The translations under genes were made by a program, and so were the position numbers. Below are positions 1 to 64,000 of a stretch of DNA of 64,000 nucleotides, one piece after another. The DNA lies in the NCBI RefSeq assembly GCF_000969885.1, contig NZ_CP009501.1, forward strand, positions 2,308,908 through 2,372,907, written 5' to 3'. This stretch comes from Methanosarcina thermophila TM-1. GTDB taxonomy: Archaea > Halobacteriota > Methanosarcinia > Methanosarcinales > Methanosarcinaceae. How positions within the stretch are numbered: position 1 is the stretch's first letter; each line of letters begins with the position of its first letter. The notes under the pieces were generated by a model. The model had not been told where the DNA came from. It did not search any database and saw only the letters and a program-made list of their open reading frames with translations.

Positions 1-66
1 GAGCTCAGGATATCTCGAGAAGGGGCTTTTTCGGGTTTGCATGCGCTTGCTCCTTTTTTCTGGCAT

Positions 67-1686
67 TCAGAAGAATTCCGCTTTTACAGATGTGAAAACC
101 GGGCCTCTCATATCTATTTTTTTCTTTTTGCCCGTGATATAACGCTGAGCAACAGAACCTATTTTCAGATTGATTTCTGAAGGAACTTTGACGACTCTTA
201 CCCTGACAATGTGCTCGGTCGCTCCCGACATTGCAGCTTCTTCAATCTCCCTGGCAGCCTGGGCTGCAAATGCTTCTATGAAACGGATTCCTGCTCTTGC
301 AGAGTGGTTTTCAAAGGCTTTTTGCCACTTTTTAGTGTTTGGAATTCCCAGGAGGTCTCCCTGATAGGCTACAACCTCATTGAAAGCCGCAGGTCCGCAA
401 AGCTTTGTATTTTCTTCAGGCTCGATCACGGAAACTTTTACTTTTCTGCCGCAGACTTCTCCCTCCCAGGCAGGGAATTCACAGGGACTGGGTTCATCTC
501 CATGAAGTTCGCACTGGGAAACAATTGCAGCTGCAATTGCAATACCTTCTTGAGTTTCAGGCATTTTATCTACGAAAACCTGTTTTGCAAGTTCACCATC
601 TGACATTTCCCATTCTGTATACTGCGGAATCTGAGGATAAGAAAGGGAACGTACATCAGGGGCATCATGCAGAATCATTGCCAGCCTTTCCACTCCAAGC
701 CCGAGGTTCATGACAGGATATGGGATATCATATTCTGCAAGAGCTGTTGGGGAATATATTCCGAAAGTTGCAATCTCAATCCAGCCGTCCGAGTATTTTG
801 AATTAGAGCCTACAAGTTTCGGATGGAAGGCAAATACCTCGGTTTGAGTGTCAGGAACATAGTACTTACTACGTTTTTCATCGGGTCTGAAAATGAATTT
901 TTCAAATCCAAACTGGGAAAGCAGTCCTTCTGCAACAGCTTTTCCGTGATCAACAGTAACATCCTCATCCATTATTACGCAGGAAGCCGAATAGTAGGTC
1001 ATGAGCCTTGAGGCATCCTCCTGCTGTTCTCGCCTGAAACAGCGATCTATGGAGAAAAAATGGAAAGGAGGCTCCTGCCTCTCAAGGAGGGCACCAAGGG
1101 AAATGAACCAGCCGCTAGTCATGTGGCTGCGGAGTGTCTTTCTGCTTGCTTGCGGCACAAGCTCTTTAAACTCAGGAAAAACCCTGTCAATCATATCGGC
1201 AACAAGGGCATCGGATACTCCAAGCATCGCTGATATCTCAGGTACAAGATCGTCTCCATCAATCTTTCCTTTTTTATATGAATGGAGAACCTGCCTGATC
1301 TTATTTATCCCTTCATCGCCTATATCTCCGAGAATTTCTTTTATCTGCGCGATGCGCTCATCGGAAATTCCAACATTAGGCCTTGGCAAACCTGCAAGAT
1401 AGAAACAGCGATCCAGAACTGCAAGAGCCTCGCTTCCGAACTGTTTGTGTACCTCTTTATCATCTACAATCAGAGGATTCATCATCTCTTCAAAACCCAT
1501 TCTCAGATAGGCTTCTCTGAGTTTCTGGATTGTATCGTAAACCGGATGTGCTTTTCCATATCTCAGAGTGATTCTGGGGTAACGTTCGTTGAGAGTAGGT
1601 ATCCTGACCAGTTTTTTACCTTCGTTCCAGGTAAGGTCGAAGTTCTCTCTTGCATCCTTTTTAATTTTTTCCGGATCAAATTTCAT
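67..1686 (-). CDS. sepS: O-phosphoseryl-tRNA(Cys) synthetase
   Basis: A 539-residue class II aminoacyl-tRNA synthetase that charges tRNA(Cys) with O-phosphoserine, the first step of tRNA-dependent cysteine synthesis in methanogens; SepCysS then converts Sep to Cys. The N-terminal start (MKFDPEKIKKDARENFD), the class II stretch with FSIDRCFRREQ near residue 215 and the GLGVERLAMILHD motif near residue 330 match SepRS. Length is typical of the family. It ends in TGA. SepRS and PylRS belong to the same PheRS-related branch of class II enzymes, so this window holds two unusual synthetases about 60 kb apart. SepCysS is not in the window. Confidence 0.96.
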   Translation of the reverse strand: MKFDPEKIKKDARENFDLTWNEGKKLVRIPTLNERYPRITLRYGKAHPVYDTIQKLREAYLRMGFEEMMNPLIVDDKEVHKQFGSEALAVLDRCFYLAGLPRPNVGISDERIAQIKEILGDIGDEGINKIRQVLHSYKKGKIDGDDLVPEISAMLGVSDALVADMIDRVFPEFKELVPQASRKTLRSHMTSGWFISLGALLERQEPPFHFFSIDRCFRREQQEDASRLMTYYSASCVIMDEDVTVDHGKAVAEGLLSQFGFEKFIFRPDEKRSKYYVPDTQTEVFAFHPKLVGSNSKYSDGWIEIATFGIYSPTALAEYDIPYPVMNLGLGVERLAMILHDAPDVRSLSYPQIPQYTEWEMSDGELAKQVFVDKMPETQEGIAIAAAIVSQCELHGDEPSPCEFPAWEGEVCGRKVKVSVIEPEENTKLCGPAAFNEVVAYQGDLLGIPNTKKWQKAFENHSARAGIRFIEAFAAQAAREIEEAAMSGATEHIVRVRVVKVPSEINLKIGSVAQRYITGKKKKIDMRGPVFTSVKAEFF

Positions 1687-2195
1687 GTATATCCTCTTAT
1701 AACAGATTATTGAAATTTATGTCTTATAACAGACTAATGAAATTTATGTCTTAACTGGAATTCTAAATCGATATACTGGAAGTTTAAACAGATCTGCTGA
1801 AACTTTCTGTGAAACTGGAATTCTAAATAGGTTCAGAGAAATTCTAAATTAGTCAATTTGGAGAAAATCTCATTCATAAAACTTAAATAGTTAAACAGTT
1901 AAACTGCTAAACAGCTGAGTAATTGTTAAAACAATAAACGGTTTAATAGTTATCGGGTAAGTTTTACATTAACGGGTTGCAATTTAATCTTCTATTCTAA
2001 CTCTCAAAGTTCAAAAAATGCTAGACTATTCAATGTTTTACATTCCTTCTATCTAAACTTATCTAAAGCCTGTAAATTTCTCTAAAATCTCTAAAATTTT
2101 CTAAGATCTGTAAATTTGTCTAAAATCTGTAAATTTGTCTAAAATCTGTAAATTTGTCTAAAATCTGTAAATTTGTCTAAAATCTGTAAATTTGT
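1687..2195. other. Intergenic region with short tandem duplications
   Basis: About 500 AT-rich bases between the sepS start and the end of the translin-family gene. A 27-bp unit is duplicated at 1697-1723 and 1724-1750, right at the sepS start. A phrase ending in ggaattctaaat recurs twice between 1740 and 1830. The far end merges into the 19-bp array at 2108. I see no gene or RNA here; the sepS promoter must lie in it but I cannot place it. Confidence 0.6.
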
Positions 2196-2202
2196 CTAAA
2201 GT
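2108..2202. repeat. 19-bp tandem repeat overlapping a stop codon
   Basis: Five consecutive copies of the unit ctgtaaatttgtctaaaat begin at 2108, 2127, 2146, 2165 and 2184; the last copy has one change. The array runs into the 3' end of the neighbouring minus-strand gene, whose TAG stop (2196-2198) lies inside the last copy. Degenerate versions continue back to about 2051. It was probably made by slippage at the gene end. Confidence 0.95.
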
Positions 2203-2819
2203 CTGGATTCTAGATTATGCATCGCGGTTTCAAGCTTTTTCTGACCAATTGCATTGACAACATCGCCGCGTGTCTTTTCTAAAAGGGAGCGGGACACATC
2301 GGTTTTTCTTCTCAGTCCCCTGGTTATGGCATCTGGATAGTCAAAGTCCATAAGCATTGCATGAATGTTTTCCATGATGCCTAAAAACGTTTCGGCTTTT
2401 TCAAAAGATTCATCCCTTATAAGATCAAGGACATGTCTCCTGAGTTCACCTACAACGTCCCCAAGACCGTTAAGATAGGCTGCGTATTCAACTCTTAAGT
2501 CATCAGGAGAGGGAATATTTTTGTCTTCCTTAAACAGGCTGCTGAGGACTGAGACTTCCGCATATTCCTGCTGGGCATGCTCTACAAAGCCTGCATGATA
2601 AATGTCGGCATGCCCCTTGAAAAGAACCTTAAGTTTCTCAAGCGCTTCTCCAGCAGCTTTAATACTTTTGTCCGCCTTCTCGAAGTCCTGATTATGAAGG
2701 GCAAATGAGGCTGTCCTGCATTCCCTGACAACTTCGCGGGAGATCTTCAATCCTTCTTCCCTTATACTATCTTTAACCTCAAAATTTTCCCTTATTCGGG
2801 CAGAAATCTCTTCAAACAT
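2196..2819 (-). CDS. Translin-family protein
   Basis: A 207-residue, largely alpha-helical protein of the archaeal translin family (COG2178 type), predicted to bind nucleic acid. It is rich in charged helices throughout, with a C-terminal part (DYPDAITRGLRRKTDVSRSL) typical of translin and TRAX-like proteins. Eukaryotic translin and TRAX form an RNA-binding ring with RNase activity; whether this protein has such activity is not evident. The gene stands alone and ends in TAG, one of only three UAG terminators I found in the window, and that TAG lies inside a 19-bp tandem repeat. Confidence 0.85.
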   Translation of the reverse strand: MFEEISARIRENFEVKDSIREEGLKISREVVRECRTASFALHNQDFEKADKSIKAAGEALEKLKVLFKGHADIYHAGFVEHAQQEYAEVSVLSSLFKEDKNIPSPDDLRVEYAAYLNGLGDVVGELRRHVLDLIRDESFEKAETFLGIMENIHAMLMDFDYPDAITRGLRRKTDVSRSLLEKTRGDVVNAIGQKKLETAMHNLESRL

Positions 2820-3415
2820 AATTTTATACCCCCTTTAATGCTTCTCAGCCTCTTTATAGTTATCTTCTCTACTAAAAATGAGTGCTCTTACATTCTATCT
2901 GTTTTGTTTTTCATTTATTTTGTATAACTCATATATTTTAATATATTTTATATATTTTAATCTCTTTTTTGAGATTCCAGAAATACTCCTAAGAAAATTT
3001 ATTCAACTGTATCATGTTTATGATAATGTACCAACGGTAGATTATCTCATTGTGCTAGCCGAATTAGAATTTGTCTATTCTCTTCCGAATATTAAACTCA
3101 ATCTAAAAATAAAAATACTTTAAAAAATATTTAAAAAGATTTAAAAAAAAGAAGGAAAAATTTTTCCTTGCCGATATCCTCTAACCCTCTGGAATATTTC
3201 CAGAATCAGCTCGAAATAGCCAGTATAACAGTAAGGTTTTTTTTCCTTTCGGCTCTTTTTTTAGAATTAGCTAGAGTTTAGGATTTTTTAACAGGATCAT
3301 CTCAAGAAACGCAACTGAGCTTGCTTTTCTGGAGCTCATCTGTTCTCAGATCGCGCGCCCCGAGTGAATTCCGCTTTTATTTTTTCAAGGATCTTTACAG
3401 ATTATTCATTAGAGG
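2820..3415. other. AT-rich intergenic region
   Basis: About 600 bases, extremely AT-rich between 2880 and 3150, with runs such as atatatttta. An 18-bp perfect palindrome (aaggaaaaatttttcctt) lies at 3152-3169. The open frame on the plus strand at 2878-3123 is made of Phe, Ile, Leu and Tyr codons from this composition and has no ribosome site, so I do not call it. Nothing else is seen. Confidence 0.6.
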
Positions 3416-3688
3416 TTATTCATCTACAGGAATGGTCTCAAGCTGACTTGAAAGATTCCATATCAAAGTTCTTGTGTGCAGGGGAAGGTTAGGATCATTG
3501 CTTATATCTTCAAGAATGGAGATGCTTGATGCAGCTCTAAGAAAGAGAGGTTCAGACTCGTTGTTCAGTATGTCCATAATTTCATTCACGGAACGTCTGA
3601 TATTTCTTGGAACTGAAGAGTCGCTGTTTATACTTTCCAGGACCTGAAGACATTGTTTGATAACTTCTGCTGAATCATTTGATGACAC
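3416..3688 (-). CDS. UPF0147 family protein
   Basis: A 90-residue acidic helical protein of the archaeal UPF0147 family, of unknown function. The sequence starts [19 protein letters not shown] and contains the conserved phrases [13 protein letters not shown] and [17 protein letters not shown] chose the GTG start at 3688 because the aaggtga sequence lies five bases upstream of it; a TTG seven codons earlier (3709) is possible but lacks a ribosome site. It is a single gene with no operon partner nearby. Confidence 0.85.
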
Positions 3689-3949
3689 TCGAATCACCTT
3701 CGCAGTCAATTATTATTGTAAAAATTAGAGCTAATAGATTAGTCTAAGACAGGCTTGGTATATAAAATATTATCGGTGATTTTCAAGGTTATCTGCTTTA
3801 GGGTCTGCCCTTTGTGGTTCTGAGTTTGTTGCCTTTTTCAGGTTGCGTAAGGTGATATTAACTTCATACTTAGCTAGTTACAGGAAAAATTTTATTAAAT
3901 AAATGAGAAGCAAATGAATTAGAAGCTGTGAATAAAGAAGGTCAAGTAT

Positions 3950-4585
3950 ATGGATTCTGAAAAAGATAAAAAAGTAAAGCGAATAGCACGTTTCCTCGAA
4001 ATCGGAGGAACAATGCTTGCTGAGCATTGTAAAGTTTGTGGAGCCCCAAAATTCCGTTATCAAGGTAAAGTAATTTGCCCTATATGTGATGTCCCGGAAG
4101 AGGAAGAAGCTCAAGAACCAGCCTTAGATGCCCAGGCTCCTGAGTCCAGATCGTACACAGAAAAAGACAGATCTTCTTTTGAGACCAAGAAAAGAATCCA
4201 GGCTCACAGGCAAAAACCTCGTTTTGGGCTGAGAACCTCGGAAGCTGCTGTAGAAGAGGAAAAAGCTATCGAGTCACCAGAAGAGGAGATTTCCAGGGCA
4301 CCTCAAGAAAAAGAAGAAACAGAAAATACAATTCCTGTAACTCCTGTGGCTTCTGTAACACCTGCAGCCCAGGCAGTACCCACAGGAAGAGTGGAAAAAC
4401 TGGCTGCCTCATCGAAAGTATCCGTAACTCACGGAGACCGGAAAATACTGGAAGACCTTCTCTTTAAAAAGATGATCAATATTGCAGATTCCCTCCAGGA
4501 TGAAACCGATCCGCGCAGTATTGCCGAGGATTTAGGGCTAATTGAAAAAGGACTTGGGCTTATAGAGCGCCTGAGGCAGTTATAA
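3950..4585 (+). CDS. Zinc-ribbon protein, autoantigen p27 (SSSCA1) family
   Basis: A 211-residue protein with an N-terminal domain like the Sjogren/scleroderma autoantigen p27 family. After KVKRIARFLEIGGTMLAEHC a four-cysteine zinc ribbon follows (CKVCG at about residue 27, then CPICD at about 44). Residues 50-165 are acidic, Glu/Ala/Pro-rich and probably disordered. The last 45 residues form a helical segment (ILEDLLFKKMINIADSL). Its role in archaea is unknown. An aaggt sequence precedes the ATG. It converges with hef across a tandem repeat. Confidence 0.82.
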   Translation: MDSEKDKKVKRIARFLEIGGTMLAEHCKVCGAPKFRYQGKVICPICDVPEEEEAQEPALDAQAPESRSYTEKDRSSFETKKRIQAHRQKPRFGLRTSEAAVEEEKAIESPEEEISRAPQEKEETENTIPVTPVASVTPAAQAVPTGRVEKLAASSKVSVTHGDRKILEDLLFKKMINIADSLQDETDPRSIAEDLGLIEKGLGLIERLRQL

Positions 4586-4600
4586 TAAGTAAAAAGAAAG

Positions 4601-4790
4601 GAAAAATACATGGAAGTAAATTCGAAACAAATAGAAGACATGAGAGTAAATTAAAGACAAATAGAAGACATAAGAGTAAATTAAAGACAAATAGAAGACA
4701 TAAGAGTAAATTAAAAACAAATAGAAAACATGAAAGTAAATTAGAAACAAAGAAAATATGTGAAAGTAAAGTAAAAACGAAGAATAGAAG
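4601..4790. repeat. 30-bp tandem repeat between convergent genes
   Basis: About six copies of a 30-bp unit (aaatagaagacataagagta plus aattaaagac) fill the space between the convergent ends of the p27-type gene and hef. The middle copies (about 4625-4715) are nearly identical and the outer ones have drifted. There are no spacers between copies, so this is a minisatellite, not a CRISPR array. Confidence 0.93.
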
Positions 4791-4842
4791 AAAATAGGGT
4801 AAGGAAAAAGAGAAGATATCTAAGGAACCCTGGCTTCTCAAC

Positions 4843-7698
4843 TTATCCGCTATAAGGGGTTTCAAGGATCTCCCTGATTTTAGCTGCTCTCTTTGGCCCT
4901 ATTAATTTTACTTTCTTGAGTTCTTCGGCATCAGCCTTCATAATAGCCTCTACCGACCCAAAATGTAAAAGAAGGTTTCTTGCGGCTTTCGGTCCTATGT
5001 CTGCTATCGCGGAGACAAGATACTCCTGCTGCTCAGTAAGGGTACGGGTTGACTTTTTCCCGTGGGGGTTTATTTCACGCTTATTATCCATCTGCTCACG
5101 CTTTGCAAGCATTTTTAATATTGCAGCACTCTCTTCTTCATCTCTTGAATATAACAGTGAAACTCCAAAATCAATGGCAATAGATATCAAGGAACCGTAA
5201 ATGGCATTTGGATTGATTTGTCGTGAAGTGAAAAGTTCCGTTCCTTCAATAATAAGAACGGGTTTTTGATATTCTCTTGCAAGATCCGCTAACTGCGCAA
5301 AGAGATTACGCTTTCCAGCAATAAGAGAATTTACAAAGTCATCCGTGCGCTTTCTTTCCACTGCAAGTCGATCGCTTACAACGTAATCCCCAATTTCAAG
5401 TGCTGCAAAACTGACTTCTACTCCAAGCCTGTCAAGAACATTTGCAACCCCGCTTTTTGCTTCCCTGTAATCTACCACTATTTTAAGAGTTTCGGGTTTG
5501 GTCTCTATCCCGGGCAATTCTACGGCTGGTTCAGGTTCGTATTCCTCTTCAGGTTCTTTTGAAGCTTCAGATCCAGATTCAGATTCAGGTTCAGATTCAG
5601 ATTCAGGTTCAGATTCAGATTCAGGTTCAGATTCAGGTTCAGATTCAGGTTCAGATTCGACTTTAATTTCAGATTTCTTTCCAAAAATAGTTTCGAAATC
5701 TACAAGGGTTTTTTGCTTTTCTTTTATGATTTCCTCTCTAGTTTTCTCCCCATCCTTTTGTTTTTTCCCTTTTTCGCTTTCTTCCCCTATCCTGTTTTCT
5801 TTCTCTTCTCTGTTCCCCGCTTCGAAGCTATTTTCTTTTATTTCTTCATTCTCCCTGCCGCAATCTGAGCCTTCATTCGTATTCCTATTACCTAAAGTTA
5901 TATCTATAGTTAGATCGTTGCTGTCTGTAATTTTATCCTTACAGTTTACAGCTAAATCGCTTGTCTCCCGCTCTAGACTGAGATTCTTCTGCACTAAATC
6001 TCCGGTTTCCTGTTTTAAATGTATAATCTCCGGTTCTTTGGGTTTATTATGTATGATTACAGTTTCATCAGTTTTATTATTTGAAATTAGAGCTCCGGAT
6101 TCAAAATCAGAAATTTTAGAGCTCTGTTTTGTTTCATTAGGAACCAGCAGGGCTTCAAGCCCCTGTATGCTATTAAGCATCCTTTTTTCCTTGTTCTTGC
6201 TGCTCCAGTAATAAGCTTCATCACGTGTACCTTTTGTCACAAGTACAATCACTCTGCCTTTATGCTGTCTCCCTGTCCTGCCTTTGCGCTGGATGCTCCG
6301 GATTTCCGAAGGAATGGGTTCGTAAAAGAGTACCAGGTCTGTAGAAGGAATATCAAGTCCCTCTTCGGCAACTGAGGTAGCCACAAGTACATTATATTCT
6401 CCTGCCCTGAACTTATTGAGGATCTCTACCTGCTGCTTTTGCGTAAGCCCTTTATCCTTGCGGCGCGATGCCTGTCCCACAAAGCGGGTAGGTACAACTC
6501 CCGGAACTTTGGACAGGGCATTTGTCACTAACTCTGCTGTGTCCCTGTAATTTGTAAAAACAATTACTCTGGACTCAGGGCTTTCTTTCAGTTGCTCGGA
6601 TACGATCTTTCGCGCAAGCTCGAGTTTAGGATGTTCAATCTCGCACTCCTTTAACCTGTGAAGGGTTTTTCTCATAAAGAGATCATCCATTAATCTTCTT
6701 GCAGCTTTGCTTGCACTATTTGAAGAGGCATCTGCGTCCAGTTTCTCTAAATACTTCCTGAGGGTCTCAAGCCCCTGAGTCTCAACCATCTCCACAGCAT
6801 GATTTACCTTTACCATTTCAGCAAGCACTGATAGGGCAGTAAAAACTGCAGGATCGCCCCCCATTCGGATTTCACCCTGAAGTTTCTTCTGGAGAAGCAG
6901 GAGGTCTTTTTTGGAGACATATTTCCCACTGCCTGCCGAAAAACCCAGGCCTCTTATTATTCCGAGCCGGTCATTAAAGATTTTCTCAAGATAGTCCCGG
7001 ATCTCAACCATCTCAGAAGGGAGCTGTACCTGAATCCATTCTATCTCTTTTTCCTGCACATAAGGGCGGACATCTCTATCTTTCTCAGTCTTCACTGACA
7101 CATTCTCAACATGTAAAGCCTGACAGACCTCCGAGATTTTCTCATCCGAACTGCCAGGGCTTGCAGTAATTCCGAGCACATGAGGATTTTTTGCGCTCTC
7201 GAAATATTTTTCCGCAATAAAGGTATAAGCATAATTCCCAACTGCCCTGTGAGCTTCATCAAAGGTTATATGGCTTACATCCTCAAGGCTGATCCTTTTT
7301 GTAAGAAGATCATTTTCAATTACCTGAGGGGTGGATACTATCAATTTTCCCTGCGCCCAGAGCTCTTCCCGTTTTGCAGGAGGAATACTGCCCGTAAAAG
7401 CCAGAATCTCTTCTTCGGGAAGAGCCATTACCTTCTTGAAAAAAGCTGCATGTTGCTCTACAAGCGGTTTCGTTGGAGAGAGAATCAGGGCTTTACCCCC
7501 GTAACGCTGAAGTCTGGAAGCAATCACAAAAAGAGCTATTATAGTTTTCCCAAGTCCTGTAGGAAGCACAATAAGGCTTGATTTTTCGAGTGCCTTCCCT
7601 GCAAGGTTCAACTGATAGAGCCTCTGCTCAACAGTATCAGGCTTTATTAGCGGATGCTTTATGAAGGCTGGCTTCTCAGAAAAAAAACTCTCATTCAT
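4843..7698 (-). CDS. hef: Hef helicase/nuclease (FANCM-XPF type)
   Basis: A 951-residue protein that processes stalled replication forks. The N-terminal half is a superfamily 2 helicase like FANCM, with Walker A PTGLGKT (residues 46-52), the DEAH box (147-150) and motif VI QRKGRTGRQ near 475. A long charged linker (about 520-735) includes a Glu/Ser/Pro hexapeptide-like repeat. The C-terminal part is an XPF/MUS81-type nuclease with GDYVVSDRLAVERKRTDDF (the ERKxxxD metal site) followed by helix-hairpin-helix motifs ending IGPKRAAKIREIL. It is longer than Pyrococcus Hef mainly because of the linker. In related archaea Hef works with PCNA, encoded here at 20 kb. Confidence 0.95.
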   Translation of the reverse strand: MNESFFSEKPAFIKHPLIKPDTVEQRLYQLNLAGKALEKSSLIVLPTGLGKTIIALFVIASRLQRYGGKALILSPTKPLVEQHAAFFKKVMALPEEEILAFTGSIPPAKREELWAQGKLIVSTPQVIENDLLTKRISLEDVSHITFDEAHRAVGNYAYTFIAEKYFESAKNPHVLGITASPGSSDEKISEVCQALHVENVSVKTEKDRDVRPYVQEKEIEWIQVQLPSEMVEIRDYLEKIFNDRLGIIRGLGFSAGSGKYVSKKDLLLLQKKLQGEIRMGGDPAVFTALSVLAEMVKVNHAVEMVETQGLETLRKYLEKLDADASSNSASKAARRLMDDLFMRKTLHRLKECEIEHPKLELARKIVSEQLKESPESRVIVFTNYRDTAELVTNALSKVPGVVPTRFVGQASRRKDKGLTQKQQVEILNKFRAGEYNVLVATSVAEEGLDIPSTDLVLFYEPIPSEIRSIQRKGRTGRQHKGRVIVLVTKGTRDEAYYWSSKNKEKRMLNSIQGLEALLVPNETKQSSKISDFESGALISNNKTDETVIIHNKPKEPEIIHLKQETGDLVQKNLSLERETSDLAVNCKDKITDSNDLTIDITLGNRNTNEGSDCGRENEEIKENSFEAGNREEKENRIGEESEKGKKQKDGEKTREEIIKEKQKTLVDFETIFGKKSEIKVESEPESEPESEPESESEPESESEPESESGSEASKEPEEEYEPEPAVELPGIETKPETLKIVVDYREAKSGVANVLDRLGVEVSFAALEIGDYVVSDRLAVERKRTDDFVNSLIAGKRNLFAQLADLAREYQKPVLIIEGTELFTSRQINPNAIYGSLISIAIDFGVSLLYSRDEEESAAILKMLAKREQMDNKREINPHGKKSTRTLTEQQEYLVSAIADIGPKAARNLLLHFGSVEAIMKADAEELKKVKLIGPKRAAKIREILETPYSG
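5568..5656. repeat. Hexanucleotide repeat inside hef
   Basis: The plus strand alternates gattca and ggttca hexamers through this stretch. On the coding strand it gives a run of Glu, Ser and Pro in the linker of Hef. In-frame microsatellite of this kind is expected to change length between strains without breaking the two catalytic domains. Confidence 0.9.
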
Positions 7699-7820
7699 TC
7701 TGCTTCAAGATCATTTAGTTTGTTTCAGAGTCTTAATTCAATTATAAAAATATAAACAAATTAAAAGTTTTGCTGCAAGCTTTTTTAACTCACAGCACAG
7801 GAATTGCTAATTTTCTGGTT

Positions 7821-9623
7821 TTAGAAGTTAAAGGGCTTGCCTGCGGACTCGAAAGCTCTGCCTTTGTAAATGAGTTCATACAGGACGTTTTCTATCCCTG
7901 TGATCGGAGTCCGGATCTGGCGCATGGAATCCCTGTCTCTGATAGTTACAGTTCCATCTTTGAGGGTATCGTAATCTACAGTAACGCAGTAAGGTGTACC
8001 AATCTCGTCATTTCTCCTGTAACGGCGCCCGATAGTTCCTGAGTCGTCATAATTGACAAGCAGGTTCTTTTCCCTGAGTCTTGCAATGATATCTCTTGCG
8101 GGCTCTGCAAGCTCTTCACGAGTCAGGAGCGGGAGTACTGCAACCTGTACCGGGGCAACTTCACTTGCGAAATGCATTACAAGACGGGTTTCTTCCTCTC
8201 CCTCAGCTTCGGATTCTTTTCCAGCTTCTTCCGTGCCTTTAAGTCCGGACTCGGCAGCCTTCTGAGCCACGTTTTCCTCATCGTAGGCATGCTCCATGAT
8301 GCCGTAGAAGATCCTGTCGATCCCGTAGGAGGGTTCGATTACGTGAGGAATGACATTCTCTCCGCTGACCTTTACAGTCTCTTCTGCAAAATCTACAGCG
8401 TCCGAGCTGACTGTCAACTCTTCCCCATCCACAGTAACTTTTATCTCATCTTTTGAAAGCTCCTCTTCGGAGAGCTGCTTTAAGGCGTCTGCAACGGCTT
8501 TCGCCTTTCCTTTAAATACAGGACCGAGCTTGCCCATGTTTGGCTTTACAGTAAAGCGAGTCACCATTTTCGGCTCCTCATATTCTACATATACGTAAAG
8601 TTCGGTCTTACTTACTCTTGCATGGGCTTTAAGGTCGTAATCTGTCCTGTCGGCTATTCCTACAACTTCAACCCAGCCGAACCTGTCGGTCTCAATTTCG
8701 GCATCCCAGCAGTCGACTGCATAGTGTGCCATCTCGTCGGTCAGGTGCTGCCTGAACCTGAGCTTTGCAGGATCAATTCCTATCTTTGTCAGGAATTCAT
8801 TGGTAAGTGCGATATTGTAGCCCAGAACTTCGTGTGCTATAACTCCAGTTTTTACAGCCTCCCCGACCGTCATCCTGAAAGGCTCGCCCTTTACCTGTCC
8901 CTTCTGTGAATAGAGTACAAGTTCTTTATCTGCAAAGCGCTCAAAGTTGGGATGCTTCTTATTCCGCGGGTCAACAAAAATCTCGCATTCGGCTTGCGTG
9001 AATTCCCTGAGCCTGATTACACCCTGCCTGGGCGCAATTTCGTTCCTGTAGGACTTCCCTATTTGTACTGCCCCGAAAGGCAGTTTATCCCTGTAAAAAC
9101 GTGCCAGTCTCGGGAAATCGACAAACATCCCCTGCGCCGTTTCTGGTCTGAGATACCCCTGCCGTCCTGTACCGGGTCCGATGGTGGTTTTGAACATCAG
9201 GTTAAATTCATAAGCTTCCCCGAGCTCGCCGCCGCATTCCGGGCAGGTGATTCCTTTTTCCTTTATAACCTTTGTAAGATCCTCTGCACTCAGAGCTCCT
9301 GCCGCATTCGTTACGTCTTCTACAAGGTGGTCAGCCCGGAATGCCTCCTTACAGTTCATGCACTCACACAGTGGGTCAGAAAAGCCTCCTACGTGTCCGG
9401 AAGCAATGAATACTTCTTCAATCCCAATTGTCGGGCACTCAATCTCCATAAACCCTTCCTGGATAACGTAAAACTCTCTCCAGATCTGCTCTATTCGCCT
9501 CTTTAGCGCACACCCAAGAGGCCCATAATCATAAAATCCCCGGCTTCCGCCATAAAGCTCAAAGGAATTCCACAGAAACCCCCGGCGTTTAGCCAGCTCG
9601 AATACTTTCTCGTATTTGTCCAT
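7821..9623 (-). CDS. glyS: Glycyl-tRNA synthetase
   Basis: A 600-residue class II (alpha-2 type) GlyRS. It begins MDKYEKVFELAKRRGFLWNS and SFELYGGSRGFYDYGPLG, the hallmark of this enzyme. A zinc-ribbon insertion follows (CECMNC near residue 90 and CPECGG near 130). Class II motif 2 (YRNEIAPRQGVIRLREFTQ) is near 195 and motif 3 (PSYGIDRIFYGIMEHA) near 430. The C-terminal anticodon-binding domain includes APVQVAVLPLL near 490. An acidic Glu-rich insertion (about 455-480) separates motif 3 from that domain. Single gene, TAA stop. Confidence 0.97.
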   Translation of the reverse strand: MDKYEKVFELAKRRGFLWNSFELYGGSRGFYDYGPLGCALKRRIEQIWREFYVIQEGFMEIECPTIGIEEVFIASGHVGGFSDPLCECMNCKEAFRADHLVEDVTNAAGALSAEDLTKVIKEKGITCPECGGELGEAYEFNLMFKTTIGPGTGRQGYLRPETAQGMFVDFPRLARFYRDKLPFGAVQIGKSYRNEIAPRQGVIRLREFTQAECEIFVDPRNKKHPNFERFADKELVLYSQKGQVKGEPFRMTVGEAVKTGVIAHEVLGYNIALTNEFLTKIGIDPAKLRFRQHLTDEMAHYAVDCWDAEIETDRFGWVEVVGIADRTDYDLKAHARVSKTELYVYVEYEEPKMVTRFTVKPNMGKLGPVFKGKAKAVADALKQLSEEELSKDEIKVTVDGEELTVSSDAVDFAEETVKVSGENVIPHVIEPSYGIDRIFYGIMEHAYDEENVAQKAAESGLKGTEEAGKESEAEGEEETRLVMHFASEVAPVQVAVLPLLTREELAEPARDIIARLREKNLLVNYDDSGTIGRRYRRNDEIGTPYCVTVDYDTLKDGTVTIRDRDSMRQIRTPITGIENVLYELIYKGRAFESAGKPFNF

Positions 9624-9849
9624 TTTATAAATCCTCGTGAAATTGATGAGGGATATCGGATAACTGCAATTTTAATCTATAGGAAATACTAGATGGATAA
9701 CGGCATCATTATATTAAATTTACACTGCTCTTCATCTATAGAAGATTTATCTGCAAGTCTTAAAATTTCGGATCTACTATCTTCTCTTCCTGAGAACTTT
9801 GACCGGAAAAACTGGTTTTCTTAAAAGAAGAAGTAAGTATTTTGATAGA

Positions 9850-10650
9850 TCATAACGAAGATTCAGCTGTTTTTTTCCATTTTGCTTTCCATAACAGTGC
9901 AATTCCTAAAATCGTAAGGATTAGCATTTGCCAGTTTTGTGAAAGCGGACCTAAACCGACTGACCCTTCGAGGGTATCACGAACCTCATCAAATGCGGCA
10001 TGATATACGGTCGATACGGCTAAACTTTGAGTGCTTGACCATATGTAGGCAAATACAACTGCATGCATAATTGTCGGTATTAAGCTGATAAGCATAATAA
10101 GTGGCACTGAAACAAATGGGTTAGCTTCCATTTGCGTTCCCATTACAACCAGAACTGGTAAGTGCCAGACCCAGGTGATAAAGCCGTGTAAAAGTAGTGC
10201 CAGGCGGGTATTGTATCGCGCAAATAAATGAGGCAATAAATATCCACGCCAACCGAACTCTTCCCCAAATGCCGGAATGAGTGTGATTGTAAAGCTAAAT
10301 AAAAACTCAACCAAAATGGCTGCGGTGCTTACATCTTGAGGACTTTCATAAATTCCCAGCAGCTGTTCAACAGCTCTCGGGAAAGCCCACAAAAATAATG
10401 CAAGTCCAAAAGCGTATACATAATGCCTGGGTTTGCCCCATCGCCAACCGGCGTTTTCAAACCCATCCCTGAACACAAACCTGCCGGCAATGTAAGTGGC
10501 AACAGCGACCATGATCATTGATAATAAAAGGAGGGGTTTGAAGGCTTCCCCTAAAAACGGGTAAGCAATCTGAAAAGGCCATGAAAGTATAATGATAATT
10601 AGCAAATAGATTTTCAGTGAAAAAGGGCGATCAATACTCTCGTTTTTCAT
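9850..10650 (-). CDS. CPBP family intramembrane protease (CAAX/Abi type)
   Basis: A 266-residue membrane protein with about seven or eight hydrophobic segments. The catalytic motifs of the CPBP (Abi/Rce1-like) family are present: EExxxR as E130, E131 and R135 in EEFGWRGYLLP, a histidine in LLLHGFITW (H155), and a later HAAFD histidine. Members process prenylated or secreted peptides; some confer bacteriocin immunity. The substrate here is unknown. It stands alone, bordered downstream by glyS and upstream by 1.4 kb without clear genes, so it may have been acquired. Confidence 0.85.
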   Translation of the reverse strand: MKNESIDRPFSLKIYLLIIIILSWPFQIAYPFLGEAFKPLLLLSMIMVAVATYIAGRFVFRDGFENAGWRWGKPRHYVYAFGLALFLWAFPRAVEQLLGIYESPQDVSTAAILVEFLFSFTITLIPAFGEEFGWRGYLLPHLFARYNTRLALLLHGFITWVWHLPVLVVMGTQMEANPFVSVPLIMLISLIPTIMHAVVFAYIWSSTQSLAVSTVYHAAFDEVRDTLEGSVGLGPLSQNWQMLILTILGIALLWKAKWKKTAESSL

Positions 10651-12029
10651 AAAGATAATAGTTTAGATTACAATAAATATTTTTTTAAATTTTATCTCTG
10701 CGTCAGGTGACTGAAAAATGAGGGTGAATTCTTGGGTGATTCTTGGGTGAATTCTTTTTTCTTTTGTTCTTTCCTAATATTTGCCCTCGGATTTGCAGGG
10801 CACAGAAATTAACTGAAGAATATTTTTTGTTACCTTTTGTTTTCGATTTGTGGCTTATATACTCGCTTCTGAACTTATGGTTTATACTCTTTTACCATCA
10901 ATGTTCAGGTTCTTTCCCATGTTCGTTAACGAAAACTTTGATCGGATCATTTGAATATTATTTATGTGCTTATATAAAATTCTCTTATACAGGGTCAACA
11001 ACTTTTAATATAACAAGCTTGTAATGCTAGAGGCGGTGGGGTAAATAACGCATTTTTCGATATGAACGTGCCTTTTTGAGATTACGTCGGATAGTGTATG
11101 CTATGGAAGGGCATTTTCGAACATAAAGTGCCTTTTTGAGATACCGTTGGATTTTTTAGGGTGCATATTCGGAGCACTTCCTAACAGGGAATGCTTTGAG
11201 ACAATACAATAGAATACATTATGAGTGAGGTTTTGATAAAAATGCTGTTAAAGATTTTAAAAGAAACTTTAAGAACCGTAAAAGAAAAAAAGATTTTACA
11301 TTCTGAAAAACTTATAGAGATGACGCACTGGCTCCATCACCTGGAGTTTCTGGTCGTAAGAATGATGATGTTTGCAATAGGCGTTCACCACCTTTATGTA
11401 TACACCATAAAAACCGTATTCTGAGCTTAAATCTGAACTTCGTCTGCCGCGCAGGCAAATCCGTCTCCTTTCCGATAAAAGATCTTTGCTGCCAGAAATC
11501 CGGGCTAAAACGTGGGGGAGCCCTATGTGGAGGGGGTAAGGATCGGTTTATAATCAGGAGAAAATCGCTAGCGTGTAGCACTATGAGGATTTTTGTTTCA
11601 TAGACCTCTCAAGTTCCATCACATACATGATGACCTCTTCAATGCCTTATTTAATACCCCACCAGTAGAGACGTCGTCGAGTTAAAACAATTGGTCTTTA
11701 ACCATAGAGAAGACTTATTTATCATCTGCAGACAAAATACGCTAGTCAGAATCCTTTTCAAATTAAAAAATAGGGCTCGGAGCTGCTAGAAAAACAGTCC
11801 TTAAACTTACTTTTTGTGGCTTTTTATTTATCTTTGCAACTTATTTTTTACAGCTTGATATTTCTGTGTACTTGTTGTGTACTTGCCGTATCTGTGCATT
11901 TATTATCTGTACTGGCATGTTAATATTTGAATTAAATTGATTTCTCTGAACTTTCTGATTTCTCTGAACTTTCATCCCATGCAGTCATTCCATTAATTTT
12001 AAATTATCCAACAACTTATGGGGAAGCTG
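10651..12029. other. Gene-poor region with degraded sequence
   Basis: About 1.4 kb with no gene I can support. Two diverged copies of a 43-bp phrase containing gtgcctttttgaga lie at about 11051-11092 and 11113-11155. From 11430 to 11580 base composition becomes clearly more GC-rich and frames are open on both strands without a ribosome site. On the minus strand at about 11590-11660 a 21-codon stretch reads GIEEVIMYVMELERSMKQKS before a stop, like a fragment of a real protein. The whole suggests a decayed mobile element or gene, but I could not identify it. Confidence 0.5.
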
Positions 12030-12821
12030 ATGGTCCCAAAAATTCTTGTTACTAACGATGATGGTGTTTATTCCACAGGTTTGAAAGCTGCATTTGACAG
12101 TGTTTCAGACCTCGGGGAAGTTACGATTTCGGCTCCTGCCGTCCAGCAGAGTGGTGTTGGACGCTCGATTTCTATCTTTGAGCCTCTTCGAATCACGAAA
12201 ACAAACGCAGGAGGCATACCTGCTTATTCTGTGGGAGGAACTCCTACCGATGCCGTAATTCTGGGCATCTTCGCAATCCTAAAGGAAATGCCTGACCTGG
12301 TGCTTTCCGGTTTCAATATTGGGGAGAATATAAGCACCGATACCATTACTACCTCAGGAACCATCGGAGGAGCCCTTGAAGCTGCGAGCTATGGCGTGCC
12401 TGCGATTGCCGCCTCCATACAGGTACTTGACGAAGGTCAAAAATTCGATGATCCCAGGGACTACCATAGAGAACGTTTTGAAGTCGGGATAAAAGTAGTA
12501 AACAGGATTGCTCGAAATGTCCTCAGGCACGGCATGCCAGAGAACGTGGACCTCCTGAACATAAATATTCCTTATCACGCTGAAGAGGATACGCCTGTAG
12601 AGATAACTCGCCTTGCACGAAAAGTCTTTAAAACGGATGTCGAGGAAAGGCGTGACCCCAGGGGCAGGCCCTATTACTGGATTGCAGGGGATCTGATCCG
12701 GGAAGAAGAAGAAGGGACCGATGTGCATGCTATCATGCAGAAAGGGTATATCTCAATAACTCCGATCTCCCTGGATTCAACTGCCAGGATAGACTTTTCT
12801 GAGATCGAAAAGTATCTCTAA
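12030..12821 (+). CDS. surE: 5'/3'-nucleotidase SurE
   Basis: A 263-residue member of the SurE metal-dependent survival phosphatase family, which dephosphorylates nucleoside monophosphates. The N-terminus carries the metal-binding ILVTNDDGV motif, followed by SGVGRSIS, the nucleotide-site phrase GGTPTDAVILG and SGFNIGENIS with a downstream SGTIGGALEA, all conserved in SurE. I placed the start at the ATG at 12030 because gggga lies just upstream; an ATG four codons earlier at 12018 has no ribosome site. Free-standing gene. Confidence 0.93.
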   Translation: MVPKILVTNDDGVYSTGLKAAFDSVSDLGEVTISAPAVQQSGVGRSISIFEPLRITKTNAGGIPAYSVGGTPTDAVILGIFAILKEMPDLVLSGFNIGENISTDTITTSGTIGGALEAASYGVPAIAASIQVLDEGQKFDDPRDYHRERFEVGIKVVNRIARNVLRHGMPENVDLLNINIPYHAEEDTPVEITRLARKVFKTDVEERRDPRGRPYYWIAGDLIREEEEGTDVHAIMQKGYISITPISLDSTARIDFSEIEKYL

Positions 12822-12986
12822 AAGCTCCGTTATCTCTGGGTTGCAAAATTTTAAGTGCTCAAAGTCCAGGAAAATCTAAAATTACTGAAAATCCTGAAAC
12901 TATAGCGACCTCTAAATATCTAGATGAAAAGGTTTAGTACTAAGAAGCCCTGATCTTCTACTTTATCCGAAAAAGCCCTTCTCACT

Positions 12987-13151
12987 TTATTCCTTAATTT
13001 CATCTCTTTCAATATGAATGGAGATTTCCTTCCATCCGCTGTCGACCGTATGTAACGTTTCTACCATTGCCTTAATAACGCTTATCACTATTTTCTGGAC
13101 AAATTCGTTCATAGGGATTCTTCTCCCGTCTACTGAAAGCTCAATCCTCAT
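12987..13151 (-). CDS. Small conserved-looking protein behind moaA
   Basis: A 54-residue protein starting MRIELSVDGRRIPMNEFVQK, with no family I recognise. The ATG at 13151 has a strong ribosome site (ggaggg five bases upstream). An earlier in-frame ATG at 13196, one base after the moaA stop, would give 69 residues. Either way it is co-transcribed with moaA and probably translationally coupled. The short beta-strand, helix, beta-strand pattern resembles a small homing or regulatory domain, but no function can be read from it. Confidence 0.7.
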   Translation of the reverse strand: MRIELSVDGRRIPMNEFVQKIVISVIKAMVETLHTVDSGWKEISIHIERDEIKE

Positions 13152-13197
13152 TTTTTCCCTCCTCATTTGCATATTGATCTCTGCATTGTTCTTCATA

Positions 13198-14196
13198 TCA
13201 TATTTTCTTTTTCTTCTCAGGAACCCTAACAGGAACGTAGTATGGCTTCCTTCGGCTTACTGCAAGCTCGAGCAATTTCTCAATCTCTTCGGGACTTTTT
13301 GCATCACTGACATCTACTAAATTGTCGTTTACAAGCAGGCAGGGCTTGAATTTTCCGTCGGCTGTAACCCTTAGCCTGCTGCAGTGGGCGCAAAATTCCG
13401 AGTTATCCATAGGTCGAACAAATTCTACTTCCGCCCCGTCGATAATATATTTTTTTCGATGGTGAAGGTTTCGTACCTTGATTTCGCTTGCCTTCTCAGC
13501 CAGGCTTCGTTCAAGGTCTTTTGAGTCAATAATGTATTTTGAAAGCCTGGGATCAATATCCATAAGCTCTATAAGTTGCAAAATTACCTTCCCTTTATAC
13601 TGTCGGATAAAATCCATCATTGAATCGATTTCGTTATCGTTTACACCTTTGAGGAGAACCATATTCAGCTTCACAGGAGTCAGTCCAGCTTCAACTGCAC
13701 TGTCAATACCCCTGATAACCTTCTCAAGTGAGCCTGAGGGCGCTCCGGTAATTGCTTCATACTTCTCAGGCACAAGAGAATCCAGGCTTATGTTTACCCT
13801 ATCAAGACCTGCCGCCTTCAGGGCTTTTGCACGTTTTTCAAGCAGAATACCGTTTGTGGTGGCAGAAACCTCTTTTAATGGAGGAAGGCAGGCAAGGATC
13901 TCCTCAAAGTCTTTTCGGAATAGAGGTTCGCCTCCTGAGAATTTCACTTTGTTGATCCCGAATTTTACTGCTTCCCTGACAATCCCGCAAATTAACTCCG
14001 GCTTCATTTCCCTTCCTACCGGGCCGCAGGTAGAGCAGTCTGCACCTTCATTATGGCAGTAAATACATGAAAGATTACACCTGTCAGTTACCGATATTCG
14101 AAGCCCTGTAACCTTTCGTCCATAAGGATCCTTAAGAATTTTCTTTGAGTCTTCTTCCGCAACTTCAGGAGCTTTTTCTGGATTTTTCTGCTTCAT
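13198..14196 (-). CDS. moaA: GTP 3',8-cyclase MoaA
   Basis: A 332-residue radical SAM enzyme for the first step of molybdopterin/tungstopterin synthesis. The SAM-cluster motif CNLSCIYC gives C40, C44 and C47. A second C-terminal [4Fe-4S] cluster is indicated by CAHCSRLRVTADGKFKPC near residues 270-287. Like other archaeal versions it lacks the bacterial C-terminal Gly-Gly. A 20-residue Lys/Glu-rich extension precedes the core. The product supplies the cofactor of formylmethanofuran dehydrogenase. The small gene at 12987 follows with a one-base gap to its possible first start. Confidence 0.94.
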   Translation of the reverse strand: MKQKNPEKAPEVAEEDSKKILKDPYGRKVTGLRISVTDRCNLSCIYCHNEGADCSTCGPVGREMKPELICGIVREAVKFGINKVKFSGGEPLFRKDFEEILACLPPLKEVSATTNGILLEKRAKALKAAGLDRVNISLDSLVPEKYEAITGAPSGSLEKVIRGIDSAVEAGLTPVKLNMVLLKGVNDNEIDSMMDFIRQYKGKVILQLIELMDIDPRLSKYIIDSKDLERSLAEKASEIKVRNLHHRKKYIIDGAEVEFVRPMDNSEFCAHCSRLRVTADGKFKPCLLVNDNLVDVSDAKSPEEIEKLLELAVSRRKPYYVPVRVPEKKKKI

Positions 14197-14923
14197 GGCT
14201 GATTAAAATCTCCTATTAAACATTTGACATGCAGCTCTTTGTTAAGTTATATTTAAGGTTCACTGATATTCAGGAGTTTATCCTTGTTATATGCGGACAA
14301 ACACTTTATATCTGAGACGATTTGCCCATAATATCCTGATATCAAATTTAATTGGCACCTTTGAGAAAAAGCCCAGAACAGGAAATAAATTAAATTGAAT
14401 TAGCAAAAGAGTTACTTCAGCTTATGGAGTAGAAGCCTCTTTTCTCAATCCTTTCCTGAGACTCTAGCTGCTCTACTTTAGAGTAGGTATAACCTTTTAC
14501 TTAAGGTTAGTGTGCACAGGCGAAGGAATATAAAACATTCGGATTTCTCAAAAAAGACTATCAGTCATAAAAATGATCATTCGGCATAGAGATAATCTGT
14601 TTGGCATATAATTTCATTTTCAAACTAAACTGCCGTGTTAAAGTTAGGAGTTCAGAGTAAAAGAATATTGATAGGCAAAACCATGTGCACGGAAATTTAA
14701 TTATATAAACTCAACAAGATTAAATCTTCTGTGACCTTTCCTCTTAGTAAATTCATAAAACTCCTGAAAAATGAGCAGCTTATAAAGTTTGGGCAAAAAC
14801 TGAATTTAAATATGTATAGCCTGAGAAGGCTCATTTGAAAGCTAATTGTATTCGGTTGTTAAATGTCAACATTCTGTGTGGAGAGTTGGTTATACTCTCC
14901 AACACATATGCTATTTTCCTTAT
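14197..14923. other. Intergenic region, no gene seen
   Basis: About 730 AT-rich bases between the moaA start and the end of the Cys-rich gene. The plus-strand frames that enter from here and continue through the neighbouring gene are mirror images of its repeats. I see no RNA or repeat of note. The moaA promoter should lie near 14230-14300. Confidence 0.5.
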
Positions 14924-15856
14924 TTATTTACACTCTACCGGAGCTTCTTCTACTTCTTCAGTGTCTTCACATACTGGAGCTTCTTCACAGACGTCTTTTG
15001 GAGTCTTCTCTACTTTCTTATTGTCTTCACATACTGGAGCTTCTTCACAGACGTCTTTTGGAGTCTTCTCTACTTTCTTATTGTCTTCACATACTGGAGC
15101 TTCTTCACAGACGTCTTTTGGAGTCTCCTCTACTTTCTTATTGTCTTCACATACTGGAGCTTCTTCACAGACGTCTTTTGGAGTCTCCTCTACTTTCTTA
15201 TTGTCTTCACATACTGGAGTTTTTTCACATACATCTTTTTGTGGAGCTTCACATACTGGAGCTTCTTTACAGACGTCTTTTGAGGCTTCATTACAATCTA
15301 CTGGAGCCTCTTTAACATCATCAAGCTTAACTGGGGATTTCAGTAACTCCTTCTTGCAGACATTTGCTGGAGTCTCTACAATGTCTTCACATTCTTTAGT
15401 ATCTTCACAGTTTTCTGGAGCTTCTTCAATTACTTCGGAGTCGTCTTCTTCACATTTTATAATGGATTCACAGTCACAGGATTCACAGTCACATTTTGCC
15501 TGGTCACATTCCAGAACAGATTCGCAGTCGCAAGAATCACAATTTCCTTTGTTGCAGTCTGCGTGGTCTTTAGAATCCTCCTCTTCAGAGTCGTCCTGTT
15601 CGCTGTCTATAATGGAATTGCAGTCGCATAGTTCGCAGTCACAGTTTATTTGCTCACAGTCTGCAGCAGATTCACAGTCACATGAGGTACATTCCTTGTC
15701 ACAATCGGCAAGGGAGTCACAGGAAGTTGCAGAATCATCTGCAGATTTTGTAAGAGTATCACAGGAAACTGCTCCTGCAGTAATTAAACTTGAGATCATT
15801 AATATAGAAAAAATAGATCCCAGAATTTTTGCAATTGATTTTCCACTTGAATTCAT
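14924..15856 (-). CDS. Secreted Cys-rich acidic repeat protein
   Basis: A 310-residue protein starting MNSSGKSIAKILGSIFSILM; the ATG at 15856 has ggagg eight bases upstream, so an in-frame start 29 codons earlier is less likely. The first about 35 residues form a signal peptide or membrane anchor, ending near AGAVSC, which could be a lipidated cysteine. Residues 35-165 are packed with C-D-C, C-E and S-C-D pairs (for example ESCDCESIIKCEEDD). Then follow about five copies of a 20-residue unit with the pattern VCEEAPVCEDNKKVE, two cysteines each. Acidic, cysteine-dense and probably extracellular, it could bind metal or form a disulfide-linked rod. I know no characterised homologue. Confidence 0.8.
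   Translation of the reverse strand: MNSSGKSIAKILGSIFSILMISSLITAGAVSCDTLTKSADDSATSCDSLADCDKECTSCDCESAADCEQINCDCELCDCNSIIDSEQDDSEEEDSKDHADCNKGNCDSCDCESVLECDQAKCDCESCDCESIIKCEEDDSEVIEEAPENCEDTKECEDIVETPANVCKKELLKSPVKLDDVKEAPVDCNEASKDVCKEAPVCEAPQKDVCEKTPVCEDNKKVEETPKDVCEEAPVCEDNKKVEETPKDVCEEAPVCEDNKKVEKTPKDVCEEAPVCEDNKKVEKTPKDVCEEAPVCEDTEEVEEAPVECK
14941..15240. repeat. 60-bp tandem repeat coding for Cys repeats
   Basis: Five 60-bp units in phase (starting at about 14941, 15001, 15061, 15121 and 15181). The copies at 15001-15060 and 15061-15120 are identical; the others differ at a few positions. Each encodes one 20-residue unit with two cysteines. The near-identity at the DNA level points to recent expansion and probable length variation between strains. 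Confidence 0.95.
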
Positions 15857-16372
15857 TTTTATTCCTCCGATTAGTTCCTCTGATTTCATCTGATCTTGCT
15901 CATCTGACTTGAGAAGACCTGGAACTAAAAGCCATCCATTCAATTATATATATAAGAATACTTACATTAAGAGCATTATATAATAATTTATAAGATTTGT
16001 TTAACACTTTATAAGCCCACAAAAAGAGGTAAAAACGAATTTAAAGCTTTATAATGCTTTATCGGATTTTACAATTATTTTATATGTTTTGAGGTAGAAA
16101 TTTGTTGACTTTAGTAAGATCGATAGATGCCCTTCACTTCAGTGAGGGGAGTAGTCACTAAATGCTGACAATAGGTTTTGTTAATAATTATTGCTACTCT
16201 TCAAGCTGCTTTAATAATATCTTTCCTCACAAATCTAAACATATTAGATAATTTGCTTAGGTATCGGTAGACTTCCCTGGTAAGGTTCTTTCTTCTGAAA
16301 ACAATTATAAGGTGCTTTAAAGCAGCAGCATTAATAGCTTTAATATATTTTAACGGCAACAATATTCAGCAG
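15857..16372. other. Intergenic region between divergent genes
   Basis: About 515 very AT-rich bases between the start of the Cys-rich gene and the cbiA-type gene. It must hold both promoters. The only structured element seen is the hairpin at 16130-16149, described separately. Confidence 0.5.
16128..16160 (+). mobile_element. Possible IS200/IS605 end relic (hairpin)
   Basis: The phrase gcccttcacttcagtgaggg followed by gagtagtcac forms a nine-pair hairpin with a two-base loop (cccttcact at 16130-16138, agtgagggg at 16141-16149). Short hairpins of this form followed by a g-a/t-AGTCAC tail are typical of the right ends of IS200/IS605 elements next to tnpB. No tnpA or tnpB sequence adjoins it, so if real it is only a remnant. 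Confidence 0.35.
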
Positions 16373-17692
16373 ATGACAAAAGGAATACTTATTGCAGGAA
16401 CCCACAGTGGGGTCGGAAAAACGACAGTCTCCATGGGTATTATGGCTGCTCTAAAACACAGACAGCTAAAGGTCCAACCTTATAAAGTAGGACCTGATTA
16501 TATCGATCCTTCTCATCACACTGCAATTTGCGGGCGTCCCTCACGAAACCTGGATACCTACATGATGGGCACCGACGGAGTTGGACAGACGGTAGCCCGG
16601 ACGGCTGCAGATGCGGATATTGTGGTAGTAGAAGGAGTTATGGGACTCTTTGACGGAATCGATTCTACCGAGGTCGCAAGTTCCGCACATGTTGCAAAAA
16701 CACTTGATCTGCCTGTAATTCTGGTGATTAACGTACATGGCATGTCCAGAAGCACCGCAGCCCTATTGAAAGGGTATTCTGAGTTCGATCCTGAAGTCAG
16801 GGTTGCAGGCATTATTCTGAATCAAGTAGGCAGCGCGAGGCATGCAGAACTCGTAAGAAATTCGCTTCCTGGGAGTATACCTGTTGTAGGAACGATTCCG
16901 AGAAAAAAAGATATCGAGGTTCCTTCCCGACATCTTGGGTTGTATATGGCACATGAAAAGGATTATAATACTGAGGAAATGGCAGCTTTCATCGAGGAGA
17001 ATGTTGATCTTGATGCCTTGCTTGAACTTGCTGAGCCCTGTTCTGTGCCGGAGATCAGGAAAATACAAAGACCAGAGGCAGATCTCAGGATAGGAATTGC
17101 TAGGGATCCAGCCTTCTGTTTCTACTATCATGATATGTTTGATGCTTTCAAGGATCACGGAGCCGAAATTGAATTTTTTAGCCCGATGGCAGGAGAGGTT
17201 CCGGATGTCGATGGAATTTACTTTGGAGGAGGGTATCCCGAACTTTATGCAGAAAACCTTGAGAAATCCGAAACAACCAGGAAACTTAAGGATCTCGCAG
17301 CGGACGGGTTGCCCATTTATGCTGAGTGCGGCGGTCTGCTTTATCTCTGCGGGAGATATGAGGTAGGGAACAAGATTTATAAACTTGCAGATGTCGTGCC
17401 TGCAAACACACGTATGACAGACCGGCTCAAAGCTCTCGGATATACCGAAGCTCGCCCTCTGGATAAAAACTTCTCTTCTCATAACATCAGAGGTCACGAA
17501 TTCCATTACTCTCTTACAGAATGCGACCGAGATGCGAAGTTCGCATATGAAATGCTGCGAGGAAAAGGAATACAGAATGGTTTAGACGGTCTTATCGAGC
17601 ACAACACCCTGGCAGGTTATATGCATTCCCATCCAGCTACCTTTCCGGTGGAAAAATTCATTGAAAAATGCAGGGAATACAAAAGAAGGTAA
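16373..17692 (+). CDS. Cobyrinate (or Ni-sirohydrochlorin) a,c-diamide synthase
   Basis: A 439-residue CbiA-family amidotransferase. The N-terminal P-loop (GTHSGVGKTTVSMGIM, residues 8-23) and YKVGPDYIDP belong to the ATP-binding synthetase domain. The C-terminal class I glutamine amidotransferase domain carries its nucleophile in YAECGGLLYL near residue 325 and the partner histidine in HSHP near 420. The enzyme amidates side chains a and c of a corrin or, in the CfbB branch, of Ni-sirohydrochlorin for coenzyme F430. Motifs alone do not separate these. No other cofactor gene lies next to it, which favours the cobyrinate role since CfbB usually sits with other cfb genes. Confidence 0.85.
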   Translation: MTKGILIAGTHSGVGKTTVSMGIMAALKHRQLKVQPYKVGPDYIDPSHHTAICGRPSRNLDTYMMGTDGVGQTVARTAADADIVVVEGVMGLFDGIDSTEVASSAHVAKTLDLPVILVINVHGMSRSTAALLKGYSEFDPEVRVAGIILNQVGSARHAELVRNSLPGSIPVVGTIPRKKDIEVPSRHLGLYMAHEKDYNTEEMAAFIEENVDLDALLELAEPCSVPEIRKIQRPEADLRIGIARDPAFCFYYHDMFDAFKDHGAEIEFFSPMAGEVPDVDGIYFGGGYPELYAENLEKSETTRKLKDLAADGLPIYAECGGLLYLCGRYEVGNKIYKLADVVPANTRMTDRLKALGYTEARPLDKNFSSHNIRGHEFHYSLTECDRDAKFAYEMLRGKGIQNGLDGLIEHNTLAGYMHSHPATFPVEKFIEKCREYKRR

Positions 17693-18231
17693 ATAGAGAT
17701 AAAATAAAGGTTCAATGTAAGAAAAAGACTAAGTAAAAGTTAACGATTCAGAGTAAGTGCAGTTGTTCACTTTGCGAGCAAATTTTTAATTTTTAGGATT
17801 CAGATTCACTATTGAAGTGAGGTATATCTCATTTCTCATTTTTTTCAGGGTTTTATGAGCATTTTTATAGAGATTTTTAAGGCTTGTCCAGAGTTACTTC
17901 TAAAAATTTCTAGACTTTTTTGGAGATTTTTTAGCTTAATTGCCTGATACTGAAACTTTCATTCGCGGATTTGAAAAAATACTTTCATTCTGTCAAGTAA
18001 GATTAATAAAGAAGAGTAGATGAAGAATAGGTAACTTTATGAATATTCGAGGAATTTTTCAGGGTAGCTTTTTTGGAGTAAAAGTAAACACACAGGATGA
18101 ATAGGCTGGATCAGAATAAATCTATAAAGGTACTCTGATGAATTACTGAATCTGTCTAAAACTTTTACATGAGCAGTCCGGGATAACAACTCGCATTCAA
18201 TGCTTTGTTTACTTACAAAGGAGGGAATAAA
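17693..18231. other. Intergenic region, no gene seen
   Basis: About 540 AT-rich bases between two plus-strand genes. A run of direct and inverted t-rich phrases near 17830-17940 has no clear hairpin. The open minus-strand frame overlapping the next gene start is not supported by a ribosome site. Nothing else is seen. Confidence 0.5.
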
Positions 18232-18696
18232 ATGAGGTTCATATGTCCACTCATTGTCGTTAACAATATAGAGGCTTCCAGGAATTTTTACGAAAAGATC
18301 CTTAATCAGAAGGTACAATGCGATTTCGGTGAGAACGTATCATTTGAGAGCGGCTTTTCAATACACCTGAAATCCCATTTTTCGGATTTAATAGGTATAA
18401 ACAAAGATGACATAGCTCAAAAATCAAATAATTTTGAACTATATTTTGAGGAAGACGATCTGGATAGTTTCCTTCAAAAGTTGAAAGGCATGGACTCCAT
18501 TGAATATGTGCACGAACTAAAAGAACAGCCATGGGGACAGAGGGTTATCAGGTTCTATGATCCTGACATGCACATCATTGAGGTTGGTGAGCCCATGGAA
18601 AGCGTGGTAAAAAGATTTTTAAATAAAGGCATGTCAATTGAAGAAACCGTAAAGCGAACTTTAATGCCAGAAGAGTTTGTCAGACAGTTTTTGTAA
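18232..18696 (+). CDS. VOC superfamily (glyoxalase/dioxygenase-like) protein
   Basis: A 154-residue single-domain vicinal-oxygen-chelate protein. The start MRFICPLIVVNNIEASRNFYEKIL is a typical first beta-alpha module, and RFYDPDMHIIEVGEP near residue 110 is the characteristic C-terminal module with an acidic metal ligand. The C-terminal 30 residues (FLNKGMSIEETVKRTLMPEE) form a small extra helical element. The ATG at 18232 has ggaggg eight bases upstream. The substrate cannot be predicted; relatives include glyoxalases, antibiotic-binding proteins and dioxygenases. Confidence 0.85.
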   Translation: MRFICPLIVVNNIEASRNFYEKILNQKVQCDFGENVSFESGFSIHLKSHFSDLIGINKDDIAQKSNNFELYFEEDDLDSFLQKLKGMDSIEYVHELKEQPWGQRVIRFYDPDMHIIEVGEPMESVVKRFLNKGMSIEETVKRTLMPEEFVRQFL

Positions 18697-18830
18697 ATAA
18701 TGCCAGGTATTCTGAATTATAAATCCCCTTTTCATTCTCATTTCTTTTTTCTTTTATCTTTTCTTTTACCATTTTATTTTTCTATCTCCTTTCCTTCTCT
18801 CTTTCCAGTTTTTCTCTCCTTTTTTCTTCT

Positions 18831-19991
18831 TTACGCTTTTTTGCTCCTCTGATTCTTCTTTTCTTGTACCTTTGATTCTTCTTTTCCTGCTTTTCTTTCC
18901 TTCTTTTGCTCCTCTACGCTTTCTTGCATCTTTCCTTCTTCTTTTCTGCTTTCCTTTTCTTGCTCTTTTTCCTTTTCCCTTTCTTTGTTTTTCAGATATA
19001 TCTTCTTCTCATAATACGCGAGAGGATGATTGATTTTTTCACATAATCTATCTTTTCCTACGCAGTTGCCATAGGTTCTCATGGTATCACATGCAGGAGG
19101 CTTGTATACATTCCCTGTTGCACCTGCAATGTGCTCTATCTGGTAAAGAGTCTTTTCTGCGTCAAAATCAGGGGAGATATTGAAGAGATTAAGTATTTCA
19201 TCCACCGACATGCCTACGTTGAGCAGGAATGAAGTCATGGCAAACCGCATAGAATGGGCAAGATTCACTCCGCCCTGTACGTTTGCAAGGGCATGTGATA
19301 TGCAGGGGGGAAAAAGTTCAGGTTCCACTGTCCCAAAGTCCGTTTTTCCAAATTTTTTCTTCTGAACCTCAAACTGAGCCTTTATTTCAGCAACATAAGG
19401 GGCGCAAAAACGTGAAATTTCGGCAGGAATTTCAGGGATTGGAAACGACTGTTCAATACGTTCCCTTATAGCTTCTTCAAGAAGTCTTGCAAATTCTTCC
19501 TTTGTAATTCTTACCTCTCCAGCCCTTAACTGGCGATTTGCAAGTTTCCAGGCAGGATCTTTCAGGGAATTTGAAAAGCGGATATAGTCCGTAAAATGCA
19601 TACTGAAATAGGAATCTCTGAAGTCGGCTGAAATTCCAAAATCTTCCCCGAATTTAAGCAAGAAAGCTGGAGTTTCATTTCTCAAAAGTGTATAGGCAGC
19701 TTTGGCTTCTGCCAGAGCATAGCGCTTGGTAAAGAGCTGATCGTCCACACAGGCAACCAGCATTCTTGCAAAAGGATAGGAGAGAAGTTCTGAGAGAATC
19801 TGGGCTTCTCTGGAAACAGGCGGCTTTTTAATTTCCCCTTCCAGAGCTTCTTTTACCCTTTTTATCCCTCTAGCTCTTGCAGCCCGGTAAGCCCAGGAAT
19901 TAAGCAGACTGTCCAGGGAAATCCCCAGACTCTCAACATGGGTAGATGCTTCTGAGATAAAAGGGTAATATGCGAGTTTGTCAGCCTGCAT
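18831..19991 (-). CDS. priL: DNA primase large subunit PriL
   Basis: A 386-residue large, non-catalytic subunit of archaeal DNA primase. The N-terminal helical domain starts MQADKLAYYPFISEASTHV. The C-terminal iron-sulfur domain has four spaced cysteines: FPPC, then PPACDTMRTYGNC and RLCEKINHPL, the [4Fe-4S] ligands of PriL. The last about 55 residues are a low-complexity Lys/Glu tail encoded by a polypurine tract, likely dispensable and variable. The gene follows pcn with a three-base gap, so clamp and primase are one operon. Confidence 0.94.
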   Translation of the reverse strand: MQADKLAYYPFISEASTHVESLGISLDSLLNSWAYRAARARGIKRVKEALEGEIKKPPVSREAQILSELLSYPFARMLVACVDDQLFTKRYALAEAKAAYTLLRNETPAFLLKFGEDFGISADFRDSYFSMHFTDYIRFSNSLKDPAWKLANRQLRAGEVRITKEEFARLLEEAIRERIEQSFPIPEIPAEISRFCAPYVAEIKAQFEVQKKKFGKTDFGTVEPELFPPCISHALANVQGGVNLAHSMRFAMTSFLLNVGMSVDEILNLFNISPDFDAEKTLYQIEHIAGATGNVYKPPACDTMRTYGNCVGKDRLCEKINHPLAYYEKKIYLKNKEREKEKEQEKESRKEEGKMQESVEEQKKERKAGKEESKVQEKKNQRSKKA

Positions 19992-19994
19992 GGA

Positions 19995-20732
19995 TTATTC
20001 CGACTCAATTCTCGGAGCCAGGAGATAAGAAATTCTGCCTGCACCGTTTGCAATCTCGAAATCTATGAGTATCGGGAAATCTTTTCCAAGGGAAAGACTT
20101 ACCTCATTGACTTTATTCGTAGGTTTGACTATGTCGGCCAGATAGTCCAGAGAGAAAAGAGAACAGGCTTCACCTGCCTTCAGGTCGATCAGCTGGTCCC
20201 TACCCATCTCCAGGCGAACCTGGTCAGTATCGCCTTTTGCTTCCATATAGAAGGTATCATCAGAAACCCCCATTAGTAGATGATCACTTATTTTCTCTGC
20301 AGCTTTCACAGCACGCCTGAGGTCAGCTCCATTCAGGACAACTTTTGCAGGCAAATCTAGCTGGGGAACTCTTGGTTCTGCCCGAATTGTAGAAGGATCG
20401 AGAAGAGAAAGTGTATAAGACAGCCCTCCGACATCAATCAGGAGTTTTTGATTCCCTTCTTCAAGTTCCATCCGGACTGTGTCGTTCTTCTCCGCAATTC
20501 CCAGCAGGTCCATAATCTTGTTCAGGTCTATTCCTATTTCAGACTCATCAGCGCTATATTCATCGAAAGCGGATGATCCAAGCTCAAAAATTCCCATTGC
20601 GACATTGGCAGGATCAACAGCTTTTACCGAAATACCTTCCGGCTTTATTTTAATTCTGACCTCATCTACAATTACAGCCAATGCGGCAATCGCGTCTTTC
20701 AGAAGCTCTGCATTAATTGCTGCCTTGAACAT
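19995..20732 (-). CDS. pcn: DNA polymerase sliding clamp (PCNA)
   Basis: A 245-residue PCNA, the homotrimeric ring that tethers polymerases and other PIP-box proteins to DNA. The beginning MFKAAINAELLKDAIAALA, the interdomain connector region LDLPAKVVL near residue 120 and the C-terminal LLAPRIESE are typical of archaeal PCNA. Length is normal. It is the first gene of a pcn-priL operon and functions with RFC (one subunit at 46 kb) and probably Hef. Confidence 0.97.
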   Translation of the reverse strand: MFKAAINAELLKDAIAALAVIVDEVRIKIKPEGISVKAVDPANVAMGIFELGSSAFDEYSADESEIGIDLNKIMDLLGIAEKNDTVRMELEEGNQKLLIDVGGLSYTLSLLDPSTIRAEPRVPQLDLPAKVVLNGADLRRAVKAAEKISDHLLMGVSDDTFYMEAKGDTDQVRLEMGRDQLIDLKAGEACSLFSLDYLADIVKPTNKVNEVSLSLGKDFPILIDFEIANGAGRISYLLAPRIESE

Positions 20733-21039
20733 AATTCTTCTCCAATAAATAGATCTAAATTTTAAGCTCTTTATTACCCTTGAGATATATAAATTTCTTT
20801 ACAGATTCGGAAGTCCTCGCTCTATTTGAGAACCAATTTTCCGGCTAAAGCCAAATGGGTTTCTGAAATCGGAAAATTACTAGATTCAAACTCCCGGCAA
20901 CTATATAAATCTTGGTCAGAAAACAGGGCGACTTCAGGATCTGTTTGAAGCAGAAAGGAAGCTGTAGCCTGATAAATCTATAAATCTATTTTTTTCCGGG
21001 AAACATATTTTTCAAAGGTGGGTAGAAGAGAATTAAACT
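20733..21039. other. Intergenic region, no gene seen
   Basis: About 300 bases between the pcn start and the end of the TFS gene. A ctatataaatc sequence at about 20900 could be a promoter element but is far from pcn. Nothing else is seen. Confidence 0.45.
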
Positions 21040-21354
21040 TCAGTCGTATTCTCTCCAGGTAAATCCACATTTCGTGCATTTGAAGAATCGAGTTTCGGAT
21101 TCATCAGCAGACCTGAGCTGTCTGAGCCACCAGAATGCAGTGTTATTTCCACACTCTGGACATTTTGCATTTGTTGTTGGCAGACCTGAAGTCTGTTCAC
21201 CTTCCAGAACCACTACTTCACGGTCATCGATCTTGGCTTTGGAGACAAAATTTTTCGTGTTGCCTTCTATAGGTACTATGTTCCCACATTTTCTACACTC
21301 AAAATTACCATTTTTAGGAAACATCATGCTTTTGCATTTTGGACAGAATTGCAT
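21040..21354 (-). CDS. tfs: Transcription factor S (TFS)
   Basis: A 104-residue archaeal TFIIS/RPB9-like factor that stimulates transcript cleavage by backtracked RNA polymerase. There are two zinc ribbons: an N-terminal one (FCPKCKSMM and FECRKCGN) and a C-terminal one (KCPECGNN and FKCTKCGFTWREYD). The acidic Asp-Glu pair needed for cleavage is present in SADESETRF. The start is set at MQFCPKC (21354); an earlier in-frame codon would add seven residues. The gene start lies 41 bases inside the upstream Nudix gene, so the two are likely translationally coupled. Confidence 0.94.
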   Translation of the reverse strand: MQFCPKCKSMMFPKNGNFECRKCGNIVPIEGNTKNFVSKAKIDDREVVVLEGEQTSGLPTTNAKCPECGNNTAFWWLRQLRSADESETRFFKCTKCGFTWREYD

Positions 21355-21793
21355 TAATATCACTTTTTGCGTCATTTATAATTTTATTGTGATCAAAAGC
21401 TAACTCAGGAATGGAATCAAGCTCAAAAAGTTCGACGGAATCTGCATCAGAGCCTGGTTTTAGCTCTCCTGATCCTTTTGCGAGGTAACATACCGAAACC
21501 GTATGCTCTCTGGGATCACGGTGTGGGTCGGAATAGACACCCACTAGTTTGATTATCTCTATTGAAAGGCCTGTTTCTTCAAAAGCTTCCCTAGCTGCTG
21601 CGTTTTCTGTACTTTCCCCAATTTCTACGAAGCCGCCGGGAAGGGCAAATTTTCCCTGATAGGGGGGGTTTTTTCTCTTCACGAGCACAAGCCTGTTTTT
21701 AAAGAGGATTACTGTATCAACGGTTAAACTAGGGGTTTGAGGCTTCATAAAACGCCTTCGCTTTATTTTCAGGGAGATTTCTTTTTCCGTCAT
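21314..21793 (-). CDS. Nudix hydrolase
   Basis: A 159-residue Nudix protein. The Nudix box is intact: GGFVEIGES, then AAREAFEETGL, giving the GX5EX7REUXEEXGU pattern at about residues 50-72. The N-terminal VDTVILFKNRLVLVKRKNPP resembles ADP-ribose pyrophosphatases and nucleotide-sanitising enzymes; the substrate is uncertain. The ATG at 21793 follows a ggg sequence. Its 3' end overlaps the TFS start by 41 bases. Confidence 0.9.
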   Translation of the reverse strand: MTEKEISLKIKRRRFMKPQTPSLTVDTVILFKNRLVLVKRKNPPYQGKFALPGGFVEIGESTENAAAREAFEETGLSIEIIKLVGVYSDPHRDPREHTVSVCYLAKGSGELKPGSDADSVELFELDSIPELAFDHNKIINDAKSDINAILSKMQKHDVS

Positions 21794-22371
21794 CAATCCC
21801 TTTCTGAATTAGCTTTTCTAGCAGGAGTGCCAGAATAAAATAATATTATTATTGTGCATAACGTAGAAACTCGTCATTATATTTCAATATTGACATTGTA
21901 AGTCAAGTTTCTGTCAAGCAGAGAAATTCCTTATGCAGTAGCTTCTCGTAGTAGCTTCTCTTAAATGTTTCTCTTTTATCGAAACCATAAGTTTCTATCC
22001 TAATCTTGAAATTTTTTAGTTTTTACGCTTTTATATAAATGAGAACATGTTTGTAACGTTATTCTTCTATAATAGGAATCTATTATCTTATTTGCAGGCT
22101 CAATCACTCTTTATGAGTACCCTGACGGAGGTAATAATTCTACAGTTTATAGGTAAAGAAAGTAAAATCCATAACCTTTGAATTCCTTACTATTAATAAA
22201 TGAACTATTCAACTTATTAGAAACTTATATGAAAATCTATTAATTATTTTAAATGACTTCACATGTCACTTTCCGAAAGCTTCATAATTTGCCTGAGGCT
22301 TTTCTGAGCCTTCAGAAACAGAAACAAAACCTAGAATTAAGTTTTACCTCTGGCAAAAAGGTGCGTGAAAA
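21794..22371. other. Intergenic region between divergent genes
   Basis: About 580 AT-rich bases between the Nudix gene and the archaeosortase gene. A ttatataaatgag sequence at about 22030 could be a promoter for the plus-strand cluster, with a long leader. A short duplicated phrase gtagcttctc occurs near 21940-21960. Nothing else is seen. Confidence 0.5.
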
Positions 22372-23238
22372 ATGATAGAAAATATACTCTGGCTCGCAGT
22401 CGGGTTAATGGTTGCGTCATCCATCATCCCCAGAACTCTCAGGGTTCGTAAACTGGTAGGAGGGATTGGATGGGGCACATTTTCCATCCATTGGGGTTAT
22501 CAACCTCTTCATTATCTCGAGATCCAGGACTATGCCAATGTGCTCCTCACAATAGTGGTGACGCTGTTTTGTCTACTTGTAGCGTATATCATGTATCGGG
22601 AGTATAAAAATGGTCCTCTCTATATAAAAAATAGGGAAGTGTTACATTCCAAGTTTTCAGCTCAAGGTGAAGCGGATTCCCTTGATATAACCTCAATGCT
22701 TACCAGTGCCACTGCACTTGGAGCTCTAGTTTATTTCCCATTTGCGAATTTCACCCCTTTAAATACCTGGATTATAGGAGGAGTCACCTCCCAGATTCTC
22801 TGGGTTCTCCAGTACTTTGATATTCCTGCATATATGAAAGACTGGAATATGATAACACTTAATGGATACACTGTTGAGATAATACTGGCCTGTACTGCAA
22901 TTGAAAGCATTGCCCTTTTTATGGGGCTAATAGGTGCAGTGAGAGCTCCATTTAACCGCCTGGCTATGGCTTTTATCGCATCCGTGCCAGTTATCTATAT
23001 ACTTAATCTTATCAGGGATGTTTTCGTGGTAGTTGCTTATGGGGAGCAATGGTTTGGAGCTGACAGTTTCATAATAGCACATAATTATATTGCAAAGGCG
23101 GGTTCAGGTATTGCCCTTTTTGCAATTTCATATGTGGTGATTCGTATTCTTCCCGAACTATTCGGAATGATTGATGGTCTCTGGATCATATTTTCTCAAG
23201 AATTGAGATCCCTTCTGCACAGATCCGGGGGGGATTAA
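22372..23238 (+). CDS. artA: Archaeosortase A-type transpeptidase
   Basis: A 288-residue polytopic membrane protein of the exosortase/archaeosortase family. Members process surface proteins carrying a C-terminal PGF-CTERM-like signal and link them to a membrane lipid. The predicted catalytic residues are Cys174 in ILACTAIESI, Arg215 in NLIRDVFVV and His237 in IIAHNYIAKAG. About seven or eight membrane segments are visible. A gtgcgtga site precedes the ATG. It is the first gene of a tight cluster with archaetidylserine decarboxylase and synthase; in Haloferax the same lipid enzymes are known to be needed for ArtA processing. Confidence 0.9.
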   Translation: MIENILWLAVGLMVASSIIPRTLRVRKLVGGIGWGTFSIHWGYQPLHYLEIQDYANVLLTIVVTLFCLLVAYIMYREYKNGPLYIKNREVLHSKFSAQGEADSLDITSMLTSATALGALVYFPFANFTPLNTWIIGGVTSQILWVLQYFDIPAYMKDWNMITLNGYTVEIILACTAIESIALFMGLIGAVRAPFNRLAMAFIASVPVIYILNLIRDVFVVVAYGEQWFGADSFIIAHNYIAKAGSGIALFAISYVVIRILPELFGMIDGLWIIFSQELRSLLHRSGGD

Positions 23239-23243
23239 AGCTA

Positions 23244-23936
23244 ATGCTTGCAAAAGGCTCAGAACCCTGGCTTCTTACTGCTGCACTTATAACCATAACG
23301 TTTGCGGTTCTCTCCAAGGCAATGAACAGCTCCCATCTAACCCACGTTACTTACATATCAATGGTGCTGACTTTCTTTATGGTTCTTTTCTTTAGAGATC
23401 CCGAAAGAAAGGTGGAAGTTTCGGATACTTATATGGTTTCCCCGGCTGACGGCACTGTCATAGACATTCGGGGCCGGAAAGTCTGTATTTTCATGTTTCT
23501 CCAGAATGTACATGTAAATAGAGCTCCGATTTCGGGAAGGATCAGAGAAATTACTTACAGAAAAGGAGGATATCTTCCTGCTTTCTGTAAAGACTCTGAA
23601 AGAAACGAAAGAAACGAGTTTATTATTCACACCAAGTATGGGGATGTCAGTGTCACGCAGATTGCAGGCACTATTGCCAGACGAATTGTTTCCTATCCTC
23701 GAGTAAATGATTTTATCGAGCAAGGACAGCGCATTGGAATGATTCGTTTTGGGTCAAGAGTTGACGTAACAATTCCCCAAAACTTTGAAATCATAGTACG
23801 GAAAGGAGAGCGGGTACTTGCAGGCAAAACCATTATAGCAACAATAAAAAATGACAGGGATTTTGAACATGAACATATTTCAAATGTTAAGGCTCCCGGA
23901 CCTGGTCTCTCTCTTGAACCTTCTCTGCGGAATTAG
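23244..23936 (+). CDS. asd: Archaetidylserine decarboxylase proenzyme
   Basis: A 230-residue phosphatidylserine-decarboxylase-like proenzyme that makes archaetidylethanolamine. Two membrane helices precede the catalytic domain with SPADGTV (residues 66-72), FMFLQNVHVNR and the self-cleavage site RFGSRVD; cleavage between G170 and S171 would form the pyruvoyl group. It starts five bases after artA, with a ggggggatt site. It ends in TAG, one of only three UAG terminators found here. If UAG were read, the frame would run 48 further codons with nine cysteines, antiphase inside pssA. It overlaps pssA by 68 bases. Confidence 0.92.
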   Translation: MLAKGSEPWLLTAALITITFAVLSKAMNSSHLTHVTYISMVLTFFMVLFFRDPERKVEVSDTYMVSPADGTVIDIRGRKVCIFMFLQNVHVNRAPISGRIREITYRKGGYLPAFCKDSERNERNEFIIHTKYGDVSVTQIAGTIARRIVSYPRVNDFIEQGQRIGMIRFGSRVDVTIPQNFEIIVRKGERVLAGKTIIATIKNDRDFEHEHISNVKAPGPGLSLEPSLRN

Positions 23937-24660
23937 TTCAATTGCAGTAGCTGCCCAGGCTACAGTCCAGGTTGCCACATCTCAAACTGCGGCTGCCCAG
24001 AATGGGTTTTCTCTGGCTTTGATCTTACTTCTTGTTGCAGCAATTGCAGATGGAGCGGATGGATATATTGCCAGGCGATTTAAAGGAGGAGAACTTGGGG
24101 AACAACTTGACTCCCTGGCAGATGCAGTTTCTTTCGGGGTTGCTCCTGCTCTTCTCATATATCTACAGTTCGGGCAAGTAAACCCTGTAGCCGGAGAACC
24201 GGACCCTCTTATTGCGATATTTCCAGCTTTTTATGCTGTTTGCGGTGTGCTCAGGCTTGCTCGTTTCAATTCTGTAACTCCCCGTAAAACAGGCTTTGAG
24301 GGTCTTCCCATAACTGCAGGCTGCATAATGCTTGTTACATATATGCTGCTGAACGAAAGTCTTGTCAGAATAGACTTTCTTTTAGCGCTTACCCTTGGTC
24401 TCTCTATTCTTATGGTAAGCTCGGTAAATTATCCCAAGATCAGGAATGTCAGGATTCTTGCATTTATCTCTTCTATTTTCGGGATAACTATGTTTCTCTA
24501 CCTGTATAATGTCGAATATATGCGAATTTTCTCGACCCTGCCTTTTATCCTTATGTTGATATACATTTTTTCTCCTTTTTTCAAGATCCCTCTATTAAAC
24601 AATCTGGGTAGCAAGGAGTATAGGAACAAAAGACTGAGCGCCAGGAAGGAAAAGAATTAA
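23869..24660 (+). CDS. pssA: CDP-archaeol serine transferase (archaetidylserine synthase)
   Basis: A 263-residue CDP-alcohol phosphatidyltransferase with about seven membrane segments. The family motif is complete: DGADGYIARRF, then GEQLDSLAD, matching DGxxARx8GxxxDxxxD near residues 60-85. It joins CDP-archaeol and serine. I use the ATG at 23869, which has gggattttg upstream, rather than one six codons earlier. It overlaps the decarboxylase gene and so is coupled to it: synthase and decarboxylase act in sequence on the same lipid. Confidence 0.92.
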   Translation: MNIFQMLRLPDLVSLLNLLCGISSIAVAAQATVQVATSQTAAAQNGFSLALILLLVAAIADGADGYIARRFKGGELGEQLDSLADAVSFGVAPALLIYLQFGQVNPVAGEPDPLIAIFPAFYAVCGVLRLARFNSVTPRKTGFEGLPITAGCIMLVTYMLLNESLVRIDFLLALTLGLSILMVSSVNYPKIRNVRILAFISSIFGITMFLYLYNVEYMRIFSTLPFILMLIYIFSPFFKIPLLNNLGSKEYRNKRLSARKEKN

Positions 24661-24717
24661 AACCGGTTCACTTTAGTAAGACACTGACTAACGAATTCTA
24701 GGAAGGGAGAGATTTAT

Positions 24718-25086
24718 TTGGTTCAGGAAAAAATAACCGACAAAGATAATGCACTCTTTGAAGCAGGAATTAAACTCGGAGCTCTTTATCATCAATTCAC
24801 GGGCTCTCCTGTAAACTTGAACACGGTTTCAAGCCTTGAAACGGCTATCCAGGAAAGCATTTCAGTTCAGCCCTATGTAGAAGAAATCTCAGTAAAAATT
24901 GATAGGGACATGCTGAGAAGTAAGCTGAATAATGAATTTGGTTATACCGAACTTCAGGGTCCCATGCTTAAGGTAAATATAACCGTAAGGTATGGTTCTT
25001 CAAAAGTAAAAGTTGGAATGGAGTATGACCCTGAACTTAATTACCCGTTGATGAAAATTCTAGAAATTAAAGAGACAAATGTTTGA
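24718..25086 (+). CDS. mptD: Dihydroneopterin aldolase, archaeal MptD type
   Basis: A 122-residue protein matching the archaeal 7,8-dihydroneopterin aldolase family (MptD), which acts in tetrahydromethanopterin synthesis. Recognisable phrases are FEAGIKLGALYHQFTG at the N-terminus, SLETAIQESIS near residue 42 and MEYDPELNYPLM near the end. The start is TTG at 24718, preceded by ggaagggagag. Its last codons and stop are included in a 38-bp tandem array that follows. Confidence 0.85.
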   Translation: MVQEKITDKDNALFEAGIKLGALYHQFTGSPVNLNTVSSLETAIQESISVQPYVEEISVKIDRDMLRSKLNNEFGYTELQGPMLKVNITVRYGSSKVKVGMEYDPELNYPLMKILEIKETNV

Positions 25087-25205
25087 GACAGCTAACACTG
25101 GAGATTGAGAAGACAAACATTTGAAGCAGCTAACGTTGGAGATTGAGAAGACAAACATTTGAAACAGCTAACACTGGAAATTGAGAAGACAAACGGTTGA
25201 AACAA
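25074..25205. repeat. 38-bp tandem repeat copying the mptD 3' end
   Basis: Units start at 25074, 25112, 25150 and 25188 (three full copies and a partial one). The first copy contains the last four sense codons and the TGA of mptD; later copies carry the same phrase (gacaaacatttga) with small changes. The array was clearly generated from the gene end itself. Confidence 0.95.
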
Positions 25206-25242
25206 ACAACTCTGTAAAAAAATAAGCCGTAAAGAGAAGCTT

Positions 25243-26343
25243 TTAAACTTCATTCTTTACAGTCTCAAATGCCCTGATAACTTTTTCGTTCTGTTCCCGA
25301 GTCCCGACTGTTACCCTGATAAAAGTGTCACCCGCCTCCCTGAAAGAGTCACAAGGGCGTACAATAATTCCTTTTCTCAGGAGGCTCTGTGTAACAGCTT
25401 TTGCTTTTAAAGGAGCAACGTCTACAAGTACAAAGTTTGCCTGGGAAGGATAAACCGTAAAAGGAATCTTTTCTTTCAGATATTCTCTGCCCACTCTTGC
25501 GATTTCTATGCTCTTTCTCAGGTGGTCAACATCCGAAAGGGCAGCAATTCCTGCTTTTAACGCCGGAAGGCTTACTGAGAACGGAGTGGCTGCCTTTATA
25601 TACTCTTTTGCCAGCCATTCGGGCATGATCCCATAACCTAGCCGTAGACCTGCAAGCCCGAATGCCTTGGAAAAGGTTCTGCCCACAACAAGATTATCGT
25701 ATTCCCTTACAAGCTCAGCAAGGTTCCTGTCCGCAAACTCGACATATGCCTCGTCAAGGAACACAAGAGCTTTTGTATTTTCAAGAATTATCCTCAGATC
25801 GTTTTCAGGAAGAAGATTCCCAGAAGGATTATTGGGAGAGCAGAGGAAGATTATTTTTGTCCTTTCGGACTGAGCTTTTAGAACCTTTTCAAGATCAAGT
25901 GAAAAGTCCTGTTTTCTCCTGACAAAAACCGGTTTTCCTCCGCATGCCTTTGCTGGCAGCTCGTAATAGGCAAAAGTCGGAGTAGGAATTATGACCTCAT
26001 CCCCTTTTTCAATGATCAGCCTGCAAAGTCCATCAAGAAGTCCATCCATTCCTGGTCCTGAGGCTATGAGGTTTGAAACCGGAAAACCTGTGTATTTCGA
26101 GAGAGCTTCCCTGAGTTCTATAGCATCTGCTGAGGGGTAAATATTTGTACAGGGAGCTGCGTCCATCATCGCCTGAACAGCTTTTGGAGAGGGTCCAAGT
26201 GGGTTTTCATTTGAGCCGAGTTTGATGATTGAAGCTGGATCAAGCCCGTAAGCAGAAGCTATTTCCTCAATGGATTTTCCTGGAACATACTCTGCAATAT
26301 CAAAGATCTCCTTTTTTATAAGTTCAGGCCTGCTCAAGAACAT
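25243..26343 (-). CDS. hisC: Histidinol-phosphate aminotransferase
   Basis: A 366-residue PLP enzyme of fold type I that makes histidinol phosphate. Evidence: [15 protein letters not shown] near the N-terminus, [10 protein letters not shown] near residue 170, LDEAYVEFA near 197, and the PLP-lysine motif [17 protein letters not shown] with its lysine near 227. The start is the ATG at 26343. It overlaps the end of argD by 20 bases, so both aminotransferases are one operon. Confidence 0.94.
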
Positions 26344-27529
26344 CAACTACCGTATCGATCTGTTCTTTCGTAATTACAAGTGGAGGAACCAGACGAAGCA
26401 CAGAATCCGAAGTACAGTTTAATAGCACTCCGCATTCCCTTGCAAACTCCACAAATTTGCTGCATGGATATTTTATCTCGACTCCTATCATGAGACCTTT
26501 GCCACGGACTTCTATAACGTCCTCCCTGTCCATGTTCCTGAGTTTCCCCATGAAGTAAGTCCCGTTCTCTTTCGAGCGCTTAAGAAGCTCTTCTTCGCGA
26601 ATTGCTTCGATTGAGGCAAGTGCAGCTGCACAGGCAAGTGGCCCGCCTCCAAAGGTAGAAGCATGCTGTCCGCGCCCAAAGCTGAGTCCCTCCCTGGCTG
26701 CGATAGCACCCATTGGGAAGCCTCCTCCAATTGCTTTTGCCATACTCATAATATCAGGTTCCACGCCAAATTGCTCTTTACAGAACCATGTGCCTGTCCT
26801 TCCAAAGCCTGTCTGCACTTCGTCAAAGATAAGGAAGGTTCCGGTTTCGTCACAGATTTCCCTGACCTCTTTGAGGTAATCGGGATCCGGGATATTTACT
26901 CCGCCTTCGCCCTGAATGGGCTCAAGAATAACGGCTGCCGTATCTTCCGAAATAGCCTGCCTGATAGCTTCAGCATTGGAGTACGGGACGAAAGTTGTCT
27001 CGGAACTTACGGGAGGCATGAAAGGATCCCTGTACATGCTCTTATGGGTTACGCTGAGTGCCCCTATAGTCCTGCCGTGGAAGGAATGTTCAGCTGCGAT
27101 GAAGGCGCTTTTTCCCGAAGTCACGCGGGCAAGTTTCATTGCAGATTCAACAGCTTCAGCGCCTGAGTTACAGAAAAAAACACGCTCCATACCTGTTATT
27201 GAGACCAAGGTTTCTGCAAGCTCGGCCTGAATTTCAGTATAATAAAGGTTGGAGACGTGCATCAGTTTCTCAGCTTGAGACTGGATTGCCTTCACAACCC
27301 TCGGGTGGCAGTGCCCAACATTGTTTACTGCAATCCCTGCTACGCAGTCAATATATTCTTTTCCGTAAATATCCCTGACAATTGCTCCCTTCCCTTCTGA
27401 GAGTACAAGGGGCTGTCGCCCATATGTCTGCATGACGTATTTTGAATCTTTTTCTATGATTGAATCATATTTTACCTGTAAATCCTCAGACTCTGAGACA
27501 ATCTCAGATTTTATAATATTCTCTGTCAA
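26324..27529 (-). CDS. argD: Acetylornithine aminotransferase
   Basis: A 401-residue class III PLP aminotransferase for arginine synthesis. Conserved features are [18 protein letters not shown] near residue 60, [18 protein letters not shown] near 117, [14 protein letters not shown] near 235 and the PLP lysine in [15 protein letters not shown] near 263. It starts at TTG 27529 with aagga six bases upstream. The N-terminal 25 residues are an extra leader. Upstream gene of an argD-hisC operon. Dual use for lysine or ornithine intermediates cannot be excluded. Confidence 0.93.
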
Positions 27530-28057
27530 CTGAATTCCTTCCTGAAATTTGTTCTTTTTAACTGATCGAAAAATCTGACGAATAAAGTTTGGATTATTTT
27601 GAATATATCAATCAAGAAATTCTGATAACTTGAATTAGATATGCTATTGAAATCCTGGGAAATATTCTCTCTGAGTATTTAAGAGATTTGCAATTAAATC
27701 TCACATTTGAGTTTCAAAATCGGATTTCACAATCTAATTCCGTAGTTGAATCTCATAATTAAAATTCAAAGTTAGACTCCATATATAATCATTTTTTTAT
27801 TTTATTCAGAGTTCGGTTCTCTCCAGAATCCAGATAATTCCCTGATTCCCTAAGAATGTTACTGCTCATTCTCAAAAAAGATGTTTTCCCACAATTCTTT
27901 GTCCCTGGGGTATGAGCTTACATTCTGCAGAGGCAGGGTTCGACGTATCTGGAATTGAAATTAAGAAAAAAGCTATGATTAAAGGAAATTCCAGATTTCT
28001 CAGGGTATCAAAAACTCGATACTGCTGGTCAAACTGGTGTCTCGAGTTAATTCCTGA
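27530..28057. other. Intergenic region, no gene seen
   Basis: About 530 bases upstream of argD and downstream of the bactofilin-like gene. A loose family of phrases such as tttgaatctcataatt occurs between 27690 and 27790, like a decayed tandem repeat. No gene or RNA is recognised. Confidence 0.5.
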
Positions 28058-29044
28058 TTATTCTCCGGATTTTTGTTCCTTTCTGTAAGCCCTGGCTCCT
28101 GTGAAGCGTCTGCTTCTTTCCAGTGCCTGGGTTCTGGCAGTTTTTCGTTTTCTACCTGGCACAAAAATACTTCCGGGATTTGCGCTTGATTTAATAGGTG
28201 AGTTCTCTTCTACCTGATCTGCTACTTTGATGGGTTCTGCCGGAGGTAAGTTTTCAGGCAGTTCACGCTTTTCTCTCATGAATACTTTCCCTAAAGCGTT
28301 GACCTCTGCAAGAGCTGGCTTTTCTGCGGCATCCCGTAAGAAAGACACTCCTGAAGGCGCTTTTATTGTGCCGTCTACCCTTGCATTTTCGTGCAGTATT
28401 ACAGAGTCGGCTTTTATTCCGCCGAAAATCCGGCTATTCCGACCGATCTGTACAGCCCCTTTTGAATAAAGATTGCCATAGATAGTGCTGTTTTCCCCTA
28501 TGTTGACCTTGCCTTCTGAGTAAATGCTCCCTTTGAGGGTAAGATTTTCCCCTGTGTCAACGGAATGCGCCCTGATATTCCCTGTTAAATGGCAGTTGTT
28601 CCCGATTATAGTTTCCCCACCAACATTAATAGTTTCAGGGGAAAGCTTTGCACCGGCAGGTATAATCAATATATTTTCACCAAGCTCCCTTATTTCAAAG
28701 TCCTCATCGTCTTCGGAATCTTCAAAGAGCTCTTCTACAGCCTTTTCGATTTCTTCGCCTTTACCAAGGCGCATCATTTCCTTTATGTAAAGGAATAAAA
28801 ATATGATTACAGGGACTGGATTCCTTACCACTATCCATCCTTTGGCTTCGAACCCTCCCCGAATTTTAACTTCTTTTCCTACGTCAAGATCCCCTTCTAC
28901 GAACAGCTTCCCATCAATTGTTACAAATTCTCCCAGATAGGCGTTTCTGCCGACCTCCACCTTGCTTCCCAGCTTTGACCACATATCAACCCTGATGTCA
29001 GAACTAGCCGCAATATCCCCGGTAACGGTCACTCCTTCTCCCAT
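28058..29044 (-). CDS. Bactofilin-like beta-helix protein
   Basis: At least 328 residues with repeated short beta-strand turns typical of bactofilin-like polymer-forming domains (for example ENLTLKGSIYSEGKVNIG and NSTIYGNLYSKGAVQIG). A first beta-helix (1-75) is followed by a hydrophobic segment VIIFLFLYIKEMMRL, an acidic stretch, a second beta-helix (about 125-240) and a basic C-terminal tail. The ATG at 29044 is not a convincing start: the same frame is open back to a TGA at 29231-29233 and encodes beta-helix-like sequence (ITVQGDVIVGNHSNIEYSIF), yet contains no ATG, GTG or TTG. The true N-terminus is probably upstream, via an ATT start at about 29190, or a frameshift is present. Confidence 0.75.
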   Translation of the reverse strand: MGEGVTVTGDIAASSDIRVDMWSKLGSKVEVGRNAYLGEFVTIDGKLFVEGDLDVGKEVKIRGGFEAKGWIVVRNPVPVIIFLFLYIKEMMRLGKGEEIEKAVEELFEDSEDDEDFEIRELGENILIIPAGAKLSPETINVGGETIIGNNCHLTGNIRAHSVDTGENLTLKGSIYSEGKVNIGENSTIYGNLYSKGAVQIGRNSRIFGGIKADSVILHENARVDGTIKAPSGVSFLRDAAEKPALAEVNALGKVFMREKRELPENLPPAEPIKVADQVEENSPIKSSANPGSIFVPGRKRKTARTQALERSRRFTGARAYRKEQKSGE

Positions 29045-29499
29045 TATAACTGTATCGCCGAATATGCTGTATTCAATATTAGAGTGATTGCCGACAATAA
29101 CATCTCCCTGGACTGTAATCCTGTTTGCTTCGACTCTGGTGTTATCTGGAACCAGGAAATACTTTAGAATTTGTTCTGGCTCTGGAATATGCTCACTCTC
29201 CGGGAAACTGTTATCTCTAATCTCTAAATTTCAGGGTTGAAACTGCTCTTTTAAAGGGCTTTTTTATGAGTAGCATTCATTCAAAAGTCACTATCTAACA
29301 TATATTCTTATTCATTTTATTCTTTCATAGGATATTTTATCAATATAAATAACATTTTATATACTGTATTTAACTATATGTAAATTTGTGTGAAACTTAA
29401 AGAACTCAATCCTCAGCAAGTTTTATACTTATTTCCCTTTTTCTGCGTCTATTTTTCGTCTATTTTTATATCTTGAAAGATTCTTTTGAAATTTCGGGC
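29045..29499. other. Upstream coding-like frame plus intergenic DNA
   Basis: On the minus strand 29045-29230 reads as an in-frame extension of the bactofilin-like gene. The rest (29234-29499) is AT-rich and separates it from the PUA gene. A short frame from the ATG near 29274 (MLLIKKPFKRAVSTLKF) lies in another phase and would need a frameshift to join. No other element is seen. Confidence 0.55.
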
Positions 29500-29979
29500 T
29501 CATTTTTCTTTTTTCGAAGCAACTCCTGCTCTTACATCTACGGCTGCCCCGCTGTCAAAAGCCATAATTTCTGCAGGAGATAGAAGCAATTGCCCTGTTG
29601 CGAGCAGTCTGTCAGCCTCATCTGTCACGAGTACCTCTTCGCCTGCCCTCAGTTCAGGATCAATTTCAACTACATGCTTTATAAAAGCGGTTTTACCTTT
29701 CTCCACAAAAGGAGCAGCTTCCTCCGAGACTACGACCCTGAGCCTTTTTCCCGGCAAAAGCTTATGGACAACGGAAGCACCTTCAATACTGAGGGTAAAA
29801 AAGCCATCCTTTGCTCTTGCCGTAGCTATACGCTTTCCTGAATAAAGGACCTGGCGTATTCTTTTTGTTCTTGACAACTGGAATGTTGAGCCGTCAGGAA
29901 AGAGTTCTTTTCCTATGCCTTTTCCGAACTGATAATCCGCAATCATGCGGACTCTAGTAAGTCTTTCGGTGTTATTCAT
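29500..29979 (-). CDS. PUA domain RNA-binding protein
   Basis: A 159-residue protein related to the C-terminal part of archaeosine tRNA-guanine transglycosylase. The N-terminal half (RVRMIADYQFGKGIGKELFP) resembles the domain preceding PUA in that enzyme. The C-terminal half is a PUA domain (FIKHVVEIDPELRAGEEVLVTD, then LLATGQLLLSPAEIMAF). It likely binds RNA, possibly tRNA or rRNA. No catalytic domain is present. The ATG is at 29979 and the gene is free-standing. Confidence 0.85.
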   Translation of the reverse strand: MNNTERLTRVRMIADYQFGKGIGKELFPDGSTFQLSRTKRIRQVLYSGKRIATARAKDGFFTLSIEGASVVHKLLPGKRLRVVVSEEAAPFVEKGKTAFIKHVVEIDPELRAGEEVLVTDEADRLLATGQLLLSPAEIMAFDSGAAVDVRAGVASKKEK

Positions 29980-30374
29980 GGGACTAGGTAATATGTGCAG
30001 ACCTTAAAGCAATTCCGGTTATTCCGATCTTCAGGATTTGTACTGGAGGTAATATGCGCTTCAGGCTGCTCAACATTCTCCTCTCTTTTGCTCCAAATTT
30101 TTCCAACATAAAATATATTTTTAGTCTATTATCCACCGCTCGAGGATACTAAGTTTCCTCCTTTAATCTCGTTCTTTATTCTGCTGACATCGTTTGTTCT
30201 TTTAACCTTCCTTCTTTATTATCTTTTATCATGAATTTTTTTGTTTTCATGATTAGCAAAAATATTAAGAAGTAGGAGCACCAATCTATTAACTGGTTTA
30301 TGAAAATTAGAATGTGCATATGTTAGGAAATTTAAATTGCTTGTGGTCTTAAGAAGGCAAAAGAGGGAATTCCC
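29980..30374. other. Intergenic region between divergent genes
   Basis: About 395 bases between the PUA gene and the RHH-domain gene. It is AT-rich with no repeat or RNA recognised. Promoters for both genes should lie here. Confidence 0.5.
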
Positions 30375-31478
30375 TTGATAGTTCGAAAAAATATCTCTAT
30401 TGACCAGTCTTACGTGGATAAATTAAAGCCATTTCTGGAGAAAAATAACGGAAATTTAAGTGCGGCAATAAGGGATGCTATCGAAACTGCCTCTCTCTCT
30501 CTGACTGGAAGTACCGTTGAAAATGGGGAAAAAGACTCAAGTAAGGTTTCACAGAATGCAGAATTCCGTAACAAGTTGATTGAGGACGATGAATTCCTTC
30601 TTGTTCATCATACGCTGCTTGAATGGCTTATAAAAAAGACTTCAGGGTTATTAATTGATGAATCAATTGTATATGAGCTAATCAATCCTTATAAAGTAAA
30701 ACGAATCTCTGACGTTGTCAATTACATAAACTCGTTCAACGAAAAAATGGGCTGGAAAATTAAGGTTGATGCAGAATATAGTCAGGATTCAGAACCGGAA
30801 ACTGTAAGTCTTACTCTCTCTGATGGGAACCCCTACTTCAGGGAAATTATGGCTCATTACCTGGCTCTTTATCTGGCAAAACAAATGAAACTGGATGTCC
30901 AGGGTCTTTTCTGCAAATCAAATATGACAAAGATTTATTTTAAAAGATTCGAGTTCCTTGATTATCAAAAAGTCCCTAAAGGACTTGAGAGATATTTTGG
31001 GCAAATGGATCTTGTCTTCCGGGAGATTCAGAAAAAACCGGAGTTCTGGAAAAACCTTATCAAAACCTATAGACAGCAGAATTATCAGAGGCTCAGCATA
31101 AACAGAAAGACTTTCGAGGCTCTTGTCTCAGGGAACCTCCCATCCCTGGCTGAAATAACAAGGGATTTTGAACTGGATACAGGCAAGCCTCCTGAAGCTT
31201 TCACTCTTGCGGAGCATATTATGATTTTCAAAGAAGTTTATCTGACAGACAGCATAGGTAGTGATATTGAAGTTTGTACGGTAAAAGGCAGAGAATATGT
31301 GAAACTCATTCATGACTATTCTGACAAAAAAGTCTGTGAAATTATTGCAAAGTATTATTCAAACATCCTCAAGTCTACTGGCTATCCTTTTACAATTACT
31401 ACCAACCCCCATATGATCCTGTTCGTGTTCGGGAAAATGCCTGATTCCACAAGTTTTCCTGAAATGAGTACTCTGTAA
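30375..31478 (+). CDS. RHH-domain protein of unknown function
   Basis: A 367-residue protein. The first 40 residues (RKNISIDQSYVDKLKPFLEK, then GNLSAAIRDAIE) fit a ribbon-helix-helix DNA-binding domain. The remaining about 320 residues are mixed alpha/beta and match nothing I recognise; one stretch (REIMAHYLALYLAKQMKLDV) is a long amphipathic helix. It starts at TTG 30375 with gaggg upstream. It could be a regulator with a sensor domain. The next gene is only 75 bases downstream on the same strand. Confidence 0.75.
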   Translation: MIVRKNISIDQSYVDKLKPFLEKNNGNLSAAIRDAIETASLSLTGSTVENGEKDSSKVSQNAEFRNKLIEDDEFLLVHHTLLEWLIKKTSGLLIDESIVYELINPYKVKRISDVVNYINSFNEKMGWKIKVDAEYSQDSEPETVSLTLSDGNPYFREIMAHYLALYLAKQMKLDVQGLFCKSNMTKIYFKRFEFLDYQKVPKGLERYFGQMDLVFREIQKKPEFWKNLIKTYRQQNYQRLSINRKTFEALVSGNLPSLAEITRDFELDTGKPPEAFTLAEHIMIFKEVYLTDSIGSDIEVCTVKGREYVKLIHDYSDKKVCEIIAKYYSNILKSTGYPFTITTNPHMILFVFGKMPDSTSFPEMSTL

Positions 31479-31552
31479 TCCTGACTTTATCGATTTTCTA
31501 ATATTCATTAAGATAGATAAATTCATATGTGGGAGTTCCCTATCCTTTTTTC

Positions 31553-32119
31553 ATGAGTGACGTAATTTTGCTCTGGGACTGCCCTCTTCTCTTTGAGAAA
31601 CTGTTTGTGGAGTATGGGCTTGAATGCACTCGTGTGCTCTCAACATCCCTTGGTACTCCTTACTTTCCTGCCTGCAAGGTTCTGATCCTGCCGACAGGTT
31701 TTGCAAATAAACAATATACAAAAACAGGTGCAGGACTTGTACGCGGAAAACAATCCCTCGAAAAATTCGTGAAAAAGGGGGGAACTCTTCTTATTTTCAG
31801 TCCCTTGGTACCGGAATACGAATATGAATGGCTTTCTTTTTCTCTGAAGTATGTAATGGAAGAGAACCCCTGCACACCTCAGCCTGTGGGTAGTCACGAT
31901 GCCCAGAAACTAGTGGAAAACATTGTCCTTCCTGCTGGATGCGACGGTTACTTTTCAGAGACCGATGCCGATGTCGTGCTCCAGGATGACAAGGGAAGAC
32001 CAATAATGGTCGTAAAAGAGATTGGAGAGGGCTTGATTGTTGCAACTACTATTCATGAATTTCCTGCAGCCGAATTCTTTAAGTGCAGGGTCTCTTGTAC
32101 GAAAAAAGTGAAAGCCTGA
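31553..32119 (+). CDS. Hypothetical protein, amidotransferase-like fold
   Basis: A 188-residue protein starting MSDVILLWDCPLLFEKLFVE. The alternating strands (CKVLILPTGFANKQY, then LEKFVKKGGTLLIFSPLV) resemble the ThuA/type 1 glutamine-amidotransferase-like fold, but no catalytic cysteine-histidine pair is clear. A GTG at 31529 would add eight residues; neither start has a good ribosome site. It probably shares a transcript with the RHH gene upstream. Function unknown. Confidence 0.65.
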   Translation: MSDVILLWDCPLLFEKLFVEYGLECTRVLSTSLGTPYFPACKVLILPTGFANKQYTKTGAGLVRGKQSLEKFVKKGGTLLIFSPLVPEYEYEWLSFSLKYVMEENPCTPQPVGSHDAQKLVENIVLPAGCDGYFSETDADVVLQDDKGRPIMVVKEIGEGLIVATTIHEFPAAEFFKCRVSCTKKVKA

Positions 32120-32280
32120 AATAAAAAACAGGATAGAAGCAGAAATGCTATAAGTTGAGATAAAAACCAGAGAAGGTCATAAACTGGGATAAAAACCAGA
32201 AATAAACATAAGTTAGCTCTCAAGAAAATAGACATTTACACGCAATAAACAACTACAGCCAGAAATCGGTTTATTAACTC

Positions 32281-32583
32281 TCATTTTATTTTTTTCACAT
32301 TTTTGTTCTTTTTATACTGGTTCCTGAGTTTTTGTATTTCTTCAACTTCGTTCTCCAGTTTAATTACAAAGAGTCCGAAGCAGGGCTTTATAAACTGGAA
32401 TATAATATCATTTCCTGAGAAACCAACAGGAGATGTCATACCAAGCAAGGTAAAACCTTTTACCTTATACCCGCCAGGCACAAGGTATACGCTCTCAGAA
32501 TGCTCTTTAATGTAATTTTCGCATTCTTTTGGAGTTGCATTTTTCAGGAGAATTTCATATCTGTATTCTCTTAAGCACGACAT
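32281..32583 (-). CDS. DUF1894 family protein (copy 1)
   Basis: A 100-residue protein of a methanogen family (DUF1894). It begins MSCLREYRYEILLKNATPKEC and contains VYLVPGGYKVKGFTLLGM and FIKPCFGLFVIKLENE. It is paralogous to the protein encoded at 33654 (shared MSC start, YEILL, VPPGYK-like phrase and KPCxGxFV). Function unknown. Here it stands without a DUF1890 partner. A 15-bp tandem repeat lies 45 bases upstream of its start. Confidence 0.85.
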   Translation of the reverse strand: MSCLREYRYEILLKNATPKECENYIKEHSESVYLVPGGYKVKGFTLLGMTSPVGFSGNDIIFQFIKPCFGLFVIKLENEVEEIQKLRNQYKKNKNVKKIK

Positions 32584-33198
32584 TTTTGTACCCTTTATGT
32601 CCTTATATCAGCTCCAGTATGCTCTAATAATCAATGATCCCTTAATCAATGATCCCTTAATCAATGATCCCTTAATCAATGATCCCTTAATCAATGATCC
32701 CTTAATCAATGATCCCTTAATCAATGGCTATTATTTTTCATAAATTAAAATATAAAAAAAATAATATATTAGGCATTTCATTCTGAAAAAGGGTTATAAG
32801 ATTCTGTAAAAATTCTGCAAAATGTCACCTGATCCAAGGTTATTCGATCCACTTTCCTATATTATCTGAGACACTGGATGATGGAAAATGGGAATAAATA
32901 TCACTTGGAAGAGTAAGAGGTTTAAGCCTGATGTCAACATTTAATATATAAATTGTTGATAGAATGGAAGTGGCTAAAGTTATATTCTGGAACGATTGAG
33001 ATAAGATCTACTATAGAATTTCAAAACTGAAATAATATTAAAATTAGATCTTAAGAGAATGAAACCTAGATACATAAACTGGCTGAGCTAAAGTATTGTC
33101 CTACTTTTAAGAATTTATATCATAGCTTTAATTGCAAAGGTTGAAATTAGGTTAACCCTACATTCTTAAAGATAAAACCCGTTTAGAGATGAAATTTC
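32584..33198. other. Divergent intergenic region with 15-bp repeat
   Basis: About 615 AT-rich bases between the two divergent DUF1894-linked transcription units. The 15-bp array lies near the minus-strand gene; the rest (32730-33198) shows no repeat, hairpin or gene. Both promoters should be here. Confidence 0.5.
32629..32727. repeat. 15-bp tandem repeat upstream of DUF1894 gene
   Basis: Six perfect copies of aatcaatgatccctt from 32629 to 32718, plus a partial seventh to 32727. There is no spacer or variation, so it is a young array. It lies where the promoter or 5' leader of the minus-strand DUF1894 gene would be, so copy number could affect expression. Confidence 0.96.
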
Positions 33199-33657
33199 AT
33201 GAATGGCGCAAAAGTGCTTCTTATGATGGGATGTCCTGAGGTCCCAATTCAAACAAGTATTGCCCTGTATCTTTCCCATAAACTAAATAAGTTAGGATTT
33301 GATGTGACTGTTGCTGGGAATGACGCCGTAATCAAGCTTATAAAAGTTTCGGATTTCGATGGTTATTATGTAAAAAAGATGGTAAATCTCGATAAAACCC
33401 TGGAGGATATTATTGAGAAAAGATTGGATTTTGATATCTGTTTTGCCTTTATGCACAACGACTCCGGATTAACTTTTGCAGCAACAATGAGCGCCATTTC
33501 CCAAGCCAAGATGTACTCTGTAGTTTTTGGCAGGAATGCGGAAGCTCTCGCAGAAGCCATCGAGTTCGACTGTGTGAAAATAGTTTCAAGTGATGTTCAT
33601 AATCCTATCCGGCTCAAGAATAAGCTGGATAAGGTAATTGAGGAGATAGTTAAATGA
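33199..33657 (+). CDS. DUF1890 family protein
   Basis: A 152-residue alpha/beta protein of the methanogen DUF1890 family. It begins NGAKVLLMMGCPEVPIQTSIALYLSHKL, a Rossmann-like first strand with a conserved GCPE phrase, and ends with EFDCVKIVSSDVHNPIRLKNKL. It overlaps the following DUF1894 gene by four bases (ATGA), so the two products are made together and may form a complex. No function is known to me. Confidence 0.85.
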   Translation: MNGAKVLLMMGCPEVPIQTSIALYLSHKLNKLGFDVTVAGNDAVIKLIKVSDFDGYYVKKMVNLDKTLEDIIEKRLDFDICFAFMHNDSGLTFAATMSAISQAKMYSVVFGRNAEALAEAIEFDCVKIVSSDVHNPIRLKNKLDKVIEEIVK

Positions 33658-34028
33658 GCTGTATTGAGCAGATGAAGTATGAAATCCTTCTGCAAAGGAT
33701 AAGCTTCAAAGAAGCCAGAGAGTACATTGAGAAATACTCTGATGAGGTTTATTATGTACCCCCTGGCTACAAAATCTTTAAAGATTACTACATAATAGGA
33801 GTGCCGCCCGTTGCAGTGGGCGCAAAGGGCAATGCTCTGATTTTCCCCTATACGAAGCCCTGTCACGGAAGCTTCGTCCTGAGCATAGAAAACGAGGACA
33901 GTGTAAAGGAGATCGACAGGCTCAGGGAGAAAGAGAAGGAGATGGGAGCAGCTTCATCGAAGGAAGGCAAGCCTACTGAGCGCTCCAGAACACTTGCAAC
34001 CAGCTATCAGGATATGTGGAAAGAATGA
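33654..34028 (+). CDS. DUF1894 family protein (copy 2)
   Basis: A 124-residue DUF1894 protein. The core (about 1-85) contains MKYEILLQRISFKEAREYI, VYYVPPGYKIFKDYYIIGVP and TKPCHGSFVLSIENE. The last 40 residues are a charged tail absent from the 32281 copy. Its start overlaps the DUF1890 stop as ATGA. The pair is found in many methanogens; function unknown. Confidence 0.85.
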   Translation: MSCIEQMKYEILLQRISFKEAREYIEKYSDEVYYVPPGYKIFKDYYIIGVPPVAVGAKGNALIFPYTKPCHGSFVLSIENEDSVKEIDRLREKEKEMGAASSKEGKPTERSRTLATSYQDMWKE

Positions 34029-34099
34029 AATCCAGAAAACTGGCTGTAATCAAGACAACAGAGTAATAGGAAGAGTTTCCAAAAATAGAGAAGAGTTGA

Positions 34100-34345
34100 G
34101 ATCTCAACATAAGAAAAGATAGGAAATTTGAGTACGAAAGGGTAGATAGAAAATTTTAGAAGGGAAGAAATAGAGAATTTAAGTACGGAAGGGAAGAAAT
34201 AGAGAATTTAAGTACGGAAGGGAAGAAATAGAGAATTTAAGTACGAAAGAGAACAAAATAGAAAATTTAAGTTTGGTGGGAAAAAGATAGAAAATTTAAG
34301 CTTGGTGGGAAAAAGGATAGAAAATGTAAGTCTGGAAGGAAAATG
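34100..34345. repeat. 29-bp tandem repeat between convergent genes
   Basis: About eight copies of a 29-bp unit (gaagggaagaaatagagaat plus ttaagtacg) fill the space between the DUF1894 gene and purM. The central three (about 34130-34225) are nearly identical; the outer copies drift toward tggtgggaaaaaga variants. It is the same kind of gene-end minisatellite as at 4601. Confidence 0.93.
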
Positions 34346-34404
34346 TCAGGGGAAAATATTTCCTCTTATTTTCCTCGGGGTTTTGATGATTTTATTCTGC
34401 GTTT

Positions 34405-35406
34405 TCATTCTATTACCAGGTCTTTGACCCTGATTCCGCTTTCTACAATTTTCCCTACGATTTTTCCGCCGGTAATTTCTATAGCTTTTGTAGCGTCTTT
34501 TTCCGGCAGGATGATAAGGAAGCCCATGCCCATGTTGAAGGTTCTGTACATCTCAAGATCTTTCACTACGCCTTCCTTCTGAAGGAATTTGAAGATCTCC
34601 TGAGGCTCCAGGGGATCGTAGAAATCAAAGCCGAGTTTTGTCACTCTTCTCAGTTTCAAAAGTCCGCTGCCTGTTATGTGGGCAAGCCCGTGGACTTCAC
34701 ATGCCTTGAGGACGTCAAGAATCTCAATGTAAATTCTTGTTGGAGTCAGGAGTTCGTCTCCTATTGTTTTTGAACTGTCATAGGGACATGGATCATGGTA
34801 AGAGTAGCTGGATTCCTCAATGATCTTCCTTACCAGAGTGTATCCATTGCTGTGAACACCTGAACTTGGGATACCTACAATCACGTCACCTACGCTGACT
34901 TTTCCTCCCTCGATAATCTGGTCTTTTCTGACAATTCCCAGGCATGTACCTGCAAGGTCGAAACCTTTAATTATTCCGGGGAGGGTTGCGGTTTCTCCTC
35001 CCACAATGGATATTCTGGAGATTTCTGCGCCTTTTACCAGCCCTTCCCCTATCTGAGCGGCAAAACTTTCATCATGCTTTTCCACGGCAAGATAATCTAC
35101 AAAAGCCACAGGTTCGGCTCCTATTGCTAGAAGGTCATTAACATTCATTGCTATACAGTCTATGCCTACTGTGTTCCAGCGCTTCATTTCGTTCGCAATA
35201 AGAACTTTTGAGCCTACTCCATCCGTTGTCAGGGCAAGGGCATATTCTCCGAAGTCAAGAAGCCCTGCATAATGCCCTATTCCTGTAAGAGGGGCTCCTA
35301 TGCCTTTTCGAACGTAACTGAGCTTCTCAATAAGTGTTTTAACCGTTTTTTCTTCTTTTGAAATATCTACGCCTGAATCTGCGTATGTTAAGTGTTTTTC
35401 GCTCAT
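34405..35406 (-). CDS. purM: Phosphoribosylformylglycinamidine cyclo-ligase
   Basis: A 333-residue AIR synthetase for purine synthesis. The start region LTYADSGVDISKE, then GIGHYAGLLDFGEYALALTTDGVGSK, is diagnostic of PurM, as are IGIDCIAMNVNDLL-like and GGETATLPGII phrases near residues 85 and 140, and the IPSSGVHSNGYTLVRK stretch near 180. Single gene, 22 bases downstream of the aspartate kinase stop and on the same strand, so possibly co-transcribed. Confidence 0.95.
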   Translation of the reverse strand: MSEKHLTYADSGVDISKEEKTVKTLIEKLSYVRKGIGAPLTGIGHYAGLLDFGEYALALTTDGVGSKVLIANEMKRWNTVGIDCIAMNVNDLLAIGAEPVAFVDYLAVEKHDESFAAQIGEGLVKGAEISRISIVGGETATLPGIIKGFDLAGTCLGIVRKDQIIEGGKVSVGDVIVGIPSSGVHSNGYTLVRKIIEESSYSYHDPCPYDSSKTIGDELLTPTRIYIEILDVLKACEVHGLAHITGSGLLKLRRVTKLGFDFYDPLEPQEIFKFLQKEGVVKDLEMYRTFNMGMGFLIILPEKDATKAIEITGGKIVGKIVESGIRVKDLVIE

Positions 35407-35427
35407 TTCTACCCCTCTCTGCTTATT

Positions 35428-36846
35428 TTAAAGCTGTTTTTCAATTCCATTTCCGTTATATAATTCAAATTCATCGTGCAGGGTCTTGACTGCGGCAAAT
35501 GCATCATCTTCCCGCACAACAAAAGAGATATTGTACTGAGAAGATCCCTGGCTGATCATGATAATGTTAATCATAGCATTTCCAAGTGCTCCGAAGACCC
35601 GCTTTGCTATGCCTGGAGTCCCTGCCATACCTGCACCTACGACCGCAACCACGCAAACGTTTCTGTCCGAAGTGATCTCTTTTACGATTTCCCGGTTGAA
35701 TTCTTCATGGAGAGCTTTTAAAGCGGGCTCTAAATGTGTCTCACTGATCACGAAAGAAATATTGGATTCGGAAGAGCCCTGGCTAATCATAACTACATTA
35801 ACGCCTGCCTTCGCAAGTGCTGTAAAGAGCCTAGCTACAGTTCCGACTGCTCCTGCCATCTCTGCGCCTGCAACATTGATGAGAGCTACGTTTTTGATCA
35901 GGCTTACAGCCTTTACAACGTGCCGACACTGGAACTTTTCCGCAACCACGAGTGTGCCAGGTAACTCAGGTTCAAAAGTATTCTTAACCCGCACAGGAAT
36001 ATGCTCACGCATAGCAGGTTCAATAGTGCGCGGGTGCAGTACGTTTGCTCCGAAATAAGAAAGTTCCATGGCTTCGGCGTAAGATATTTGAGGGATAGTC
36101 CTTGCTTCTGGTACTATCCTCGGGTCAGTAGTCATGATTCCGTTCACTTCTTTCCAGAGCCAGATTTCATCAACTTTCAAGGCTGCACCAAGGATAGAAG
36201 CTGAGAAATCAGACCCGCTTCTTCCCAGTGTGGTAATGATCCCATCCTCATTTTCTCCTATAAATCCTGTAACCACTACAATCTGGGATCCGAGTCTGCA
36301 TCCAAGTCTCTTTTTCACAAGTTCGTAGGTTTTTTCAAGGGGCCTGGCATTTCCGTAATCAGATGTGGTTATAATCCCTGCTTCTCCACCTGTGAATTCG
36401 GTTGATGGAATTCCAAGGGAACGGATAGCTCCTGAAACGATTGGAGCAGCCAGCCGTTCTCCATAAGAGCAGATGTAATCAATTGACCTTGGTGTAAGCT
36501 CACCAAGATAGCAGATCCCGATCAGGGCTTTTTCGAGCTCGTCAATGCGGAGGTCAAGGGTATGGATAACTTCTTTTGCGACTGTTGGGTCATCAATGGC
36601 GTCCTTCACGGCTTCGTGGTGCTTATTTGTGATTTCTGTTTTAAACTCTTTAACAAGGGCTACTTTGCCTTTTGTTGAGGCAAAACGTGCATTTTCCAGA
36701 AGCCCATCGGTCACTCCACCGAGCGCCGAAGTTACTACCACGATCTGGTTGCCTTCCTCATGATACTTTTTCAAAAGCTGGGCAACATGACGGATTTTTT
36801 TCCCGTCCCCAACAGAAGTTCCTCCAAATTTCATTACAATTTTCAT
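35428..36846 (-). CDS. lysC: Aspartate kinase
   Basis: A 472-residue aspartokinase. The amino acid kinase domain starts MKIVMKFGGTSVGDGKKI and includes GFIGENEDGIITTLGRSGSDF near residue 210. Two C-terminal ACT domains (about 320-470) each carry the MISQGSSxxNISFVV motif, the usual site for feedback inhibition by lysine or threonine. The start at 36846 fits the family; seven residues could be added from an upstream ATG. It begins the pathway to lysine, threonine, methionine and isoleucine. Confidence 0.94.
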   Translation of the reverse strand: MKIVMKFGGTSVGDGKKIRHVAQLLKKYHEEGNQIVVVTSALGGVTDGLLENARFASTKGKVALVKEFKTEITNKHHEAVKDAIDDPTVAKEVIHTLDLRIDELEKALIGICYLGELTPRSIDYICSYGERLAAPIVSGAIRSLGIPSTEFTGGEAGIITTSDYGNARPLEKTYELVKKRLGCRLGSQIVVVTGFIGENEDGIITTLGRSGSDFSASILGAALKVDEIWLWKEVNGIMTTDPRIVPEARTIPQISYAEAMELSYFGANVLHPRTIEPAMREHIPVRVKNTFEPELPGTLVVAEKFQCRHVVKAVSLIKNVALINVAGAEMAGAVGTVARLFTALAKAGVNVVMISQGSSESNISFVISETHLEPALKALHEEFNREIVKEITSDRNVCVVAVVGAGMAGTPGIAKRVFGALGNAMINIIMISQGSSQYNISFVVREDDAFAAVKTLHDEFELYNGNGIEKQL

Positions 36847-37274
36847 GATCGGACCACGTTTTAGCATTAACTGGGAATACTTACGTAACTGGAATACTCA
36901 CATAACCAGGAATACTCACACAATTTACTTAAACTGATAATTTAATTTTAACTTTCCTTATTCTCCGGACAAGAATTAATAATAGTCCGAAAATTCTACA
37001 GGTCTATAAAGTATATCTCAACAAAATAATTCTTTGTAGAGAGCTATATGCCAGCTCTTTTGCCATTTATATATTATGCTGAGAAGCTGTGTGTATAGGA
37101 TATTGGTACTATATTATAATGTTTGTGTAAAATGAGTTTAGAAATTAAAATTCTTGATAAACAGAAAAACCTGCTGGCAAATGCTCTGTAAATTTCGATT
37201 ACAGACATCTGGTAGAAAACAATATATTCAATTTCCGAGATGAATGACTAAAACAGTTGGAGACAGGTGAAGTA
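36847..37274. other. Divergent intergenic region
   Basis: About 430 bases between lysC and apgM. Near 36870-36925 the phrase ggaatactcacataacca recurs about three times (18-bp units) in the lysC leader. The remainder is AT-rich; a tatattatgct sequence near 37070 could be a promoter element. No gene is seen. Confidence 0.5.
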
Positions 37275-38471
37275 ATGAAATACGCTGTACTTATAGGAGA
37301 CGGAATGGCTGATTACCCTATAGAGAAACTGGGCGGAAAGACCATTCTCCAGGCAGCTCGAACCCCTGCTATGGATTATATTGCTGCTCACGGGAAAGCC
37401 GGATATGCAAAAACTATACCTGAAGGTTTTCACCCAGGGAGCGATGTCGCAAATATGTCTATTCTCGGGTATGATCCGGCGGTGTATTACTCTGGTCGGG
37501 CTCCTCTGGAAGCTGCCAGCATGGGTGTGACTCTTGCACCTGATGATGTGGCTTTCAGATGTAATCTTGTTACTATTGAGCATGGAAGAATAAAAGATTA
37601 CAGCGCAGGGCATATCAGCAGTGAAGAAGCTAAGATTCTCATTGAGACACTTGACGCGGAACTCGGCACAGATGAATTGAGCTTTTATCCGGGAGTCAGC
37701 TACAGGCACCTGATGGTTGCCAGAAAGAATCTGGGGGCTGAAACGGAGTGTACTCCTCCTCATGACATTACAGGAAAGAAAATCGATAAATATCTGCCCA
37801 GAGGAAAGGATGGAGCCTTCTTCTCCGATCGGATCAAAGCGTCTATGATTGTACTTGAACTGCACCCCGTTAATCTGAAAAGGATTGAGGAGGGCAAGAA
37901 TCCTGCAAACTCCATTTGGGTATGGGGTCAGGGACATGCTCCAAAGTTTACTCCGTTTCAAGAATTGTATGGGAAAACAGGAGCAGTAATTTCGGCAGTC
38001 GATCTTTTGAAAGGCATCGGGGTTTATGCAGGTCTGGATGTAATTGAAGTTGAGGGAGCAACGGGTTATCTGGACACTAATTACGAAGGGAAGGTAAATG
38101 CTGCAATTGAGGCTCTTAAAACCAAGGATCTTGTTTTTATCCACGTGGAAGCTCCGGATGAAGCCGGACATGAGGGAAGTATTGACAAAAAACTAAAAGC
38201 TGTCGAAGACTTCGATAGCCGAATAGTAGCTCCTATCCTTAAGCATGCTCAGACTTCAGACGAGCCCTTTACAATTCTCATACTGCCTGATCATCCAACT
38301 CCAATTTCCGTAAAGACTCACACTCAAGACCCCATTCCCTTTGCAATCTACAGAACTGACAACAAGGAATCCGACGAAGTACAGACTTTTGATGAGGACT
38401 CGGTTAAAAAAGGTTCCCTTGGGCTTGTAAAGGCTTCGGACCTGATAGGAATGCTTGTAAAGGCTAAATAA
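37275..38471 (+). CDS. apgM: Cofactor-independent phosphoglycerate mutase (archaeal)
   Basis: A 398-residue member of the alkaline-phosphatase superfamily that interconverts 2- and 3-phosphoglycerate. The metal-site start [14 protein letters not shown], the serine-nucleophile region [13 protein letters not shown] near residue 60, and the C-terminal metal ligands in [12 protein letters not shown] and [15 protein letters not shown] all fit ApgM. The ATG at 37275 follows an aggtga site; an upstream TTG six codons earlier is less likely. Gluconeogenic/glycolytic role. Confidence 0.95.
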
Positions 38472-38709
38472 CTGCCTTTCCTTCTTCCTTCATTTTATGT
38501 TCTATTTGCCCAGTTCTTTTGAATTTTCCGGAAATTACCTTCTCTGGATTTTTTGGGACATTTTTCTCTTTTTTCTTTTTATCATTCAAATTCTTTTTCA
38601 TGCCACATTTTTGTGAAATTTCTCAGGAAAATATATATATCCTTTCTCAATATATTCAGAGTAGCACATAAAAATCTGTGTTGTCATTTTAACTTAGGGG
38701 GTATTTTAA

Positions 38710-39174
38710 ATGAGATGGCCTATAAGAAGAACATTTTTTGGTCCTGAACGCTGGGATCCCTTTGAAGAGATAAGAAGAACACAGGAGCGCCTCAACCAGT
38801 TATTTGAAGATTTTATGCCGATGGAAGAATGGGGATGGGGCGGAAGGGTCTATACGCCTGCTGTTGACATTAAGGAAGAAGATGATAAACTTGTAGTCAC
38901 TACTGACCTCCCCGGTATCAATAAAGAAGATGTTGAAATCAACCTTAAAGAAGACATGCTTGAGATAAAAGCAAAGACCGGGAAGGAAAAAGAGACTGAA
39001 GAAGAAGGATACATTCGCCGTGAGAGGGCATACACCCAGTTCTACAGGGCAGTCCGTCTGCCTACGAGCGTTAAGGAAGAAGGAAGCACTGCAAAATTGG
39101 AAAATGGCGTCCTGACAATAACGCTGCCGAAAATGCAGCTTGAAGCGCCGACAAAGAAAATAGCTATCGAATGA
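38710..39174 (+). CDS. Small heat shock protein Hsp20
   Basis: A 154-residue alpha-crystallin family chaperone. The N-terminal arm (MRWPIRRTFFGPERWDPFEE) is followed by the alpha-crystallin domain (about 47-140), with YTPAVDIKEEDDKLVVTTDLPG, ERAYTQFYRAVRLP and ENGVLTITLPK. The terminal KKIAIE holds an I-x-I-like anchoring motif. A ggggg sequence lies eight bases before the ATG. An atatatatat promoter-like tract lies about 80 bases upstream. A hairpin terminator follows the gene. Confidence 0.95.
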   Translation: MRWPIRRTFFGPERWDPFEEIRRTQERLNQLFEDFMPMEEWGWGGRVYTPAVDIKEEDDKLVVTTDLPGINKEDVEINLKEDMLEIKAKTGKEKETEEEGYIRRERAYTQFYRAVRLPTSVKEEGSTAKLENGVLTITLPKMQLEAPTKKIAIE

Positions 39175-39214
39175 TCTTCTCAGAGCGGAAAGATTGACCT
39201 TAATGTTATGTAAG

Positions 39215-39245
39215 GCTGTGGGTGAGACTCGCAGCTTTTTCTTTT
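39215..39245 (+). terminator. Terminator after hsp20
   Basis: A six-pair stem (gctgtg at 39215-39220 with cgcagc at 39230-39235, one T-G pair) is followed by a T-rich run (tttttctttttaag). It lies 40 bases after the hsp20 stop and before the convergent CDF gene. Confidence 0.65.
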
Positions 39246-39256
39246 TAAGTTTTATC

Positions 39257-40267
39257 TCATGGTCTTATTCTATTTTTGGCTTCTGACATGTTCTGAGTAT
39301 AATACTCGGGATCAAAACATGGCTCTATATGAATTGAGAAGTGGCTATTTTTGCCGCAGGTTTCCTTTAACCTGTTTTCTATCTGCGTTGAGATTTCATG
39401 TGCCTCCACTATACTTAAATCCCGGTCAACTTCAATATGGACATCTGCAGCCATGGCATTCCCTATTTTTCGGGTTTTTAGATCATGGAAACCTAAAACT
39501 CCTTCAGTGGAGATGAGTATCTCTTCAATACTTCTATAAGTCTCGGAATCAATCGAAGCTTCCAGCAGTTCATTGAGATTTTTATAAGAGATATCGAATG
39601 CAACCTTAAAGATAAAGAAGCTCAGTACAATTGCAGCTACTGGATCAAGCACAACCCACTTTCCTCCAAGAAGGATCGCGCCCCCTACTCCAATCATCGT
39701 TCCTATGGAAGAGAAGGCATCAGAACGATGGTGCCAGGCGTTTGCAATAAGGGCATCGCTCTTAAGTTCTCTGGCAGATGTCATGGTATAGCGGTAGAGC
39801 CATTCCTTTAACACAATTGAGAGAACTGCCGCAATAAATACGATTGAACTTGGAGCTGGAAGTGTCTCTCCTCTGAGAAACACAAAAACTTTCTCAAGCC
39901 CGCCCCAAAAAATTCCAAGAGCCACTACGGCAAGGACAAGCCCAATAAATGCAGCGGCTAAAGTCTCAATTTTTCCGTGCCCGTAATTGTGCGTACTGTC
40001 TCCAGGTTTCGCAGCAACCCTTAAACCCACTATTACAGCGATGTCAGTCATGAAGTCGGAAAGAGAATGAGTTGCATCAGCAATCATCGCTGAACTGTTT
40101 CCTGCAATCCCTGTAACAAATTTAAAACCTGTCAGCAGGACATTTATTGCCATTCCAACTTTTGCCACATGGGCTGCTTGGGAGTATCTGGTATCTTCGT
40201 CTTCCTCATAATTAAAAAGAGTCTCTTTATTTTTATCTCCAGTACCTTCCATAATTTCCCATATCAT
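39257..40267 (-). CDS. Cation diffusion facilitator transporter
   Basis: A 336-residue CDF-family metal exporter (Zn, Fe, Mn or Co). Six membrane segments are visible. The metal-site motifs are SSAMIADATHSLSDFMTDI in segment 2 (HxxxD) and NAWHHRSDAFSS in segment 5 (HxxxD). A cytoplasmic C-terminal domain (about 235-320) includes GFHDLKTRKIGNAMAADVHIEVD. The first 25 residues are charged. It is a single gene; the metal cannot be read from the sequence. Confidence 0.92.
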   Translation of the reverse strand: MIWEIMEGTGDKNKETLFNYEEDEDTRYSQAAHVAKVGMAINVLLTGFKFVTGIAGNSSAMIADATHSLSDFMTDIAVIVGLRVAAKPGDSTHNYGHGKIETLAAAFIGLVLAVVALGIFWGGLEKVFVFLRGETLPAPSSIVFIAAVLSIVLKEWLYRYTMTSARELKSDALIANAWHHRSDAFSSIGTMIGVGGAILLGGKWVVLDPVAAIVLSFFIFKVAFDISYKNLNELLEASIDSETYRSIEEILISTEGVLGFHDLKTRKIGNAMAADVHIEVDRDLSIVEAHEISTQIENRLKETCGKNSHFSIHIEPCFDPEYYTQNMSEAKNRIRP

Positions 40268-40630
40268 CTCAATTATTTGAACAGATTTGAGATATTATAT
40301 TTAATATATTAAGCAAGAGCATAGGAATTAGCAATGAACAGATATAAAGTTATCTTTCATTGCTTAAAAAATTTGCAGGATTCTGTTCTGGTTTTTGTAT
40401 ATTACCTCTATTCTTAAATTGACAAAAAATTATAAAATTATTGTTTTTTCCATAAACTGTCAAGATTCAGTAAATTTCCAAACTGCTACTTTCTTTCGAG
40501 AAATTAGATATGTAATATAATATAAATACTCCTGCCAATTTTTCTGTCAATTCACATATTGATCTGACTATCAGCTTTTCTTCATCTTTCTTTCCAGTTG
40601 CCAATTTATTAAAATATATTCAGCTGACAT
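40268..40630. other. Intergenic region, no gene seen
   Basis: About 360 very AT-rich bases between the CDF gene start and the end of the 140-residue hypothetical gene. It probably holds the CDF promoter. No repeat or hairpin is recognised. Confidence 0.45.
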
Positions 40631-41053
40631 TCAGCGATAGTGTGGAAAAATGTATTTTATTTCCTTGATTCTCTCTTCTTCTTTTCCTTCTACTTCGTCG
40701 GGAAATTCTTTACTTTTCAGGGCTTCAGCCTGTGCAATCTCAGGATGCTGTTTTAGAAACTCCATTGAATACTCAGTCGTTTCCTTTGCTGATAACTCAA
40801 AAATCTCATCAATTTCTTCCTTGCTAAATTGCCCGTGATAAAGAAGAAGCTGGGTTACTTTTTGTCTGGTAGCCTGAGGCTCGTTCTCATAATCCAGCGA
40901 GTAATACAGTTTGCTTATGATAACTCTTAAACTCCAGACTCGGCTTCGTTCGTTGTCCTTTAGCTGAAAAGGCTCTCTATCCTTTACTTTTCTTATAATT
41001 TCATTCAGGTCATACTGAGTAATGTTAACACCCCTGTTAAATTTGGCTTGCAA
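40631..41053 (-). CDS. Hypothetical protein
   Basis: A 140-residue helical, charged, probably cytosolic protein; I recognise no family. Phrases such as YDLNEIIRKVKDREPF, VIISKLYYSLDYENE and LLLYHGQFSKEEIDEIFEL suggest a helical bundle. It would start at TTG 41053, without a clear ribosome site, so the N-terminus is uncertain. It is divergent from the small membrane protein and cofE. Confidence 0.6.
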   Translation of the reverse strand: MQAKFNRGVNITQYDLNEIIRKVKDREPFQLKDNERSRVWSLRVIISKLYYSLDYENEPQATRQKVTQLLLYHGQFSKEEIDEIFELSAKETTEYSMEFLKQHPEIAQAEALKSKEFPDEVEGKEEERIKEIKYIFPHYR

Positions 41054-41192
41054 GCAGATAAAGGCTCTTAAATCTTTCCTGAAAAGGTATTATCGGTAAG
41101 TAAGGAAAGTAAAAAATTTATGTAAGAATAGAAAGTTATTAAACTAGAATTCACTGTAACTGTAAAAATAAGGCATCGAAAATATGTGAAAA

Positions 41193-41402
41193 GTGCGGCA
41201 TCAGGAAATTGCTCTCATCATCTTTTGCTCAGCTGGGGTAACTCTCATCATCGCCGCAAGATCCATTATATCGGTGGTCTTATTTATGGCTACTGCCTTT
41301 ACTGCTGCAAATTATTGGTTTAATGGAGTACTTCCTGTATCTAAAGGAATAGAATTAAGTTACCCTTATTTGTTTCAAAGACTTTTGAGGAAAAACACTT
41401 GA
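41193..41402 (+). CDS. Small membrane protein coupled to cofE
   Basis: A 69-residue protein with two hydrophobic segments (IALIIFCSAGVTLIIAA and SVVLFMATAFTAANYW). It starts at GTG 41193 and its TGA overlaps the TTG start of cofE by four bases (TTGA), which is the main reason to accept it. No family is recognised. It may simply act as a translational leader for cofE. Confidence 0.6.
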   Translation: MRHQEIALIIFCSAGVTLIIAARSIISVVLFMATAFTAANYWFNGVLPVSKGIELSYPYLFQRLLRKNT

Positions 41403-42163
41403 AATTTGAAGCCATAGCTGTTGAGAATATTCCCCTTATACATGCCGGGGACAACCTGCCCTCAATAATCTGTGAGAATATTGAGCTTCAGGACAGGGAC
41501 ATTGTTATCATTGCCTCGACCGTTGTTGCTAAAGCTGAAGGGGAGATCTTCAGGCTCGAGGATATTACCCCAGGGAAGATATCACTTGAAATCGCAGCAC
41601 GGACTGGAAGAGATGCCAGATTCATCGAGGCTGTACTTTCCCGTAGTGGGGAAGTCCTTGTGGAGAAGCCTTTTATGCTTGTGACAACTCTCTCAGGGCA
41701 TACCTGTGTAAACGCAGGAATTGACGAGTCAAACATTGAAAATGGATTTTTGCTTTACCCTCCAGAAAATCCGGATGCCAGTGCTTCAAGGCTTGGTCAG
41801 GAACTCGAAAGGCTGAGTGGGAAAAAATTAAGTGTTATTATCACGGACACAAACGGGAGAGCTTTCAAGATAGGGCAGACTGGAGTTGCTATAGGGATTT
41901 ATAAAATAAAACCCGTAAAACGCTGGATTGGAGAAAAAGATCTTTTTGGAAGAGACCTTGAAATTACGGAAGAGGCAATTGCTGACGAACTTGCCGGCGC
42001 CGCAAACCTTCTGATGGGAGAAGGCGCAGGCGGGATTCCGGTGGTTGTCATTCGCGGGTTAGATTATTATTGTGATGAGGAGACCTATATAAAGGAAATG
42101 TACCGCCCTGAAGAGCTGGATATAATTAAAAAAGGGCTTCGCTGCCTGCAAAAAAAGAGTTGA
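41399..42163 (+). CDS. cofE: Coenzyme F420-0:L-glutamate ligase
   Basis: A 254-residue CofE, which adds the glutamate tail to F420-0 using GTP. Diagnostic phrases are IASTVVAKAEGEIFRLEDI near residue 40, VTTLSGHTCVNAGIDESN near 100, VIITDTNGRAFKIGQTGVAIG near 143 and DELAGAANLLMGEGAGGIP near 197. It starts at TTG 41399, overlapping the upstream small membrane gene. F420 is central to methanogenesis. Confidence 0.95.
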   Translation: MKFEAIAVENIPLIHAGDNLPSIICENIELQDRDIVIIASTVVAKAEGEIFRLEDITPGKISLEIAARTGRDARFIEAVLSRSGEVLVEKPFMLVTTLSGHTCVNAGIDESNIENGFLLYPPENPDASASRLGQELERLSGKKLSVIITDTNGRAFKIGQTGVAIGIYKIKPVKRWIGEKDLFGRDLEITEEAIADELAGAANLLMGEGAGGIPVVVIRGLDYYCDEETYIKEMYRPEELDIIKKGLRCLQKKS

Positions 42164-42322
42164 ATTTAAGAGGATAGAGCTTCAGAATTCGGATACCTGC
42201 TTCAAGAATCTCAAAAATACCGTTTAAGAGTCTTGCAGTATCAGACTATTCAACTAGACCATTCAACTTTTACTTAGACAGTCTATGGCAAGTTAAATGG
42301 CACTCAATAGTAAGAGCTCGTA

Positions 42323-42646
42323 TTAAGATCTGATCATGGTTAGAATCATCTTGAATCTTTCCATGGCACGAAGTGAGTGAGGCTCTCCAGCAGGCATTAT
42401 GATCATATCCCCTTTCTCCAGAATATTTTTATTCCCGGAGATGGTGATTTCTGCTTTCCCATCCATTACCTGAACCATGGCGTCGAAGGGGGCAGTATGT
42501 TCACTCAGTCCTTCTCCTTTGTCAAAAGCAAATATAGTTACTGTTCCGGTATCCTTGCGGATGAGCTCTTTACTTACAACGGCTCCTTCCTGATACTCAA
42601 TTAAATCTTCTACTTTTGCTGGTCTAGCTTTTAGTTCTTGAGACAT
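42323..42646 (-). CDS. Cupin-domain protein
   Basis: A 107-residue single-domain cupin. The two cupin motifs are FDKGEGLSEHTAPFDAMVQVMDG (motif 1) and KGDMIIMPAGEPHSLRAMERF (motif 2), with metal-binding histidines. The ATG at 42646 has gaggt upstream. Such small cupins bind a divalent metal; the substrate or regulatory role is unknown. Confidence 0.88.
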   Translation of the reverse strand: MSQELKARPAKVEDLIEYQEGAVVSKELIRKDTGTVTIFAFDKGEGLSEHTAPFDAMVQVMDGKAEITISGNKNILEKGDMIIMPAGEPHSLRAMERFKMILTMIRS

Positions 42647-42779
42647 CAGTATACCTCTTTCTCCTTACTATCCTTATTATGAGACTCATATACCTACCCT
42701 GTCACCTTACCAAATCTTGTAGGTGAGGTGCGTAATGCCCAGATCCATACTGTTAATTTATCTTTTCTGGATAATGAGT

Positions 42780-43283
42780 TCAGGAGGTTGTTAAGTCCTG
42801 TAAGTTATCTCCTCTTGAGATCTCATGTTTTAGTTTAAAAGGCATATATTCCACTTCCACACCCGCATCCCTGAAAAACTTAAGTGAATCTACGTCAGGA
42901 TAGACAGTTGCATATACCACTCTTTTGATGTTTGAGTTGATAATCATTTTCGTGCAAAGAATACAGGGCTGGTGTGTGCAGTAGATAGTTGCTCCTGCTA
43001 TACTTACTCCATGGATTGCAGCCTGGATAATCGCATTCTGCTCTGCATGCACTGCCCTGCATTTTTCCTGTCTCGTGCCTGAAGGGATATTTTCCATATC
43101 CCGAATACATCCGATTTCAAGGCAGTGTTCCATGCCGCTGGGTGCTCCATTGTATCCGGTTGAGAGGATTCTTTTATCCCGGACAATAACAGCCCCCACA
43201 TTATTTCGGAGGCAGGTCGCCCGTTTGCCTACCACGAAGGCAATCTCAAGAAAATATTCGTCAAGGGAAGGTCTTTCTATCAT
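42780..43283 (-). CDS. dCMP deaminase
   Basis: A 167-residue zinc-dependent deaminase converting dCMP to dUMP for thymidylate synthesis. The zinc site is [11 protein letters not shown] (His and the catalytic Glu, near residue 81) and [10 protein letters not shown] (two Cys, near 109-113). [22 protein letters not shown] near residue 27 is typical of deoxycytidylate deaminases. Single gene. Confidence 0.93.
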
Positions 43284-43438
43284 TATTTGTAATGAACAGT
43301 AACTGGTATATATAGTTGTAACGTTAGAACATATGTTATTTTTAAGAGTTAATTTTAAGTGGAATGAACTAACGATATAGAGAAAAATTGGTTTCCAATA
43401 AAGAATTAATATAATGTGAGAATACAGAATTAAAACAA

Positions 43439-43507
43439 ATTAACTTGATTATAATATTAACTTAACTATAATATTAACTTATTATAGTATTGACTTATTA
43501 TAATATT
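43439..43507. repeat. 16-17-bp tandem repeat upstream of secF
   Basis: Four copies of a unit like attaacttgattataat (17, 17, 16 and 16 bases) run from 43439 to 43504. The array is AT-rich, with a TATA-like tail in each copy, and lies about 200 bases before secF. Confidence 0.85.
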
Positions 43508-43623
43508 AGAACATCTGTGACATCCAGAAAGTTATCCCCTTACCTGAACTCGAATAGCCAGGATAGGTTGAAGATCTTCAAACAAATCTGATTCTAAATC
43601 TGGTTACAAATTTCGCGTTCTCT

Positions 43624-43647
43624 ACATCTGAAATGTATATCAGATGT
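43624..43647. promoter_or_regulatory. Inverted repeat before secF (possible operator)
   Basis: acatctga (43624-43631) and tcagatgt (43640-43647) are a perfect eight-base inverted repeat around the spacer aatgtata. It lies about 60 bases before the secF ATG, where a promoter would be. A partial further copy (cagatgta) is at 43680. Confidence 0.45.
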
Positions 43648-43707
43648 AAAGAGCTGTTTGGATAAGTTCAATAAAATAACAGATGTATGTATCCGGAGTA
43701 TTAAATT

Positions 43708-44613
43708 ATGGCAACAGTTTTGACCGAACTTTTAGATAATTTCGTGAAAAATCACGATAATCGCCAGTTGCTGGCAATCCCCCTTGCGATACTCGCAGTT
43801 TCTCTAGTAATACTGCTGGTTTCCTTTATGAGTAGTGGGTCGCCAGTAGACCTGGGAATGGAATTCCAGGGTGGTACCCAGATTTCGGTAGAGACAACTG
43901 ACTCTCCTGCTAAGCTTGAAGAAATGTATTCTTCTTACGACATCACGGATGTCCGGCAGGCCGGAAGCAGGGTTGTTATGCAATTCGGGGTCATGGACAA
44001 GGAACAGCAACGTCAACTTGAAAATGATATTACGAGCCGTTACTCGAATGTGCAGATCCAGCAGGTTGGACCTATCTATGGGCGTGATCTGCAGGTACAG
44101 GCTGTCAGGGCTCTTATCATTTCCTTTATAGGGATGTCTCTTGTAGCATTCTTACTCTTTCGGACCCTTATACCTTCCCTTGCAATAATACTTTCGGCAT
44201 TTTCAGACATAATGATTGCTGCGGCTTTCATGAAGGTTGCAGGGATAGAACTCTCCCTGGGAACACTTGCCGCCCTGCTCATGCTTATTGGTTATTCTGT
44301 AGATAGTGATATTTTGCTCACAAATAGAGTTCTTAAACGCCGGGGCACGATAGAAGAGAAAATTTCCCGAGCTATGCAAACCGGCATTACGATGACTACT
44401 ACAACTCTTGCAGCGCTTGCAGTTATGTACATAGTTTCTACTTATTCCTACCTTGTAATTCCTTCATTTACACAAATTACATTGCTCTCTCAGATCTCAA
44501 TCGTGTTGATTGCAGGGCTTATTGCAGATATGATGAATACCTGGCTCCTGAATACGGGAATTTTACGCTGGTATGTATCAAAGCCCGAATTAAGAGGGAG
44601 GTATAATAGATGA
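43708..44613 (+). CDS. secF: Protein-export membrane protein SecF
   Basis: A 301-residue SecF with six membrane segments, part of the SecDF complex that assists protein export after Sec61/SecYEG translocation. The first helix is followed by MEFQGGTQISVETT (the periplasmic D1-like motif), then IGMSLVAFLLFRTLIPSLAII and MLIGYSVDSDILLTNRVLK, the conserved D5/D6-type region. It starts with ggag upstream and overlaps secD by four bases (ATGA). Confidence 0.94.
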   Translation: MATVLTELLDNFVKNHDNRQLLAIPLAILAVSLVILLVSFMSSGSPVDLGMEFQGGTQISVETTDSPAKLEEMYSSYDITDVRQAGSRVVMQFGVMDKEQQRQLENDITSRYSNVQIQQVGPIYGRDLQVQAVRALIISFIGMSLVAFLLFRTLIPSLAIILSAFSDIMIAAAFMKVAGIELSLGTLAALLMLIGYSVDSDILLTNRVLKRRGTIEEKISRAMQTGITMTTTTLAALAVMYIVSTYSYLVIPSFTQITLLSQISIVLIAGLIADMMNTWLLNTGILRWYVSKPELRGRYNR

Positions 44614-46322
44614 GCGATATAAAAGGTCTTTTTAAAAATGTAAGAGTCATTATCTTCACCCTCCTCCTGCTTGGCTCTATAGTGGCAATACATCCAGGCT
44701 ATACTCCCGGAGAAGGAGTGACTACTAACCTGAATTTCGGACTTGACCTTGAAGGCGGTTCCTGGCTACAGATTAAACTTGAGGGAGCACTTGCCCAGAT
44801 AAGTGTAGATTCCGAAGAACTGGTCAGCGGAATTGTCGAGCCAGCAATTGGTGCCCCTATTGAAATCACAAGTAATAACCTTGATATGGGAGGCTCAGAT
44901 TCTGCCGGTAAATCTGTAACCTTTACAACTTCTGCTCCGGTTAATGCATCCCAAATTGAATCTCTTGAACTGGGCACTGTAAATGTGGAGAAGCTGAGTG
45001 ATACTCAAACTCAGGTAACTATCTCTGATACCAGTAAGGAAGTTATGATTACAAACTATCTTTCAAAGTCCCTTGATACAGAGGTAGTTCCATTCTATAC
45101 TGCCGACGGAACTGTTTATGAGATAAGAACAGAAGTTTCTGAGCAGCAGCTTGAAAATCTTCTGGAAAATATTGGAGGATCAATCGTTAAGAATGAAGAT
45201 GGGACTTCAACTTATAAAGAAGGAGTCACCCGCGAGACAAGAGATCTGACAAAAGAGATTCTCAGTGATAAGCTCAACTCTCTTGGTCTGAAGGACATTC
45301 CTGTCAGGACAGTAGGAGATGAGTATATTCTTATTGATTTTGCAGGCGTTGATCTTGCGACTGCCAAGGAAATTGCCGAAAGACCGGGCAAGTTTGAGAT
45401 CCGTATTCAGACAACAGGAAATGAAACTCAGCACGTGCTTTATGGAGACTCTATTGTAAGTGTGGGAATTCCAAGTTTCCATGATGGAATGTGGCATACC
45501 CCCTTTACCCTCAATGAAAACGGAGCACGAGCACTCCAGAAGGTTGCACTCGAAACAGGGGCAATTGATAATCCGGATGAACATTACCTGAACATGTACC
45601 TGGATGACGTCAAAATTTACGGAGCTCCTTTGAGCCCGGATGCAGCCGCTAGGTTAAGAGAAGCCCCAATCTATTCCTGGGAAGCTTCCACAGGTCCGGA
45701 TGAAGCTGCCGAAGCCGAAGCTAAAGCCCTTCAGATCCATCTCAGGGCAGGGGCTCTTCCTGTCAATGTCGTACTTGTGGGTTCAGGGCATGTAGACGCA
45801 GGGCTTGGTTCTCAGTTTAAAACCGCATCCGTGATTGTAGGCATTATCTCTCTTATTGCAGTAGCAGCTGTGGTTTATTTCAGATATAAGAGGCCTGAAA
45901 TTCTGATACCTATGGTCGGGACTTCTTTCAGTGAAGTTATTATGATTCTAGGGTTTGCAGCCGTTGTAGGCTGGCAGCTTGACCTGGCATCAATTGCAGG
46001 TATTATCGCTGCCGTAGGTACGGGGATTGACCAATTGGTAATTATTACTGATGAGGTTCTTTATGAAGGCAAACTGCCTGCTACGAGAGTTTTTGTCTCT
46101 AGAATAGGAAAAGCTTTCTCAATTATCTTTGGAGCAGCTGCCACAACGGTTATTGCAATGGCTCCTCTGGTGGTCATGGGCTTCGGAACTCTGAAAGGGT
46201 TTGCTATTACTACAATCATCGGTGTCTTGATTGGTGTGGTTATTGCAAGACCTGTTTACGCTGTAGTGATTAAAGAGTTCCTCAATGTAGCTGAGAGCGG
46301 AAACGGAAGTATAACCGAGTAA
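44610..46322 (+). CDS. secD: Protein-export membrane protein SecD
   Basis: A 570-residue SecD. After one N-terminal helix it has a large extracytoplasmic domain (about 35-390) starting with NLNFGLDLEGGSWLQI, then five membrane segments (about 400-560) containing GSGHVDAGLGSQFKTASVIVG-like and AVGTGIDQLVIITDEVL motifs. SecDF of archaea lack ATPase activity and use the ion gradient. Coupled to secF. Confidence 0.94.
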   Translation: MSDIKGLFKNVRVIIFTLLLLGSIVAIHPGYTPGEGVTTNLNFGLDLEGGSWLQIKLEGALAQISVDSEELVSGIVEPAIGAPIEITSNNLDMGGSDSAGKSVTFTTSAPVNASQIESLELGTVNVEKLSDTQTQVTISDTSKEVMITNYLSKSLDTEVVPFYTADGTVYEIRTEVSEQQLENLLENIGGSIVKNEDGTSTYKEGVTRETRDLTKEILSDKLNSLGLKDIPVRTVGDEYILIDFAGVDLATAKEIAERPGKFEIRIQTTGNETQHVLYGDSIVSVGIPSFHDGMWHTPFTLNENGARALQKVALETGAIDNPDEHYLNMYLDDVKIYGAPLSPDAAARLREAPIYSWEASTGPDEAAEAEAKALQIHLRAGALPVNVVLVGSGHVDAGLGSQFKTASVIVGIISLIAVAAVVYFRYKRPEILIPMVGTSFSEVIMILGFAAVVGWQLDLASIAGIIAAVGTGIDQLVIITDEVLYEGKLPATRVFVSRIGKAFSIIFGAAATTVIAMAPLVVMGFGTLKGFAITTIIGVLIGVVIARPVYAVVIKEFLNVAESGNGSITE

Positions 46323-46384
46323 GTTTGAGGGAAAGATAAAAATCCTCAAACTTGTATTCAAAAACTAAAAACAGGGTGGAAGGT

Positions 46385-47410
46385 ATGCAGGATCTCTGGA
46401 CTTTGAAATACAGGGCACGTACCCTGAAGGAAATGCTTGGAAACGAACATGCCGTAGCCACGCTTTCCGAACTGGCACAGTCAGGGACTTTACCCCACCT
46501 TATTTTATATGGTCCTGAAAACTCCGGAAAAACGACAGCTTCTCTCGCTCTTGCCAGGCAGCTTTACGGAAATACTTGGAAAAACAATTTTACATACTTT
46601 AATGCTTCGGATTTTTTTGACCAGGGAAAACGTTATCTGGTGCGGGATAAACGTTTTGTACGTATTCTGGGCACGGATGATCCAAAGAAAATCTACAAAA
46701 GCGTAATTGATATTTTTAAGGAAATTGTCAACGAATATGCAGGGATGGCTTCAATTGATGCCGATTATAAGTTAATCTACATCGATAATGCAGAATCCCT
46801 CAGTTCAGATGCACAGAATGCCCTCAGGCGAATTATGGAGAAGTATAGTGCAACGTGCAGGTTTATTCTTTCCACGACCAAACCTTCCAAGCTTATTGCT
46901 CCGCTCCGCTCAAGAGGCCTTCAAATTTTTTTCACATATGTACCCGATTCTGTTCTGAGAGCTCATCTCGAAAAAATCGGCTGTGCTGAGAAGCTGGAGC
47001 TTTCGGAAGGCGCATTAGATGCGATCCTTTATTCTGCAAAGGGAAATGTTGCAAAAGCGGTGCAGACCCTACAGCTTGTTTCCCTGTTTTCAAACGGTTC
47101 GGCAATTACTGAAGAGATGGTATATGAAGCCAGTCTGAAAGTCAGAGACGAAAGTATAGATAATCTGCTTTCTGCGGCTCTTTCTGGAGATTTCTCCAGA
47201 GGGCGGCAGCTTATTGACGAAATGATAATCGAAAAAGGGCTGTCAGGAACAGAGATTCTTGAAAGACTTTGTGAGGCTCTTGTAGACTCGGGAGAATCAG
47301 ATGAAGATGTCGCTCGCCTTGTTGTGAAAATCTCTGAAACCGATGCCTGTCTTAAAGATGCTGCCAATGACAGAATCCAGCTCGAAAAATTGATTTCTAA
47401 TTTCTCTTAA
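46385..47410 (+). CDS. Replication factor C small subunit, divergent
   Basis: A 341-residue RFC clamp-loader small subunit. Walker A is GPENSGKTT (residues 43-51, usually GPPGTGKTT). Walker B is YIDNAES, so the usual DEAD is D134-N-A-E. The arginine-finger SRC motif is SRG (176-178). The fold otherwise follows RFCS: SSDAQNALRRIMEKYSATCRFIL is intact. The altered motifs suggest weak or no ATP hydrolysis, as expected for the second small subunit of the three-subunit RFC known in Methanosarcina. I use ATG 46385, with ggtggaaggt upstream; an earlier start at 46352 is less likely. It follows secD closely. Confidence 0.88.
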   Translation: MQDLWTLKYRARTLKEMLGNEHAVATLSELAQSGTLPHLILYGPENSGKTTASLALARQLYGNTWKNNFTYFNASDFFDQGKRYLVRDKRFVRILGTDDPKKIYKSVIDIFKEIVNEYAGMASIDADYKLIYIDNAESLSSDAQNALRRIMEKYSATCRFILSTTKPSKLIAPLRSRGLQIFFTYVPDSVLRAHLEKIGCAEKLELSEGALDAILYSAKGNVAKAVQTLQLVSLFSNGSAITEEMVYEASLKVRDESIDNLLSAALSGDFSRGRQLIDEMIIEKGLSGTEILERLCEALVDSGESDEDVARLVVKISETDACLKDAANDRIQLEKLISNFS

Positions 47411-47996
47411 CTTTTTGTTACTCTTAAGCATCTCTGGCATCTCTTAATTTTTTACAATCACTGCAGTTCTTTGAGATCTTCCCCTCTTTCCAATGCGGGT
47501 TTCAAAATGTATTATATATATGCTTCCATCCAATGTTCTCTAAAAATCCAAAAATATATATATTATTACCTGTTAATTAGAACTATAACGATAAAGTATA
47601 TATATAATTAGATTTTATCTCTTATTGCAGATAGGTCAAAAACTCAGGCTTCTCAGAAGTTAAGGGGCTCCAGTATAATTGCTAAGGGATGTATGGACCT
47701 GGTTTTCAGAATATTCACAGGCGTGCTTTACTCCCAAAAAAAACGGTTCAGAGCCCGACTTCCTTGGGTAGAAGCCAGGTCTGGCCTTTTTAAAAAAATC
47801 CACAAATCCCTCCATTTTTTTCCCTGAATAGCTCCCTCTTTTCAGGGAAACCATATTTATACGGCAGAATAGAACCCTGATGTGCGCTTGAAAAGGGTAA
47901 GATTCTGCCTGGAGTTAAAAAGAAACTGTCTGCCTGAACTCGCACTTCAGGCAGGCATTCAACCAAACGTTTTTTCTCCAATTTTTCAATTTATTT
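47411..47996. other. Convergent intergenic region
   Basis: About 590 bases between RFC and the end of the mtmP operon. It has several AT runs (atatatatgctt at about 47515, tatatatataatt at about 47597). A hairpin terminator lies at 47930-47954. The stretch 47640-47900 is more balanced in composition but holds no gene I can support. Confidence 0.55.
47930..47954 (-). terminator. Terminator of the mtmP operon
   Basis: A nine-pair stem, ctgcctgaa (47930-47938) with ttcaggcag (47946-47954), loop ctcgcac. Read on the minus strand it is followed by a T-rich run (gtttctttttaac). It lies about 45 bases after the last gene of the mtmP operon. Confidence 0.7.
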
Positions 47997-48233
47997 TCAG
48001 TACTTATAGTGCTTTACCGAGTGATAGAGAACCACAACAAAGAAAGCAACTATCACCAGCAAGAAGCTGAAGAAACCAACAGGATCCCAGAGGAAGCCTA
48101 TTCCTTCTCCACCTTCTTCCCACGAAACCAGTACGGCTCCCTGGAGCACTGTAGGAATAACAACACAGGCGAAGGCAAGCACGAAAATAAATACAATATC
48201 AAAGACCTCTTTAACAATGCTTTTTTCTGCCAT
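47997..48233 (-). CDS. Small membrane protein of the mtmP operon (78 aa)
   Basis: A 78-residue protein with two long hydrophobic segments (DIVFIFVLAFACVVIPTVLQ and FFSFLLVIVAFFVVVLY) and charged ends. No family recognised. It is the last of four genes in one direction, 14 bases after the 90-residue gene, and is followed by a terminator. It probably associates with the permease or affects its stability. Confidence 0.75.
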   Translation of the reverse strand: MAEKSIVKEVFDIVFIFVLAFACVVIPTVLQGAVLVSWEEGGEGIGFLWDPVGFFSFLLVIVAFFVVVLYHSVKHYKY

Positions 48234-48247
48234 TTCTCCCAGCCTCT

Positions 48248-48520
48248 TCAGTCGTAGTACTTGAACTCAAACATGTGGTTCTTTATCGATTGGCGTACAC
48301 TCAAGCATCCAACTGTTTCGATTCCTATCAGAAGACCTACGAAGATCACGTAGAGATAGAAGAAATTCCCGGAAATTTCCCAGGTCTCAGAAAGTACCTT
48401 GTAAAGAACAAATCCTTCTACGCCTATCAGCAGGAGAAGTATGCCTATAATTAAGCTTGTATCCCCATTGAGCTTGCTGCGATACTTACTTTCCATCGCC
48501 TGGTTATTCGTCTCCAACAC
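48248..48520 (-). CDS. Small membrane protein of the mtmP operon (90 aa)
   Basis: A 90-residue protein with two hydrophobic segments (LIIGILLLLIGVEGFVLY and FFYLYVIFVGLLIGIETVG). It starts at GTG 48520 with aaggagg six bases upstream, a very good site. It overlaps the permease end by 17 bases, so its synthesis is coupled. Function unknown, likely a permease accessory. Confidence 0.78.
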   Translation of the reverse strand: MLETNNQAMESKYRSKLNGDTSLIIGILLLLIGVEGFVLYKVLSETWEISGNFFYLYVIFVGLLIGIETVGCLSVRQSIKNHMFEFKYYD

Positions 48521-49904
48521 CTATCGCCTCCTTTCCAATCCTTGCACTCTCCAAACCCCTGGGCAGGGGCCATCCCATTTCAGCCCAATTATTTTCTGTA
48601 GTTGAACTGTGCCTGTGGCTAAAGTAGAAGTATGCAATGCCGTAGAACACAAATGCGAAAATCAGGTTATATTTGTAGCCCCAGAACAGCGTTGAGAGAA
48701 TTGTTATTGCGATTGCGATTGCAAAATACGCAATATACGGCTGGAAAGGACCCACAAAAGGCCTGACCTTGCTTGTGCTCTCAGGAAAGAGGTTCCTGAA
48801 GCGGATTAGCGAGAACGGGATCAACACATAACAGAGCAGTCCCGAGACAATGGAGAAAGTAATAACCTGATCCAGAAAACCGCTAAAGGCAAAACCTATC
48901 GCAACAGGCATCGTGAAGATCACAGCCCGGTATGGAGTATTATATCTTGGATGTACTGCCGAGAACCATGATGACACATACTTGTCTCTTGACAGAGCGA
49001 ACCAGGAGCGTGAAGAGTCACAGACGCAACCGTTTGCACTGGCAACGCAGGTCAGGAAAGTCCCAAGCCCAAGCAGAGCAATGAATATAAACACCCCACT
49101 GTTCTGTGCCGCTTCAAAAAGCGGGTACACAGAGACTCCCAGCATGTCCGTAGGAATTAGCACTGAACAGAGGTAAAGAGTCATTGCTGCTCCTATTAGC
49201 AGAGTAATCATACCTGCTTGCTGCCCGAGAGGTACTGCCCTTGAGGGATGCTTACACTCCTCAGCGCACATTGCTGCACCTTCTATACCCAGGTAGAACC
49301 AAGGCCCGAACTGCAAGGCTGCAAAAAGACCTATCATTCCATTTGGAAGGGCACCCTGGAAGAGATATTCAGGATGGATGTTAACAGTTCCAAAGGCAGT
49401 TGCGAAGAAGAAAGCCACTATTGCAATGAAAGCAATCATGGTCAGGATAAAATTCAGAGTCAGAGCTGCAACAACACCCCGGTAGTTAATGAAGGTCAGA
49501 AGTGCAATGACAAGCAGCGTCACAGGAAAAACCTGTAGCTCCGGGAAGATGCTCTGTGCAATAAATGCAACAACAATAGCGTCTGCCGCCTCAAGGGCTA
49601 TATACTCCATATACACGGCGAGCCCCACGCTGGCAGCTGCTCCGGGTCCAACAAATAATCTCGCCCAGTCGTAAGGTCCTCCTGCAAGTTTGGTTGATGA
49701 CCCGAGTTCACTGGCGCACAGAGAAATCATAACATACATGGTCCCTGCAACCAGCATGGCAAGCATGGAACCCAGAATTCCTCCCTTTGCAACTGTAAAG
49801 TTCCATCCCATGTACTCTCCGACCAGCACAATGCCCACTCCAAGAGCCCACACATGGAAAGGCCGCAGGGTTTTTACCAGGCTGGCAGATTCATGTTCAG
49901 ACAT
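48504..49904 (-). CDS. mtmP: Methylamine permease (APC family)
   Basis: A 466-residue APC-superfamily transporter with about twelve membrane segments. The first segment contains HVWALGVGIVLVGEYMGWNFTVAKGG, and later GPWFYLGIEGAAMCAEECKHP matches the segment 6 region of amino acid/amine permeases. Its place behind mtmCB and next to mtbA makes monomethylamine the likely substrate; that is inference from context. The ATG at 49904 lies five bases after the stop of a 34-residue gene. Confidence 0.85.
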   Translation of the reverse strand: MSEHESASLVKTLRPFHVWALGVGIVLVGEYMGWNFTVAKGGILGSMLAMLVAGTMYVMISLCASELGSSTKLAGGPYDWARLFVGPGAAASVGLAVYMEYIALEAADAIVVAFIAQSIFPELQVFPVTLLVIALLTFINYRGVVAALTLNFILTMIAFIAIVAFFFATAFGTVNIHPEYLFQGALPNGMIGLFAALQFGPWFYLGIEGAAMCAEECKHPSRAVPLGQQAGMITLLIGAAMTLYLCSVLIPTDMLGVSVYPLFEAAQNSGVFIFIALLGLGTFLTCVASANGCVCDSSRSWFALSRDKYVSSWFSAVHPRYNTPYRAVIFTMPVAIGFAFSGFLDQVITFSIVSGLLCYVLIPFSLIRFRNLFPESTSKVRPFVGPFQPYIAYFAIAIAITILSTLFWGYKYNLIFAFVFYGIAYFYFSHRHSSTTENNWAEMGWPLPRGLESARIGKEAIGVGDE

Positions 49905-49909
49905 GTTGC

Positions 49910-50014
49910 TCAGCCCCTTCTTTTTGAAACCTTACTGGCATCCAGTAAGACCCAGCCCATCAGTCCGAAAGCCAGGAGATATATCAGTCCGTTTATAACA
50001 GTCCAGATATCCAT
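49910..50014 (-). CDS. 34-residue membrane peptide before mtmP
   Basis: A very short gene: ATG at 50014, TGA at 49910-49912, 34 residues. The first part reads MDIWTVINGLIYLLAFGLMG, one membrane helix, followed by a basic tail ending SKRRG. A gggg sequence lies eight bases upstream and the mtmP start lies five bases downstream. The tight spacing and single-helix pattern support a real microprotein, perhaps a permease subunit. Confidence 0.7.
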   Translation of the reverse strand: MDIWTVINGLIYLLAFGLMGWVLLDASKVSKRRG

Positions 50015-50131
50015 TATAATATCCCCTTTTTATTTCAAATTTTTATATACGTTCCACTATGCGTGAAAAATTCCGCATAAATAGTGAAGTGGCTTTATAA
50101 TTTTTTCGACTGACTTTTTTTTAAAAAAATC

Positions 50132-50154
50132 AGCCAGCGAGTCTTTCGCTGGCT
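50132..50154 (-). terminator. Terminator between mtmB and mtmP
   Basis: A nine-pair stem, agccagcga (50132-50140) with tcgctggct (50146-50154). On the minus strand it is followed by seven T then eight A residues (tgattttttt). It lies 40 bases behind the mtmB stop and would separate mtmCB from the permease genes or reduce read-through. Confidence 0.75.
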
Positions 50155-50193
50155 TTGGTCCCATCAGTGTAAACTTCAATTTCAAATTTCAGC

Positions 50194-51570
50194 TCAGAAT
50201 ACAAGTCCGAGCTCTTCAAGCTTCTTTCTTGCTCCGTCGTAGACCTGTATGTACTCGTCAGTTGGAGTAGCTGTCTTTACGTCGTAGCATTCCTGGAAGG
50301 TCTTTCCTGCGGGTGCGCTTGCAAAGTTCTTCTCATAGAGAGCTACAAGCTTGTCAAGGATCTTGTTTACTTCAGAGATCTCAACACCAGCAGTTGCCCT
50401 TGCCACTTCACCCATCATCCTGGCTTCCATACCAGTGGTCTTGTCGGTTACGACACCTTTTGCAGATGCAACACCAGAGAGGATTTCCCTGCCTGATGCT
50501 GTGTCAGTTATGGACTGAGCTGCAGTCTCAAGCAGGCACATTTCTGTGCATGGACCTGCACATGGGTAGTACTGGTTACCAGAAAGTATGTCGGTAAACT
50601 CAGTGATGGTTGCACATGCCCAGCCTGCGATCATCAGGGTTTCCCTTGTGTTGGTCGAACCCCAGCGGATGTGGACAGGGCCGTCAAGGTGCCAGCTTGC
50701 GCTGCTCATAACAACAGAGTTGATGTGGGTTGCAACGTCAACTATTGTGGTTTCCTCAATGCCGCCTGCGTAGCCTCCGAAGATTGGCATCTGTTCGTCC
50801 ATTATAATGTCGCTGTTCCCTTTGTAGTGGGCGATAACTGCAATTGCGTCAAGGTCGATCTTGAGCTCGTTGAGTTGCGAGACCTCGTGGCTGTCCGAGG
50901 AAATCATTCCGCCAGCACAGTCAGCGGAGATGTTTCCCTGAGCGGACAGGGAGGTCTCTGGGCCCTAGACACCCATGCCTGGACGGCCTGCCATTGCGCA
51001 TGCCTGTTTAATCAGACGGGTTTCAGTCTTTGCAGCAAGAACTTCATACGGGCTCTTTGGAACAGGAGCTTTCCCACGCACTGAGGTCATTACACCGTTG
51101 ACGATTGTGTCTACTTCCTTTTCAAGAGCATAGCTCAGGTGAACAGGTATGAAGACATCTTCAGAAATCGGAGAACCTGTAGGTCCACCCTGTATGATTG
51201 GCTTTCTCTTGTCACCAACGCTTCTCTTTCTTACATTTACTGCATCTCTACCTGTACCGAGTGTAAATTCCTTCTGCACATTGTTGATTGCATCCCAGAT
51301 TTCGTCTTCAGTGTACTTTACAATTCTTTTTGTGTCGGTACAGTAGATACCGCATTCAAGCAGCATGTCAAAACCTGCGTGGAAGAGTTTTTCCATCATG
51401 TCCTTGTCTGTCGGGATAAACTCTCCCTTGAAGTCGAGACCATACTTCTGCTTGAGTTCCATCGCTTTCATAGGGACTCTCATAAGGTCCCATTCATCCT
51501 GGGTGCACTTCTCTCCTACTTTTGCTCTGTCATAGAAGTCAAAGCAATCAAATGATTTTTTGAATGTCAT
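50194..51570 (-). CDS. mtmB: Monomethylamine methyltransferase MtmB with pyrrolysine
   Basis: A 458-residue protein if the in-frame TAG at codon 202 is read as pyrrolysine. The frame is open from MTFKKSFDCFDFYDRAKVGE through RPGMGV-TAG-GPETSLSAQG to KLEELGLVF. Sequence on both sides is continuous with the MtmB family, and Pyl202 is the known active-site residue that binds methylamine and presents its methyl group to the Co(I) corrinoid of MtmC. Length and Pyl position fit MtmB, not MtbB (Pyl near 356) or MttB. A gggagg site precedes the ATG. It lies 19 bases behind mtmC and is followed by a terminator. The sequence after the UAG is where the PYLIS stem-loop has been proposed in M. barkeri. 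Confidence 0.97.
50965..50967 (-). other. In-frame UAG codon (pyrrolysine) in mtmB
   Basis: Plus strand cta, read TAG on the coding strand, codon 202 of mtmB. It is preceded by AMAGRPGMGV and followed by GPETSLSAQG. With pylT and pylS present in the same window, it is read as pyrrolysine rather than stop. Confidence 0.97.
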
Positions 51571-51589
51571 GCTTTTTTGCCTCCCAGGA

Positions 51590-52243
51590 TTATTTCATAA
51601 GCTCAAGTGCTACTTTTGCAGCCTCGGCAGCGTTTTCTGCAGTTGCGTCCGCTCCAATCTCCTCAATCCATTTCTGGGATACAGGAGCTCCTCCGAACAT
51701 GCACTTTACACTATCCCTGAGGTTTTCTTCCCTCAACTTGTCCATCAGATCTTTCTGACCGAGCATTGAGGTGGTCATGAGAGCAGAGCCAACAAGAATG
51801 ACTTTTTCTCCCTTGTGCTTTGCTGCTTCTTCAACAACGGTCTCGTTAAGAACGTCAACTCCAAGGTCAAGGATTTTGAAACCATTTGCTCCGAGCATTG
51901 TGCTAACAAGCCTGTGTCCGATGTCGTGGATGTCTCCTTCAGCAACAAAAGTAATGGCAAGTCCTGTTTCTTCCCCTTCCTTCTTGTCCTTCTCAAGTTC
52001 AGGGGTAAGGATTTCCATTGCATTGTTCATTGCTTTTGCAGACATCATGATCTGAGGCAGAAATACTTCGGCTGCTTCAAACTTGTCACCGATAATCTTC
52101 ATTCCAACAGAAAGACCCTTTGTAATAATGTCAATAGCTGGAATTCCTGCATCAAGGGCTTCCTGGGTTAACTGTTTAATGCCTGCGACGTCCTGGTTTA
52201 CAATTGCATCGCGTAGCTTGTCAAACATCTCTTGGTTCGCCAT
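51590..52243 (-). CDS. mtmC: Monomethylamine corrinoid protein MtmC
   Basis: A 217-residue corrinoid protein. The N-terminal helical bundle (about 1-88) is followed by a B12-binding Rossmann domain with the base-off motif DIHDIG (D104, H106, G109), then LDLGVDV and GSALMTTSM loops and FGGAPVS near the end. It carries the methyl group from MtmB to MtbA as methyl-Co(III). Start at 52243 with ggagg upstream. First gene of the mtmCB unit. Confidence 0.96.
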   Translation of the reverse strand: MANQEMFDKLRDAIVNQDVAGIKQLTQEALDAGIPAIDIITKGLSVGMKIIGDKFEAAEVFLPQIMMSAKAMNNAMEILTPELEKDKKEGEETGLAITFVAEGDIHDIGHRLVSTMLGANGFKILDLGVDVLNETVVEEAAKHKGEKVILVGSALMTTSMLGQKDLMDKLREENLRDSVKCMFGGAPVSQKWIEEIGADATAENAAEAAKVALELMK

Positions 52244-53151
52244 TTTTTATAAACCTCCATTGAGACTAGCGGTTCTGTGCAGTATTGTTGGGCAGTACAA
52301 TGTCATCGACATTTCGTAAAGATTTTATGTTTGAATACAAACCCAAGCTCCGCTAGCTAGAAAAGAGCATTTGCATGGGGTTCTCAATTTATGGTCAAAT
52401 CCTTGCAGCCTTACATTCTTCAGCCATTAGGCGCAAGGAAATGCTTTAAATCTCCGAATTGTCTACAACTGAAATTATTCACAATCATATGCCATTTTAT
52501 CCGAATGTGTTCGGAATTTCTGTGAATAATTTCTTTCTCTGACATTGTTACTAAGGAGTTTATTTGCCGGGAATTGCAAATTCCCAGTCAAATTAGGAGA
52601 TTATATTCCAAATTACCCAACGATTTACCTGCTGGAACTGCCTGGGATAGTTCTGAACATTCAGATTCAATCCCAAGTTCAGATTGAAAATTATAGTATA
52701 TAAATGAATACTATATTTATCGAGAGTAAATCACTGTAAAAAGTTCTAAATGAGAAAAATCGGAAATTTTTACTCAAAGAATCTTGGTTTTTTTCCTAAT
52801 TTTTTCCTAATAATCCCAGATCAGGGCGTAAGAACAAAAAATTTAAATATTAGAGTTCCAAGCTACAGCGATTTATTTCAATATGTACAAGCCCTAACTT
52901 TAAAATTCAGGTTCTTCAAATCTTTCTAAAAGGAAATCTTTAAGTAGCAGATTTGACGTGGGCGACAGAATATGTGTTTTCCCTGAAAATACAGAATTGA
53001 CGAGTAAGAGCAAGTTAGACACGAAACAGCTTTCGAAAAGCTGTTAAAAAAATGAGACCGGCTTTAAAGCCGGTAGCTTATTTCTCTCAATCAAGTACAT
53101 TCTCAGTATCCAATATATTTCTCAGTATCCTGGATCTGTTCAGCAATATCT
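52244..53151. promoter_or_regulatory. Long mtmC leader and promoter region
   Basis: About 900 bases without a gene between mtmC and mtbA. An inverted repeat gggaatt/aattccc lies at 52569-52585. Around 52693-52714 atagtat and atactat flank a TATA-like tttatatac (minus strand), a fair promoter candidate; this would give an untranslated leader of about 430 bases, in line with the long leaders reported for methylotrophic genes in Methanosarcina. The mtbA terminator lies at 53057-53074. Confidence 0.5.
53057..53074 (-). terminator. Terminator of mtbA
   Basis: A perfect 18-base palindrome, accggctttaaagccggt. On the minus strand it is followed by ctcatttttttaac, a run of seven T. It lies about 80 bases after the mtbA stop. 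Confidence 0.8.
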
Positions 53152-54171
53152 TCAGTACTTGTGGCTTTTTGCGCACTCGACCATTTTCTGGAGGTTGGCA
53201 GTTGGAGTCATGCTGACAATTCCGCAGCCAACTGTAAGCAGCCCGACACCTGCGTCGAGTGCTTTCTTTGAGGCTTCGGCGACATCTTCAGGAGTTCCAT
53301 TCCAGAGTACGGCTACAGGATCAATATTGCCTACAATAATTGCGTTCTCAACGCTGCCGACTGCGGTCTTGATGTCTACTCTCTGGTCTACGCTGATTCC
53401 GTTTACGCCGGTCTTATCCATAATCCCAAGACCCTTGGTTGTGTCTCCGCAAATGTGGAGAACTGTAGCCACATCGAGTTCTTTCATTGCGTCAACTATC
53501 TTCTTCTGATAGGGCAGGGCATACTTCTCGTAGAACTCTCCACCGATAAGCTCATAGCTTGCGGTCGGGTCAATAATGACTATAGTATCTGCGCCATTTT
53601 CAACCATTGCTTTTGCATATGCTACGTTGAAGTCCGAGCAGAACTCCAGGAGTGCAGGGACAATTTCTTCCCCTGTGAACAGATTGGTAAACCAGGCATC
53701 TCCATTGATGTGCTGGGCAAGAGAGAAGGGACCAATCATGGATCCTATTATAGGGAGTTCTTTTCCGTATTTGTCAGAAAGGATCTTGATAGCTTCAAGG
53801 ATTACTCCAACTCTGCCTTCTTTCAGGCTGTAATTCCTTATCTTATCCAGATCTTCCATATTGTTGACACTGTGTTTGATTACAGAAGGCTGCTGTTTCT
53901 GATCTCCGGCTTTAATCCCACAGCCAAAAAGTTCAGCTTCAGCTGTGATGTCAAAGGGAACTCTGACAGCTTCAAAACCTATTACAGTGTGCCCTGCTTC
54001 CGCAAGAGTTGCCATTTTTTCTGCGTCGGAATGAGCTTCTGGCCAGTAGGCTCCGCAAGCTTCCATCTGTTCAACAGTTGCAGTCTGAGTGAAACAGACA
54101 GCTGGCATTCTGTCAATCGGCTGTTTCCTTAATGCACGGTATAATCTTTCTTTTGGGGTGTGTTCTGTCAT
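53152..54171 (-). CDS. mtbA: Methylcobalamin:coenzyme M methyltransferase MtbA
   Basis: A 339-residue uroporphyrinogen-decarboxylase-like methyltransferase that transfers the methyl group from MtmC (and other methylamine corrinoid proteins) to coenzyme M. The zinc ligands are visible: H239 and C241 in [11 protein letters not shown] and C316 in LTVGCGIVS. MtaA of the methanol pathway is a close paralogue; the location beside mtmCB and ramA supports MtbA. Single gene with its own terminator; probable operator-like repeats lie upstream. Confidence 0.94.
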
Positions 54172-54621
54172 CTATAAACCCTCTCTAAGTTTATAAACGG
54201 AATTAATTTCAAAAATCCCTAGTATAAATAGATATGTATTATTATTCTTTAATAAAAGGACACATTATAAAAAATACTAATTAAATAATCGAGATTAGCT
54301 GAAAATTTCTTTAAAACAAGTAAACTTGTTTTGTTCTCAACTGCTGGACAAAAAGCTTAAAATATGTGATAGTTTCCTACTTTGATTCTTGTTTTTTGAT
54401 TCTTGTTTTTTGATTCCTGGGGACTAAAATTAATTACTGTTTGCGATTAAAGAGCGCAAAAGGAACATTCTTTCTATTTTCAAATTCAACAAGTGAAACA
54501 TCTCCGAATAGGATTGATAGCATGTTTTTCTCCTCTCAGCAAAATTTTTTGTAATTGGTAAAAGAATAAGGTAATTTGTCACAAACTAAGGTAACGAGCT
54601 ATATATTAAGAAGGAACCGAT
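54172..54621. promoter_or_regulatory. Divergent region upstream of mtbA
   Basis: About 450 AT-rich bases between the starts of mtbA and the methyltransferase gene. A perfect nine-base inverted repeat (aaaacaagt, two bases, acttgtttt; 54313-54332) lies 140 bases before mtbA. Three copies of tttgattcttgttt follow at 54381-54419 (the third partial). These could be regulator sites or remains of slippage. Confidence 0.5.
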
Positions 54622-55338
54622 ATGCCCCAGAATCCAGGATGGTATTATAATGAATTCAAACAAATTGGAGTAGATTATACCGATCTCAAAGAGGTAGAGA
54701 CTTACGATTTAAATATGCAAAAACTGAGAGACATTGAAAACGAGGCTAAAGGAATTTTGGAACTTCTCAAAATAAAGAATATGGATCTGGTTCTTGAGAT
54801 TGGAACCGGAACCGGGGAACTGGCGCTCAAGCTTTCAGGACACTGCAAAAAAGTTGTGGCTATTGATGTTTCGAGGACTATGATCTATTTTGCAAAAACT
54901 AAGGCTGAAAGCCAGAAGAAAACGAATATAGAATTTCATAATGCCGGTTTTTTAACATATGAAAATCATGATGAACCGTTTGATGCAGTTGTCACTCAGT
55001 TAGCTTTACATCATCTTCCAGACTACTGGAAGATGATAGCTCTGAAAAAAATCTACGGAATGTTGAAAGGAGGGGGAAGACTCTATTTGCGTGATGTCGT
55101 ATTCCCTTCACTGATTCTGGATTATGAAGACTTCTTCAGTAAAATCATAACTGATCTGAAGGGATCCCTTGGGGACAAGTTTGCTAAAGAAATGGAAATC
55201 CACATAAGAGAAGAATTTTCAACGCTGGATTGGATTATGGAAGGTCTTCTAAAAAATGCGGGATTTTGTATTGAATTTGCTAAATATGATGGTCTTATGG
55301 CAAGCTACCTCTGTAAAAAATTAACGAGTATAGATTGA
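54622..55338 (+). CDS. SAM-dependent methyltransferase (class I)
   Basis: A 238-residue class I methyltransferase. SAM-binding motif I is VLEIGTGTGELALKL near residue 58, motif II AIDVSRTMIYFAK near 80, and the substrate-side motif VVTQLALHHLPDYW near 120; ILKGGGRLYLRD-type motif III follows (MLKGGGRLYLRDVVF). The substrate is unknown. Aagga lies upstream of the ATG. It sits between mtbA and ramA, but no direct role in methylamine metabolism is known to me. Confidence 0.85.
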   Translation: MPQNPGWYYNEFKQIGVDYTDLKEVETYDLNMQKLRDIENEAKGILELLKIKNMDLVLEIGTGTGELALKLSGHCKKVVAIDVSRTMIYFAKTKAESQKKTNIEFHNAGFLTYENHDEPFDAVVTQLALHHLPDYWKMIALKKIYGMLKGGGRLYLRDVVFPSLILDYEDFFSKIITDLKGSLGDKFAKEMEIHIREEFSTLDWIMEGLLKNAGFCIEFAKYDGLMASYLCKKLTSID

Positions 55339-56016
55339 AGAATTCTTAAGAATAAAAGATTTGACAAATTACAGTAATTTGATAACAAGCCATCTATATT
55401 CTCTAACCATTAGTAAGTGTTTGATAGGAGTATTAGTAATAGTTTATATATCTCAAGTTTATATAATTCATAAGTTCTAAAATTGTCATTATTCTTTTCC
55501 GCATTATATCGAATTCGGAATTACATAATATTAAAAAATGACAGTTTCAGTATTAGAAAATGACAGTTTCTGCCAATAAATTGGCAGGCAGGTACAGTAT
55601 TTCAATCGAGGCTATACTGCCATGGAACCCCCAATTTATCGGTACTCGCTTTCACCGCTGCAAATTTTATCGAACTTCTCTACAAAACCCTATACTTAGG
55701 TTCAGAGCAAAGTCTGATTGACCTTTGCAGTATTTTCCAACTTTTAAAACAGGGAACTGACAATAAAGTACAGGTTTACAAGCTCAAAAAACGTCATCAG
55801 TGGATGCATCCTAAAAGGGTTGACGAATTCGCCCTACCACTTCGTTGGTGAGAATTCTCCTTCACTCTTCTAAAAATAACGAAACTAAATTATTAAACTA
55901 AAATTACAAGATTACACCAAATCAAAATTAAGAAATTGAAACCATATTCCATTCTTTATGGGGCTGTTATATGTTGCCTGATGCCCCACAATTTTGTATC
56001 CCGGAGGATCTGAAAA
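55339..56016. other. Intergenic region with a possible gene remnant
   Basis: About 680 bases upstream of ramA. A short direct repeat (aaatgacagtttc) occurs at 55537 and 55559. The plus-strand frame 55564-55851 (95 codons) is open but has no ordinary start codon near its beginning; a middle part reads FIELLYKTLYLGSEQSLIDL. It may be a fragment of a former gene. The last 150 bases are AT-rich and probably hold the ramA promoter. Confidence 0.45.
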
Positions 56017-57639
56017 ATGTATGGAATAGCCCTTGATCTGGGTACCAGCGGCTTTAGAGCCCAGCTTATCGACCTTGAAACGAAAGAAACACTAAAAACG
56101 GTAATAACCATGGGACACCCCCTTCCAGGGGGAAATGTTATGGACCACCTGGACTTTGCAATTACAACAGGCGAAGACGTGGCTCATGCGGTAATTCTTG
56201 AAACTATCAGAAGGATGTTTCGGAAATTCGATGTTGACCTTTCTAAGGTAGAACGGCTGGCAGTATGTGGAAATCCTATTCAGTTATCCCTTTTCCAGAA
56301 TATGGAAATAAGGGATCTGGCTTATGCAGGTGAAAATAAGCAAAAAAAGCTTGGAGTACAAAATGTAAAAAGAGACGCCCGTATTTTTCCTGCTTCTGAG
56401 ATTTTTGTAGAAAAAGACCTGCCCAATTGTGAGATTATTGTGCCTCCTGCAATTAAACATGAGATTGGAGCTGACGCCCTGGCAATGATGCTTGAGACCG
56501 ACTTCCTTATTCAGCCCGAAATCTCACTTGTTACGGATTACGGGACGAATGCTGAAATGGCTCTTAAAATCGGGGACAGAATTATCACAGCAAGTGCGGC
56601 AGCCGGGCCTGCAATTGAAGGACAGGGAATAAGCTCAGGCATGCTCGCAAGCCCTGGCGCGATATGTGACGTAAAACCCGAAGGTGAGTACTGGAGAATT
56701 ATGGTTCTTGACAGGGGAATGGAAAAGAAGAATGCTTACATTATCCACCCGGTTACAGGGGAAATAAAAGAATCTTTCGGCTACGAGGCTGCAGGGATTA
56801 CGGGTACAGGCGTTATATCGGCATTTGCGCTTGCGCTGAAAAGCGGGCTTATGGAAAAACCTCCTAAACTCCCGAATGGAAAACTGATTCTTGGCCCAGG
56901 AATTGAGATCACTGAAAAAGATGTGGAGGAAGCCGGAAAAGCTATAGGGGCGATCCGTGCTGCTCATCTGACCATGATCGTTGAGTCCGGGATTAAGTAC
57001 GAAGATCTTGAGTATGCGTATATGTCAGGAGCTTCGGGAACCTATGTGGATGCTGAGGATGCCCGCAGACTTGGAGCTGCCCCAGGTTATGCAAAGAGAA
57101 TTGTCCAGTTCGGAAATACCTCGCTTGCACTTGCACGGGAACTTGTGCTGGATAAGTCCAGACTGGATGATATAATCAGCATTGCAAGAAAAATTACTGC
57201 CAATCATCTCATGATGGCAACTAGCGAGACCTTCAACAACTTCTATCTCTGCGAACTTTCCTACTGGACCATGGGAATGCCCCTTGAGATGTACAATGAG
57301 ATGCTTGAACTCTACGGTCTGCCTCCTCTTCCAAAAATTCTCGAACACGTAAGCATCGAAAAGCGGGTTAGCAAAGACATCGAACAGGTAGGATCAGGAG
57401 GGCTTACCATTCTCAAAGAAATAGGCATAATCCTTGAAGTCCCTGTGGAAAAATGCATCCATTGTAAAAAATGCGTACAAGAATGCCCTGAAGCCGCTCT
57501 TGAAATCCTCGAAATCGACAATAAAAGGGTCGCAAAATATGACAGCCAGAAATGCCTGGGTACAAGCTGCCGCCGCTGTGTCGCTGTCTGCCCCGAGAGT
57601 GCCATCGACTTAACAAAACTCAAAATCACAGCAAAATAA
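56017..57639 (+). CDS. ramA: Corrinoid protein reductive activase RamA
   Basis: A 540-residue iron-sulfur ATPase that reduces inactive Co(II) corrinoid methylamine proteins to Co(I). The N-terminus (MYGIALDLGTSGFRAQLIDL) and central DYGTNAEMAL, AAAGPAIEGQG and YMSGASGTYVD phrases belong to the ASKHA-like RACE/RamA fold. The C-terminus holds a two-cluster ferredoxin domain: CIHCKKCVQECP and CLGTSCRRCVAVCP near residues 485-530. Ggaggatc precedes the ATG. It converges with pylD, so it is transcribed separately from the pyl genes. Confidence 0.96.
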   Translation: MYGIALDLGTSGFRAQLIDLETKETLKTVITMGHPLPGGNVMDHLDFAITTGEDVAHAVILETIRRMFRKFDVDLSKVERLAVCGNPIQLSLFQNMEIRDLAYAGENKQKKLGVQNVKRDARIFPASEIFVEKDLPNCEIIVPPAIKHEIGADALAMMLETDFLIQPEISLVTDYGTNAEMALKIGDRIITASAAAGPAIEGQGISSGMLASPGAICDVKPEGEYWRIMVLDRGMEKKNAYIIHPVTGEIKESFGYEAAGITGTGVISAFALALKSGLMEKPPKLPNGKLILGPGIEITEKDVEEAGKAIGAIRAAHLTMIVESGIKYEDLEYAYMSGASGTYVDAEDARRLGAAPGYAKRIVQFGNTSLALARELVLDKSRLDDIISIARKITANHLMMATSETFNNFYLCELSYWTMGMPLEMYNEMLELYGLPPLPKILEHVSIEKRVSKDIEQVGSGGLTILKEIGIILEVPVEKCIHCKKCVQECPEAALEILEIDNKRVAKYDSQKCLGTSCRRCVAVCPESAIDLTKLKITAK

Positions 57640-57744
57640 ACACGGTAGGTATTAAATTCCCACCAATTTTCTTTTATTCTTGCCTTTCCTTCACTCGGCT
57701 CTGCCTGAATACAATTTCTGTCCTCCTGGGACGGGATTCAGTTG

Positions 57745-58524
57745 TCACAGCACAGAATACAACATCGATGCAGTTCCTATTCCCAGGGGCTCCATTACAA
57801 GTTGTACATTGTATTTCAGTCGAAGCTCTTCTGAGATTGCACAGGGAATTCCAGGGGTGGAAAGCACACAATTTTCTGAGAGTAAAGTTTCAGGGATCGT
57901 GTTTGCACATGGGGTCGCCTCAAAAATAGTGGAAAACCTTTTTGGGCTTTCAATGTCGAAAGGAATAATTCCAAGGCTTGAAACCGCTCGCTTCAGGAGG
58001 GTTTTATCAGTATCATACCCATATACCCTGAAACCTTTGTGCACAAGGTGTACTGCTCCGGGGAAACCTACCTTCCCGAGCCCCACAACCAGTACATCCT
58101 TTGAATCGGTTTTCTGATTCCTGGAAGCGATTTCAGCATAGATTATGCCTGTAGAGGGCTGGTTGTTGGCTATTTTTCCGTTTTTCAGGTTATGCGCAAG
58201 AAAGGTGTGATCATCTGCCATCAGGATAATATCGGCTCCGCTTCGAACGGCTTCATAATAGCCGCTAACATCTGACATGTCCGTAACAAAACTGTCAAAT
58301 CCGAAGTACTGCGTAATTGCATGCAGGGAAGCCGAAAAATTTTTTATTATGCCGTTTCCTGCGGTTACAGGCACGATACCGATTTTTTCAGAATTCGGAG
58401 AGGTGCCGTAGAGGGTTTTGCAGATGCCTTTTATGTCAAGTCCGGTTACTCTCCGTACAATAGAATCAGCTTCCTGAAGTTGTTTGTTAATATCTCTCAG
58501 ATCGTCTGGGGTTAAGAGTGCCAT
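57745..58524 (-). CDS. pylD: Pyrrolysine synthesis dehydrogenase PylD
   Basis: A 259-residue dehydrogenase that oxidises and cyclises 3-methyl-D-ornithyl-N6-L-lysine to give pyrrolysine. The NAD-binding motif is VLVVGLGKVGFPGA near residue 145. The N-terminal helical domain starts MALLTPDDLRDINKQLQEAD. Ggag precedes the ATG. It is the last gene of pylTSBCD, about 100 bases after pylC. Confidence 0.95.
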   Translation of the reverse strand: MALLTPDDLRDINKQLQEADSIVRRVTGLDIKGICKTLYGTSPNSEKIGIVPVTAGNGIIKNFSASLHAITQYFGFDSFVTDMSDVSGYYEAVRSGADIILMADDHTFLAHNLKNGKIANNQPSTGIIYAEIASRNQKTDSKDVLVVGLGKVGFPGAVHLVHKGFRVYGYDTDKTLLKRAVSSLGIIPFDIESPKRFSTIFEATPCANTIPETLLSENCVLSTPGIPCAISEELRLKYNVQLVMEPLGIGTASMLYSVL

Positions 58525-58627
58525 TTTATCTCCATTTCCTGTTTTTAGAAAAACATAATTTCCTTTCTCTTTTCAGTTTTTTAACTTCCTTTCGAATTTT
58601 TCCTTTCCGGCATCCTTCTTTATTCCA

Positions 58628-59719
58628 TTATGCAGCCGCTCCAAAGCGTTCCTTGATAATGGAAAGTCCTCTGCATTTTAGTGTCTCGGCTTCTTCCTTA
58701 TCCTTGCCCCAGAAAACCAGAGTGAATACCGGGTTCTTCCCTTTGCACAGGAAAATCTCGATGCCGGGTTCCTCATAGAAATTCCCGTAATCGCTGCCCA
58801 TGGAAAGTACCTGTTCCCCCACAGGAACAAGAACTCTGTTCTCATCGAGCATAAGGTGCTCGTAAATGCAGTAATTATCTTTTGGGAGAACCCTAATCTC
58901 CTCTATACCATCAGTAAAGGCTCGGAAAAGAAGCTCTATCAGGTTAATCCCTGAAGAGTGGTAAACGGCTGTCGGGGTCTGGCTTGGGAAGCGGGCATCG
59001 ATCTCAATTACCCTGAGCCCTTTAGGGCTGGAGATTGCTTCCACATCCATAATCCCTTTGAGGGAAAGATTTGCTGCAAGAACATGGGAAATCTGCCTGA
59101 AGGAAGGGTCAGAAGGAAGAGAAGTTACCATATGACAATCGTAAGTTTCGTCGATATGGACCTGAGTCTCTTTTACTACGGCAAAATTATTTCCATCCCC
59201 TACAACTTCAAGGGAGACAACCTCACCTTCAACGTATTCCTCAACCAGCATGCCGGGTTCAAGGGCTGCAAGTTCTTTTTTATCATAAATTATCCTTGCT
59301 CCGACACTGCTGCTTTCGCAGGGTGGTTTTACAAAAAAAGGTGGTTCTGAGGGGTTGTCCTGTGGCGTCGGGATTCCTATGGATTTAAAGTAATCTTTTG
59401 ATCTTTTCTTGTCTCTGCTGATCCGGTAAGCTTCAAAATCAAAAAGAACCGGGCAAGAGAATTTTTCTTTTATATGACTTAGAAATTCAATGCAGGCGAA
59501 ATTTTCGTTGACAGGAAGCAAAGCGTCAACTCTTTTTAAGAGGGTTAAAAGTTTTTCGTGCTCCTTTACTACATCAAAGCAATAAAATTCATCCACATAA
59601 TTTCGAATCAAAGCCTGTGGATTTTTATCTACTAGAACAACTTTCATTCCAGCTTTCTTAGACAGATATGCAGCTTCGAAGCCCTGGAGTTTCCCTCCTA
59701 TAAGGCAGATCGTTTTCAA
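58628..59719 (-). CDS. pylC: Pyrrolysine synthesis ligase PylC
   Basis: A 363-residue ATP-grasp ligase that joins 3-methyl-D-ornithine to the side-chain amine of lysine. It begins MKTICLIGGKLQGFEAAYL. The ATP-grasp region includes PPFFVKPPCESSSVGARII near 130, MLVEEYVEGEVVSLEVVG near 165 and RVIEIDARFPSQTPTAVYH near 240. The TTG at 59719 is taken as start because the product length and first residues then fit PylC; an ATG 21 codons upstream lies inside pylB. The start follows the pylB stop by one base. Confidence 0.94.
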   Translation of the reverse strand: MKTICLIGGKLQGFEAAYLSKKAGMKVVLVDKNPQALIRNYVDEFYCFDVVKEHEKLLTLLKRVDALLPVNENFACIEFLSHIKEKFSCPVLFDFEAYRISRDKKRSKDYFKSIGIPTPQDNPSEPPFFVKPPCESSSVGARIIYDKKELAALEPGMLVEEYVEGEVVSLEVVGDGNNFAVVKETQVHIDETYDCHMVTSLPSDPSFRQISHVLAANLSLKGIMDVEAISSPKGLRVIEIDARFPSQTPTAVYHSSGINLIELLFRAFTDGIEEIRVLPKDNYCIYEHLMLDENRVLVPVGEQVLSMGSDYGNFYEEPGIEIFLCKGKNPVFTLVFWGKDKEEAETLKCRGLSIIKERFGAAA

Positions 59720-59720
59720 G

Positions 59721-60773
59721 CTAGCACCCCAGGATTGCCTCAAAGTCCGCCTGCCTGGCAGGTTCCATACCAATGGATTCAAGTTTCTGGATAACGCTTT
59801 TTATGTCCCGGTCCCGCTCTTTAAGGTTGCGGTCATAGTTTGCAACGCCTTCCAGTCTGGAATCCGGCGGAAGAATGGAAGTAACGATATTTGCCCCTGC
59901 GTTTAAGCGTTGAACCATGCCTTCAATACCTTCTATGTCAAGGGAGGCAGGGATGAGGCGTTTTGGGAACAATAATCTAAGTACTGATATAATTTTCAGT
60001 TCCGAGAGGTTCGATTTATCCTTGAAACCCTCAAGTGGAGTTCCTTTCTGGGGCAAGAAGGTCATAACCCGTACCATATCTGGATTGTTGGCACCCATCC
60101 CTCTTAAGGACAGGATGGTAGACTCGATATCATTTCCAACGCCTGTGAGAATTCCATCTTCAATACAGTATCCCTGTTCTTTAGCAAAAAGGCGTGCATG
60201 GATACGTCCATCGAATGACTGTCCTACCCTGAGTTTTCTATAGAGTTCGATATCATATGTTTCCTGGTAAAGTGCCAGGAAGTTTGCTCCTTTTTCCCTG
60301 GCTTTGAGAAGAGTGTTATTATCCATCAGGCCCGGAGAAATCATTATGGGAAGCCCTAGTTCCTCTTTTACTATCTGGATAAGCTCAATGAACCTATCAG
60401 GATCCTCATAATAATAGGGATCTTCCCCCATGGTTAGGTCAACCATATGAAAGCCTGCTCCTTTCAGGGCTTTGCAGGTTTCTTTTATCTCTTCTTTGGT
60501 TAACCGATAACGATTGATCTCGTTTTTACAGTTATAGTAGCAAAAAGAGCATTGATTCTTACAATAAGTGGAAAAATAGATGAAACAATTAAGAAATACT
60601 CTGTTGCCGAAATAAAAATCTCTGACTACCCGTGCTGCGGAATAAATTTTTTCCAGTTCTTCTTCGGATTCAATGGAAAGCAGAGTCCTCAGGTCATCGT
60701 CAGATAATTGGTAACCTTCAATGATTTTTTCTCCTAGCCTGTCAAATAAATTAGTTGCCATTTTCTGGATCAA
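59721..60773 (-). CDS. pylB: Methylornithine synthase PylB
   Basis: A 350-residue radical SAM mutase that turns lysine into 3-methyl-D-ornithine. The cluster ligands are C71, C75 and C78 in TYCKNQCSFCYYN. Other matches are FHMVDLTMGEDPYYYEDPDRF near 110 and RVGQSFDGRIHARLFAKEQGY near 187. It starts at TTG 60773 with gagggtga upstream. It ends in TAG (59721-59723), so in this organism its stop is the pyrrolysine codon; read-through would add 20 residues (beginning LENDLPYRRE) after Pyl before a TAA inside pylC. Confidence 0.95.
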   Translation of the reverse strand: MIQKMATNLFDRLGEKIIEGYQLSDDDLRTLLSIESEEELEKIYSAARVVRDFYFGNRVFLNCFIYFSTYCKNQCSFCYYNCKNEINRYRLTKEEIKETCKALKGAGFHMVDLTMGEDPYYYEDPDRFIELIQIVKEELGLPIMISPGLMDNNTLLKAREKGANFLALYQETYDIELYRKLRVGQSFDGRIHARLFAKEQGYCIEDGILTGVGNDIESTILSLRGMGANNPDMVRVMTFLPQKGTPLEGFKDKSNLSELKIISVLRLLFPKRLIPASLDIEGIEGMVQRLNAGANIVTSILPPDSRLEGVANYDRNLKERDRDIKSVIQKLESIGMEPARQADFEAILGC

Positions 60774-60777
60774 AATT

Positions 60778-60834
60778 TCACCCTCTCATAAATATCCAAT
60801 ATTCATTTCGACAAACTCGGTGTCGAGCTGCCAT
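60778..60834 (-). CDS. Possible 18-codon leader frame before pylB
   Basis: ATG at 60834, TGA at 60778-60780, product MAARHRVCRNEYWIFMRG. The start phrase atggca matches that of the 53-codon frame and the internal ATG of pylB. An aaggaac site lies upstream. Its stop is within the ribosome site of pylB (gagggtga), the arrangement of a coupled leader. Supported only by these signals. Confidence 0.35.
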   Translation of the reverse strand: MAARHRVCRNEYWIFMRG

Positions 60835-60847
60835 TCAGTATTGTTCC

Positions 60848-61009
60848 TTAACCCGTTTTTCTATTCATGTTGCCATTTTTGTTTTTGTTGTCCGATATGC
60901 CATTTTGTTTTTTTGATCGGTGTTGCCATTTTGTTTTGTGATCCTGATAATCATCCCATTTTCTGCCGTTCGATGCTGCAATTCTATTTTTGCCATTTAG
61001 TATTGCCAT
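60848..61009 (-). CDS. Possible 53-residue small protein, pylS-pylB spacer
   Basis: ATG at 61009, TAA at 60848-60850. The product starts MAILNGKNRIAASNGRKWDD and is rich in Lys, Asn and Gln, basic and probably unstructured. An aaagga site is four bases upstream and lies in a hairpin. No family is recognised. The Lys/Asn richness also fits non-coding A-rich DNA, so it needs comparative support. Confidence 0.35.
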   Translation of the reverse strand: MAILNGKNRIAASNGRKWDDYQDHKTKWQHRSKKQNGISDNKNKNGNMNRKTG

Positions 61010-61010
61010 T

Positions 61011-61030
61011 TGTTCCTTTCTTAAGGAACA
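61011..61030 (-). promoter_or_regulatory. Hairpin covering a ribosome site behind pylS
   Basis: Plus strand tgttcctt, tctt, aaggaaca: eight pairs and a four-base loop. On the minus-strand RNA its 3' arm contains aaggaaca, the ribosome site of the 53-codon frame that begins two bases later. It lies 63 bases after the pylS stop. No T run follows, so it is not a standard terminator. Confidence 0.55.
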
Positions 61031-61092
61031 GCGCTCTAATATCTCTGATCTGCCTTTAATTGTTCCAGGCTGGTTTCAACTGGAGTTCAAGC

Positions 61093-62575
<1,483 letters not shown>

Positions 62576-62647
62576 TGGCGGAAACCCCGGGAATCTAACC
62601 CGGCTGAACGGATTTAGAGTCCATTCGATCTACATGATCAGGTTTCC
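62576..62647 (-). tRNA. pylT: tRNA-Pyl (anticodon CUA)
   Basis: A 72-base tRNA gene including an encoded CCA (62576-62578). The acceptor stem is ggaaacc with ggtttcc, seven perfect pairs, discriminator G. The anticodon CTA lies at 62615-62617 in actctaaat, inside an elongated six-pair anticodon stem. The single base between acceptor and D stem, small D loop and three-base variable region are the known oddities of tRNA(Pyl). The sequence almost matches the M. barkeri gene. It heads the pylTSBCD unit. Confidence 0.98.
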
Positions 62648-63161
62648 TCCTAGATAAAATAAGTTTAACAAAGCGTTTTGCTTCCTGTTATAGTTATCTT
62701 ATTATCTTAATCAGTATTATAAAATAATATTGTCTAATATATATGTTTATTGGTGAAATCCCAGAGGAATTCACAATTCTTATTTATAGTTGTCGCACTC
62801 CCGTATCCTGTTTCGCCTGAGTCTCGTCTCGCCCGAATTGCGCTTCGGGATCACAGAAAATCTTCGATTTTCTGGGAGTTGCACTGCAAGTGCAACAGCA
62901 CGCTGCCCTTTTCGCTTCGCTCAAGAGGGCTTAATTTACGGGATAGATTTTTACTTATTTTTAAGTCCCCGTAAGCCTTTTCACTAGCTCTTCAAAAAAA
63001 GCTTGAGCGCAAACTTTTTAGAAAAAAAGTTTGATCAAAAACCATACTTTAACTAAAACGACGTGGTCAGGCGGCGCAGCGGTTTTGATTTTATAATATC
63101 ATAGCCTTGATCAATTCATTGCTCAAAAAACAGGTAACATAATTTCTGAGGAGATATTCCA
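62648..63161. other. Structured region behind pylT with hairpin array
   Basis: About 510 bases between pylT and the DUF1638 gene. The first 100 are AT-rich and should contain the pylT promoter. From 62830 to 63035 there is a succession of inverted repeats, listed in the next entry. The plus-strand open frames here are short and unsupported. Confidence 0.6.
62832..63032. repeat. Array of six inverted repeats
   Basis: Hairpins follow one another: cccgaa/ttcggg (62832-62849), cagaaaatc/gattttctg (62854-62874), gttgcact/agtgcaac (62878-62896), gccct/agggc (62905-62930), ttacggg/cccgtaa (62936-62974, wide loop) and aaacttttt/aaaaagttt (63011-63032). Parts of both sides also match each other as a larger imperfect inverted repeat (cgctcaag near 62919 with cttgagcg near 63002). 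No terminator run explains all of them. It may be a palindromic repeat element or a structured RNA. Confidence 0.8.
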
Positions 63162-63974
63162 ATGTCTACTATGAGTATTATTTCATGCAAGATACTGCAG
63201 GACGAAATTGTCTGGATTCTTGAAAATGATTCTTCTATTGATGAAATTATTATAGTTGATAATAAAAATATTCAGGAGTTTATTGAAAAACTGGATAAAG
63301 CGGGTCTTCAGTATAAAGTACTCTCTCTGGAAGATATCTCCTCTTTTCCTGAAATCAAGAATGAATGTAAGAAATATAGAATTTTGATACATCTCATGGA
63401 GTTGGGTCTTCATAGAAGCCCTAAAGAGTTAAAAATTAAGGTATATGAAACTATAGAGATCCTTGCTCCTTTTTCGTCGGGGATATTGCTTTTTTACGGT
63501 CTATGTGGGAATGTACTTGGGAACGTTGAAAAAGACTTTGAACATAGTTCAATCTCATGTCCGGTCCGTATTCTTAAAGACAAAGATCACAGGATTGTGG
63601 ATGACTGCATAGGGGCTACTGTGGGAGGAGTCAAGAATTATCTAAGGATACTCAAAAGTGTCAGTGATGCTGGAACATACCTCTTTACTCCCATGTACAG
63701 CAAGGGATGGAGGGAACTGCTTGACCTGAATAAGCTAAATAAAGATCCTGCTAAAGCATTGGAATTAATGAAAAAGACCCATGAAATGCTTGGTTACAAA
63801 AGAGTTGCTAAGATTAATACTGGGCTCAAATACACTGAAAATTTCGACGCTTCTATTCGGGAATTTGCAGAATTGTTTGATTTCGAGATTCTGGAATTCG
63901 ATGAGGGGGATCAAGAAATTTTTAAAGATTGTTATAAAGAACTTAAAATGGAGATTGAGAATAAAAAATGTTGA
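63162..63974 (+). CDS. DUF1638 family protein
   Basis: A 270-residue protein matching the DUF1638 family of methanogens and acetogens. Indicators are IISCKILQDEIVWILEND at the N-terminus, LLFYGLCGNVLGNVE near residue 112, CPVRILKDKDHRIVDDCIGATVGG near 133 and YLFTPMYSKGW near 172. Conserved cysteines (LCGN, DDCIG) and a histidine suggest a metal or cofactor site. Such genes often lie near corrinoid methyltransferase genes, as here with mtm, ramA and pyl, so a role in methyl transfer is plausible but unproved. Ggag precedes the ATG. Confidence 0.85.
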   Translation: MSTMSIISCKILQDEIVWILENDSSIDEIIIVDNKNIQEFIEKLDKAGLQYKVLSLEDISSFPEIKNECKKYRILIHLMELGLHRSPKELKIKVYETIEILAPFSSGILLFYGLCGNVLGNVEKDFEHSSISCPVRILKDKDHRIVDDCIGATVGGVKNYLRILKSVSDAGTYLFTPMYSKGWRELLDLNKLNKDPAKALELMKKTHEMLGYKRVAKINTGLKYTENFDASIREFAELFDFEILEFDEGDQEIFKDCYKELKMEIENKKC

Positions 63975-64000
63975 GACTTTTGTATTTTAAATACACGGTG

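Follow-up and report, generated by a model that had tools for sequence, protein, structure and literature searches.

In Methanosarcina thermophila TM-1, the pyrrolysine synthesis gene pylB ends in TAG, and this stop codon is conserved among relatives well above other TAG stops. The bare fact of a pylB TAG is already published: in the accessible part of a 2010 review, the stop is given as TAG in M. mazei, M. acetivorans and M. burtonii, and as TAA in M. barkeri (Rother and Krzycki, 2010; PMC2933860). The gene and the codon are the same as here, but in that part the review offers the pylB UAG as an example of a stop, without a survey of relatives, an analysis of the junction or a regulatory proposal. 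The extent of the conservation is, as far as the literature was searched, new relative to published work; no published survey or regulatory test of the pylB UAG was found, most subscription papers and bioRxiv lying outside the reach of the search. Among 338 ORFs in 464 kb sampled from this genome, 17 (about 5%) end in TAG, several of the 17 being doubtful ORFs or pyrrolysine genes, including mtmB, and the published share of TAG among Methanosarcina stops is 4-5% (PMC4153887). With such a background a lone TAG-ended gene is ordinary, and the conservation of the pylB TAG is the remarkable part. We tentatively favor, at somewhat less than an even chance, the reading that the pylB UAG is a codon of dual meaning, which selection maintains between pylB and pylC as a stop that is leaky and responds to pyrrolysine. 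This reading draws on sequence, junction geometry, the presence of a UAG-reading tRNA in the cluster, and the conservation described below.

The pylB-pylC junction

The window, a stretch of 64,000 nucleotides, comes from a 3.13-Mb genome assembled as a single contig. Its pyl genes all lie on the minus strand, in the order pylT (tRNA-Pyl, anticodon CUA; 62576-62647), pylS (pyrrolysyl-tRNA synthetase, TAA stop; 61093-62352), pylB (59721-60773), pylC (58628-59719) and pylD (TGA stop; 57745-58524). The pylB product, a methylornithine synthase of 350 aa read from a TTG start, matches 3t7v over residues 1-350 (4.6e-210), and its identity agrees with the neighboring pylT, pylS, pylC and pylD. Because tRNA-Pyl (CUA) is encoded in the cluster, UAG is decodable here, and an in-frame UAG, its tRNA and PylS thus occur together in one organism, as pyrrolysine decoding requires.

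The last codons of pylB are ATC CTG GGG TGC, followed by TAG (59723-59721), as in the preliminary description, where the frame ended in ILGC-TAG. That description, which left the strand unnamed, also placed the pylC start, TTG, one base beyond the stop, and so it is: the spacer is a C (59720), the TTG occupies 59719-59717, and pylC runs from there to a TAA stop, an NTG one base past the stop being present in relatives as well. Reading the UAG as a residue had been said to add 20 codons before a TAA inside pylC, and translation bears this out. The possible extension, LENDLPYRRETPGLRSCISV (59720-59661, minus strand; 59658-59720 with its TAA at 59660-59658), is in a different frame from the pylC codons that it overlaps. 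Within the final pylB codons lies GGGGTG (59725-59730, minus strand), the likely Shine-Dalgarno sequence of pylC, judged from the sequence and its per-site conservation, and the TAG falls in the spacer between it and the pylC start. As a Shine-Dalgarno sequence, GGGGTG would be expected to pair with the 16S end. Across the relatives at L026-L048 the pylC start codon is TTG, ATG or CTG, its position fixed one base past the stop, and CTG is apparently used in five Methanosarcina genomes.

RNA structure around the TAG was also considered, and its consensus fold is weak. Base pairing is possible between CCTGGGG, in the Shine-Dalgarno region of pylC, and a CTCCAGG among the first pylC codons (59733-59681, minus strand). 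The pairing is strong in most Methanosarcina and weakest in a genome with TAA as the pylB stop (G005), and the hairpin is not significant when compared with synonymous shuffles (median p 0.12). An RNA constraint that acts locally and escaped detection might also be what fixes the third base of the pylB stop.

Conservation of the stop codon

The junction was inspected in 92 Methanosarcinaceae genomes. It has the form STOP-N-NTG in 54, with TAG as the pylB stop in 52 and TAA in two, namely G005, which resembles M. barkeri, and a genome of g13. In about 28 genomes pylC overlaps pylB as NTGA, the stop being TGA by necessity, and the remaining junction forms have TAA (8 genomes) or TAG (2 genomes). 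TAG is never the stop of pylS (0/90 genomes) or pylC (0/89). The preliminary description had proposed a regulatory role for the UAG, which should then be shared by close relatives, and this expectation held within Methanosarcina, where TAG was found in 25 of 26 genomes, the sole TAA being that of G005, and not TAA or TGA in most. On one tree of the same STOP-N-NTG taxa, parsimony places two stop changes in pylB, nine in pylS and eight in pylC. The bases directly flanking the pylB TAG are variable on both sides. The codon itself is dispensable, since G005 and the g13 genome carry TAA and about 28 genomes have the TGA overlap. Outside the TAG-N-NTG group, pylB ends in TAG also at L072 (G096) and L138 (G083), at differing positions; these are apparently independent gains. 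Among 393 genomes drawn from the phylum, only one further lineage (G129) was found to have PylB, with TAA stops. A distant MAG (L023) adds a pylB-like frame that ends in TAG with no pylC after it, and all this is too little to use.

For comparison, six more genes that stop at TAG in this genome were picked on the same ground as pylB. TAG is retained in 4/29, 1/28, 10/27, 0/18, 4/26 and 1/20 of their orthologs, or 20/148 when pooled, vs. 24/25 for pylB, the genome's own copy being excluded throughout. One comparator, at 2196-2819 of the window, has TAG in 11/28 orthologs, forming a clade-like block. Elsewhere in the window, a conserved gene at 23244-23936 (plus strand), presumably encoding phosphatidylserine decarboxylase, continues past the TGA at which most orthologs end, and its own TAG lies about 22 codons beyond that point. 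Retention was also simulated with a substitution rate taken from other pyl-region genes as controls. The chance that TAG would persist in 25 or more of the 26 Methanosarcina genomes was 0 to 0.04 under realistic stop frequencies, and 0.07 to 0.17 for the genus under equal ones. Selection on the pylB TAG is supported by these comparisons, not proven.

Two genera are nearly without TAG stops, g7, which is Methanococcoides-like by inference, and g10, which is Methanohalophilus. In the pyl neighborhoods of both, pylB alone ends in TAG among the ORFs of 150 aa or longer (152 ORFs in 11 g7 genomes; 100 ORFs in 8 Methanohalophilus genomes). In 200 kb sampled from a g7 genome (G050), none of the 111 ORFs that reach 200 aa has a TAG stop. 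In one Methanohalophilus genome TAG ends 3 of 109 ORFs sampled; in two of the three a long open frame follows the TAG, which suggests a pyrrolysine gene or a broken one. A transporter-like frame of Methanohalophilus G064 (L315:11431-12297, minus strand) is followed by TAG and then by 91 open codons, and may likewise represent a pyrrolysine protein or a broken gene. The pylB TAG of these TAG-poor genera is the most striking single result of the survey and fits a functional codon, either a leaky stop or a sense codon.

The UAG could instead be just a stop passed down from an ancestor with a TAG-N-NTG junction, kept by inertia and a modest local constraint between the pylC Shine-Dalgarno sequence and start, with occasional read-through that has no function. 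We consider this possible if doubtful, only slightly behind the leaky stop. Retention is not significant under the mildest model, that of equal stop frequencies, the comparator at 2196-2819 has kept its TAG in a clade-like manner, and alternatives with TAA and TGA exist and work. However, inertia is unlikely under realistic stop frequencies, and it would have to account for a pylB TAG that persists in genera nearly devoid of such stops. Local constraint sits poorly with the variable flanking bases and with the stops taken by identical geometry elsewhere: across the same DNA, the remaining STOP-N-NTG junctions have mostly TAA or TGA, with three cases of TAG, in a tally that counts homologous junctions of related genomes more than once. 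The pylS-pylB junction of g7, TGA-G-GTG, is among those without TAG. Junction geometry as the cause of the TAG is rejected, since equal geometry elsewhere takes mostly TAA or TGA.

The tail beyond the UAG

In Methanosarcina the extension would be 14, 20 or 23 codons long. Synonymous variation of pylC is undiminished over the overlap (ratio 0.99), and a conserved extension peptide in this genus is ruled out by the variable length and by this ratio; protein sequence after the UAG is thus not conserved there. AlphaFold2 predicts the tail to be disordered (pLDDT < 50) after a well-predicted PylB body. Since the tail is variable, unconstrained and predicted to be disordered, it is the identity of the codon rather than the peptide that appears to be selected. 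The extension is also dispensable, because M. acetivorans pylB with TAG changed to TAA is functional in E. coli, according to the accessible part of the review (PMC2933860), and because M. barkeri has TAA.

The UAG might alternatively be a sense codon, PylB being a pyrrolysine protein with a meaningful C-terminal tail, with certainty in the genera that have reassigned UAG and residually in Methanosarcina. The tail is fixed in length at 42 codons in 11/11 g7 genomes and at 39 in 8/8 Methanohalophilus genomes, the former being the genus in which the G050 sample has no TAG stops, and pylC synonymous diversity is lowered over the overlap (0.55 in g7; 0.72 in Methanohalophilus). However, 5' ends without such an overlap dip similarly (pylS, 0.62 in g7; pylS and pylD, 0.76 and 0.77 in Methanohalophilus), and the reduced diversity is not taken to prove that the tail is coding in these genera. 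Tails of that length also appear in about 7-10% of synonymous reshuffles, the TAA-ended PylB of M. barkeri is complete and solved (3t7v), and the functional TAA version of the M. acetivorans protein adds to the case against a needed tail. We regard the sense-codon reading as improbable. Very improbable is a UAG favored without any role of pyrrolysine, for example because slower release at UAG helps ribosomes to restart on the pylC NTG close by: in 54/54 genomes the stop does have Shine-Dalgarno-like purines on one side and the start on the other, as is typical of a coupled junction, but the other STOP-N-NTG junctions of these genomes mostly have TAA or TGA.

A leaky stop and its possible consequences

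If the pylB UAG is a leaky stop, as we prefer, the release factor would terminate most PylB chains there, and charged tRNA-Pyl would let a minority of ribosomes proceed, for 20 codons here, and stop inside pylC. Such read-through is likely by analogy, because 20-30% of a reporter UAG is read through in M. acetivorans, according to the accessible part of the review (PMC2933860). A ribosome terminating at the UAG would cover the pylC Shine-Dalgarno sequence and could restart on the TTG. One that decodes the UAG would be lost for restart at pylC and would yield PylB with a floppy tail. More pyrrolysine might then mean slightly less PylC or active PylB, presumably a negative feedback of low gain, and the object of selection would be the codon, not the tail. 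The gain should be small, because with 20-30% of ribosomes passing the UAG, initiation of pylC would drop at most by about that much, even if coupling were complete. The possible hairpin could, by hiding the pylC Shine-Dalgarno sequence, change or even reverse the sign of the feedback. The fuller claim, that the UAG is a conserved sensor built on the genetic code, by which charged tRNA-Pyl would limit its own amino acid through tailing of PylB and lowered restart at pylC, we consider rather unlikely.

One comparison is with prfB, the gene for RF2, which is autoregulated at an in-frame UGA through programmed frameshifting with known stimulators. In both cases a gene of the decoding machinery bears a codon whose decoding is influenced by its product, and the pylB codon is conserved among relatives above background, as would be expected of prfB-type autoregulatory recoding. 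The frameshift stimulators are known in prfB, whereas for a cis stimulatory element at pylB the analysis observed a weak consensus fold and the possible pairing of the pylC Shine-Dalgarno sequence described above. Some SelD proteins contain selenocysteine, which is catalytic and SECIS-dependent. They resemble PylB in that an enzyme for synthesis of a recoded amino acid bears the codon for that amino acid, but the pylB UAG sits after the whole catalytic domain. The methyltransferase genes mtmB, mtbB and mttB likewise have an in-frame UAG decoded by tRNA-Pyl in the same cells; theirs lies inside the gene, has a catalytic role and is read almost every time, whereas that of pylB is terminal and its tail unconstrained. 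The internal pyrrolysine TAG of mtmB is present in all 28 copies of the genus. In the window, mtmB (monomethylamine methyltransferase; 51570-50194, minus strand) is interrupted by its pyrrolysine TAG at 50967-50965. In thg1 of M. acetivorans, an in-frame UAG specifies a dispensable pyrrolysine, according to the accessible part of the review (PMC2933860). It is internal and confined to a single species, while the pylB UAG is kept over several genera.

The conservation of the pylB TAG, where other genes swap their stops freely, hints at a built-in sensor of pyrrolysine supply. If this is true, a gene for pyrrolysine synthesis that keeps UAG as its last codon would carry its own simple gauge for matching the supply of pyrrolysine to demand. 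If the codon is fully read in the genera that have purged TAG stops, an enzyme of pyrrolysine synthesis would itself be a pyrrolysine protein.
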